Source: an uncultured Lachnospiraceae bacterium (lineage in GTDB: Bacteria; Bacillota; Clostridia; Lachnospirales; Lachnospiraceae). Taken from it: a DNA stretch of 39,850 bases. This document shows, piece after piece, positions 1-39,850 of the stretch. The notes below the pieces were generated by a model. The model searched no databases. It was given only the letters and a program-made list of their open reading frames with translations, and had not been told where the DNA came from. Position numbers and translations under genes: made by a program. The stretch lies in contig CANRMC010000007.1 of NCBI GenBank assembly GCA_947631605.1, positions 1 to 39,850 on the forward strand, given 5' to 3'. How positions within the stretch are numbered: position 1 is the first letter of the stretch; the number at the start of each line of letters is the position of its first letter.

Positions 1-104
1 GATTAGCATTCATTATAGTACACTGCCTTTTTTATTTTTAAAAATTGGTGTCACATCATTGACTAATATACAAACTTATCAAAAGAAGAATTATGCTTTG
101 ATTC

Positions 105-133
105 TTGACAAAGCCTGTCATACATTTTATTAT
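105..133 (+). promoter_or_regulatory. SigA-type promoter for the lipoprotein/ABC exporter unit
   Basis: TTGACA at 105-110, a 17-nt spacer and TATTAT at 128-133 form a near-consensus vegetative promoter about 25 nt before the first start codon. The first 100 bases of the window are AT-rich, with a T-run near 28-40, and show no gene that I can support. Confidence 0.75.
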
Positions 134-162
134 GAATTCATAATGTTTTAGTTGGAGTGGTT

Positions 163-645
163 ATGATGAAAAAAAGGTTACCGATTCTGTATCTGCTTTG
201 TATTCTGCTTTGCCTGACCGGCTGCGGCGCAAAAAAGAAAACCATGACGGCAGGAGGCATGTCGATTACTCTTACGGAAGAATTTTCAGAAGGTTCTTAT
301 TCGGGTGCGGACTGTTATTATGAGAGTGCAAAAGCGATCGTAATGGGAATTCGGGAGTCCAAGAGCGACTTGGAGGGAACCGGTCTGGAAATGAACTCCC
401 TCAGGGATTATGCGTCTGAATTGCTGAACGCCAACGGAATTTCGTCCAGCAGTATTATAGATGGCAATAATTATCTTTATTTTGAATATGAAAATGATGT
501 AAATGGAGAAAAATACTCTTACATGACGTGCGTGTATGAAAACGGTGCAGATTACTGGATGGTAAATTTTGCCTGCACCAAAGGAGATTACGATAAGTTA
601 AAGGATGATTTCCTGAAGTATGCCGATTCGGTCACGTTTGAATAA
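163..645 (+). CDS. small lipoprotein of unknown function
   Basis: About 160 residues. The N-terminus is a type II signal peptide: two lysines, a hydrophobic core rich in Leu, and the lipobox LTGC with the modified cysteine near residue 21. The protein should therefore be lipid-anchored on the outer face of the membrane. The rest is polar, mixed alpha/beta in character, and has no motif I recognise. The ORF track opens at a GTG at 157, but ATG at 163 or 166 is preceded by GGAG at a better distance, so I start there. It ends inside the upstream leader of the ABC permease, so the two are probably cotranscribed and it may serve the exporter, but that is inference. Confidence 0.8.
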   Translation: MMKKRLPILYLLCILLCLTGCGAKKKTMTAGGMSITLTEEFSEGSYSGADCYYESAKAIVMGIRESKSDLEGTGLEMNSLRDYASELLNANGISSSSIIDGNNYLYFEYENDVNGEKYSYMTCVYENGADYWMVNFACTKGDYDKLKDDFLKYADSVTFE

Positions 646-667
646 ATCCGGAAAGGCAGAATGGGAC

Positions 668-1438
668 ATGGAGAGGAATAAGGTTCTTCAGAATCGTTTC
701 ATATTGAGTGAACTCATAAAAAAAGGAATCCGGTTAAAATACCGGAGGTCATATCTGGGAATCATATGGTCGCTGCTGGAACCACTGCTTACCATGATCG
801 TGCTTACGATCGTGTTTGGTATGCTTATGGGTGTTCATGACAGGGCCTTTCCTGTTTATATTCTGTCAGGGCGGCTGTTATACGGATTTTATTCCCAGTC
901 CACTACGACTGCGCTGAAATCCATTCGGGCAAACAGCGCCATGATAAAAAAAGTCTATGTACCGAAGGTTCTTTATCCTTTGTCCGGAGTATTATATAAT
1001 TTCATTATTTTTCTGATCTCGTTGATCGTTCTGGCAGGCGTTTCAGCAGTCTTAGGTGTGCGGCCGACGATGTATCTTTTTCAGATGCTGGTGCCCCTTT
1101 TCGTACTTCTTCTGCTGAGTATCGGAACCGGTCTGATTCTTTCTACCGTGGGCGTTTTCTTTCGGGATATGGAATATCTGTGGGGCGTGGTACTTATGCT
1201 TATCATGTATACCTGCGCCGTTTTCTATCTGCCGGAGAAGCTGCTTAACAGCCGGTTTGGCTGGGTGCTGAAAGTGAACCCTTTGTATTGCGTGATCTCT
1301 AATTTCCGGAGTGCGATCTTCGGGGAATGGATGAATTGGAAGTATCTCGTTTATTCATTTACATTCAGTATTGTTTCAATTCTGATAGGAGCCCTGCTTT
1401 TTTATAAAAATGAAGATAAGTTTATTCTGCACATCTGA
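668..1438 (+). CDS. ABC-2 type transporter permease, polysaccharide/teichoic acid export (Wzm/TagG-like)
   Basis: About 256 residues with six hydrophobic membrane segments. The N-terminal region ending in KYRRSYLGIIWSLLEPL is characteristic of ABC-2 permeases that export O-antigen, teichoic acid or other undecaprenyl-linked glycans. The ORF track begins at 620, inside the lipoprotein gene. ATG 668 has GGAAAGG 11 nt upstream and matches the usual family N-terminus (ME+N), so I prefer it. It pairs with the ATPase that begins 25 nt downstream. The polymer exported cannot be deduced; no wall-glycan assembly genes sit directly beside it, although uppP follows 1.3 kb later and a TagF-like polymerase lies at 13.7 kb. 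Confidence 0.88.
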   Translation: MERNKVLQNRFILSELIKKGIRLKYRRSYLGIIWSLLEPLLTMIVLTIVFGMLMGVHDRAFPVYILSGRLLYGFYSQSTTTALKSIRANSAMIKKVYVPKVLYPLSGVLYNFIIFLISLIVLAGVSAVLGVRPTMYLFQMLVPLFVLLLLSIGTGLILSTVGVFFRDMEYLWGVVLMLIMYTCAVFYLPEKLLNSRFGWVLKVNPLYCVISNFRSAIFGEWMNWKYLVYSFTFSIVSILIGALLFYKNEDKFILHI

Positions 1439-1462
1439 CAGGGACGAAAGGAGCGCGGTTTC

Positions 1463-2200
1463 ATGGGAGAACCGGTAATCGAGGTTCAAAATGTAAGCAT
1501 GAAATTTAATCTGAGCAAAGAAAAGGTAGACAGCCTGAAAGAATATGCGATCAAGTTCCTGAAACGGGAATTAAAATATAATGAGTTCTGGGCACTGCAG
1601 GATGTGAGCTTTACTCTGGAGAAGGGGGACCGGCTCGGTATTTTAGGACTGAACGGGGCAGGGAAGAGTACCCTTCTCAAAGTGATCGCAGGCGTCTTTA
1701 AGCCGTCTGCCGGAAGCGTTATGAAAAAAGGCGTACTGGCGCCTCTGATCGAACTGGGCGCAGGTTTTGATCCCCAGTATACGGGCAGGGAAAATATCTA
1801 TCTCTATGGCGCGGTGCTTGGTTACAGCCGGAAATTTATCGACGCAAAGCTGCAGGAAATCATTGATTTTTCGGAACTGGAGGAGTTTATCGATGTGCCG
1901 CTCAAGAATTATTCGTCCGGTATGCGGGCGCGGCTTGGCTTTGCCATTGCAACGATCGTGGAACCGGACATTCTGATTCTGGATGAAATCTTGTCGGTTG
2001 GAGATGCGAAATTCCGAAAAAAGAGCGAAGCAAAACTCATGTCCCTTCTGGAACGGGGCGTAACCGTTCTTTTTGTCTCCCATAATCTGGAGCAGGTGCG
2101 GAGGATTTGCAATAAGGCGTTGATTTTGGAAAAAGGACATATTGTGCAGTACGGAGAAGCGGAGGAAGTTATCCGCATATATGAAGATATGACGAAATAA
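1463..2200 (+). CDS. ABC transporter ATP-binding protein, Wzt/TagH-like
   Basis: 245 residues. Walker A GLNGAGKST lies at about residues 62-70, the ABC signature YSSGMRAR near 150, Walker B ILILDEILSVGD near 170 and the switch histidine in FVSHN near 205. The long N-terminal insert before Walker A and the signature SSGM are typical of the Wzt/TagH group that drives export of lipid-linked polysaccharides or teichoic acids. It lacks the C-terminal carbohydrate-binding extension of long Wzt proteins, so substrate choice probably rests with the permease. The start ATG follows AAAGGAG at good spacing. It is the energising half of the exporter with the preceding permease. Confidence 0.92.
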   Translation: MGEPVIEVQNVSMKFNLSKEKVDSLKEYAIKFLKRELKYNEFWALQDVSFTLEKGDRLGILGLNGAGKSTLLKVIAGVFKPSAGSVMKKGVLAPLIELGAGFDPQYTGRENIYLYGAVLGYSRKFIDAKLQEIIDFSELEEFIDVPLKNYSSGMRARLGFAIATIVEPDILILDEILSVGDAKFRKKSEAKLMSLLERGVTVLFVSHNLEQVRRICNKALILEKGHIVQYGEAEEVIRIYEDMTK

Positions 2201-2224
2201 TATAATAAACAGGAGGATAGCAGA

Positions 2225-2734
2225 GTGGAGATTTTATTGGTGATCGATATGCAGAAGGATTTTATTGACGGCTCTCTTGGAACAAAGGAGGCTTGTGCCA
2301 TTGTTTCCAATGTGGCACATAAGATCGAAGAGGAAAAGAAAAAAGGAACGAAGATTATTTTTACCCGCGATACCCATTTTGAGAATTATTTAGAAACGCA
2401 GGAAGGCAGGTATCTTCCGGTTAAGCATTGTATCAAAGGTACGCCGGGCTGGGAGATACATCCTGCGCTTGATACGGAGGGCGCGGATATTATTGATAAA
2501 ATAAGTTTCGGTTCCATTGAACTGGCGGATTATATAGAAGCGATGGAACCGGAAAAGATAACGCTGACAGGGCTTTGCACCGACATCTGTGTCATCTCCA
2601 ACGCCATGATCTTAAAGGCGAGAATGCCGGAGGTTCCGATTTTTGTAGATGCTTCCTGTTGTGCGGGCGTTACGCCGGAAAGCCATGAAAATGCGCTTTC
2701 CGCTATGAAAATGTGTCAGATAAATATAGAGTAG
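2225..2734 (+). CDS. isochorismatase-family cysteine hydrolase (nicotinamidase-like)
   Basis: 169 residues, starting with GTG 2225 behind GGAGG. The catalytic triad of the family is visible: Asp8 in VIDMQKDF, Lys92 in IDKISFGS and Cys122 in [10 protein letters not shown]. The family hydrolyses amides such as nicotinamide, or isochorismate and N-carbamoyl compounds. The length, the IDMQKDF start and the CTDICV motif fit the nicotinamidase-like branch common in Clostridia, so a role in NAD salvage is plausible but unproven. The metal-binding residues of true PncA (Asp-x-His-x-His) are only partly evident (TRDTHFENY). It sits between the exporter and uppP with short gaps (about 24 and 13 nt), so it is likely in the same transcript. 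Confidence 0.85.
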
Positions 2735-2747
2735 GGGACAGTATATC

Positions 2748-3578
2748 ATGAGTTTGATTGAGATTTTAAAAGTAATTTTTCTGGGTATCGTAGAGGGAAT
2801 CACGGAATGGCTCCCGATCAGCAGTACCGGACATATGCTTCTGGTCGATGAATTCATAAAGCTTTCCATGAGCGACGCTTTTAAAGAGATGTTTTTTGTT
2901 GTGATCCAGCTTGGAGCAATTCTTGCGGTTGTCGTTATTTATTGGAAGGAGCTGCTTCCGATCGGTCGGCAGGAAAAGAAACTGGTATGGAAGAAGGATA
3001 CCCTTTCCATGTGGGGGAAGATTATTGTTGCATGTATTCCGGCGGGACTTTTAGGCGTGCTGTTTGATGATTGGATGGAGGAACATTTTTATACGCCGGT
3101 TGTGATCGCCGCCGCACTGATCTTCTATGGTGTCTGGTTTTTGGTTTTGGAGACGAAAAATAAAAAACGGGAACCAAAAGTGGACAGCATAAATGCGCTG
3201 CCGATGAAGACCGCTCTTTTGATCGGCGTCTTTCAGGTGCTTTCTTTGATACCGGGAACCTCGCGTTCCGGTTCCACGATCATCGGCGCCCTGCTTCTGG
3301 GTGTATCCCGTACGGTGGCAGCGGAATTTACCTTTTATCTTGCGGTTCCGGTCATGTTCGGAGCAAGCTTTATAAAGCTTTTAAAATTCGGCTTCCATTT
3401 TACCATGACGGAGGCTGCCGTCCTTCTTCTCGGTATGGCGGCTGCATTTCTGGTTTCGATTTTCGTGATAAAGTTTTTGATGCAGTATATCCGTAAACAT
3501 GATTTTAAAGTATTCGGCTGGTACCGGATCGTACTGGGGGCGATCGTTCTCCTTTACTTTGGAATTTTTGCGAAATAA
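2748..3578 (+). CDS. uppP: undecaprenyl-diphosphatase UppP (BacA)
   Basis: 276 residues, highly hydrophobic, with the two signature motifs of the BacA/UppP family: [15 protein letters not shown] near residues 16-30, and [10 protein letters not shown] near 165-175. The enzyme dephosphorylates undecaprenyl diphosphate on the outer membrane face so the carrier can be reused for peptidoglycan and wall-polymer synthesis; extra copies give bacitracin tolerance. The length is normal for the family. It starts at ATG 2748 just 13 nt after the hydrolase. Its place downstream of a lipid-linked polymer exporter fits a shared carrier-lipid theme, though uppP is also commonly found alone. Confidence 0.95.
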
Positions 3579-3590
3579 AAGGAGAAAGAA

Positions 3591-4337
3591 ATGCTTGTAA
3601 GACTGGATAAATTTCTGGCTGATTCCGGCGAAGGAACAAGAAGCGCAGTAAAGCAGATGATAAAGCAGGGCAGGGTACATATCAATGGGATTCCCGCAGA
3701 AAGACCGGACGTAAAAGTGGATACGGATATTGATGAAATCTGTGTAGACAGCAGGAGTCTTATTTATCGGGAATATGAATACTTCATGCTGAATAAACCG
3801 GCGGGCGTTATTTCTGCGTCGAATGATAAGACGCAGAAGACGGTGCTGGACCTGATCGATATCCCGAAGCGGCGGGATTTATTTCCCGTGGGAAGACTGG
3901 ACAAGGATACGGAAGGGCTTCTTATCATTACGAATGACGGACCTCTCTGCAACCGGCTTCTCGCGCCGGGAAAGCATGTGCCGAAAACCTATTTTGCAAA
4001 GGTACGGGGAAATGTCACGGAAAAAGATGTGGAAGTATTCCGAAACGGCGTGGATATCGGAGACGAGGAACTTACAAAAGAGGCGGAACTTATACTCCTT
4101 GGCAGGGAAGAAGATGAAACAGGCGTTTATTCCTTGATCTCTCTTACGATCACAGAAGGCAGGTATCATCAGGTGAAGCGGATGTTTCTGGCAGTCGGTA
4201 AGGAGGTCGCATATCTGAAACGGATTTCCATGGGACCTTTGAAGTTGGATGATGCTCTTTCATCCGGTGCATGGCGGAGACTGACGGAGGATGAAATCTC
4301 CCTGCTGAAGCAGATGGGAAAACAGGACTCAAAATAA
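3591..4337 (+). CDS. 16S rRNA pseudouridine synthase, RsuA/RluB family
   Basis: 248 residues. An S4 RNA-binding domain fills residues 1-60 ([15 protein letters not shown]). The catalytic domain begins at YFMLNKPAG, and the catalytic aspartate is Asp104 in [11 protein letters not shown]. The family isomerises uridine to pseudouridine in rRNA; in Clostridia such proteins are usually annotated as 16S U516 synthases (RsuA), but RluB-type specificity cannot be excluded from motifs alone. Its start lies 12 nt after uppP behind AAAGGAG. It is the last gene before the promoter of the rpmG-secE-nusG unit; no clear terminator separates them. Confidence 0.9.
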
Positions 4338-4348
4338 AAAGAAAAAAC

Positions 4349-4377
4349 TTGACGGAAAAGAAACAGTATGTTATTCT
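4349..4377 (+). promoter_or_regulatory. extended -10 promoter for rpmG-secE-nusG-rplK-rplA
   Basis: TTGACG at 4349-4354, a 17-nt spacer and TATTCT at 4372-4377, preceded by TG plus one base (extended -10). It lies about 100 nt before rpmG, leaving an untranslated leader of roughly 95 nt in which I see no recognised riboswitch. Confidence 0.75.
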
Positions 4378-4479
4378 ATAGCTTGCGAAGATGGAGAGGT
4401 CTTTTTTTTATGCCTTAAAATCAGCGTAAGGAACGGTTTAAAGTCACGTTCCGGAAAATATAAAATGGAGGTGGAAGTT

Positions 4480-4629
4480 GTGCGTGTAAAAATCACATTG
4501 GCATGTCAGGATTGTAAACAGCGTAACTACAATATGACAAAAGATAAGAAGACGCATCCGGAAAGAATGGAAACAAAGAAGTATTGTAAGTTCTGTAAGG
4601 CACATACAATACACAAGGAAACAAAGTAA
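4480..4629 (+). CDS. rpmG: 50S ribosomal protein L33, zinc-binding type
   Basis: 49 residues, missed by the ORF track because of its size. The translation begins [12 protein letters not shown] and ends HTIHKETK, which is clearly L33. Two CxxC pairs (CQDC near the start and CKFC near residue 40) make it the zinc-binding form rather than the zinc-free paralogue. The start is GTG 4480, set by TGGAGGTGG ending 8 nt upstream; upstream in-frame ATG and GTG codons fall within that ribosome-binding site and are unlikely starts. The gene leads the secE-nusG operon, the usual order in Firmicutes. Confidence 0.95.
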
Positions 4630-4660
4630 TCAGCAGTCAAACAGAAAAAAGGAGTAAGAT

Positions 4661-4873
4661 ATGTCAAAATCAGAAAAGAAAGAGACATCACCTGCCCTTA
4701 AAAGAAGCTGGTTTCAGGAGTTGAAGCTGGAGTTCGGCAAGGTTACATGGCCGAATGGCAAGTCCGTCGCAAAACAGTCCGTTGCAGTTATTCTGGCTGC
4801 TATTGTTCTGGGATTTTTGATTGCTGGCGTTGACTGGCTGTTATCAATTGGTCTTTCCTTTATTTTAGTTTAG
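4661..4873 (+). CDS. secE: preprotein translocase subunit SecE
   Basis: 70 residues. A charged cytoplasmic N-terminus leads to the conserved amphipathic stretch WFQELKLEFGKVTWPNGKS, followed by one membrane helix (about residues 42-68). This single-span form is the standard Gram-positive SecE, which clamps SecY in the SecYEG channel. It lies 31 nt after rpmG and directly before nusG, as in most bacteria. Confidence 0.95.
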   Translation: MSKSEKKETSPALKRSWFQELKLEFGKVTWPNGKSVAKQSVAVILAAIVLGFLIAGVDWLLSIGLSFILV

Positions 4874-4885
4874 GTGGTGGGTTAT

Positions 4886-5467
4886 ATGTCAGATATGTTA
4901 GAGAATAATCAAACAGCTCCCACAACCTCTGTCAGCGTTAAGCAGATAGAAGACAAAGAACCGAAGTGGTATGTTGTTCATACCTATTCCGGTTATGAAA
5001 ATAAGGTTAAGGCGGACATTGAAAAAACAATTGAAAACAGAAGACTGCAGGATCAGATGTTTGAAGTTATGGTTCCACTTCAGGATGTGGTTGAGATGAA
5101 GAACGGAGCCAGAAAAACGGTTTCAAAGAAACTGTTTCCGGGTTATGTGCTGGTTCACATGATAAAGAATGATGTTACATGGTATGTGGTTCGTAATACC
5201 AGAGGTGTAACAGGATTCGTGGGACCGGGTTCAGAGCCTGTGCCTCTTACGGAAGCAGAAATGCGGAAACTGGGCGTAAAAGCAGACAGCGTTGAAATCG
5301 ATGTAGCGTTGGGAGATGTGATCAAGGTTATTTCCGGCGCGTGGGAAGGAACCATGGGAACAATCAAAGATATCAATTCAAACAAACAGTCTGTTACGAT
5401 TGATGTTGATATTTTCGGTCGTTCCACTTCTGTCGAGATCGGTTTCGGTGATATTCAGAAAATGTAA
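4886..5467 (+). CDS. nusG: transcription elongation/termination factor NusG
   Basis: 193 residues from ATG 4886. The ORF track starts at GTG 4874, directly on the secE stop, but that GTG is part of the AGGTGGTGG ribosome-binding site. The NGN domain begins at KWYVVHTYSGYENKV and includes the typical LFPGYVLV and GVTGFVGPG segments. The C-terminal KOW domain contains VISGAWEGTMGTI. NusG binds RNA polymerase and, depending on the organism, aids Rho, ribosome coupling or pausing. An acidic, low-complexity N-terminal tail of about 25 residues precedes the NGN domain, a modest extension compared with the shortest family members. Confidence 0.95.
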   Translation: MSDMLENNQTAPTTSVSVKQIEDKEPKWYVVHTYSGYENKVKADIEKTIENRRLQDQMFEVMVPLQDVVEMKNGARKTVSKKLFPGYVLVHMIKNDVTWYVVRNTRGVTGFVGPGSEPVPLTEAEMRKLGVKADSVEIDVALGDVIKVISGAWEGTMGTIKDINSNKQSVTIDVDIFGRSTSVEIGFGDIQKM

Positions 5468-5473
5468 TACAAC

Positions 5474-5511
5474 GTGGAAGGAGCAGATCATGACTGTTCC
5501 GTTAAGACCAC
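5474..5511 (+). promoter_or_regulatory. putative L1-binding mRNA leader before rplK
   Basis: The RNA can fold as an outer GTGG/CCAC helix and an inner GGAGCAG/CTGTTCC helix, separated by an asymmetric internal loop (AA on one side, GTTAAGA on the other). It lies between the nusG stop and the rplK ribosome-binding site. The same architecture recurs before rplA. L1 is known to repress its operon by binding an rRNA-like mRNA site, so I read both copies as L1 operators. This is inference from the fold and position. Confidence 0.6.
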
Positions 5512-5532
5512 ATATCTAGGAGGTACGCTAAA

Positions 5533-5958
5533 ATGGCGAAAAAAGTAGCAGGTTATATTAAATTGCAGATACCGGCAGGAAAGGCAACTCCTGCACCACC
5601 AGTTGGACCGGCTCTTGGTCAGCATGGTGTAAATATTGTACAGTTTACAAAGGAATTTAATGCAAGAACAGCTGATCAGGGTGATCTTATCATCCCGGTT
5701 GTTATCACGGTTTATGCGGACAGGAGTTTCAGTTTTGTTACGAAGACTCCGCCGGCAGCAGTTCTTCTTAAGAAAGCATGCGGCATTAAGACAGCTTCTG
5801 CCAAGCCGAATAAAACAAAGGTAGCAAAGATTTCAAAGGCAAAGATTCAGGAAATCGCTGAGCTTAAAATGCCGGATCTGAATGCAGCAAGCCTTGAGGC
5901 TGCTATGAGCATGATCGAAGGCACAGCCCGTTCCATGGGAATCGTTGTTGAGGATTAA
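5533..5958 (+). CDS. rplK: 50S ribosomal protein L11
   Basis: 141 residues, the standard length. The N-terminal domain shows the family signature ([24 protein letters not shown]), and the C-terminal rRNA-binding domain is intact, ending in [11 protein letters not shown]11 forms the GTPase-associated centre and is the target of thiostrepton and of RelA sensing. Its ATG follows TAGGAGG. It is cotranscribed with nusG and rplA, and a structured leader precedes it. Confidence 0.97.
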
Positions 5959-5967
5959 TCGCAAATA

Positions 5968-5995
5968 GTGGGAGGGTCGCTCCCGATAATACCAC
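5968..5995 (+). promoter_or_regulatory. second putative L1-binding mRNA site before rplA
   Basis: GTGG-GA-GGG-loop-CCC-GATAATA-CCAC repeats the plan seen before rplK: outer GTGG/CCAC, a short purine bulge, an inner GC helix and a 7-nt AT-rich strand ending just before CCAC. It abuts the rplA ribosome-binding site (AGGAGG), so protein binding would directly block translation. An alternative inner pairing GGGAG/CTCCC is also possible. Confidence 0.6.
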
Positions 5996-6010
5996 AGGAG
6001 GTTTATTGAA

Positions 6011-6709
6011 ATGAAAAAAGGTAAGAGATATACCGAAGCTGCAAAGCTTGTGGAGAAAACCACATTATATGACTTAGATGAGGCTGTTTCAATCGTAAAG
6101 AAATCAGCAAGCGCAAAGTTCGATGAGACAATTGAGGCTCATTTGAGACTCGGTGTTGACGGTCGTCACGCTGACCAGCAGGTGCGTGGCGCGGTAGTCC
6201 TTCCTCATGGAACCGGTAAGAAGGTAAGAGTTCTGGTATTTGCCAAGGGTGACAAGGTAGATCAGGCGCTTGCCGCAGGTGCAGATTATGCCGGTGGCGA
6301 TGAGTTAGTGCCGAAGATTCAGAATGATGGCTGGCTGGATTTCGATGTTGTTGTCGCAACACCGGATATGATGGGCGTTGTCGGACGTCTCGGACGTGTT
6401 CTCGGACCGAAAGGCTTGATGCCAAACCCGAAGGCAGGAACCGTTACCATGGACGTAGAGAAGGCAGTCAATGATATTAAAGCCGGTAAGATTGAATACA
6501 GACTTGATAAGACAAACATTATCCATGTGCCAATTGGAAAGGCTTCTTTTACAGAGGAGCAGTTAAAAGACAACTTCCAGACTTTAATAGATGCAGTTGT
6601 AAAGGCTAAGCCTGCTGCAGCAAAGGGACAGTATTTAAAGAGCGTTGTTATCGCATCTACGATGGGACCGGGCGTGAAGCTGAATACTGTGAAGCTGGCT
6701 GATCAGTAA
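6011..6709 (+). CDS. rplA: 50S ribosomal protein L1
   Basis: 232 residues, normal length. The sequence carries standard L1 blocks: [19 protein letters not shown] in the first domain, [21 protein letters not shown] in the second, and a C-terminus with [17 protein letters not shown]1 builds the L1 stalk that moves deacyl-tRNA out of the ribosome and is also the classical repressor of the L11-L1 mRNA. The transcript ends shortly after this gene at an intrinsic terminator, so the L10-L7/L12 genes are not in the same stretch as they are in many bacteria. Confidence 0.97.
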
Positions 6710-6738
6710 GAAGAGCAGTTACATCTGTCCGAAAAACG

Positions 6739-6772
6739 GCGGGAACACTTTCAAGGTGTTTCCGCTTTTTTT
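6739..6772 (+). terminator. intrinsic terminator after rplA
   Basis: A 10-bp stem (GCGGGAACAC with GTGTTTCCGC, one G-T wobble), a 7-nt loop and a run of seven T. It closes the ribosomal-protein operon 30 nt after the rplA stop. Confidence 0.9.
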
Positions 6773-6808
6773 ATTATCCTTTTTTATGAAAAATTTTTCA
6801 GTTAAAGG

Positions 6809-6837
6809 TTGAAGAATTGGAAGAATTTCGCTATACT
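6809..6837 (+). promoter_or_regulatory. SigA-type promoter for the ACP cassette
   Basis: TTGAAG at 6809-6814, a 17-nt spacer and TATACT at 6832-6837, about 50 nt before the ACP start. Together with the preceding terminator it shows that the ACP cassette is its own transcription unit. Confidence 0.8.
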
Positions 6838-6888
6838 TATGGTATGAATAAAATTCCGGAAATGTATGGCCAAAGGAGGATTTGATAA

Positions 6889-7140
6889 ATGGACAGAGAC
6901 ACAATAAACGCAGAGCTGATTGACCTGATCAGGGAGGTTATGCCGAATATCGATGAAGATGTGAATCTGAACGCTTCCATTACAGAGCAGTACGGGGTGA
7001 ATTCTGTTTCTATCATCCGATTAATCGTTGCGGCAGAGAGCAAGTTCAATGTTACGTTTACGGATTATGAACTTGCGTTATCTTCGTATGAAACGTTCGG
7101 AGATTTTGCGGCGGTTATCGCTCAGAAACTAGAAGCATAA
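6889..7140 (+). CDS. free-standing acyl/peptidyl carrier protein
   Basis: 83 residues, an acidic four-helix carrier-protein pattern. The phosphopantetheine attachment site is Ser39 in YGVNSVSIIRL, with Asn instead of the usual Asp before the serine and Val-Ser-Ile after it. This differs from fatty-acid AcpP (GADSLD) and suggests a specialised carrier. It has a strong ribosome-binding site (AAAGGAGG), its own promoter, and is followed 25 nt later by an unknown protein and then by a Sfp-type transferase able to activate it. It may be used in a small natural-product or modification pathway, or for amino-acid/acyl loading; nothing in the window names the substrate. Confidence 0.88.
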   Translation: MDRDTINAELIDLIREVMPNIDEDVNLNASITEQYGVNSVSIIRLIVAAESKFNVTFTDYELALSSYETFGDFAAVIAQKLEA

Positions 7141-7165
7141 TTTTTGTTTTGGAGGTGTAAGTAAA

Positions 7166-8230
7166 ATGGCAAATATAAAGAAATTACCTGTTTCATATCC
7201 GATGATCACTTCATGGCAGTGGCATGCAACACTTTTCTCAATCCTGTCGCAGGATGAGAATGCGAAGAAATGGATTTTCAGCAACTATATTCAGATCAGA
7301 TGTTATAACATTCAGGAGATCTTTACCGGAGATGATATGCTTCTTGCAGACATCATGCCGGGCAGCAGCTCCCTCAAGGAATGTCCTTATCTGATCACAT
7401 CTCTGATGACGAAACAGCAGATCGAAAGCTACTGCGGAAACATCATTGATTTCATCATCAAGACCATTGATCTGGACGGCTATGTATATGGTGTGTTTGA
7501 TGAAGCAAAGATTCTTTGTGACGCAGAAGTTGATTATAAGTTCCCGCATGAGCTGTTTATTTACGGCTACAATATGGACGAAGAAGTATTCTATGTCGGA
7601 GACTTTACATTTAAGGATCATTATTCCTACAGCACCGTATCCTTCAAGGACGTAGAAAAAGGATATGATGTTATTACGGCTTCCGACGATCATATGTTTA
7701 AAGATGATTATAAGGGAACCAGAGGTCTGTATGTAATCCTGAAGAACAGCGATACGCCATATTATGACGTAGATATTACGCTGATCCGTGATACCCTTCG
7801 CGAGTATCTGAACTCCGTTGATACGAAGAATCATTTCCGTATGATGCGGAACCGTTTCAGCGATACGACGTTCGGCGTGAATGTATATGACAGGGTTCTG
7901 GAGAGGATCCAGAAGCAGATGGAATCCGAGGAACCGGATTTTGATATCCGTGCCCTGCACCTTATGTACGACCATAAGGTACTGATGTTTGAGCGTTTGA
8001 AATATCTGATGGCAAACAGCTATCTTACCTATGATGAAGGGCTCCTGAAGGATTATGAAGCAGTTGTCAACAATATGCTGACTGCCCGTAACCTGTTAGT
8101 CAGAATCTCTATCACAGAGGATGTTACGGCAGCCGAGCGTTTCAAGACATACTTTGATATTGCAAAAGAGAAAGAAGTTGCAGTTCTTCTGAAAGTTGTA
8201 GCAGAACTGGACGAAAAGATAGGAAAATAA
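7166..8230 (+). CDS. unknown protein with BtrH-like/NRPS-associated traits
   Basis: 354 residues, soluble, no signal peptide, starting at ATG 7166 behind GGAGG. I do not recognise it with certainty. Residues 120-165 (PHELFIYGYNMDEEVFYVGDF, then VSFKDVEKGYD) resemble the His/Asp half of the papain/C39-like fold of the butirosin protein BtrH and related proteins in NRPS/PKS clusters, where a His lies before GY(D) and an Asp lies in the next strand (here His128 and Asp146). A catalytic Cys near the N-terminus, expected in that fold, is not evident; the corresponding area reads SWQWHATL. In butirosin biosynthesis BtrH moves an acyl group from the carrier protein BtrI, so adjacency to an ACP supports a carrier-dependent acyltransferase or a carrier-binding pseudoenzyme. 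The C-terminal 130 residues are predicted helical and polar. Confidence 0.6.
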   Translation: MANIKKLPVSYPMITSWQWHATLFSILSQDENAKKWIFSNYIQIRCYNIQEIFTGDDMLLADIMPGSSSLKECPYLITSLMTKQQIESYCGNIIDFIIKTIDLDGYVYGVFDEAKILCDAEVDYKFPHELFIYGYNMDEEVFYVGDFTFKDHYSYSTVSFKDVEKGYDVITASDDHMFKDDYKGTRGLYVILKNSDTPYYDVDITLIRDTLREYLNSVDTKNHFRMMRNRFSDTTFGVNVYDRVLERIQKQMESEEPDFDIRALHLMYDHKVLMFERLKYLMANSYLTYDEGLLKDYEAVVNNMLTARNLLVRISITEDVTAAERFKTYFDIAKEKEVAVLLKVVAELDEKIGK

Positions 8231-8260
8231 TTCCTGAGAATAATAAAAGAAAGATGTATA

Positions 8261-8295
8261 AGAGGCTGGGATATTTGTCATACCAGCCTCTTTCT
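8261..8295 (+). terminator. terminator-like hairpin directly before the PPTase start
   Basis: AGAGGCTGG and CCAGCCTCT form a perfect 9-bp stem with a 13-nt loop, followed by TTTCTT. It ends about 8 nt before the ATG of the transferase gene and takes the place where a ribosome-binding site would be. It may be a partial terminator between the 354-aa protein and the transferase, or a translational control element. Confidence 0.7.
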
Positions 8296-8302
8296 TATAA
8301 AA

Positions 8303-9019
8303 ATGCTGGAAATATATCTGTATAAACTGGAAACCAAATATTTGGAGGAAAACAGGGAGCAGCTGCTTACATCGCTCTGTCAGTGGAGGCGTGAGAAAGC
8401 AGAGAAGATAAAGAACCCAAAAGTGCAGCTTGTATCGATTGCAGCCGGACTTTTGATACAGAAGGTTTTTTCGGAGCGGTTATCTATTGATAAGGATGCG
8501 ATATCTGTTGTGCTTGGAGATCAGGGGAAGCCTATGTTCCTTTTTCCTCCGGACCGGAATGAAAAATGTGAAAAAGAACATTCCTTTCATTTTAATCTGT
8601 CACATTCCGGCGATTATATTGCTCTGGCTGTTTCAGACGCGAATGTTGGAATTGACATTGAGTGCAAAGAAGATAAAGGTCTGCGCGTAGCAAAGCGGTG
8701 TTTTACGGAATCGGAATATGCTTATATCATGGCTGAGAAGGAAGAATTGCGTATGCAGGCGTTTCGTGATATATGGACGATGAAAGAAAGCTTTTTAAAA
8801 TTTACAGGAACAGGCATTTCCGTTCCGCTTCATTCATTTTCCATAGATATGGAGAACCATGCCGCGGTGACAGATTCCGGTGAGAAAGTGAAATTTTTTC
8901 TGCATCGGTTTGGAACGGATCCGGAATATAGTATGGCTGTCTGTTATGCGCCTGCCGGACAGAGATTTTTCAAAAAGCAATCATTAAGTCTTGACATCCA
9001 TGAGGTTTTGAAGTTATAA
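8303..9019 (+). CDS. Sfp-type 4'-phosphopantetheinyl transferase
   Basis: 238 residues, the usual size for Sfp-type enzymes. The family blocks are present: an N-terminal CQWRREKAEKI segment, NLSHSGDYIALAVSD near residue 95, the magnesium-binding VGIDIE motif and WTMKESFLKFTGTG with the catalytic Glu/Lys region. The enzyme transfers phosphopantetheine from CoA to the serine of carrier proteins; the ACP 1.2 kb upstream is the obvious partner, although such enzymes can also serve AcpP. ATG 8303 aligns with the expected N-terminus, but there is no Shine-Dalgarno sequence, only the tail of a hairpin. A tRNA promoter is buried in its last codons. Confidence 0.9.
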   Translation: MLEIYLYKLETKYLEENREQLLTSLCQWRREKAEKIKNPKVQLVSIAAGLLIQKVFSERLSIDKDAISVVLGDQGKPMFLFPPDRNEKCEKEHSFHFNLSHSGDYIALAVSDANVGIDIECKEDKGLRVAKRCFTESEYAYIMAEKEELRMQAFRDIWTMKESFLKFTGTGISVPLHSFSIDMENHAAVTDSGEKVKFFLHRFGTDPEYSMAVCYAPAGQRFFKKQSLSLDIHEVLKL

Positions 9020-9020
9020 T
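8991..9020 (+). promoter_or_regulatory. consensus promoter for tRNA-Arg
   Basis: TTGACA at 8991-8996, an 18-nt spacer and TATAAT at 9015-9020. It overlaps the 3' end and stop codon of the transferase gene and lies 30 nt before the tRNA. Confidence 0.85.
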
Positions 9021-9049
9021 ATCAACGTCGCTTTGAATAAGGCGTGTTC

Positions 9050-9123
9050 GTGCGTTTAGCTCAGCTGGATAGAGCGTTTGGCTACGGACCAAAAGGTCGG
9101 GGGTTCGAATCCTCTAACGCACA
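9050..9123 (+). tRNA. tRNA-Arg(ACG)
   Basis: A cloverleaf is seen: acceptor GTGCGTT/AACGCAC (7 bp, perfect), D-arm GCTC/GAGC, anticodon stem TTTGG/CCAAA with loop CTACGGA (anticodon ACG), and T-arm with TTCGAAT loop. The discriminator is A, and CCA is not encoded. ACG is normally deaminated to ICG and reads CGU/CGC/CGA. Confidence 0.95.
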
Positions 9124-9124
9124 T

Positions 9125-9152
9125 AAAAACTCCGGTTGATCCCGGAGTTTTT
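9125..9152 (+). terminator. intrinsic terminator after tRNA-Arg
   Basis: AAAAACTCCGG, a 6-nt loop and CCGGAGTTTTT. The stem is nearly identical to the terminator at 9826-9855 on the other side of the toxin-antitoxin pair. Confidence 0.9.
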
Positions 9153-9195
9153 AATTATATATCTATTAGATTTATGAAGACAGGAGTGATTACGT

Positions 9196-9534
9196 ATGGG
9201 CAGCGTATATTCTCTGAATACAATTAAAAATAACTGTGTTCCAATTGCGAGAGAATACGGGATTACGAAACTCTACGTATTTGGCTCTTATGCAAGGGAA
9301 GAACAAACAGAGGAAAGTGATATTGATATTCTTATTGAAAAAGGTGATATAAAAAATCTTTTACAGTATTTTGGATTTGTTTCTGAACTGGAGAATGTTT
9401 TTAACGTTCATGTGGATGTTGTGACGACAACGAGTAATGATAAAAGTTTTTTGGATCGGATAAAAAAGGAGGCAATACTCATCTATGATTCAGAAGGACA
9501 GAACAATTTTACAGAAAATAAGGCAGTATTGTGA
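9196..9534 (+). CDS. mntA: MntA-type nucleotidyltransferase antitoxin (type VII TA)
   Basis: 112 residues, minimal nucleotidyltransferase (MNT) fold. The motif GSX10DXD is exact: Gly30-Ser31, ten residues, then Asp42-Ile-Asp44 (GSYAREEQTEESDID). In characterised MntA/HepT pairs this enzyme transfers AMP from ATP to a tyrosine of the HEPN toxin and so blocks its RNase activity. The gene overlaps the HEPN gene by about 50 nt, the typical gene order in many such pairs. GGAG lies 10 nt before ATG 9196. The region is more AT-rich than its neighbours, which suggests acquisition. Confidence 0.9.
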   Translation: MGSVYSLNTIKNNCVPIAREYGITKLYVFGSYAREEQTEESDIDILIEKGDIKNLLQYFGFVSELENVFNVHVDVVTTTSNDKSFLDRIKKEAILIYDSEGQNNFTENKAVL

Positions 9535-9826
9535 TGATGTAGAGGCATTAATAGAGCGTTTTGGAGATGATTATACAATATATGAATCTGATTTTGCCTA
9601 TCAATATGCCTGTAGCATGTGTATTATTCAAATAGGAGAATTGACAGGGCAATTATCAGAGGAAATAAAAAATGCTTCTCCTGACGTGCCATGGAATCTT
9701 ATTAAAGGAATGCGAAATCTATTTGCGCATGATTATTCTCATGTAGATAATGAAATTGTTTGGGAAACCTTAAAAAGTAACATTCCTGAATTGAAACGAA
9801 AATGTGAAGAAATTTTATCGGCATGA
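9485..9826 (+). CDS. hepT: HepT-like HEPN-domain RNase toxin (DUF86)
   Basis: 113 residues, all-helical HEPN fold. The catalytic and regulatory motif RX4HXY is intact: Arg77, His82 and Tyr84 in RNLFAHDY. In the known systems Arg and His form the RNase site, and the tyrosine is the residue AMPylated by MntA. The start ATG 9485 lies inside the end of mntA, implying translational coupling. Stop TGA ends at 9826 on the first base of the following terminator. With tRNA genes on both sides, tRNA as a target or an integration hot spot are both conceivable, but neither is shown. Confidence 0.9.
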   Translation: MIQKDRTILQKIRQYCDDVEALIERFGDDYTIYESDFAYQYACSMCIIQIGELTGQLSEEIKNASPDVPWNLIKGMRNLFAHDYSHVDNEIVWETLKSNIPELKRKCEEILSA

Positions 9827-9855
9827 AAAAACTCCGGAATCATCCGGAGTTTTTT
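9826..9855. terminator. bidirectional terminator between hepT and tRNA-Gln
   Basis: AAAAAACTCCGGA, loop ATCA, TCCGGAGTTTTTT: a 13-bp perfect palindrome that can end transcription of hepT on the + strand and of tRNA-Gln on the - strand. Confidence 0.92.
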
Positions 9856-9860
9856 ATAAG

Positions 9861-9932
9861 CTGGGCTACAAGGATTCGAACCTTGAAATGCTGGAGTCAG
9901 AGTCCAGTGCCTTACCATTTGGCGATAGCCCA
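9861..9932 (-). tRNA. tRNA-Gln(CTG)
   Basis: On the - strand: acceptor TGGGCTA/TAGCCCA, D-arm GCC/GGC, anticodon stem CTGGA/TCCAG with loop CTCTGAC (anticodon CTG), T-arm CAAGG/CCTTG with TTCGAAT. The discriminator is G, and CCA is not encoded. The CTG isoacceptor reads CAG only, so a TTG isoacceptor is expected elsewhere. Confidence 0.95.
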
Positions 9933-9967
9933 TTAAAAATTGTCTGCTGAAACCAGCAACGAAAACC

Positions 9968-9996
9968 ATTATAGTATAAACAGTGAAAAAATACAA
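9968..9996 (-). promoter_or_regulatory. promoter for tRNA-Gln
   Basis: On the - strand TTGTAT, a 17-nt spacer and TATAAT, 36 nt before the tRNA 5' end. Confidence 0.8.
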
Positions 9997-10058
9997 GTGT
10001 TTTTATGAAAAAAATTATTTTTTTTGCGTAGAATATAATCAGCATTTTCTATTAAACA

Positions 10059-10088
10059 TTGACAAATATAAATAGACAATGCTATTAT
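10059..10088 (+). promoter_or_regulatory. promoter for the 123-aa unknown gene
   Basis: TTGACA at 10059-10064, an 18-nt spacer and TATTAT at 10083-10088. The ORF track places a start codon on the TTG of this -35 box, so the long ORF version cannot be the real protein. Confidence 0.8.
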
Positions 10089-10154
10089 CTCAATGTTGAT
10101 ATGGAGAAGAATTTGTTCCAGATACGAATGGATAAGAAATTGGGAGGAGCTGCA

Positions 10155-10526
10155 ATGAGCAATATCGTATACGTAGTGCCATGGGCAATTTGCGATACTG
10201 ACAGCATGTATATCCGGAAAGCAGAAAATGACGGCAGTATTGTTCTGGATAAAGGAACGCCTGTAGATGACTGGTGTATCAGGGATATTGTAAATAATCC
10301 GGATCGGAGAAGCAAAGATATATTTGCGATCATTGATGTATATAACGGATATGATTTCAAAGCGGAGAAAAAGCAGATTTCCATGGTGGAGCTGACAAAT
10401 TCCGTAGAGAAGCTGTCAGAGTACGGTTATAAAAAAGCGGATGAGCAGGAGCTGGCTTTCCTGCGGCAGCGGGTGCTGAAACTGGATAAACCGGTGAAAA
10501 AGACCGCAAAAGCAAAAACAAAATAA
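10155..10526 (+). CDS. conserved-looking hypothetical protein, lysine-rich tail
   Basis: 123 residues from ATG 10155, which has GGGAGG 8 nt upstream; the 96 extra nt in the ORF track contain the promoter. I do not recognise the family. The body starts SNIVYVVPWAICDTDSMYIRKA, is mixed and soluble, and has a helical segment (VELTNSVEKLSEYGYKKADEQELAFLRQ region). It ends in a very basic tail (KPVKKTAKAKTK) of the sort seen in nucleic-acid-associated proteins. It is followed 31 nt later by a CvfB-like RNA-binding gene, possibly in one operon with ridA. No function is assigned. Confidence 0.75.
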   Translation: MSNIVYVVPWAICDTDSMYIRKAENDGSIVLDKGTPVDDWCIRDIVNNPDRRSKDIFAIIDVYNGYDFKAEKKQISMVELTNSVEKLSEYGYKKADEQELAFLRQRVLKLDKPVKKTAKAKTK

Positions 10527-10557
10527 TAAGTGAAGTATTTAAGAAAGAATTGATAAC

Positions 10558-11391
10558 ATGCAGATTGGAACATGGAATGAATTGAAAATAGATCGCATCA
10601 AGGAAATCGGAGCGTATCTTACAGACGGAGAGGAAGATGTACTGCTTCCGGTAAAACAGCTGCCGGAGAAAAGCCGGATCGGCGATATGCTTCGGGTATT
10701 TTTATATCGGGACTCCAAGGACCGCCTGATCGCGACGGTACATGAACCGTATATTGAAATGGGACAGCTCCGCAGGCTTCGGGTAAAAAGCGTTGCGGGT
10801 TTTGGCGCATTTATGGACTGGGGTTTGGAGAAGGATATTTTTCTTCCGTTTAAAGAGCAGACCGCAAGGGTTGCGGAAGGCGCAGAGTATCTTGTGCGTA
10901 TGTATGAGGATAAATCCGGACGGCTTTGCGTGTCTATGCATCTCTATGACTATATGAAACCGAATACGGAATATAAAAAAGGCGACCATGTTACCGGTAT
11001 TGTATACGAATATAAGAAAGGTTTCGGCGCCCTTGTCGCCATTGATGATATGTATGGCGGACTGATCCATGAAAGCGAGATTTATAATCCGGTCCATGTG
11101 GGCGATATCGTGCAGGCAAGGGTTATCAAGGTACGGGAAGACGGAAAGACGGATCTTTCGCTGAGGGAGGCGGCTCACGTTCAGATGAATGATGACGCCG
11201 AGATGGTTTACTCAGTAATTGAAAGCTATAACGGCGTACTTCCGTTTACCGATAAAGCAGACGGCGAGCTTATCCGAAAGGAATTCGGACTCAGCAAAAA
11301 TGCGTTCAAGCGTGCCGTGGGCAGGCTTTTAAAGAATCAACGCATAGAAATCACAGAACATAATATCCGGATCATTGACCGGTCATTTTAA
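10558..11391 (+). CDS. CvfB-like S1 domain RNA-binding protein
   Basis: 277 residues. The layout follows CvfB/YitL: an N-terminal small S1-like barrel (MQIGTWNELKI..., with VLLPVKQLP), a second (VAGFGAFMDWGLEKDIFLPFKEQ), a classical S1 domain (GDHVTGIVYEYKKGFGALVAID, HESEI, ARVIKVREDGKTDLSLRE), and a C-terminal winged helix (LIRKEFGLSKNAFKRAVGRLL). CvfB binds RNA and affects virulence-factor expression in staphylococci; here a general RNA-binding role is the safe statement. The ribosome-binding site is weak (AAGAAAG). It ends 15 nt before ridA, so both are likely cotranscribed. Confidence 0.9.
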   Translation: MQIGTWNELKIDRIKEIGAYLTDGEEDVLLPVKQLPEKSRIGDMLRVFLYRDSKDRLIATVHEPYIEMGQLRRLRVKSVAGFGAFMDWGLEKDIFLPFKEQTARVAEGAEYLVRMYEDKSGRLCVSMHLYDYMKPNTEYKKGDHVTGIVYEYKKGFGALVAIDDMYGGLIHESEIYNPVHVGDIVQARVIKVREDGKTDLSLREAAHVQMNDDAEMVYSVIESYNGVLPFTDKADGELIRKEFGLSKNAFKRAVGRLLKNQRIEITEHNIRIIDRSF

Positions 11392-11406
11392 AAGGAGGAA
11401 AATGAA

Positions 11407-11787
11407 ATGAAAAAAGAGATTATAGCAACAGATAAGGCTCCGGCGGCAATCGGACCATATTCACAGGCAGTGAAAGCGGGAGATATGATTTTTACCTCCG
11501 GTATGATTCCTATTGATCCTGCAACCAATACTTTAGTTGAGGGCGGAATCGAAGTTCAGGCAAAGCAGGCGATCTCAAATCTGAAAGCGCTGCTGGAAGC
11601 AGCCGGTTCTTCTATGGATAAGGTTGTGAAGACAGTTGTATTTATCAAAAATATGGATGACTTCGGTAAGGTAAATGAAATTTATTCCGGCTTTTTTACC
11701 GAAAACTGTCCGGCACGTTCCTGCGTAGAGGTAGCAAGGCTTCCAAAGGATGTGCTGATTGAAATTGAGGCAATCGCACTTGCATAA
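11407..11787 (+). CDS. ridA: RidA family reactive intermediate deaminase
   Basis: 126 residues, typical length. The start IATDKAPAAIGPYSQAVKAGDMIFTSGMI and the C-terminal signature PARSCVEVARLPKDVLIEIEAIA are diagnostic of the YjgF/YER057c/UK114 (RidA) group, including the Arg that binds the imine carboxylate. RidA hydrolyses 2-aminoacrylate and related enamine/imine products of PLP enzymes, protecting amino-acid metabolism. AAAGGAGG precedes ATG 11407. The gene ends in a terminator shared with convergent pyrG. Confidence 0.95.
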   Translation: MKKEIIATDKAPAAIGPYSQAVKAGDMIFTSGMIPIDPATNTLVEGGIEVQAKQAISNLKALLEAAGSSMDKVVKTVVFIKNMDDFGKVNEIYSGFFTENCPARSCVEVARLPKDVLIEIEAIALA

Positions 11788-11820
11788 TAGTGGCGAAAAC
11801 GACGATAAAAAAGCTTCTAT

Positions 11821-11864
11821 AAAAAGGCTGAAGGGGATGATTACTCATCCCCTTCAGCTTTTTT
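11821..11864. terminator. bidirectional terminator between ridA and pyrG
   Basis: AAAAAGGCTGAAGGGGATGA, loop TTAC, TCATCCCCTTCAGCTTTTTT. The stem is nearly perfect over 20 bp. The pyrG stop codon falls in the loop, so the last pyrG codons are part of the hairpin. Confidence 0.95.
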
Positions 11865-13454
11865 AATTGCCGCTTCCACAAATCCGCGGAATAGCGGATG
11901 CGGTTTGTTTGGTCTGGATTTGAATTCCGGATGCGCCTGCGTTCCGACGAACCAAGGATGGTCCGGAATCTCTATCATTTCTACGATATGACCGTCCGGT
12001 GAAAGCCCGGAGAGTTTCATACCGTGGTTTGTAAGTACTTCACGATAATCATTGTTGACTTCATATCTATGTCTGTGGCGCTCGTGGATCAACTCCTCAC
12101 CATATAGTTTATAAACCATGGAATCCTTGTCAAGTACGCAAGGATAAGCGCCGAGACGGAGCGTGCCGCCAAGATCCGTTACGCCATGCTGATCCGGCAT
12201 GATGTGGATAACCTGATGCGTCGAACTCGGATTAAATTCAGAGCTGTGGGCGTCGATATATCCCACCACGTTCCGCACATATTCTACAATGGAAAGCTGC
12301 ATTCCCAGACATAATCCTAAGTAAGGGATTTTCTGCTCCCGCGCATATCGGATCGCCTCGATCATTCCGTCAATACCCCGGTCGCCAAAGCCGCCCGGTA
12401 CAAGAATACCGGATACGTCTCCAAGGATTTCCGCCACATTGTCTTCCGTTACGGTTTCGGAATCCACCCATTTGATCTCAACTTCGGCGCTGTTTGCAAC
12501 ACCGGCATGTTTCAGGGATTCCACAACGGAAATATAAGCGTCATGCAGGGAGACATATTTTCCGACAAGGGCAATTTTTACGGTTTTGGAAGGATGTTTC
12601 CATGCTTCTACCATCGCCGTCCAGTCAGAGAGATCCGGTTCCGGACAAGGAACCTGTAAACATTCGCAGACAACATTTGCGAGATGTTCTTTCTCCATGG
12701 CAAGAGGAACTTCATATAATACGTCTACATCCAGATTCTGAACAACACATTCGGTGCTGACATTACAGAAGCGGGAAATCTTATCTTTGATCGCCTTGTC
12801 CAGCGGATAGTCGGAACGGCATACCAGAATGTCCGGCTGGATTCCCATTCCCTGCAGATTCTTTACGCTGGCCTGTGTCGGTTTTGTCTTTAATTCTCCG
12901 GAGGCTTTCAGATAAGGGATCAGGGTAACATGGATCATGATACAGTTCTGATGACCGATGTCATGCTGGAACTGTCGGATAGCTTCAAGGAACGGCTGGC
13001 TTTCGATGTCACCGATCGTACCGCCGATCTCAATAATGGCAAATTCGGTTTCTTTGGAATCCGGATTGCGGTAGAAGCGGTCTTTGATCTCATTTGTGAT
13101 ATGCGGTACTACCTGTACGGTATGTCCGCCGAAATCGCCCCGGCGTTCTTTTGTTAAAATGCTCCAATAAACCTTACCGGTTGTTACATTGGAACCTTTA
13201 TTTAATTTCTCGTCAATGAAACGCTCATAGTGTCCAAGGTCTAAATCGGTTTCGGTTCCGTCGTCTGTGACGAATACTTCCCCGTGCTGTACCGGATTCA
13301 TAGTACCCGGATCCATATTGATATACGGATCGAATTTCTGGCTTGTTACCTTGTATCCTCTGGCTTTGAGCAGTCTTCCGAGGGAAGCGGCGGTAATGCC
13401 TTTGCCAAGGCCCGATACAACTCCTCCTGTTACAAATACGTACTTTACTGACAT
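11841..13454 (-). CDS. pyrG: CTP synthase
   Basis: 537 residues, full length. The N-terminal amidoligase domain opens with [23 protein letters not shown] (P-loop-like ATP site) and contains [15 protein letters not shown]. The C-terminal class I glutaminase domain carries the nucleophile in LGLCLGMQ and the HPEF motif near the end. It makes CTP from UTP, ATP and glutamine. It runs opposite to its neighbours from its own promoter, with a leader of about 60 nt. The initially transcribed region does not show the GGGC start used for reiterative-transcription control of Bacillus pyrG, so that mechanism is not supported here. Confidence 0.97.
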
Positions 13455-13522
13455 GAAAAATGTCCTCCTGATCTATCCTGACTGTAATTATGCAGAAGTA
13501 AAAAATCAACATACATACGGTT

Positions 13523-13551
13523 ATTATAAAGTAAGAAAAAATTAACGTCAA
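13523..13551 (-). promoter_or_regulatory. pyrG promoter
   Basis: On the - strand TTGACG, a 17-nt spacer and a perfect TATAAT. The leader to the ATG is about 60 nt and includes AGGAGG. Confidence 0.88.
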
Positions 13552-13587
13552 GCGTTTCAGGGACTTTCCGGGAAAATGGATTTGAAA

Positions 13588-13616
13588 TTGACAAGACGGA
13601 AACACTGGTATACTAT
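13588..13616 (+). promoter_or_regulatory. promoter for the TagF-like gene
   Basis: TTGACA at 13588-13593. Two overlapping -10 choices follow: TATACT (15-nt spacing, preceded by TGG, extended -10) or TACTAT (17-nt spacing). It is divergent from the pyrG promoter. Confidence 0.7.
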
Positions 13617-13660
13617 CTTTTTGAAGAAAAACCTCAGATTGAATATAGGAACGGGCAAAT

Positions 13661-16264
13661 ATGAAACCACTGATCGTCTTGCTCAAAATAAAAGATATAA
13701 AAAAAGCAGCATGGCTTACGGAAATCCGGAAGTCTTTTTCCAGTGCGGATGTAGAATGGATCTCCGCAGAAGAGAAAGACTTTACGAAGACTTGGAACCA
13801 TATCCTGCGCGAAAGAAATGACGGGCTGCTTTTCGTTACGGAACAGGGAGATTCTTTTGGGGCGGATTATGTTCAGGGGCTTTTGAAATGCATGGAGGCT
13901 CCGGAAAACGTAAAGCTTGCGTTTGCACTGGGTAAGAAACAGTTTATACAGACAGGAAAACCGGAAGCGGATGAAAAAACCTGCCTTCAGAAAAATGCAG
14001 CGCTGTTTCCGTTTACAGACAGGCTTTCGGGGGTTCTTTTCCGGCTGTCCTGTATGAAGGGATATGAAATAAAGGAGACTCTGGGATATGATTCGGAGGC
14101 GGACTTTTTGCTCCGGCTGCTTCTTACTTATAAATGCGGCTTTTCGGAGGCGGGCGTTTATACTTCGGCTGCACCGGATGACAGCAAGTTCCGTACATTT
14201 TACGGAATCTATGATAAAAACTGGTATTTCGGAAATATCGAGGGCTTCCTGCTTCCTCTGCTTCGGGAAGTAAAAGAAAAGCAGGGTGCGGTCCCGCTTT
14301 ATCTTCAGTATTATTCCCTGTATGCCATACAATGCCGGCTTTTTGCCAATCAGGATAACCGGAACCGGCATGTGTTATCGGAATCGGAGATTGAACGTTA
14401 TCGGGACGCAATTACCGGTCTGCTTCAATATATAGATAATGCCGTCATCATGAATGAGCATGACTATACGGCGTATTCCAAGAATTATCCGTTCAACAGA
14501 ATGCTGCTTCGACTGAAATATCATGCAACATATCTTCCGGTGGAATATATCGGAGAACGGACGCTTCTTTCCATTGCATTTGAACATGAGCTTATTTATC
14601 TCTCAAATAAAATGCGCGTCAATATCCAGCTTATGGAGTATGAGAACGGACGGCTGGAAATTGACGCCTCCCTTCCGGACGCATTTCCGACCGACGTCGT
14701 AACATATTATTTCCGTCTGGGAAATGAAAACTATGAGATAAAAGAAACTGCGGGATATTCCCTGACAAAATTTTTTGGCGTGTCCGCCTATAAACGGATC
14801 ACTTTCCACGCTTCGGTTCCGGTTGGCGAAACGGCAGAAAAGAACCTCATATTTATTATGAAATACAACGATATGGAATATGTGATCCTTCCGGAATTTC
14901 AGTCCCATACGTCAAGACTTGCCGCATTTCCGGAACATTCCTACTGGCACTTCGGGAATTTTATCGCAACGGCCTCTCCGGAGGGGATCCGTCTTACGCT
15001 ATATGCAAAGAAAAAGGAACGGAAGCTGGAGCATGCAGTCTGGCGGGAACTTCTGCACCCGTTTCAGATGCATCATTTTAAATTCTTCCTGCTTCGTTTT
15101 GCGTGGTATATGACGCGTGGGTATTATAAAAATAAAAAAATCTGGCTTTTTTATGATAAGCTTTATATGGGCGGAGATTCTGCGGAATATCTGTTTAAAT
15201 ACGCCAAAGCCCGGAAAGACCATATCCGAAAATATTATCTGATCGACCGGCGCTCACCGGATTACAGACGGCTCCGGAGGGAAGGATATCATCCGGTGCG
15301 GCGGGGAAGTGCGAAACACCGCCTGCTGTTTTTAAATGCGGATATGCTGCTGGTTACCAATTCTACCGTATTTGCATTTAATAATCTCTCGCTTGATAAT
15401 TCCAGATATATAAGGGGAATCCCGCATTTTCATGTCGTATGCCTGCAGCATGGACTCTCGGTACAGAAAATCGCGGTTGCCCAGCAGAGGCTTCGGGATA
15501 ATACCCGCCTTTATTTCTGCGCTTCCAAGTATGAGATTGAAAATCTTTCCAAACCGATTTACAATTATACAGGATATGACGCTTTGAAGCTGACGGGCAT
15601 ACCGCGCTATGACGGTCTTTTGAACCGGGATAAAAAACAGATATTGATCTCCCCTACTTGGAGAATGCAGTCTGCCATGCTCGTGACGAAGAACGAAGGA
15701 ATTGAGCGGGATTATAATCCGAACTTTAAAAAGACAGATTATTATAAAGTCTATAACTCTTTGATCAATGACAAACGGCTGATCGAGGCAGCCCGTCAAT
15801 ACGGATACCGTATCGTCTATGTATTGCACCCGATCGTAAGTCCTCAGCTTCGGGATTTTGAACGGAATGAATATACGGAAATCGTCGCGTCTACCGGAGA
15901 TGTAAGCTACGAAAAGCTCTTCTGTGAATCAAGCCTTATGGTGACGGATTATAGCGGCGTGCAGTTTGATTTTGCCTATATGAGAAAGCCGGTGGTGTAT
16001 CTTCACCATAAGTTGCTGGAAGCTCATTACGAAGAGGGGACTTTCCATTACGATACGATGGCGTTTGGCGAAATCTGCGACGATAATGCTTCCCTGATCG
16101 ACCTTCTCTGTGAATATATGAAAAACGGATGTGAAATGAAGGAAATCTATCGGAAGCGGGCGGATGATTTCTTTGCTTTTGATGACAGAAATAACTGCCA
16201 GAGGGTATATCAAGTCTTAAAGGAGTATCAGCATGACAGAATCGATAACGGAGAAACTGAATAA
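13661..16264 (+). CDS. CDP-glycerol glycerophosphotransferase family protein (TagF-like)
   Basis: 867 residues. The C-terminal 380 residues are a CDP-glycerol:poly(glycerophosphate) glycerophosphotransferase domain, shown by WLFYDKLYMGGDSAEYLF near 490, LLVTNS, the His in VCLQHGLSVQK near 590, ISPTWR, and VTDYSGVQFDFAYMRKPVVY near 760. The enzyme adds glycerol phosphate (or another CDP-alditol phosphate) to a growing teichoic-acid-like polymer at the cytoplasmic membrane. The first 110 residues look like a weak glycosyltransferase-type domain and residues 200-450 are not recognised, so it is larger than a plain TagF catalytic unit. The stop lies 32 nt inside an acyltransferase gene, implying coupled decoration of the polymer. 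Confidence 0.88.
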   Translation: MKPLIVLLKIKDIKKAAWLTEIRKSFSSADVEWISAEEKDFTKTWNHILRERNDGLLFVTEQGDSFGADYVQGLLKCMEAPENVKLAFALGKKQFIQTGKPEADEKTCLQKNAALFPFTDRLSGVLFRLSCMKGYEIKETLGYDSEADFLLRLLLTYKCGFSEAGVYTSAAPDDSKFRTFYGIYDKNWYFGNIEGFLLPLLREVKEKQGAVPLYLQYYSLYAIQCRLFANQDNRNRHVLSESEIERYRDAITGLLQYIDNAVIMNEHDYTAYSKNYPFNRMLLRLKYHATYLPVEYIGERTLLSIAFEHELIYLSNKMRVNIQLMEYENGRLEIDASLPDAFPTDVVTYYFRLGNENYEIKETAGYSLTKFFGVSAYKRITFHASVPVGETAEKNLIFIMKYNDMEYVILPEFQSHTSRLAAFPEHSYWHFGNFIATASPEGIRLTLYAKKKERKLEHAVWRELLHPFQMHHFKFFLLRFAWYMTRGYYKNKKIWLFYDKLYMGGDSAEYLFKYAKARKDHIRKYYLIDRRSPDYRRLRREGYHPVRRGSAKHRLLFLNADMLLVTNSTVFAFNNLSLDNSRYIRGIPHFHVVCLQHGLSVQKIAVAQQRLRDNTRLYFCASKYEIENLSKPIYNYTGYDALKLTGIPRYDGLLNRDKKQILISPTWRMQSAMLVTKNEGIERDYNPNFKKTDYYKVYNSLINDKRLIEAARQYGYRIVYVLHPIVSPQLRDFERNEYTEIVASTGDVSYEKLFCESSLMVTDYSGVQFDFAYMRKPVVYLHHKLLEAHYEEGTFHYDTMAFGEICDDNASLIDLLCEYMKNGCEMKEIYRKRADDFFAFDDRNNCQRVYQVLKEYQHDRIDNGETE

Positions 16265-17306
16265 GCGGAATTCCTCCATTGAACTTCTGCGTATCATTAT
16301 GATGCTTCAGGTGATCTTCCTCCATGTCTGCACTTACGGCGGTTATTATAAACAGGCATTGGCGCTTGGCGGGGGACATACGCTTTTTTTCTGGATCATA
16401 TGGCTTCTCAGCCGGTGTCCGGTGTATATGTTTATTATCATTATGGGATATTTTATGTCGGAATCCGATGTATCTACGCAGAGAAAACGGATTCTGAAGG
16501 TATATATACCTATGTGGACTTACGCAGTCGGGATTCCGCTTGCAGTTTTTCTGACAAAATCTGTGGAAATGGGAAAGCGGGATTATGTACGGGCGTTTTT
16601 TCCGGCGCTTTCCAGAACATGGTATTTTATGACGTTATATCTGATCCTTCTCATACTGTCACCGTATCTGAACAAATTGATCCATGCGATGACGAAAAAA
16701 GAATTTCTGGGTTTGCTTGGGATACTGTTTTTTATATTTTCTATCTGGAATCTGGCAGCGCATATGAAACCGTTTGACGCAGTGATAGGTTCGGAAAAGG
16801 TATTCGAGACAGAAGAGGGAAAAAGCCTGTATGATTTTATTTTTATGTATTTTCTTGGGGCTTTCCTTCGGCGGTACGAATTTAGGAAGAAAGGGGCGTT
16901 ACCGTCCTGGCGTAACTGGATGAATCTGATCCTTTTCCTTCTGTTGGGATTTCTGGACACGGCGCTGTTATATTTATTTCCGGAATTTCGGAGCGTGATC
17001 GGATATAATGATAATCCCCTAGTGGTCCTGCAGTGTATTTTTCTGTTCCGTTTCTTCTCGAATATAGAATTTCACAGCAGATTTATCAATGTGCTGGGAG
17101 GCTGCAATCTGGGAATCTATATGCTGCATGAACATCCGCTTCTCCGGAAATTGATCTGGAATCAGAGAATCCATATGAATACTCCGGAATTTTACGGATC
17201 TTCAATATATATCCTGAAAATTCTTGCGATCATCCTTGGGATATACAGCGTCTGCTGTATCATCGAGTGGCTGCGGCAGCAGATCATGCGTTTTTGCTTT
17301 CGTTGA
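16233..17306 (+). CDS. membrane acyltransferase 3 family protein (polymer O-acetyl/acyl transferase)
   Basis: 357 residues, about ten membrane helices. The N-terminus RNSSIELLRIIMMLQVIFLHVC is the family's first helix with the conserved Arg and His thought to be catalytic, followed by PVYMFIIIMGYF. Family members O-acylate exopolysaccharides, teichoic acids or peptidoglycan from a cytoplasmic acyl donor. The start overlaps the end of the TagF-like gene by 32 nt, a strong sign that it modifies that polymer. It ends before a new promoter, so it is the second and last gene of this unit. Confidence 0.88.
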   Translation: MTESITEKLNKRNSSIELLRIIMMLQVIFLHVCTYGGYYKQALALGGGHTLFFWIIWLLSRCPVYMFIIIMGYFMSESDVSTQRKRILKVYIPMWTYAVGIPLAVFLTKSVEMGKRDYVRAFFPALSRTWYFMTLYLILLILSPYLNKLIHAMTKKEFLGLLGILFFIFSIWNLAAHMKPFDAVIGSEKVFETEEGKSLYDFIFMYFLGAFLRRYEFRKKGALPSWRNWMNLILFLLLGFLDTALLYLFPEFRSVIGYNDNPLVVLQCIFLFRFFSNIEFHSRFINVLGGCNLGIYMLHEHPLLRKLIWNQRIHMNTPEFYGSSIYILKILAIILGIYSVCCIIEWLRQQIMRFCFR

Positions 17307-17315
17307 GGAAAGTAT

Positions 17316-17344
17316 TTGAAGCATAGAAACAGTTGTGCTAAAAT
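17316..17344 (+). promoter_or_regulatory. promoter upstream of the small membrane gene and trp operon
   Basis: TTGAAG, a 17-nt spacer and TAAAAT preceded by TGC (extended -10). No other promoter is apparent before trpE, so it may serve the whole trp operon. Confidence 0.65.
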
Positions 17345-17403
17345 AGGCTCTGGATATGATTCTGCATGGAATAAAATCTGTTTTTAAAGGAAAGAGGCGT
17401 AAT

Positions 17404-17646
17404 ATGAAGATAGAAGATTATATCATTTTAGGAATCGTCATTCTGTGGCTTTTATATTGTATTGCACTTCTTATCAGAAGGGGACGCGGCGCACACTGCA
17501 GGTCTTATGAACAGTGCGGCATCCGTCAGCAGATGGAATGTCGGGGAAATGACGAGGCATTCCATGAAATGGCATGCAGTTCGAAAAAGTGCAGGGAATG
17601 TATGGCTCAGGCACTGGAAAATCAGAAGAAAACAGAAAAGGAATAA
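17404..17646 (+). CDS. small cysteine-rich membrane protein, unknown
   Basis: 80 residues from ATG 17404 (AAAGGAAAGAGG upstream); the ORF track's earlier start at 17356 lacks a ribosome-binding site. One membrane helix (IILGIVILWLLYCIALLI, residues 6-23) is followed by a basic patch and a soluble tail with six cysteines spread as single or spaced pairs (CRSYEQC, C, C, CRECM). It could bind metal or form disulfides. I do not recognise the family. It precedes trpE by 50 nt and shares its probable promoter, but a role in tryptophan metabolism is not implied. Confidence 0.65.
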   Translation: MKIEDYIILGIVILWLLYCIALLIRRGRGAHCRSYEQCGIRQQMECRGNDEAFHEMACSSKKCRECMAQALENQKKTEKE

Positions 17647-17696
17647 CAGACAGGAATTTTTACATAGATACTGAATTGCACGAGAGGAGGCAGACT

Positions 17697-19187
17697 ATGG
17701 CAGTCATTACAAAGCTGGAAGACTTAATGGAATATCAGAACGATTACAAACTGGTGCCGGTTGCGAAAGCAATCCTTTCAGATATCACAACGCCGATTGA
17801 AGTGCTGAAGCGTTTGAAAAAAGTAAGCCGGCATACCTATATTCTGGAAAGCGTGATGAATCAGGCTTACTGGGGAAGATATACATTTCTTGGATATGAT
17901 CCCAAGCTGGAGATCACCTGTCTGAACGGAGAAATGACCGTAAAGGATATGGCGGATGGAGAAAAGAAAATCTATCAGATAGGAGCGGGCAGGGATTATG
18001 AATTGCCGGGGGATTATATGCGGGAGCTGATCGCTGCATGCAAAACGCCGTCTGTTCCGGGACTTCCGAGTTTTACCGGCGGTCTGGTAGGATATTTTTC
18101 CTATGATTACATCAAATACAGCGAGCCGGTTCTGAATCTGGACGCCGAGGATAAAGAAGGATTTAAGGACTGCGACATGATGTTGTTTGATAAGGTAATT
18201 GCGTTTGATAATGTCATGCAGCAGATAATATTGATCGTAAATATCCGGACGGAGTCTTTGGAAGAAGATTACGAAAAAGCTTTAAGAGAACTCGATGAAA
18301 TGGAGCGTCTGGTGACAGAAGGAGAGAAAGCAGTCGTTCCGAAGGGCAAGCTTACATCCGAATTCCGGTATCTCTTTGATAAAGAACAATATTGTAAAAT
18401 GGTTGAGAAAGCGAAGCATTATATTGTTGAAGGAGATATTTTTCAGGTTGTGCTTTCTAACCGTATGGAGGCGGATTTCAGCGGCAGCCTGCTGGACTGC
18501 TACCGTATGCTCCGGGCGGAAAATCCGTCGCCGTATATGTTTTATTTCAGCAGCGATGATATAGAGATCGCAGGCGCTTCTCCGGAAACGCTGGTAAAGC
18601 TGGATAACGGGGAACTTTATACCTTTCCGCTGGCGGGAACCAGACCGAGAGGCAGGACGCCTCTGGAGGATAGGACGTTAGAGGAGGAGCTTCTAAAAGA
18701 TGAAAAAGAACTGTCCGAGCATAACATGCTGGTGGATCTGGGCAGGAACGACCTTGGAAAGATCAGCCGGTTCGGTACGGTAGAAGTCATGAAATATATG
18801 TCTATAGAGCGTTATTCCCATGTCATGCATATCGGCTCCACCGTAAAGGGACTGATCGATGAGAAGCATGACGCCGCAGACGCTGTAAGCGCGGTGCTTC
18901 CTGCGGGAACGCTTTCCGGCGCGCCGAAAATACGTGCCTGCGAGATCATCAACGAACTGGAAAATAACAAGCGCGGCGTGTACGGCGGCGCTGTTGGCTA
19001 TATCGATTTTAAAGGCAATCTGGATACCTGTATCGCTATCCGTCTTGCCTTTCAGAAAAACGGCAGGGTATTTGTCCGTTCCGGCGCGGGAATCGTAGCG
19101 GACAGTGTACCGGAGCGAGAGTATCAGGAGTGTCTGAACAAAGCGAAAGCGGTTGTGAATGCACTTCGTATGGCGGACGAACTGTAG
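17697..19187 (+). CDS. trpE: anthranilate synthase component I
   Basis: 496 residues from ATG 17697, set by GAGAGGAGG; the ORF track's start at 17574 runs through the preceding gene. The chorismate-binding domain shows FQVVLSNRMEADF, ENPSPYMFYF, SPETLVKL, AGTRPRGRT, HNMLVDLGRNDLG, PAGTLSGAPKIRA and GGAVGYIDF, all typical of TrpE rather than PabB. With TrpG it converts chorismate and glutamine to anthranilate. The feedback-inhibition motif near the N-terminus appears as LLES-like LESVMNQAYWGRYTFLG, consistent with tryptophan inhibition. First gene of trpEGDCBA. Confidence 0.97.
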   Translation: MAVITKLEDLMEYQNDYKLVPVAKAILSDITTPIEVLKRLKKVSRHTYILESVMNQAYWGRYTFLGYDPKLEITCLNGEMTVKDMADGEKKIYQIGAGRDYELPGDYMRELIAACKTPSVPGLPSFTGGLVGYFSYDYIKYSEPVLNLDAEDKEGFKDCDMMLFDKVIAFDNVMQQIILIVNIRTESLEEDYEKALRELDEMERLVTEGEKAVVPKGKLTSEFRYLFDKEQYCKMVEKAKHYIVEGDIFQVVLSNRMEADFSGSLLDCYRMLRAENPSPYMFYFSSDDIEIAGASPETLVKLDNGELYTFPLAGTRPRGRTPLEDRTLEEELLKDEKELSEHNMLVDLGRNDLGKISRFGTVEVMKYMSIERYSHVMHIGSTVKGLIDEKHDAADAVSAVLPAGTLSGAPKIRACEIINELENNKRGVYGGAVGYIDFKGNLDTCIAIRLAFQKNGRVFVRSGAGIVADSVPEREYQECLNKAKAVVNALRMADEL

Positions 19188-19203
19188 ACGGGAGGTGCAA
19201 TGG

Positions 19204-19779
19204 ATGATTTTACTGATTGATAATTATGACAGTTTTTCTTATAATCTGTATCAGTTGGTGGGCGCATTGAATCCCGATATCAAAGTGATCCGAAATGATG
19301 AACTGACCGTTCCGGAGATCGAGGCGCTTCACCCGTCCCATATCATTCTTTCTCCGGGACCGGGAAGACCGAAGGATGCAGGTAACTGCGAGGCAGTGAT
19401 CAAGGAGCTTGCCGGCAGAATCCCAATGTTAGGCGTCTGTCTCGGTCATCAGGCAATTTGTGAAGTGTTCGGTGCAACCGTTACTTATGCGAAGCGTCTG
19501 ATGCATGGAAAACAGTCTGTTTGCTGGATTGATACAGAAGCGGATATATTTGCCGGACTTCCGGAGAGGATACCGGTAGCCCGCTATCATTCCCTTGCCG
19601 CCACCGAGGATGGCGGATTTCCGGAAGTGTTGACTGTGATTGCCAGAACCGATGACGGTGAGATTATGGCAGTCAAGCATAAAGAATATCAGATTTACGG
19701 TCTTCAGTTCCATCCGGAGTCGATACTGACGCCGGACGGTGAGACGATCATAAAGAATTTTTTAAAGGAGGAACCATAA
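19204..19779 (+). CDS. trpG: anthranilate synthase component II (glutamine amidotransferase)
   Basis: 191 residues from ATG 19204, with GGGAGGTG upstream; the ORF track's 15 extra residues overlap trpE. Class I amidotransferase motifs are present: MILLIDNYDSFSYNL at the start, LSPGPGRP, the catalytic cysteine in GVCLGHQAI and the His/Glu pair in LQFHPESI. It supplies ammonia from glutamine to TrpE. It could also serve a PabB if one exists elsewhere, as in Bacillus, but its place between trpE and trpD makes tryptophan synthesis the main role. Confidence 0.96.
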   Translation: MILLIDNYDSFSYNLYQLVGALNPDIKVIRNDELTVPEIEALHPSHIILSPGPGRPKDAGNCEAVIKELAGRIPMLGVCLGHQAICEVFGATVTYAKRLMHGKQSVCWIDTEADIFAGLPERIPVARYHSLAATEDGGFPEVLTVIARTDDGEIMAVKHKEYQIYGLQFHPESILTPDGETIIKNFLKEEP

Positions 19780-19780
19780 A

Positions 19781-20800
19781 ATGATCAAAGAAGCAATTGC
19801 GAAAGTAACAAATGGTGAAAATCTCAGTTATGACGAGGCATACAGTGTTGTGGACGAGATTATGAGCGGAAATGCAACGCCGGCTCAGGAAGCTTCCTTT
19901 CTGACTGCTCTGCATATCAAGGGTGAAACTGTTCCGGAGATTGCCGGTTGTGCAAGAGCCATGCGCGATAAGGCTACGAAGGCAGAACATTCCATGGAAG
20001 TCATCGATATTGTCGGAACCGGCGGAGACCAGTCAAAGTCCATAAATATTTCTACGATCGCTTCTTTTGTAACGGCAGCAGCCGGCGGTTATGTTGCAAA
20101 GCATGGAAACCGCGCAGCCTCCAGCCAGTGCGGAACCGCTGATTGTCTGGAAGCTCTCGGGGCAAATCTTTTGGTGGGAGAATCCTATAACGAAGAAATA
20201 TTAAAAGAGACAGGATTTAATTTCCTGTTTGCACAGAAATATCATACAGCGATGAAATACGTAGGACCGGTTCGGAAGGAAATCGGAATTCCAACGGTAT
20301 TTAATATCCTTGGACCGCTTGCCAATCCGGCGTCCGCAGAACTCATGCTTCTCGGCGTCTATAAGGAAGAACTGGTTGAGACGATCGCCAAGGCTCTGAA
20401 CAATCTGGGTGTGAAGCGTGCCATGGTCGTATACGGACAGGATGTTATGGACGAAATCTCCGTATCTGCAAAAACAACGGTATGTGAACTGAAGGACGGA
20501 GAATTTACAAATTATGAAATTGATCCGGCGGACTATGGATATACCGGATTCAGCAAGTCAGACCTTCTTGGCGGCTCTCCTGCGGAAAATGCGGAAATCG
20601 CAAAGAAGATCCTGAAAGGGGAGAAGGGCGCCGGAAGGGCGGCTGTTCTTCTGAACGCAGGCGCAGCGCTTCATGTCATTAAACAGATTTCCATTGAAGA
20701 AGGTATCCGGGAGGCAGAGGAAGCGATTGACAGTGGAAAAGCCTATGAAACTATGATAAAGTATATTGAGCTTACAAATAAGCTTGCGGAAAATAAATAA
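19781..20800 (+). CDS. trpD: anthranilate phosphoribosyltransferase
   Basis: 339 residues. Family markers are GTGGDQSKSINISTIASFVTAAAG (PRPP-binding glycine loop), KHGNRAASSQCGTADCLEALGAN and GPLANPA. It joins anthranilate and PRPP. It is not fused to trpG. The start follows the trpG stop by one base, with AAAGGAGG inside trpG. Confidence 0.97.
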   Translation: MIKEAIAKVTNGENLSYDEAYSVVDEIMSGNATPAQEASFLTALHIKGETVPEIAGCARAMRDKATKAEHSMEVIDIVGTGGDQSKSINISTIASFVTAAAGGYVAKHGNRAASSQCGTADCLEALGANLLVGESYNEEILKETGFNFLFAQKYHTAMKYVGPVRKEIGIPTVFNILGPLANPASAELMLLGVYKEELVETIAKALNNLGVKRAMVVYGQDVMDEISVSAKTTVCELKDGEFTNYEIDPADYGYTGFSKSDLLGGSPAENAEIAKKILKGEKGAGRAAVLLNAGAALHVIKQISIEEGIREAEEAIDSGKAYETMIKYIELTNKLAENK

Positions 20801-20812
20801 GGAGTCCGTGGG

Positions 20813-21601
20813 ATGATACTGGATGAGATTGCAGAGAAAACAAAAAACCGCATAGAGGCGGATAAAAAGAAAATTTCCCCGACTCAGATGGCAAATGCAG
20901 CGCTTGCAATGAATAAGAATACCGGGTATCCGTTTGAACAGGCGTTAAAGAAGCCGGGCATTTCATTTATCTGTGAGGTAAAGAAAGGTTCGCCTTCAAA
21001 AGGAATCATTGCAGAAGATTTTCCATATGTGGAAATCGCTAAGGATTATGAGAGAGCGGGCGCTTCCGCTATTTCCTGCCTTACGGAGCCGTACTATTTC
21101 CGGGGCAGTGACGAATATCTGAGAGAAATCGTACAGAATGTGCAGATACCCGTCCTGCGGAAAGATTTCACGGTGGATGAATATATGATCTATCAGGCGA
21201 AGACACTGGGGGCGTCGGCGGTGCTGCTGATCTGCGCGATACTTTCGAAAGATGAGCTGAAAAGTTATATGCAGCTTGCGGATGAACTGGGGCTTTCGGC
21301 TCTGGTGGAGGCGCATGATGAGAAGGAGATCGAATGTGCGGTTTCTCTGGGGGCAAGAATTATCGGCGTGAATAACCGCGACCTTCGGGATTTTACGGTG
21401 GATATTCAAAACAGTATCAGACTTCGTCCGCTGATACCGAAGGATACGGTATATATATCGGAAAGCGGTATTAAAGTACGGGCGGATATCAAGCGTCTGG
21501 AGGATGCCGGAGTCGATGCGGTTCTGATCGGAGAAACGCTCATGCGGAGTCCGGACAAGCATAAGATGTTAGAGGAATTACGCGGGAATATTCATGAATA
21601 A
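20813..21601 (+). CDS. trpC: indole-3-glycerol-phosphate synthase
   Basis: 262 residues, the length of a monofunctional TrpC. Conserved segments are [61 protein letters not shown] and VYISESGIK. It closes the indole ring from CdRP. No TrpF domain is fused to it, and the following gene is already trpB, so the phosphoribosylanthranilate isomerase step has no gene in this operon. Confidence 0.97.
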
Positions 21602-21615
21602 TGGAGGATGTTGAC

Positions 21616-22797
21616 ATGAAGGGCAGATATGGAGAATTCGGTGGACAATATATACCGGAAACCCTGATGAACGAAATACACAGGCTCGAAGAAGCATATG
21701 AATTTTATAAAAACGATCCGGAGTTTAACCGGGAACTGGATACGCTGCTTCGGGAATATGCCGGACGTCCTTCTCTGCTATATTATGCGGAGAAAATGAC
21801 GAAGGATCTGGGCGGTGCGAAGATCTATCTGAAACGTGAGGATCTGAACCATACAGGTTCCCATAAGATAAATAATGTACTGGGGCAGGTGCTTCTTGCA
21901 AAGAAAATGGGAAAAACCAGAGTCATTGCAGAAACCGGCGCCGGTCAGCATGGCGTGGCAACCGCTACAGGAGCGGCGCTCCTTGGGATGGAATGTGAGA
22001 TTTTCATGGGAGAAGAAGATACGATACGGCAGGCTTTGAACGTCTACCGGATGGAGCTTCTCGGCGCTAAGGTACATCCCGTAAAAAGCGGTACGCGTAC
22101 TTTGAAAGATGCGGTAAATGAAGCCATGCGGGAGTGGACCAATCGTGTTGACGATACTCTGTATGTACTGGGTTCCGTTATGGGACCGCACCCGTTCCCG
22201 ATGATGGTGCGGGATTTCCAGAGCGTCATCAGTAAAGAGGCAAGAGAGCAGATTTTGGAGAAGGAAGGAAAACTTCCGTCAGCGGTTATCGCCTGTGTTG
22301 GCGGCGGCAGCAATTCCATGGGCGCTTTCTATAATTTCATCAACGATAAAGATGTAAAGCTGATCGGCTGTGAGGCTGCCGGACGGGGCATTGATACCGA
22401 GCAGCATGCAGCTACCATCGCAAAAGGTGAAGTTGGAATCTTCCATGGCATGAAGTCGTTATTCTGTCAGGATAAAGACGGTCAGATCGCACCGGTTTAC
22501 TCGATTTCCGCCGGTCTTGATTATCCGGGAATCGGTCCGGAGCATGCATATCTGAATGAGATCGGCCGCGCGCAATATGTTCCGATCACGGATGACGAGG
22601 CGGTAGACGCATTTGAATATATAGCCAGAACGGAAGGAATCATATGCGCGATCGAAAGCGCTCATGCGGTTGCCTATGCAATGAAGATTGCGGGGACTAT
22701 GAGTAAAGACGACATCATTATTATCTGTCTCTCCGGAAGAGGAGATAAAGACGTTGCGGCGATCGCAAGATACAGAGGAGTTGATTTATATGAGTAG
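21616..22797 (+). CDS. trpB: tryptophan synthase beta chain
   Basis: 393 residues from ATG 21616, which has GGAGG 8 nt upstream; the ATG at 21601 overlaps that site and the trpC stop. The PLP lysine is in [10 protein letters not shown], the phosphate-binding loop in [10 protein letters not shown], and the substrate loop in [16 protein letters not shown]. This is the standard TrpB1 type that works in complex with TrpA, condensing indole with serine. The 3' end overlaps trpA by 8 nt. Confidence 0.97.
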
Positions 22798-23572
22798 AAT
22801 ACAGGAAGCATTTCAGAATAAAAAAGCATTCATAGCCTTTCTCACGGCAGGCGACCCGGACTTTGACAGCAGCGTGGCTTATTTCAAGGCTGCGGCAAGA
22901 GCCGGTGCGGATCTGATCGAGATCGGAATCCCGTTCTCCGATCCGATCGCGGAAGGACCTGTTATTCAGGAAGCCAATATCCGGGCGTTATCCAATGGCA
23001 TGACACTGGAGCGGGTATTTGAATTGGTTACAGAGCTTCGGAAGGAAATTCAGCTTCCGCTTGTATTCCTTACTTATTTGAATCCGGTTTTCCACTATGG
23101 TCCGGACAGATTCTTTGCCCGTTGTAAAGAAACGGGAGTTGATGGGATCATCATTCCCGATATGCCTTTTGAGGAAAAGGGTGAGATAAATGATGTGGCA
23201 AAGAAATACGGCGTCGACATTATTTCTCTGATCGCCCCTACCAGCGAGGCGCGTATTCGGGATATTGCAAAAGAAGCAACCGGTTTTATCTACGTGGTAT
23301 CTTCCCTTGGAGTAACCGGCGTCCGTTCGGAGATCAAAACGGATCTTGCTTCTATCTTAGCTTCCATTCGGGAAACGACCGATCTTCCGGCAGCAATCGG
23401 CTTTGGTATCAGCACGCCGGAGCAGGCTGAAAAGATGGGAAGGATCGCAGACGGCGTGATCGTGGGAAGCGCAATGGTGCGGATCATCGCGCAGTACGGA
23501 ACAGAAGCGGAACAGCCGTTATATGAGTATGTAAAATCCATGAAAGAGGCGACTGCAAGGGCAGAAGCCTGA
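22790..23572 (+). CDS. trpA: tryptophan synthase alpha chain
   Basis: 260 residues from ATG 22790, within the last codons of trpB (AGGAG upstream). Motifs include [26 protein letters not shown] with the catalytic Glu, [11 protein letters not shown] with the catalytic Asp, and GFGISTPEQ. It cleaves indole-3-glycerol phosphate and passes indole to TrpB. It is the last gene of the operon, followed by a hairpin and then a terminator shared with the convergent gene. Confidence 0.97.
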
Positions 23573-23595
23573 CATACAATATAAAACAGACCGCC

Positions 23596-23626
23596 TGTTT
23601 CACTCAGAATTGAGTCCTGTGAAACA
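23596..23626 (+). repeat. inverted repeat in the trpA 3' region
   Basis: TGTTTCAC at 23596-23603 and GTGAAACA at 23619-23626 are a perfect inverted repeat, enclosing a second small palindrome (ACTCA-GAAT-TGAGT). No T-run follows, so it is not an intrinsic terminator by itself. It could stabilise the trp mRNA or be a protein-binding site. Confidence 0.6.
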
Positions 23627-23638
23627 AGTAAGATTAAG

Positions 23639-23680
23639 AGAAAAGATCATCTTCGTGACCTCACGAAAATGATCTTTTCT
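23639..23680. terminator. bidirectional terminator between trpA and the surface-protein gene
   Basis: AGAAAAGATCAT and ATGATCTTTTCT flank an inner CGTGA/TCACG helix. The stop codon and last residues of the - strand gene (KKRSFS) are encoded within it. Confidence 0.85.
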
Positions 23681-25598
23681 TATAGCATATAGCAATTACA
23701 CAGCCGGCAAGGAGAACAACCGCTGAGATGCCTAACAGTATCAGTGTTTCTGTCGAAATTGAAGTTCCTGCATTTACAGCTTGTGAAGCATTTTCCTGTT
23801 CCGGCATATCGCCATTAGGGTTCCTCATGCCGTTGCCTTGGCGTCCGCCGAATTTCCGGCCGCCTTGTTGCTGCGGGATACCGGACTGTGTTCCTTCGCT
23901 AGTATCTTCATTTGTCGGGATATCCGGCATATTCCCTTGTGGCAGATTGGACGGCATATCGCCATCCGTTCCGTTTTGTAGCATATCGGGAGGCGTCATG
24001 TTTCCATCCGCACCGTTCTGCGTCATATCGGGAGGCGTCATGTTTCCATCCGCACCGTTCTGCGTCATATCGGGAGGCGTCATATTTCCATCCGCACCAT
24101 TCTGCGTCATATCGGGAGGCGTCATGTTTCCATCCACACCATTCTGCGTCATATCGGGAGGCATCATGTTTCCGTTCGTTCCACTCGGCATCTCCGGTGG
24201 CTGCATACCGTTTGTCGCGCCGTTTTCTTGGAAAGTTTCACCGAAGCCACCGAAACCGCCACCATTTGAAGCATTATCAATGGTCATTTCCGTTTGGATA
24301 TCTCCGACGATCAGCGTACAGGTATCTCCGATTTTCATTTCCGGCGTGCTGGCGAGAACGGAAGAGAAGCTGCATGGAACTTTTTCTGAAATGAGTTCAT
24401 TTCCGTCGACGTCTTTGACCGTTACGGTTGTCCCGGCCGACGCCGAAGCGGTCTGCATCAGAAAACCTTGTGTGGAAGACGGATCAAAGCCTTCCGCCAT
24501 GCCGCTGCTCCCACAGGCGAGAACCGTTCCGCCGCTGATTTCACATGTTCCGCCGTTTTCACTTCCGTAATCGATCGCACAGCTTCCACCATTGTCACTG
24601 ACACTGATAAACAGGTTTCCACCGCTGATATAGATATCCTTGTTGGAATCAATCCCGTCTGCGTCCCGGCCGTTTTCCACCGTGACAGTGATATCTCCGC
24701 CGGTAATGTTGATGACGGAGTTTCCGCTGTATCCGTTGGCGTTGAGTCCGTCGTCAGTGGCGGCAATATTCAATGTTCCGCCGGCAATGGTGATCGTCAC
24801 CGCTTCCAGCCCTTCACAGCAGGAGGGGATTGTGATATTTCCCGATTCCATATAAAGAAACGATGTTTCCTCGTCATTGGAAACCGTGATTCCGTCATCG
24901 CCCGCGAAAAGCGTAAGATCGGAGTCTTTCACCCGCACACTGTCATTTGCATGAATTGCATCCTGTACGGCGGTTATGTTCAGAGTGCCGCCCGTAACAA
25001 CAAAATCATCATTGCATACGATTCCGTGTTGATATTCCGTTGTTACCTGTAAGGAACCGACTCCGTTAATGGTCAGATCGTCTCTGGAGTAAATCGTTCC
25101 ATCCACGCCGCCGGAAACTGCTTCTTCACTATAAGAGGAACCGGAGGACAGAGTATTTTCTGTGCCGTCCTGCAAGGTCATGAATACCTTGCCCGCCTGT
25201 TCCACACGGATAGCCGCATTATCCTCGCAGTGAATGGACACACGATCCAGCATCAGCCATATCTTATCGTCGCCGTCCGCTTCAATGATAACCGAGCCGT
25301 TGGATAATTCTCCGGAAAGAATATATTTTCCCGCATATACGATATGGACGTCACCATTATAGACGTAAGCGCCGTTGCCGTTCACCGTACTGCCTTCGTC
25401 CGAAAGAGTGATCTTTGTCGCACCCGTAGTGTCCCAACCGGCATCCAGATCGTTTGCTGTGAACAAGGTGTCGCTGTTTTCCTCACTTGCAACAGACTTG
25501 ATACCAAGCGCTTTTATGTTCATAAACAGGATTGTCAGGAGCAGTGTGAACACGATGATTACAATGCAGATTGCATCAATATGCTTATGTGTTGCCAT
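23661..25598 (-). CDS. carbohydrate-binding-domain (DUF4353-type) surface protein with tandem repeats
   Basis: 645 residues. One N-terminal membrane segment (about 9-27) anchors it. Residues 50-390 are a beta-solenoid-like domain of short repeated strands with Asp/Gly turns (DDGITVSNDEE, DDGLNANGYSG, ADGIDSNKDIYISGG), as in the DUF4353 'carbohydrate-binding' family found with VTC and CotH proteins. Residues 465-540 are five 14-residue repeats of the NMTPPDMTQNGADG type. A second membrane helix (LILLGISAVVLLAGCVIAI) and KKRSFS end the protein. The arrangement suggests display outside the membrane. It is the last gene of the VTC-DUF4956 operon; the start follows the DUF4956 stop by 11 nt. Confidence 0.8.
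   Translation of the reverse strand: MATHKHIDAICIVIIVFTLLLTILFMNIKALGIKSVASEENSDTLFTANDLDAGWDTTGATKITLSDEGSTVNGNGAYVYNGDVHIVYAGKYILSGELSNGSVIIEADGDDKIWLMLDRVSIHCEDNAAIRVEQAGKVFMTLQDGTENTLSSGSSYSEEAVSGGVDGTIYSRDDLTINGVGSLQVTTEYQHGIVCNDDFVVTGGTLNITAVQDAIHANDSVRVKDSDLTLFAGDDGITVSNDEETSFLYMESGNITIPSCCEGLEAVTITIAGGTLNIAATDDGLNANGYSGNSVINITGGDITVTVENGRDADGIDSNKDIYISGGNLFISVSDNGGSCAIDYGSENGGTCEISGGTVLACGSSGMAEGFDPSSTQGFLMQTASASAGTTVTVKDVDGNELISEKVPCSFSSVLASTPEMKIGDTCTLIVGDIQTEMTIDNASNGGGFGGFGETFQENGATNGMQPPEMPSGTNGNMMPPDMTQNGVDGNMTPPDMTQNGADGNMTPPDMTQNGADGNMTPPDMTQNGADGNMTPPDMLQNGTDGDMPSNLPQGNMPDIPTNEDTSEGTQSGIPQQQGGRKFGGRQGNGMRNPNGDMPEQENASQAVNAGTSISTETLILLGISAVVLLAGCVIAICYKKRSFS
23980..24189 (+). 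repeat. 42-bp tandem repeats within the surface-protein gene
   Basis: About five head-to-tail 42-bp units (GTCATATCGGGAGGCGTCAT... on the + strand), nearly identical in the middle and degenerate at the ends. They encode the 14-residue Pro/Met/Asn repeats of the - strand gene. Unit number probably varies between strains. Confidence 0.9.
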
Positions 25599-25609
25599 AA
25601 GACTCCTCC

Positions 25610-26281
25610 TTATCCTCTGTACTCTCCATTAAAGCTTACGAGTACCGCGCTTGCCACGCCGTTCATTTCGGAGAGTTCGTTGATAAAATCCGTATTGTCG
25701 TCTTTTAGACGGATTTCCAGATTTAGCTCGATGCTGCCTTTCTGTGCGGTTTTGCTTTTCACAACACAGCAGTCGGTTTGTTCTTCCAGATATGTCTTTG
25801 CCGCCTGTTCACTTTCATGGTTACTGCATTGCAGTACCACAATGTAGGGATTGCTGTGCGGCTTCCGGTTGACAAATACCAGCAGGATCAGACCGATGAT
25901 GACGCTGCCGATCACCGCCAGCGGGATCATGCCCGCCGCAAGGACAATTCCTACGGCAATCGACCAGAACAGGAATGCAATATCCAGCGGTTCTTTGATC
26001 GCTGTCCGGAAACGGACGATGGACAGCGCGCCGACCATACCGAGGGAAAGCACTACATTCGAGGTGACGGCGAGGATCACAACCGTGGTGATCATGGTAA
26101 GCGCGATCAGCGTAACTCCAAAAGAGGAGGAATACATCACGCCGTTGTAGGTCTTTTTATAGACAAAAAAAATGAAAATACCGAGGCCAAATGCCAATAC
26201 CAGAGCCAGAACCATATCGAGGATGGTCACACTGGAAATGTTCTCTAAAAAGTTGGATTTGAAAATATCACCGAATGACAT
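25610..26281 (-). CDS. DUF4956 membrane protein
   Basis: 223 residues. Four membrane helices occupy roughly residues 20-155. The conserved core GMVGALSIVRFRTAIKEPLDIAFLFWSIAVG is the hallmark of the DUF4956 family. A cytoplasmic ferredoxin-like domain of about 70 residues follows (LNLEIRLKDDNTDFINELSEMNGV), resembling the small C-terminal domains of MgtC-type proteins. DUF4956 genes commonly lie beside VTC-domain genes, as here. A role in the membrane complex that makes or moves polyphosphate is a reasonable inference, but the molecular function is unknown. Confidence 0.85.
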   Translation of the reverse strand: MSFGDIFKSNFLENISSVTILDMVLALVLAFGLGIFIFFVYKKTYNGVMYSSSFGVTLIALTMITTVVILAVTSNVVLSLGMVGALSIVRFRTAIKEPLDIAFLFWSIAVGIVLAAGMIPLAVIGSVIIGLILLVFVNRKPHSNPYIVVLQCSNHESEQAAKTYLEEQTDCCVVKSKTAQKGSIELNLEIRLKDDNTDFINELSEMNGVASAVLVSFNGEYRG

Positions 26282-26305
26282 AATTTTGATTCCTTTCTAT
26301 GTAGA

Positions 26306-26977
26306 TTAGCCGTAAATGCGGCACTGAGCGTATTTTGAGAAGGCGGATGCTCTGCGGCCGATCATCTGAATGGCGTCCCGGATCACATCCGGGAGGAAGG
26401 CATCCCACTTTACTTCCATTAAGATCGGGGCGTCGCCTGCCGGAATTGTCACAAGTTCCGGGTTTAGAAAATCGGTACACCTAAGACCGGTCCGAATCCC
26501 ATAATCGAAAGTGATCCGGACGTTGCCCGGCCGGTAGATAAACGGCTCCCGTGTGTAATCTACCACAACCTTTGGACGAAGTCCTTCGATCTTCATTTTG
26601 TAACAGAGTTCCTGTAATAGCGGCGGTGCGTTCTGCTGAATCTGTGGAGTACTTCCATAGGCGATTGCCTGTGCCTGTTCGGTTGTGATCCGCACGGCCT
26701 GTTTATTGCATAAGCCGTTCAGCTTGCTTTTTTTCTCTAAAGCTAAAAAGCTGGTATCGCCATTATAATAGCGGATGCGGAATTTTTCCCGCTGATTCAC
26801 GCCGTCGATTTTCTCCCGCAGCGCCCGGTCTGTGGGGCTGTCAAAGTACAGGCTGCGTATTTGGTATCTACCGCCTGCGGCGTGTTCATCCGGTTTCATA
26901 AGAACCTGCAGCCGGCTGCGCAGCACTAGAAGATCGGCTGTATTGATCTCTATTTTCCATTCATGCCGGAAGTCCAT
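26306..26977 (-). CDS. VTC-domain (polyphosphate polymerase-like) protein
   Basis: 223 residues, a single soluble VTC/CYTH-like tunnel domain. The ladder of basic and acidic residues that lines the tunnel is visible: RHEWKIEI, GRYQIRSLYFD, REKFRIRYYN, LALEKKSK, VDYTREPF, RITFDYGIRTG and LMEVKWDAFLP, ending SKYAQCRIYG. In yeast Vtc4 this domain polymerises polyphosphate from ATP. Bacterial stand-alone versions are usually annotated polyphosphate polymerase, but activity is shown for few. GGGGGAGG precedes the ATG. It is first gene of a three-gene operon with DUF4956 and a surface protein. Confidence 0.88.
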   Translation of the reverse strand: MDFRHEWKIEINTADLLVLRSRLQVLMKPDEHAAGGRYQIRSLYFDSPTDRALREKIDGVNQREKFRIRYYNGDTSFLALEKKSKLNGLCNKQAVRITTEQAQAIAYGSTPQIQQNAPPLLQELCYKMKIEGLRPKVVVDYTREPFIYRPGNVRITFDYGIRTGLRCTDFLNPELVTIPAGDAPILMEVKWDAFLPDVIRDAIQMIGRRASAFSKYAQCRIYG

Positions 26978-27049
26978 TGTGTTTTTTCCTCCCCCTTCTA
27001 TAAAAATTACTTTTCTTTATCATCAGGCCTGCAGCCTTATGATGATATC

Positions 27050-27082
27050 ATTGTATTGGTAGAAGATTGAAAGAAAATTGAA
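27050..27082 (-). promoter_or_regulatory. response-regulator-type direct repeat and -10 before the VTC operon
   Basis: On the - strand TTCAAT-TTTCT-TTCAAT (11-bp period), 10 nt, then TACAAT as a -10. No -35 hexamer is present. The same element with the same period occurs upstream of the neighbouring response-regulator gene. This geometry matches OmpR/PhoB-type activator sites, which replace the -35. Confidence 0.65.
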
Positions 27083-27094
27083 GTCACAAAAAGT

Positions 27095-28354
27095 TCACGA
27101 AACAGGAATGATCGCTGTAAATTCAATGATCCCGTCATGGCAGGATATCGATATACGCCCGTGGTGTGCCGTAACGATCGCTCTTGCAATGGCAAGTCCC
27201 AATCCATATCGGTTATCTTCCCCGGTCCGTGCTTCATCCGCACGATAGAAGCGGTCAAATAGATGTTTTTGCTGTTCGGCGGGAATAGGCGTTCCCTCGT
27301 TGCTGACGGTCAGGATTGCGTGTGTTTTTTCTCTGCGAAGCTCAACGTGGATCATTCCTCCCGGTCTGCTGTGTCGGATCGCGTTATCCAACAGGATAGA
27401 AACTAACTGGCTCAGTTGTGCGGCGTTTCCCACAATGCACAGATTCTCTGTTACATCGGATTGCAGTTTTAATCCTTTCTCAAAAATAACCGTTTCAAAG
27501 GGGAGAGTTTCACCCATGACAATCCACCCTAAATCTACGTTTGACATTTCAGGCGTAACATTCTCCGTCCTGGCCAGCTCCAAAAGCTGCGTAACGAGAG
27601 CACCCATCCGGGCATTTTCATATTGGATATTATTCAGCCACTGGTTTTCCCCAATTTCCCGCTGGAGCATTTCCGTATTTGCACTGATAACGGAAACAGG
27701 GGTTTTCAATTCGTGTCCTGCATCGGAAATAAACTGTTTCTGCTTCTGATAGCTCTCTTCCAACGGATGAACGATCCGATTCGCGAGGAAAATCGCGACA
27801 AAGAACAGCAGGATGATTGCGATACTGCCGAAAATAAGCGTGTAGCGGAACAGAGTCGTCATACTGTCCTGCATGATGGTATTGTCCATAAAAGCGACCA
27901 GCGTATAGCTTCCCTTGTCAACTGCCACATAGATCAGCCGCTCTTTGATTCCGTTTGATTTCCTGCTTTCTACGATTTGAAGCGCATATTTCTGAAGTTC
28001 TGCATCCGTATAGATTTCCCTGCTGCTGTTGTCTACGGAGAGAATAGAGCGGTCGTCTTTTGATACTGCGACCGAATAGAAAGTAGAAAGCTGAAAAGCA
28101 GGTGTATCCTCAAAACGCGGTCCGTCCGGCTTATGTGACGGAATCGAAGGATTCTGCTGTCCGGGATTCTCCGGAAGGTTTTCCGGACGGAGCTTCAGCG
28201 CATACAACTGCGCGTATCTCTCCAGCATATCCCGGTTCGTGGACGCTACTTCACGGTAACTGGAAAGATAGATCACCGCAAGCGTTCCGAGGAAGAGCAG
28301 CACTAATGCCGACATGATCGCGGCAACGATTTTTCGTTTTGATTTTTTAAACAT
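27095..28354 (-). CDS. sensor histidine kinase
   Basis: 419 residues. Two membrane helices (about 10-33 and 155-182) enclose a 120-residue extracellular sensor region of unknown ligand. The phosphorylated His is near residue 213 in FISDAGHELKTPVS, followed by the N box (LVSILLDNAIRHS) and the G2 box DNRYGLGLAIARA. It starts 8 nt inside the response-regulator gene, so the two are translationally coupled. Its stop lies just before the operator of the VTC operon, placing sensor, regulator and target operon together. Confidence 0.93.
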   Translation of the reverse strand: MFKKSKRKIVAAIMSALVLLFLGTLAVIYLSSYREVASTNRDMLERYAQLYALKLRPENLPENPGQQNPSIPSHKPDGPRFEDTPAFQLSTFYSVAVSKDDRSILSVDNSSREIYTDAELQKYALQIVESRKSNGIKERLIYVAVDKGSYTLVAFMDNTIMQDSMTTLFRYTLIFGSIAIILLFFVAIFLANRIVHPLEESYQKQKQFISDAGHELKTPVSVISANTEMLQREIGENQWLNNIQYENARMGALVTQLLELARTENVTPEMSNVDLGWIVMGETLPFETVIFEKGLKLQSDVTENLCIVGNAAQLSQLVSILLDNAIRHSRPGGMIHVELRREKTHAILTVSNEGTPIPAEQQKHLFDRFYRADEARTGEDNRYGLGLAIARAIVTAHHGRISISCHDGIIEFTAIIPVS

Positions 28355-29030
28355 CCTGACACCTCAATTCATATCCGATCCCGCGGATCGCTTTAATCTC
28401 TGTTTTTGCTCCGACAAACGCGAGTTTTCTTCGTGTAAAGGACATATAGACCTCCACATTGTTGTACTCCGTATCGCTCTCAAACCCCCATATTTTTACG
28501 GCAAACTGTTCTCGTGTCAGGACCTGGCCCTGATTCACGATCAGATATTCCAGGATATGGTATTCCTTTTCACTCAGACGTACGCTTTGTCCGTTCGTCA
28601 GACACCGCAGGGATGCCGTATTGGTATCGAGTGAAATATCCCCAAAGGTCAGTGAACCGTCCGAGGATGGAAGGTTTCTTCTTCCGAGTGCGCGGAGCCG
28701 GGCTAGCAGTTCTTTTGTCATAAACGGCTTGGTAAGGTAGTCGTCCGCGCCGCTGTCCAGCCCTGTCACCTTGTCGTCCACCTCGCCTTTTGCCGTCAGC
28801 ATCAGGATCGGCGTTTTGAGTCCCAAACGGCGTGTCTGCTGTGCAATTTCAAAGCCGGATTTTCCGGGAAGCATTACATCCAGCACGATGAGATCGTAGA
28901 TTCCGCTTTCTATGGCGTTCATCCCGGCTTTTCCGTCTGCACACCAATCCACATCATATTTTTCAAGGCGCAGGATCTCACAAAGTGCCTGCGCCATTCT
29001 TTTTTCGTCTTCAACAAGCAAAAGCTTCAT
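28347..29030 (-). CDS. OmpR-family response regulator
   Basis: 227 residues from the ATG at 29030 (GGAGGGATTAAT upstream); the ORF track adds 39 spurious residues that run through the promoter. The receiver has Glu/Asp near residues 7-8 (VEDE), the phosphoacceptor Asp51 in VLDVMLP and the Lys in LTKPF. The C-terminal winged helix ends in VYMSFTRRKLAF and IRGIGYELR, typical of OmpR/PhoB. It is cotranscribed with the sensor kinase. An upstream direct repeat shared with the VTC operon points to autoregulation and a common regulon. Confidence 0.95.
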   Translation of the reverse strand: MKLLLVEDEKRMAQALCEILRLEKYDVDWCADGKAGMNAIESGIYDLIVLDVMLPGKSGFEIAQQTRRLGLKTPILMLTAKGEVDDKVTGLDSGADDYLTKPFMTKELLARLRALGRRNLPSSDGSLTFGDISLDTNTASLRCLTNGQSVRLSEKEYHILEYLIVNQGQVLTREQFAVKIWGFESDTEYNNVEVYMSFTRRKLAFVGAKTEIKAIRGIGYELRCQDV

Positions 29031-29051
29031 ATTAATCCCTCCTAAATAAAA

Positions 29052-29083
29052 ATTATACCATAAAAGATTGAAGAAAAATTGAA
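29052..29083 (-). promoter_or_regulatory. response-regulator-type direct repeat and extended -10 before the two-component genes
   Basis: On the - strand TTCAAT-TTTTC-TTCAAT (11-bp period), 9 nt, then TATAAT preceded by TGG. It is the twin of the element at 27050-27082; the first 19 bases differ only by the position of one C. Confidence 0.7.
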
Positions 29084-29114
29084 CAGAGAGCATCTCTATA
29101 TACAATATAAACAC

Positions 29115-29151
29115 AAAAAGACCATGCAAGAGCATTTTGCCCTGCATGGTC
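29115..29151 (-). terminator. terminator of the M23 peptidase gene
   Basis: On the - strand GACCATGCAGGGC, loop AAAAT, GCTCTTGCATGGTC and a T-run. It lies 28 nt after the peptidase stop. Confidence 0.9.
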
Positions 29152-29178
29152 GATTCTTTTTATTTACTATGTATGCTT

Positions 29179-30393
29179 TTAGAAATAACTCATCGGATTC
29201 ACATAAGTACCATTCACACGTATGCAGAAATGTAGGTGCGGACCTGTTACGACTCCGGTGTGTCCGGAATATGCGATCGTCTGTCCGGCAGATACGTTGG
29301 AACCGCTGCTTACTGCGAAGCTGGATAAGTGGTAATACAGCGTGGTAAATCCGTTTCCATGGTCGATGATCACAGCATTTCCGGCAGAAGACATATAGCC
29401 GGTATAAATAACCGTACCTCCGGCTGCCGCTACAACAGATGAACCATCCGGACATGCAATATCGATTCCCTTGTGGTAGGAACTTGCGCCGGCGGTTGGT
29501 GAATGTCTTGGCCCGAAGCCGGATGTAACCCTGCCGCTTGCAGGCATCGGCCATGTAAAGGCGCCGCCGGAATATGCCGGTGGAGGAGTGGTTGAAACGG
29601 AACCGCCGCTTGCTGCGGCTGCCTGCTGTTTTTTACGGGCTTCTGCGGCCTGCCTCTCCAATTCGGCAATCTGGGCGTCCTGTTTCTTTTCTTCCTGCTC
29701 CAGTCTGGAAATCTCGCCCTCTGTATCGTTTATAGCAACCTGAAATTCTGCAAGTTTATCTTTTTTTGCTTCCTGCATAACTTCCAGGGCTTCCTTTTCT
29801 TCTTCAGCGTCTGCTTTTACCTGCGCCACTTCCTCATAAGCCTCCTGTAAGGAAGCCTCGTATTGGGATATCGTATTCTGGATTTCGATCAGTTCGTCCA
29901 GTTGTTCTCTGTCATATGCGGAAATCTGTTCGACATATTCAGACTGGTTGATGATATCCTCAAAATCGCTGGTAGCCATCAGGGCGTCTACATAAGCGAT
30001 ATCCCCATTCTCGTATGCGTACTGGATTCGAAGCTTCATATCCGAATAATGTTTCTGCTCTGTGACATTTGCTTCATAGAGATTCAGTTCGGTAACGGAT
30101 ATTTCCGCCTGAATGGCATTCTGCTGGGCGATCAATTCATTAATCTTATTCTGATAACCGATGATTTGGTTATCCAACGCCTGAATCACGTCCAGAATAT
30201 CGGATTTTTGTTTATTCAGTTCAGCCAGAGTTTCTTCCGCTTCTTTTTTCTTGGAACGGGTTTCTTCCTGCTCCTGTTTGATCTCATCAATGGATTGTGC
30301 ATTTGTATTTATATACGGATGATACGCAAGGCTGACAGTAAACAGGGCAGCCAGAAATACGGCGGCCGCTTTTTTTCTTTGGAATCGTTTCAT
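29179..30393 (-). CDS. secreted M23 peptidase with N-terminal coiled coil (EnvC/PcsB-like)
   Basis: 404 residues from ATG 30393 (GGAGGATATT upstream; the ORF track's start four codons earlier overlaps that site). A signal peptide covers residues 1-30. A long coiled coil (about 35-250) is rich in Glu, Lys and Gln. A Ser/Gly/Pro linker leads to an M23 domain (about 295-395) with the zinc ligands in SYHKGIDIA and GPHLHF. Such proteins either cleave peptidoglycan cross-bridges or activate amidases; here both HxxxD and HxH motifs are intact, so it should be an active endopeptidase. The coiled coil suggests regulation by a divisome partner such as FtsEX. Confidence 0.93.
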   Translation of the reverse strand: MKRFQRKKAAAVFLAALFTVSLAYHPYINTNAQSIDEIKQEQEETRSKKKEAEETLAELNKQKSDILDVIQALDNQIIGYQNKINELIAQQNAIQAEISVTELNLYEANVTEQKHYSDMKLRIQYAYENGDIAYVDALMATSDFEDIINQSEYVEQISAYDREQLDELIEIQNTISQYEASLQEAYEEVAQVKADAEEEKEALEVMQEAKKDKLAEFQVAINDTEGEISRLEQEEKKQDAQIAELERQAAEARKKQQAAAASGGSVSTTPPPAYSGGAFTWPMPASGRVTSGFGPRHSPTAGASSYHKGIDIACPDGSSVVAAAGGTVIYTGYMSSAGNAVIIDHGNGFTTLYYHLSSFAVSSGSNVSAGQTIAYSGHTGVVTGPHLHFCIRVNGTYVNPMSYF

Positions 30394-30449
30394 AATATCC
30401 TCCATGGTCTGTCAACACACTCATTTGTTTACATAAATTACTAATTTTG

Positions 30450-30478
30450 ATTATAACGAATAATAGCCGTTCTGAAAA
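30450..30478 (-). promoter_or_regulatory. candidate promoter for the M23 peptidase gene
   Basis: On the - strand TTTTCA, a 17-nt spacer and TATAAT, with a leader of about 50 nt. The -35 matches four of six consensus bases. Confidence 0.55.
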
Positions 30479-30527
30479 GTGGAAAATGTTACAAAAATGT
30501 GAATTTTTTTTGAAAAAGGTTGAAAAA

Positions 30528-31034
30528 TTAGACTTCAAAGTAGCTGCGGGCGTATTTTTTCTTGAAATTTGCGATCAGATTTACAGGAAACTGTGCGATC
30601 ACTCCGTTATATTTTTCTACGGCAGTATTGTAATCGTCAGCGACTTTCATGATTTGACCTTCTAAGTTGATGAAATCTTCCACCAAACCCTTGAACTCGG
30701 AATTTTGGGACAGAGTTTCCTGCTCCGCACAAAGACCGCTTAAAACCGGCTCCATATTCTTCATCAGAGTGTAAGCAAGTTTCTGCTCGGAAACGGTCAT
30801 GCCGATCCGGATCAAAACGGTCTGATTCAGAGTCTCATTATCGTCAATGCCGGCTTCTTTCAAAATCGGAAGAAGCCTTTTTATGATGTGATAGCGTTCT
30901 GCGATCATGCTGTCCAGATTGGATGCGCCTTCCCGTATCCCGCTTTCTGCATGATTCATGCGTGTGACGGAAACTATGTACAAAGTTCCGAAGACCAGAA
31001 TACATAAAACAATAGTGATCATAAAAGGAATCAT
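30528..31034 (-). CDS. LemA family protein
   Basis: 168 residues. One N-terminal membrane helix (residues 3-22) precedes an extracytoplasmic helical bundle. The C-terminal part VEKYNGVIAQFPVNLIANF matches the most conserved LemA segment (Y-N-x-x-I-x-x-F-P). LemA proteins are common and poorly understood; some are linked to envelope stress. GGAGG precedes the ATG. It follows the GT2 gene by 28 nt on the - strand, so it is probably in the PAP2-GT2 operon. Confidence 0.82.
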   Translation of the reverse strand: MIPFMITIVLCILVFGTLYIVSVTRMNHAESGIREGASNLDSMIAERYHIIKRLLPILKEAGIDDNETLNQTVLIRIGMTVSEQKLAYTLMKNMEPVLSGLCAEQETLSQNSEFKGLVEDFINLEGQIMKVADDYNTAVEKYNGVIAQFPVNLIANFKKKYARSYFEV

Positions 31035-31062
31035 ATAACTACCTCCGTTAAAATGCTGGCTG

Positions 31063-32091
31063 TTAATTAAAACCCAGCCGTTTCTGTGCGATCGTATAAC
31101 CGATCTTAATTATAAAAAATCCTGCTTTCGTATGCATCTGCATGGCATGTCCTAAGAAATGCCGGTTTACATATTTGTACTGATATCTGTGCTCCTCTTT
31201 CAGAAAACGCCATAATTCGGTTCTTTTCGCCAGCGCTTCCTCGGAACCGTCCTTTATCAGAAAGGCAGTGGAAACGGCCATCATGACGGCAAGATACTGG
31301 CTCATATAAGAACGCAGACGGCGGTTCTCGATGGTACGGAGCGGATGATCCATGATCAGAAGCCTTGTTACAAGGAGCTGCTGGTCGATCCGCCGGATCA
31401 TATTCTTTTCGTTTACCGACTGGTCGTCTCTTCCGATATAGTAGTGGTAAAGATCCACATCCAGATAATACATACGGCTGATGTATGGAAGCGGGTGGTA
31501 TACATAAATATTATCGACATAAAAGGTATGCTTCGGAAGCGTAAGTCCCGTATCGCGGAGAAGCTGCGTCCGGTAGATAACGGAATGCATCAGGATGTTC
31601 TGCCATGGCTTAAAATGTCCGATATAATTCCAGTCAAAAGAGGTCCGGACCGGCATGACGTCCTTGTAGCTGATCCGACGTTTTTTCTTTTTTCCGACTT
31701 TTTCATAGACATAGTCGGAAAGGATCATATCAAATTCCGTATGCACTTTCTCCATTTCGGACAGAAAATTAATAACGATAGCAAGGGATTTCCGGCTCAG
31801 CCAGTCGTCGCTGTCCAGTACTTTGAAATATTTGCCGGAGGCAGCGTTGAGTCCTGTCATGACAGCGTCGCCGTGTCCGCCGTTTTCTTTATGGATAACG
31901 GAAACAGTATCCGGATTCTGTGCCGCATACTCATCTGCTTTTTTTACCGTGCTGTCGGTAGAACCGTCGTCTACAATGATCACCTCGATTTCCGGAAGTC
32001 CGATGAGAGTAGACCTTACGGCCCGGTCCATATATTTTTCAGAGTTATAACAAGGAATGATGATACTGAGTAATTTTTGCTGGTCTTTCAT
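31063..32091 (-). CDS. family 2 glycosyltransferase
   Basis: 342 residues from the ATG at 32091; the ORF track's start at 32313 lies within the upstream gene. The GT-A fold begins LLSIIIPCYNSEKYMDRAV, with the nucleotide-binding VIIVDDGSTDSTV and the metal-binding DSDD in KVLDSDDWLS. The remainder (to about 340) is helical with no membrane anchor. It probably adds a sugar to a lipid carrier or wall polymer; the donor is unknown. The start overlaps the stop of the PAP2 gene by 4 nt (ATGA), so the two are coupled, suggesting a shared lipid-linked substrate. Confidence 0.9.
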   Translation of the reverse strand: MKDQQKLLSIIIPCYNSEKYMDRAVRSTLIGLPEIEVIIVDDGSTDSTVKKADEYAAQNPDTVSVIHKENGGHGDAVMTGLNAASGKYFKVLDSDDWLSRKSLAIVINFLSEMEKVHTEFDMILSDYVYEKVGKKKKRRISYKDVMPVRTSFDWNYIGHFKPWQNILMHSVIYRTQLLRDTGLTLPKHTFYVDNIYVYHPLPYISRMYYLDVDLYHYYIGRDDQSVNEKNMIRRIDQQLLVTRLLIMDHPLRTIENRRLRSYMSQYLAVMMAVSTAFLIKDGSEEALAKRTELWRFLKEEHRYQYKYVNRHFLGHAMQMHTKAGFFIIKIGYTIAQKRLGFN

Positions 32092-32741
32092 GATTTTTCC
32101 TCTTTTTTGTTTATTATTTCCTTTTTTCTTATGCAGTATACCGGAATATAGTAAAGGATTGCCATAAGAAAGGCTGCCGCTACATCGATCACGGAGTGCT
32201 GTTTCAGAAACATGGTAGACAGTATGATGAAAAACGACAGCAGGAAACAGAAACAGGTCAGTGCCTTGTATTTCTGTCCGGCGCTGCTCTTTGCAATCGC
32301 TATGAAAACACAAATGGAGTTATAAACATGGATGCTTGGCAATACATTTGTAGCCGTATCAGTGGTATACAGGTTCTTAACCAGACGGGCAAAAATGCCG
32401 GTCTCACTGAGTTGCTCCATGTCCGGCCGGAGATTAAGCATATTCGGATAGACATAGGATACGATAAGAAAGGTAGTCATACCGAGCGCAAGGTAGCACG
32501 CCAGTTTTCGAAAGCCTTTCCGGTCCAGAATGAAAAACATGCCGACAGTGATAAAAACATAAGCAAACCATAGGTAATATGGAATGATGAAGGCTTCTAC
32601 AAAAGGAATCTTGTCGTCCAATCCGCAGTGTATGATATGAAAATCCACATTTGACCGTTGTTCCAGCCAGAAAAATGTGATGAAATACGCAGGAATATAA
32701 AGGATCCACAAATAATCTGTCTTTCGTTTTTCTGACTGCAT
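32088..32741 (-). CDS. PAP2-family membrane phosphatase
   Basis: 217 residues with about six membrane helices. The second and third phosphatase motifs are clear: LPSIHVYNS (PSxH) and STMFLKQHSVIDV (SxxxxxxHxxxD). The first motif (KxxxxxxRP) is weak here, around residues 100-110 (NLRPDM keeps RP). The layout resembles the small PAP2/inositolphosphorylceramide-synthase-like proteins of Firmicutes, which act on phospholipid or prenyl phosphates. It is first gene of an operon with a glycosyltransferase, so a lipid-phosphate or head-group-transfer function is plausible. Activity on undecaprenyl diphosphate is one option. Confidence 0.8.
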   Translation of the reverse strand: MQSEKRKTDYLWILYIPAYFITFFWLEQRSNVDFHIIHCGLDDKIPFVEAFIIPYYLWFAYVFITVGMFFILDRKGFRKLACYLALGMTTFLIVSYVYPNMLNLRPDMEQLSETGIFARLVKNLYTTDTATNVLPSIHVYNSICVFIAIAKSSAGQKYKALTCFCFLLSFFIILSTMFLKQHSVIDVAAAFLMAILYYIPVYCIRKKEIINKKEEKS

Positions 32742-32779
32742 ATTTCATACCTCTGTATATTCAAAATTTTAACAATTAT

Positions 32780-32808
32780 ATCATAAGTGATAAGTTGTGT
32801 ATTGTCAA
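32780..32808 (-). promoter_or_regulatory. promoter for the PAP2-GT2-LemA operon
   Basis: On the - strand TTGACA, a 17-nt spacer and TATGAT (an overlapping TATAAT begins 5 nt further on). The leader is about 35 nt. Confidence 0.75.
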
Positions 32809-32889
32809 AACAAATATCATTAAGAAGTGATTAAATTTTTCAGGTTCGGGTTATGCTGAAAGTATCTGGCAGTAAGGGGATGAAAAAGA

Positions 32890-33801
32890 GTGATATTTTA
32901 TCTGGATGAAGAGCTTTCGGAAGCAGAGAATAAAGATGAATTGGATAATGATATTTCTAAGATCTATCTGATTTCTTTTGCAGAGCTTAGAGATATGCTT
33001 GATAATTTAGGAATATATTATGAAGGAGATCTGGATAAGCAGCGGATTGAATTTTCCAGGATCGAAGCGCAGCAGGATTTTATTGCCGGAAGCATAGCGG
33101 TTCCGAAACTGGTAGATGTGATTGGAAAACGATACAGGATTCTTTTTTTTGTGAGGAAAAAGGATATTTTGATCGCAGATGACGACGATATTACTGCCCG
33201 TATGATCCGGAATATCCGGAAAGAGCGGACCATGCCTCTTCGCTCAGTGGCGCAGTTTATCTATTGTTTTCTGGCGCAGCTGATGAAACAGGAGAGTATT
33301 CTGCTTGAAAATTACGAGGATACATTGCTTGGAATGGAAGATGAGATCATGACGGAAAAGGTGAGAGATTTTCAGGGCAGGCTCCTTCCGCTTCGAAAAG
33401 AACTTCTTACCATGCGGAATTATTATGACCAGATTGCGGCTATGGGAGAGGAACTGAAGCAGAATGAGAACGGGTTTTTTGCAGGCGGGCAGCTGAAATA
33501 TTTTGATATCGTTTCAAATAGGGCGAACCGGTATAAGGAAAAAGCAAACTATCTTCTGGAATATGCAAATCAGGTCCGCGAGGCATATCAGGCGCGGGTG
33601 GACGCCAGACAGAACAGTAATATGCAGTTCCTGACTATCTTAACCAGTATTTTCTTTCCGCTTACTTTGATCACCGGCTGGTACGGAATGAATTTTCATG
33701 ATATGCCGGAGCTGGAAAACGGTTATCCGTATATTATCGCTGTCAGCATTCTGGTAGTCCTGATCTGCATTTTTATCTTTAAGAAGAAAAAACTCTTCTG
33801 A
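32890..33801 (+). CDS. CorA-like divalent-cation transporter
   Basis: 303 residues from GTG 32890, with AAGGGG about 10 nt upstream. A cytoplasmic alpha/beta domain (1-110) and a long helical stalk (about 120-245) lead to two C-terminal membrane helices. The selectivity signature YGMNF is at about residue 265 between them, and a basic tail (KKKKLF) follows. CorA proteins form pentameric magnesium or cobalt channels. The stalk and N-domain are shorter and divergent from classical CorA, so the exact ion is uncertain. It has no obvious partner; a new promoter lies after it. Confidence 0.88.
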   Translation: MIFYLDEELSEAENKDELDNDISKIYLISFAELRDMLDNLGIYYEGDLDKQRIEFSRIEAQQDFIAGSIAVPKLVDVIGKRYRILFFVRKKDILIADDDDITARMIRNIRKERTMPLRSVAQFIYCFLAQLMKQESILLENYEDTLLGMEDEIMTEKVRDFQGRLLPLRKELLTMRNYYDQIAAMGEELKQNENGFFAGGQLKYFDIVSNRANRYKEKANYLLEYANQVREAYQARVDARQNSNMQFLTILTSIFFPLTLITGWYGMNFHDMPELENGYPYIIAVSILVVLICIFIFKKKKLF

Positions 33802-33819
33802 AACCGGAAGGAAATAGTA

Positions 33820-33848
33820 TTGAGATTTCTGTCTGCAATGGTTATAAT
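33820..33848 (+). promoter_or_regulatory. promoter for the sensor kinase-GerMN-comEC unit
   Basis: TTGAGA, a 17-nt spacer and a perfect TATAAT, about 38 nt before the kinase start. Confidence 0.8.
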
Positions 33849-33885
33849 AACATTCAGGCAAATGGAAATTGGATGAAACAGGATT

Positions 33886-35337
33886 ATGAAGCAGAAATCA
33901 GAAAAAAAGAAAAATAAACAGTTCCATATCAGTATGAAGACATTTATCTTCCTGTCATTTACGCTCCTTCTGGTTTTCTGCATGCTGATTTTTGCATTCT
34001 GCATGCAGGATTCCTACAAAAGAAAGTACAGGAAGGATCTGGAAGACGACCTTAACAGTAAGGCGGTTCTTCTGGCGGATCAGATAGCACTGGCGGATTT
34101 TGACTTGTCGGAAGGCGCTCTGGATACGGATATGGATCAGACCGCAAATATTCTGAAAGGACGGATTCTGGTAGTCGACCGTTCTTATCATGTCATAAAA
34201 GATACATATGTCTTTCAGCAGGATTCCTATCTGATCAGCAGTACGGTAATGGACGTCATGACCGGCGCAAAAGCCGAGAATGTACGGACAAAGGAAGACT
34301 GCGTGGAAGTGATGGTTCCGGTTACGGCACAGGATGGCACGATAAACGGAGTTGTCATCATGACGTCTTCTCTGGAATCCTATCAGGAATTTCAGAACTT
34401 TATGTTTCATCAGATTCTGATACTTCTTGGAATCTTGCTTGTGATCGGTATTCTGGCAGCGGCGCTGATCGCAATGCTTTCCATGCGGGACCTGGCGCGT
34501 ATCAACCGGCAGATCTCCCATATTTCGGAAGGAAATCTGGAGGCCGAGGTTCCGGTTCAGGGTTTCCGGGAAACCTGTAGTCTGGCGAAAAATTATAATG
34601 CTGTACTTGGTAAATTGAATTCAATGGATTCCACCCGGCAGGAGTTCGTTTCCAATGTCTCCCATGAGTTAAAAACGCCGATCACCTCCATGAAGGTGCT
34701 GGCGGAATCCGTGCTTCAGAACGAAGACGCAACCCCTGAGGTTTATAAAGAATTCATGACGGATATTTCTGCGGAAATCGACCGCGAAACAAAGATCATC
34801 AATGATCTTTTAGTTCTGGTTAAGACAGATAAGCAGAGTGCAAAGCTGAATACTGCCGAGACAGATATCAACGAGCTGATTTCCATTATACTGAAACGTG
34901 TAACGCCGATCGCAAATCAGAGGGGCATTGAACTGATCTATGAAAGCTATCGGGAGATCAGCGCAGAAGTGGATGAGGTGAAGATTTCCCTGGCACTTTC
35001 CAATCTGATCGAGAACGCGATTAAATACAATGTGGATAACGGCTGGGTGAAAGTATCCCTGAATGCCGACCATAAATATTTTTATGTAAAGGTTGCGGAT
35101 TCCGGCGTGGGTATTCCGGATGACTGCAAGGATCTGGTTTTCGATCGTTTCTATCGTGTGGATAAGGCGAGAAGCAGAGATACCGGAGGAACCGGATTGG
35201 GGCTTTCCATTGCAAGAAATGCAATTCTGCTTCATGACGGTACTGTAAAGCTTTACAGCGAGTCCGGAAAAGGAACCACATTTACGGTAAAGATACCTCT
35301 CCGGCATACGGATATAAAGCAGGAAGAAAAGTCATAA
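33886..35337 (+). CDS. sensor histidine kinase with HAMP domain, no adjacent response regulator
   Basis: 483 residues. Two membrane helices (about 20-42 and 165-190) flank an extracellular sensor domain of 120 residues. HAMP covers about 190-240. The phosphorylated His lies near residue 262 in FVSNVSHELKTPITS, followed by the N box (LSNLIENAIKYN), DSGVGIP and GGTGLGLSIA. The sequence plan is that of the WalK/PhoR-like group. The gene upstream is a transporter and the one downstream a lipoprotein; no response regulator is found in between, so its partner is outside this window or on another operon. Confidence 0.93.
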   Translation: MKQKSEKKKNKQFHISMKTFIFLSFTLLLVFCMLIFAFCMQDSYKRKYRKDLEDDLNSKAVLLADQIALADFDLSEGALDTDMDQTANILKGRILVVDRSYHVIKDTYVFQQDSYLISSTVMDVMTGAKAENVRTKEDCVEVMVPVTAQDGTINGVVIMTSSLESYQEFQNFMFHQILILLGILLVIGILAAALIAMLSMRDLARINRQISHISEGNLEAEVPVQGFRETCSLAKNYNAVLGKLNSMDSTRQEFVSNVSHELKTPITSMKVLAESVLQNEDATPEVYKEFMTDISAEIDRETKIINDLLVLVKTDKQSAKLNTAETDINELISIILKRVTPIANQRGIELIYESYREISAEVDEVKISLALSNLIENAIKYNVDNGWVKVSLNADHKYFYVKVADSGVGIPDDCKDLVFDRFYRVDKARSRDTGGTGLGLSIARNAILLHDGTVKLYSESGKGTTFTVKIPLRHTDIKQEEKS

Positions 35338-35349
35338 AGAGGATGAACC

Positions 35350-36264
35350 ATGATTGACTGGAAAAAACGGAGATCAAAAAAGTTAATAAAAAAAAGAACG
35401 GTTGTGCCATGTCTTTTTCTTTTGTTTATTCTTACCGCATGTGCGGCTAAGAAAGAAGAGGAGACGCAGTCCGACACACAGACAGTCAATCCCGCTGATG
35501 CTATGATCACGCTGTATCATGTAGAGGGAAATGAAATTGTGCCGGATGAAGAAATCTATCAGCTCCGGCAGCCGGATTCCATTTCTAATTCTCTGGATGA
35601 ACTGGTAGCGGCCCAGCAGATGCCGGAAGAAATGAAATATAACAGCTTTTCCCTTGATGAGTATAACAATGTTACGGTTTCGGTCAATGTGACTTCGGAT
35701 ATTACGCAGGAGGCGCTGCTTCTTAATAAAGCGGCTATTGTGAGCACTTTGGGACAGATTGAGGAAATCCGGTCCATTGAGATCGTGGTTTGCTCTCTGA
35801 CCGGGGATGTTCTGGAAGATGCCTATTATACGATGGATTCCTTTTTCTTTTATGATAATACCAGCGTTCTCAAAAACAGCGGAACGGTCTGTATTTATCT
35901 GCCGAATGACGAGGGAACGGCATTGCGGCAGATTGAGGAGAAAGTCGTGATCGATCCGGATGAATCCGTGGAGCAGTGCGTGACAGAACGTCTGATTTCT
36001 TACGGGGCGCTGCCGGCAGGTACAAAAATCCTGAATATATATGTAGAAGACCATACCTGCTATATTGATCTTTCCGCGGAATTTTTAAACGGGAACGGAA
36101 GCGTTAAGAGCGAGGTTGTTATTTATTCGGTTGTAAATTCTCTGACAGAACTGCCGAATATAGAAAATGTCCAGCTTCTGGTGGAGGGAGAAAAAAAGGA
36201 ACTCTACCGGGAAAGCGTGGCAATCGACGGTTTACTGGAATATAAAGGAGGCTTAATAGACTAA
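35350..36264 (+). CDS. GerMN-domain lipoprotein
   Basis: 304 residues. A basic N-terminus and hydrophobic core end in the lipobox LTAC (cysteine near residue 31), so it is a surface lipoprotein. The C-terminal 130 residues are a GerMN domain (VCIYLPNDEGTALRQ, SVEQCVTERLI, GTKILNIYVEDHTCYIDLSAEF, IYSVVNSLTELPNIENVQLLVEG). GerM in Bacillus acts in sporulation and germination. An earlier half of 130 residues may be a degenerate second GerMN copy (YNNVTVSVNVTS, TLGQIEEIRSIEIVV). It starts 12 nt after the kinase stop, so they are cotranscribed; a kinase-lipoprotein partnership (as for LpqB-MtrB in actinobacteria) is an attractive inference. Confidence 0.88.
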   Translation: MIDWKKRRSKKLIKKRTVVPCLFLLFILTACAAKKEEETQSDTQTVNPADAMITLYHVEGNEIVPDEEIYQLRQPDSISNSLDELVAAQQMPEEMKYNSFSLDEYNNVTVSVNVTSDITQEALLLNKAAIVSTLGQIEEIRSIEIVVCSLTGDVLEDAYYTMDSFFFYDNTSVLKNSGTVCIYLPNDEGTALRQIEEKVVIDPDESVEQCVTERLISYGALPAGTKILNIYVEDHTCYIDLSAEFLNGNGSVKSEVVIYSVVNSLTELPNIENVQLLVEGEKKELYRESVAIDGLLEYKGGLID

Positions 36265-38763
36265 TTGAAAAATCCATTATTGTGGGTAGTGATATTATTC
36301 GCATCAGGTGAGGCGTTATGCAGATACGCCGCAGGCTCAGCAGGGCTTTTGCCGGTTGCAGGGTTTCTGGGTTTGATAGTGCTTTTAATTGTAGGTTTTA
36401 TTCGCCGGAATACAAACATGTTTGTATTCCGGCTTCTTTTTGCTGCATTTCTGACCGGGCTTCTTATGGGTTTTTATATGGAGCAGAAGAAAGACGCGCA
36501 GGTTTTTAACGATGGATTTACGGAAGGAAGCAGGTGTACGATACAGGGTTCTGTGCTTTCTGTCTCGAATCAGGAAACGGGAGGAAGGATCCTGATCCGG
36601 CAGAACGGGATCAAAGTCATGGTTTATGCGGAAACATTAAAACCGGATGATCCGATCTATCCCGGACAGAAGCTGGAAGTGTATGGAAGACTTATGCATT
36701 TTGAAGAGGCGGAAAATCCCGGTCAGTTTAACGCAAGGCAGTACTATGAAAGTCAGGGGATTTATTATCAAATGGCTGCGGAAAGGATCACTGTTACAGA
36801 CAAAAAAAGAAATGAAATAAAAACATTTCTTATGAAACTGAAAGACGCGCTTTCCGAATCCATAGACAGCTTATTTCCAACTAAGGAGGCCTCTGTCGTT
36901 AAATCCATACTTCTGGGGGATAAGGCGGAAATGGACAGCGAGATAAAGACTTTGTATCAGGAAAATGGGATTGCCCATATCCTTGCGATATCCGGACTCC
37001 ACACCGCACTCTTAGGGGTATTTCTGGCAGGTCTTTTGAAAAAAATCGGTCTGGGACAAAAGAAGGCGGAGGGGGCAGCGTTTCTGTGCCTCGTCTTATA
37101 CGGTATCATGACAGGCTTTTCACCTTCCGCCATGCGGGCGGTTCTGATGATCGGAATTACATGGCTTGGCGGCTGGCTGAAACGGACTCCGTACCCGCCG
37201 GCGTCTATGGCAGCCGCGCTTTTTCTTATGCTTCTGATCCAACCGGAAGGCATTTATAATATCGGAATGCAGATGAGTTTCCTTGCGGTCTGGGGCGTAG
37301 ATATGGGAAACCGATTGATTCTTATGTTTCACTCGAAGCGGAAGAAAAAGGGTAAATGGAAGAGCGGAAAGAGACTTTTGGAAAAAGTCCTGTCCGGTCT
37401 GGTGCTTTCTTTTTCCATTAATCTTTATATGATGCCGGTTCAGATCTATTATTTCCATGAACTTCCGCTTTACAGCATGCTGCTTAATCTGCTGGTGATC
37501 CCGCTTTTTACCATAGCTGCGGCGGCAGGATTTTTGGCTGCTTTGTCCGGACTATTGCTTCCGTATTTTTCAGGTGTTTTATTTTCCGGTATTTTCTTCG
37601 TCGGGAAGTGTCTCGCGTTTCCCTGCACATGGATCCTGAAATTCTACGAAGCCGTATGCCGGTTTTTCCTTCATTTTCCGTTTCACCGTATTCTGCCGGG
37701 ACATTGCAGACTGTTTCAGATCGCAATTTATTTCCTGCTTTTGCAGAGTCTTTTTTGGATGATACAGAAGCAAAAGTGCGCGGATTTAAAGAAAGCGGTA
37801 TGTTTTCTTGCTACGGGGCTTGCTCTGCTCATGCTTTTTCTGGGAAGTACATACAGGCTGAACCGGAAAGAATTCCATGCGGTTTTTCTTTCTGTCGGAC
37901 AGGGGGACGGCTGTATCATACATACGCCGGAAGGGATAAATATCATGGTAGACGGCGGCTCCTCCGGTTCGGATTCCGTCGGGAAATATGTTTTGTCACC
38001 GGCGCTGAAATATTATGGCATGGCAAGGCTGGATTATGTTCTTGTATCACATACGGATTCGGACCATGTGAGCGGGATCCTGTATCTTTTGGAAGAACAG
38101 GATATGACCGGTATTAAGATCCGGTATTTGGTTTTTGCAAAGGGGCTGGAGAGAACAGAAAATTATGACAGGCTTCTGGATGCGGCGGAAAAATATGACA
38201 CGCATATCCTGTATGTATCGGCCGGTGATACGTTTGAATCCGACCGTCTGAAAATGGAGGTTCTGTATCCTTCTTTAGAAAATGCAGATTCGGATATAAA
38301 TGATCATTCATTGGTTTTAAATATGAGATACCGGGATCTGGATATTCTTTTTACGGGAGATATAAGCGCTTCCGTAGAACAGAAGCTGGCGGGGGATGCG
38401 GAAAGAATCGCTTCCTCTGACGCTTCTTATGTGATTTTAAAGGTGGCGCACCATGGCTCCCGCTATTCTTCGGACATGGATTTTTTGAATGCGCTTTCTG
38501 CCGATCTGGCTGTGATTTCCTGCGGAAAATACAATACCTACGGACATCCACATCCGGAAACGCTGAAAAGGCTGGAAGAGAGCGGTTCGGATATTTTCAG
38601 GACCGACAGGGAGGGCGCACTGTGTATTTCCGGCAAGGATGGAAGTTTTTCCGTCAGGAAAGGAAACTTTTCCGTCAGGAAAGGAAACTTTTCCGTCGGG
38701 GAACGGTTTGTCAAGAGGTTTTTTCGCCTTTTCAGCCTTTTTCACACAGATGATATAAGTTGA
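36265..38763 (+). CDS. comEC: ComEC/Rec2 DNA-uptake channel protein
   Basis: 832 residues. The start is TTG 36265, immediately after the previous stop, with AGGAGG 13 nt upstream. Three parts are visible: an N-terminal DUF4131/OB region (about 30-165), a multi-span competence domain (about 200-480, ILAISGLHTALLG and GFSPSAMRAVLM), and a C-terminal metallo-beta-lactamase domain (about 540-800) with FLSVGQGDGCIIHTPEG, HTDSDH near 595, TGDIS and HHGSRYSS. ComEC carries single-stranded DNA across the membrane in natural transformation; the lactamase domain is thought to degrade the other strand. The last residues contain a short tandem repeat (FSVRKGN). Confidence 0.93.
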   Translation: MKNPLLWVVILFASGEALCRYAAGSAGLLPVAGFLGLIVLLIVGFIRRNTNMFVFRLLFAAFLTGLLMGFYMEQKKDAQVFNDGFTEGSRCTIQGSVLSVSNQETGGRILIRQNGIKVMVYAETLKPDDPIYPGQKLEVYGRLMHFEEAENPGQFNARQYYESQGIYYQMAAERITVTDKKRNEIKTFLMKLKDALSESIDSLFPTKEASVVKSILLGDKAEMDSEIKTLYQENGIAHILAISGLHTALLGVFLAGLLKKIGLGQKKAEGAAFLCLVLYGIMTGFSPSAMRAVLMIGITWLGGWLKRTPYPPASMAAALFLMLLIQPEGIYNIGMQMSFLAVWGVDMGNRLILMFHSKRKKKGKWKSGKRLLEKVLSGLVLSFSINLYMMPVQIYYFHELPLYSMLLNLLVIPLFTIAAAAGFLAALSGLLLPYFSGVLFSGIFFVGKCLAFPCTWILKFYEAVCRFFLHFPFHRILPGHCRLFQIAIYFLLLQSLFWMIQKQKCADLKKAVCFLATGLALLMLFLGSTYRLNRKEFHAVFLSVGQGDGCIIHTPEGINIMVDGGSSGSDSVGKYVLSPALKYYGMARLDYVLVSHTDSDHVSGILYLLEEQDMTGIKIRYLVFAKGLERTENYDRLLDAAEKYDTHILYVSAGDTFESDRLKMEVLYPSLENADSDINDHSLVLNMRYRDLDILFTGDISASVEQKLAGDAERIASSDASYVILKVAHHGSRYSSDMDFLNALSADLAVISCGKYNTYGHPHPETLKRLEESGSDIFRTDREGALCISGKDGSFSVRKGNFSVRKGNFSVGERFVKRFFRLFSLFHTDDIS
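38647..38701 (+). repeat. 21-bp tandem repeat at the comEC 3' end
   Basis: Two full 21-bp units (TTTTCCGTCAGGAAAGGAAAC) and a partial third. Each unit holds a small palindrome (TTTCC-GTCA-GGAAA). The array encodes FSVRKGN-FSVRKGN-FSVGE close to the C-terminus. Confidence 0.85.
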
Positions 38764-38776
38764 TAAGATAGTTAAT

Positions 38777-38938
38777 TTACTCTTCCTTTGTCAGTATTAT
38801 TCTCTTCCAGCTTCGTTTTTCACATCTTGGGCATTTCATGTATCTTGTCCTACCAGTATGCAGTACGAGATTAGTTTGCCAGTAAGTCGGCACAAATCTA
38901 TAACCGCGGTTTTGGCACTTATAGTATCTGGCTTTTGC
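38777..38938 (-). pseudogene. remnant of a small zinc-ribbon protein gene
   Basis: A - strand frame of 53 codons without a start codon and closed upstream by TGA. It reads YYKCQNRGYRFVPTYWQ..., then TGRTRYMKCPRCEKRSW, and ends ILTKEE. The second CxxC (CPRC) is intact, but in the first (CQNR) an Arg codon CGC stands where a Cys (TGC) is expected. The shape recalls small zinc-ribbon proteins with a C-terminal KCP.C.KRSW block. The missing start and lost cysteine indicate decay. The + strand ORF listed over this region (38858-39217) is a shadow. Confidence 0.6.
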
Positions 38939-38971
38939 TCAATACCCACACTATTCAAAATCCAAATTTTA

Positions 38972-39481
38972 TTATCCCTTTGTATTGGTGAAAAATTGGA
39001 GCAATTCTTTACCGGATTCTGGCATTCCTCGTTTCATCCATTCAATCATCCAACCAAATATCCCATATGCCCAAAACGATTTCATGTATGCTTCAATGTT
39101 TGCCATTTCAGGAGTGATTTGAATAGCATTAAGAATTGTTTCCTGCATAATAGAGGTCATTCCTGCTTGATAAAGAATGGTATAAAATTCTTTATGTCCT
39201 CTGTAAAAATCAAATAAAGAGGGAAATAGTGTTTCTGGTGAAGATTCAGGATTCGTTTCGTAGAGCTTCCCCCATTCTTTAATGAGCCGATCAGATTCTT
39301 CTTTTAGAATATCTTCTTTTGTTTGAAAATTACGATAAAATGAAACTCTGCCGATCTGCGCTTTTTGCGTTAATTCGGTTATTGAAATATCAGCAATAGA
39401 TTTCTCTTTCAATAGTTCCAATAGGGCGTTTGTAATCTGTTGCTTTACATAGGTATTCTTTTGCTCGTTGTTCATGTTCAT
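38972..39481 (-). CDS. TetR/AcrR family transcriptional regulator
   Basis: 169 residues from ATG 39481, with GGAGG 13 nt upstream; the TTG start of the ORF track would sit too close to it. The N-terminal helix-turn-helix (about residues 8-55) shows ITNALLELLKEKSIADISITELTQKAQIGRVSFYRNFQTKEDIL, clear for the family. The C-terminal ligand domain is of the AcrR C-terminal type seen in Firmicutes. It is divergent from an exported protein gene 104 nt away, with nested palindromes between, so it most likely represses that gene and itself. Its base composition is more AT-rich than the comEC side. Confidence 0.92.
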   Translation of the reverse strand: MNMNNEQKNTYVKQQITNALLELLKEKSIADISITELTQKAQIGRVSFYRNFQTKEDILKEESDRLIKEWGKLYETNPESSPETLFPSLFDFYRGHKEFYTILYQAGMTSIMQETILNAIQITPEMANIEAYMKSFWAYGIFGWMIEWMKRGMPESGKELLQFFTNTKG

Positions 39482-39505
39482 GAGCCGATACAAACCTCCA
39501 TAAAT

Positions 39506-39554
39506 TGTATCATTTCCGACGAAACACTTGTTTCATCACCGATAATATGATACA
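39506..39554. promoter_or_regulatory. nested palindromes: candidate TetR operator
   Basis: Inner GAAACA-CT-TGTTTC (39521-39534) lies inside outer arms TGTATCAT (39506-39513) and ATGATACA (39547-39554), nearly concentric. A + strand promoter, TTGTTT-17-TACATT with TGA before the -10, overlaps the inner palindrome. Confidence 0.6.
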
Positions 39555-39585
39555 TTTTTATCAACACATTGTCAAGGAGGGGCAT

Positions 39586-39850
39586 ATGAAAAAAATGTTT
39601 AAAATACTTGGAACTGTCCTATTAGTGATTATTATCGTAGTGGCAGTTCTCATATTTAAAGGGCTGAATGACTCGAAAAAATCCTCGGTAAAACCTGACT
39701 ATTACAAGAATTTTATATCCTCCGCTCCATTGGAGCAGAAATATTCTCAGCTTGGCCCGTATGAAGTATCTAATAAAGATTTTCCGTCAGAAAACACGTC
39801 AATTCAAAAATACCGTTTTTGGTATCCTGTTGAACTTGAAACAACAGATC
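39586..39850 (+). CDS. exported protein, truncated by window edge (probably alpha/beta hydrolase)
   Basis: An 88-codon 5' part; the gene continues past the window. ATG 39586 has AAGGAGGGG upstream. It opens with a Lys-rich stretch and one membrane helix (ILGTVLLVIIIVVAVLIF), then an extracytoplasmic region with LGPYEVSNKDFPSE and KYRFWYPVELE. That order (helix, GxYEVS, KYxxWYPxEL) resembles secreted alpha/beta hydrolases of Clostridia that are divergently paired with TetR regulators. The catalytic Ser-Asp-His would lie beyond the end, so this is inference. Confidence 0.65.
   Translation, partial: MKKMFKILGTVLLVIIIVVAVLIFKGLNDSKKSSVKPDYYKNFISSAPLEQKYSQLGPYEVSNKDFPSENTSIQKYRFWYPVELETTD

Follow-up and report, generated by a model that had tools for sequence, protein, structure and literature searches.

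Can a carrier protein and a transferase-like protein, encoded side by side and apart from any large assembly line, form an acyl-transfer system of their own, and which enzymes would belong to it? This question is raised by a locus in a 39,850-nt stretch of DNA (the window) from an uncultured Lachnospiraceae bacterium (GCA_947631605.1, contig CANRMC010000007.1). A preliminary description of the window had proposed a minimal carrier-dependent transfer cassette, made up of an acyl carrier protein (ACP), a BtrH-like protein of 354 aa that lacks the catalytic Cys, and a dedicated 4'-phosphopantetheinyl transferase (PPTase). In butirosin biosynthesis the partner carrier of BtrH is BtrI. Our analysis upholds the BtrH/C39-like fold, the link to an ACP and the lack of a condensation domain in the genome, but not the dedication of the PPTase.

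The three open reading frames have the positions, lengths and motifs that had been described for them (Table 1), and the terminator after rplA is present as well. Less is left of the new promoter postulated downstream of it: a promoter-like site does exist, but its score is no better than that of many chance sites. A terminator-like hairpin that separates the 354-aa gene from the PPTase gene had been missed. The three open reading frames are real genes and not chance frames, because 54 relatives of the 354-aa protein at 67-85% identity were recovered by scanning genome contigs, non-synonymous divergence of its gene is about 0.1 while synonymous sites are saturated, and an ACP gene lies upstream in all 60 orthologous loci inspected (see below). 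Between the two tRNA genes downstream of the PPTase gene, two small overlapping open reading frames (9196-9534 and 9485-9826) resemble, by eye, an MNT-type nucleotidyltransferase/HepT-like pair.

Table 1. Features of the locus and its flanks (positions refer to the window).
Feature	Position	Strand	Remark
Intrinsic terminator after rplA	6738..6766	+	13-bp stem, then T run
Candidate sigma-70 promoter TTGAAG-17-TATACT	6809..6837	+	9/12 consensus only, weak
Stand-alone acyl/peptidyl carrier protein (ACP), 83 aa, phosphopantetheine site Ser39 in YGVNS	6889..7140	+	Pfam PP-binding
354-aa Cys-less BtrH/C39-like (papain-like) carrier-protein transferase-fold protein	7166..8230	+	Fold and profile match
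Ex-Cys site, codons 15-26 of the 354-aa gene (TSWQWHATLFSI)	7208..7243	+	Longest invariant block of the protein
Terminator-like hairpin between 354-aa gene and PPTase gene	about 8260..8292	+	10-bp stem, -18.6 kcal/mol, z -2.1
Sfp-type 4'-phosphopantetheinyl transferase (PPTase), 238 aa	8303..9019	+	ACPS + AASDHPPT_N
tRNA-Arg(acg)	9050-9123	+	Just 3' of PPTase gene
tRNA-Gln(ctg)	9860-9932	-	3' of PPTase gene

The carrier protein matches Pfam PP-binding with an E value of 2e-8. Its attachment residue had been given as Ser39 in GVNS, and this serine is indeed kept in 55/55 aligned sequences, the preceding Asn38 in 47/55. Four PP-binding matches were found in the source genome, two of them stronger than the ACP of the locus; one weak match adjoins an AMP-binding gene and looks like a Dlt pair.

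In order to define the conserved unit, we inspected the six-frame neighbourhoods of the 54 close relatives and of six more orthologues (60 loci; a few contigs end soon after the gene). In 60/60 loci the ACP gene immediately preceded the 354-aa gene, and a PPTase gene directly followed the pair in 30/60. Many of these loci have, like the window, a strong hairpin 3' of the 354-aa gene; in other loci the 354-aa gene and the PPTase gene overlap or are at most about 20 nt apart. For this reason the ACP/354-aa gene pair is the conserved unit, to which the PPTase gene is variably coupled. The pair stays joined while its genomic site varies, adjoining rplA in about half of the loci and lying elsewhere in the rest. 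The ACP, and above all the PPTase, diverge faster than the 354-aa protein. The expected neighbourhood of ACP, this family and PPTase was thus recovered for the ACP among orthologues, but for the PPTase in half of them, and most distant homologues have neither.

The Sfp-type assignment of the PPTase was confirmed by an ACPS domain (E 1.8e-18) and an AASDHPPT_N domain (E 2.9e-9). It is the sole PF01648 match in the source genome, which is 97% complete. Of 28 other genomes, some having the pair and some lacking it, 26 yielded exactly one PPTase; the open frames were about 210-281 aa long. Since it is the only PPTase detected and a single copy is the rule elsewhere, the enzyme is most likely a general one that also serves the fatty-acid ACP, as judged from gene content, and its adjacency to the pair is therefore no evidence of dedication. 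A self-contained cassette with its own PPTase, as the preliminary description had it, is consequently very improbable: only this one PPTase was detected although the genome has other ACPs, half of the loci have no PPTase gene beside the pair, and a hairpin intervenes here. What speaks for such a cassette is the close spacing or overlap of the genes in some of the loci that do have the PPTase beside the pair, and the finding that, among Lachnospiraceae genomes drawn evenly, it adjoins the pair in 7/7 that have an orthologue. PPTase genes are found as neighbours in two other families as well (L108, L104), which hints at a carrier-related role. The Lachnospiraceae genomes examined mostly have just one PPTase gene, of the Sfp type, and lack an additional AcpS-type gene.

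To which family does the 354-aa protein belong? Direct single-sequence searches gave no significant match in Pfam, NCBIfam or PDB, and PF14399 (BtrH_N) matched neither this protein nor anything else in the source genome. A structural model was obtained with AlphaFold from 51 orthologues (pLDDT 77, pTM 0.79; confidence is low at residues 113-127, and one model of five was good). A Foldseek search of PDB with this model returned AziU3 (E 1.5e-7), CtaG (1.8e-6) and CcbD (2.7e-5) as the sole significant matches; afterwards E jumps from 8e-4 to 0.24. Fold matches of the model to viral proteins were not significant, and no relative was found encoded on viral contigs.

Sequence profiles lead to the same group of proteins. 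A class-wide search (relatives in 23/341 genomes) supplied most of the distant relatives that were collected into a 40-sequence alignment, the profile of which matched Cys-containing BtrH_N proteins of the same class with E 1.6e-16 over 325 columns; with reversed or shuffled versions and with unrelated families as null controls, E was >=0.11. A profile of the orthologues alone matched the Cys-containing set with E 4e-5, covering the part from the His onward. The broad alignment gave chance-level matches only when searched as a profile against PDB. Two relatives (L133, L122) pass or graze the Pfam cut-off for BtrH_N, and two more (L059, L124) match below it. Together, the Foldseek matches, the profile match with its nulls and the relatives at the cut-off make the assignment to the BtrH/C39-like fold and superfamily firm, as the preliminary description had supposed from the sequence. 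According to the literature, BtrH_N is a close relative of C39 and C70 (PMC10318531).

The characterised members of this fold differ from the 354-aa protein in several respects. To BtrH and PF14399 it is linked by profile homology over about 325 columns, the conserved His and a carrier-protein partner, but it has neither the catalytic Cys nor a PF14399 match, and no butirosin-type biosynthetic genes lie nearby. With CcbD and LmbD, the lincosamide condensing enzymes, it shares the fold, a similar length (about 347 aa) and a carrier-protein partner. CcbD moves a CP-bound acyl group onto an amine, forming an amide, by a ping-pong mechanism with a Cys-His-Glu triad (PMC12945683); the Cys used by CcbD, for which a C19S mutant structure exists in PDB, is absent from the 354-aa protein. 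CtaG of closthioamide biosynthesis, proposed to move a peptidyl or acyl group between carrier proteins (PMC6772006), has the same fold and also comes from an anaerobic clostridial host, and its PDB variants name C11, H128 and D144. Unlike the 354-aa protein, CtaG has the Cys (C11A variant), and the ATP-grasp and other genes of its cluster are missing here. AziU3 is the best fold match and by sequence matches the Cys-containing BtrH_N set (E 7e-8). Together with AziU2 it is the azinomycin aziridine synthase, which acts by sulfate displacement (PMC12559475); this is a different reaction, and no AziU2-like partner was identified at the locus.

In the Cys-containing BtrH_N set both Cys and His are invariant. 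His128 of the 354-aa protein, in the motif PHELFIYGY, aligns with this invariant His (H159 of L136) and is found in 40/40 highly divergent relatives; W36 and G134 are invariant in the 40-sequence alignment as well. The catalytic-Cys column is occupied by Gln18 (in TSWQWHATLFSI) in the 354-aa protein and by L, P, Q, S, H, V or T in relatives, and none of 49 branch members, NRPS-terminal domains included, has Cys there (0/49); the register of this column could be one off, and the neighbouring columns are likewise without a conserved Cys. Candidates for a substitute Cys were rejected: columns 46, 73 and 118 contain Cys in part of the sequences, without conservation across the branch, and position 16 is Cys in 4/40 only. 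D146, in YVGDF, is kept in 51/51 orthologues; in the broad 40-sequence set its column is Asp in 22/40 and Gly in 16/40. Of the features that had been pointed out in the preliminary description, the conserved His and the missing Cys are upheld.

The segment at the former Cys site, T15-I26, consists of 12 consecutive residues that are invariant in 51 Lachnospiraceae orthologues, the next longest run being 5. A run of 12 was reached in 7/20000 shuffles, a value that is indicative only, since shuffling ignores the natural clustering of conserved sites. Because this segment is the longest invariant block, the ex-Cys site appears to be constrained and not decaying: going by conservation, decay is unlikely and re-purposing likely.

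These observations bear on the view that the 354-aa protein is a pseudoenzyme, i.e., that it lost catalysis and kept its fold for binding ACP or cargo, as a carrier-protein-binding scaffold, a sensor or a chaperone. That the entire branch has lost the nucleophile, and that D146 is poorly conserved outside the orthologues, is in line with this. However, a catalytic His in every one of the highly divergent relatives, and an ex-Cys segment that is the most invariant part in orthologues, would be unusual for a dead active site. We regard a pseudoenzyme as rather improbable.

The 354-aa protein belongs to a broad clostridial branch of Cys-less BtrH-type proteins. In a tree, this branch and the Cys-containing set fall on opposite sides of a branch with an SH-aLRT of 96; many branches are long, so that deep placement is unsure. 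Some members make up the C-terminal part of NRPS or PKS-NRPS proteins from clostridia, in two cases as a tandem pair. In Paenibacillus, members neighbour NRPS genes on a plasmid and also occur in a cluster that encodes two carrier proteins, adenylate-forming enzymes, a decarboxylase and a P450. Further settings are a position between an ACP plus adenylation-like (adenylate-forming-like) gene and an ABC exporter, a fusion with an ABC ATPase (L113) and, in other Lachnospiraceae, a place adjacent to ACPs (L198, L205). The two proteins with tandem domains (L109, 7931-16027; L124, 3029-10906) are clostridial KS-ACP-C-A-PCP proteins, and the two Cys-less BtrH-like domains at their ends occupy the place where a thioesterase would be expected. 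At L108 (6705-7736) a frameshifted copy precedes an intact copy, which is then followed by a PPTase gene.

The link to carriers is strong for the clade of the 354-aa protein and only partial for the branch. In about 30/43 non-orthologous loci the profile search detected no carrier domain, whether in the member protein itself or up to about 1.6 kb away, and on this ground some branch members may not be carrier-dependent. The many distant copies that stand alone would also suit a pseudoenzyme.

What would the pair do? No match to the NRPS condensation domain PF00668 was found in the source genome, which agrees with the earlier suggestion that no NRPS/PKS module is involved. We consider that ACP and Cys-less BtrH-type protein form a two-gene module that acts on an ACP-tethered group by direct, His-assisted transfer, and rate the chances of this as about even. 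The PPTase of the locus would arm the ACP, which another enzyme would load, possibly fatty-acid synthesis or one of the few adenylate-forming enzymes of the genome (its AMP-binding matches are in frames of 147-573 aa). The 354-aa protein would then dock the holo-ACP and act on the thioester-bound group in a pocket around the invariant His128. An acceptor activated by His128 may directly attack the ACP thioester, yielding an amide or ester with no acyl-enzyme intermediate, comparable to the attack in NRPS condensation domains. Direct attack is the most likely chemistry, since the whole branch lacks the nucleophilic Cys.

The two-gene module is favoured by the fold and profile matches, the invariant His, the constrained ex-Cys block, the ACP in all 60 loci and the relatives that are NRPS C-terminal or ACP-adjacent. 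Several points count against direct transfer: AziU3, the fold match, synthesises an aziridine instead of transferring an acyl group; no loading-enzyme or acceptor gene is conserved beside the pair in the orthologue neighbourhoods examined; the majority of distant loci have no carrier; D146 is often replaced by Gly; and the model is weak just before His128, with a single good one among five. We know of no activity for any Cys-less member, and count this against direct transfer as well.

The AziU3 match raises a further explanation, namely that the His pocket carries out chemistry other than transfer on a carrier-bound substrate, such as a cyclisation or an elimination, as AziU3/U2 do in the azinomycin pathway. 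A best fold match described as an aziridine synthase (PMC12559475) and a Cys that is missing from an extremely conserved block are what a re-purposed active site of this kind would lead one to expect. On the other hand, genes for tailoring enzymes that would prepare the substrate (e.g., a sulfotransferase) are not among the conserved neighbours, and the tandem copies at NRPS C-termini better fit a release or transfer step. We rank direct transfer first, and place non-transfer chemistry behind it as an unlikely explanation, on a par with the pseudoenzyme.

The main point extends beyond the locus: a whole Cys-less BtrH-type branch, some members of which are NRPS terminal domains, was missed by family-model searches of the 354-aa protein, and no paper describing such a family was found in the literature searched. 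Sequence comparison points to a separate, uncharacterised branch of a carrier-dependent BtrH-type family in gut and rumen bacteria. Tentatively, and with somewhat less confidence than we have in direct transfer at this locus, we suggest that the branch as a whole condenses or releases groups directly from carriers, using a re-purposed, constrained ex-Cys site, either with stand-alone ACP partners or as (tandem) C-terminal domains of clostridial NRPSs. If its members are active, the papain-like transferase fold could process thioesters on carriers with no acyl-enzyme being formed, and clostridial NRPS assembly lines, like a very small ACP module of rumen and gut Lachnospiraceae, would gain an unannotated domain type. 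The 354-aa protein has no Pfam or NCBIfam match, relatives in two plasmid records are annotated as 'hypothetical protein', and cluster-finding tools would easily overlook such loci.

Nearly all close relatives are labelled Lachnospiraceae or related rumen/gut clostridia. Among 298 evenly drawn Lachnospiraceae genomes, eight have the close form (the source genome and seven others at 65-85% identity) and nine further genomes have only relatives of ~19-30% identity, so that the distribution within the family is patchy. Pyruvate:ferredoxin oxidoreductase (17 loci), a tubulin-like gene and FabF/CLF clusters recur upstream or downstream of the pair; they were considered as a required third operon partner and rejected as lineage-specific synteny. 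In one lineage (L176, 7150-15800; L177, 7585-16000) the ACP/354-aa pair is separated from the sole PPTase gene by a cluster with genes for a FabF/FabF-type fused ketosynthase, an ACP, a PlsC-like acyltransferase, FabG-like and FabZ-like proteins and a flavodoxin-like reductase.
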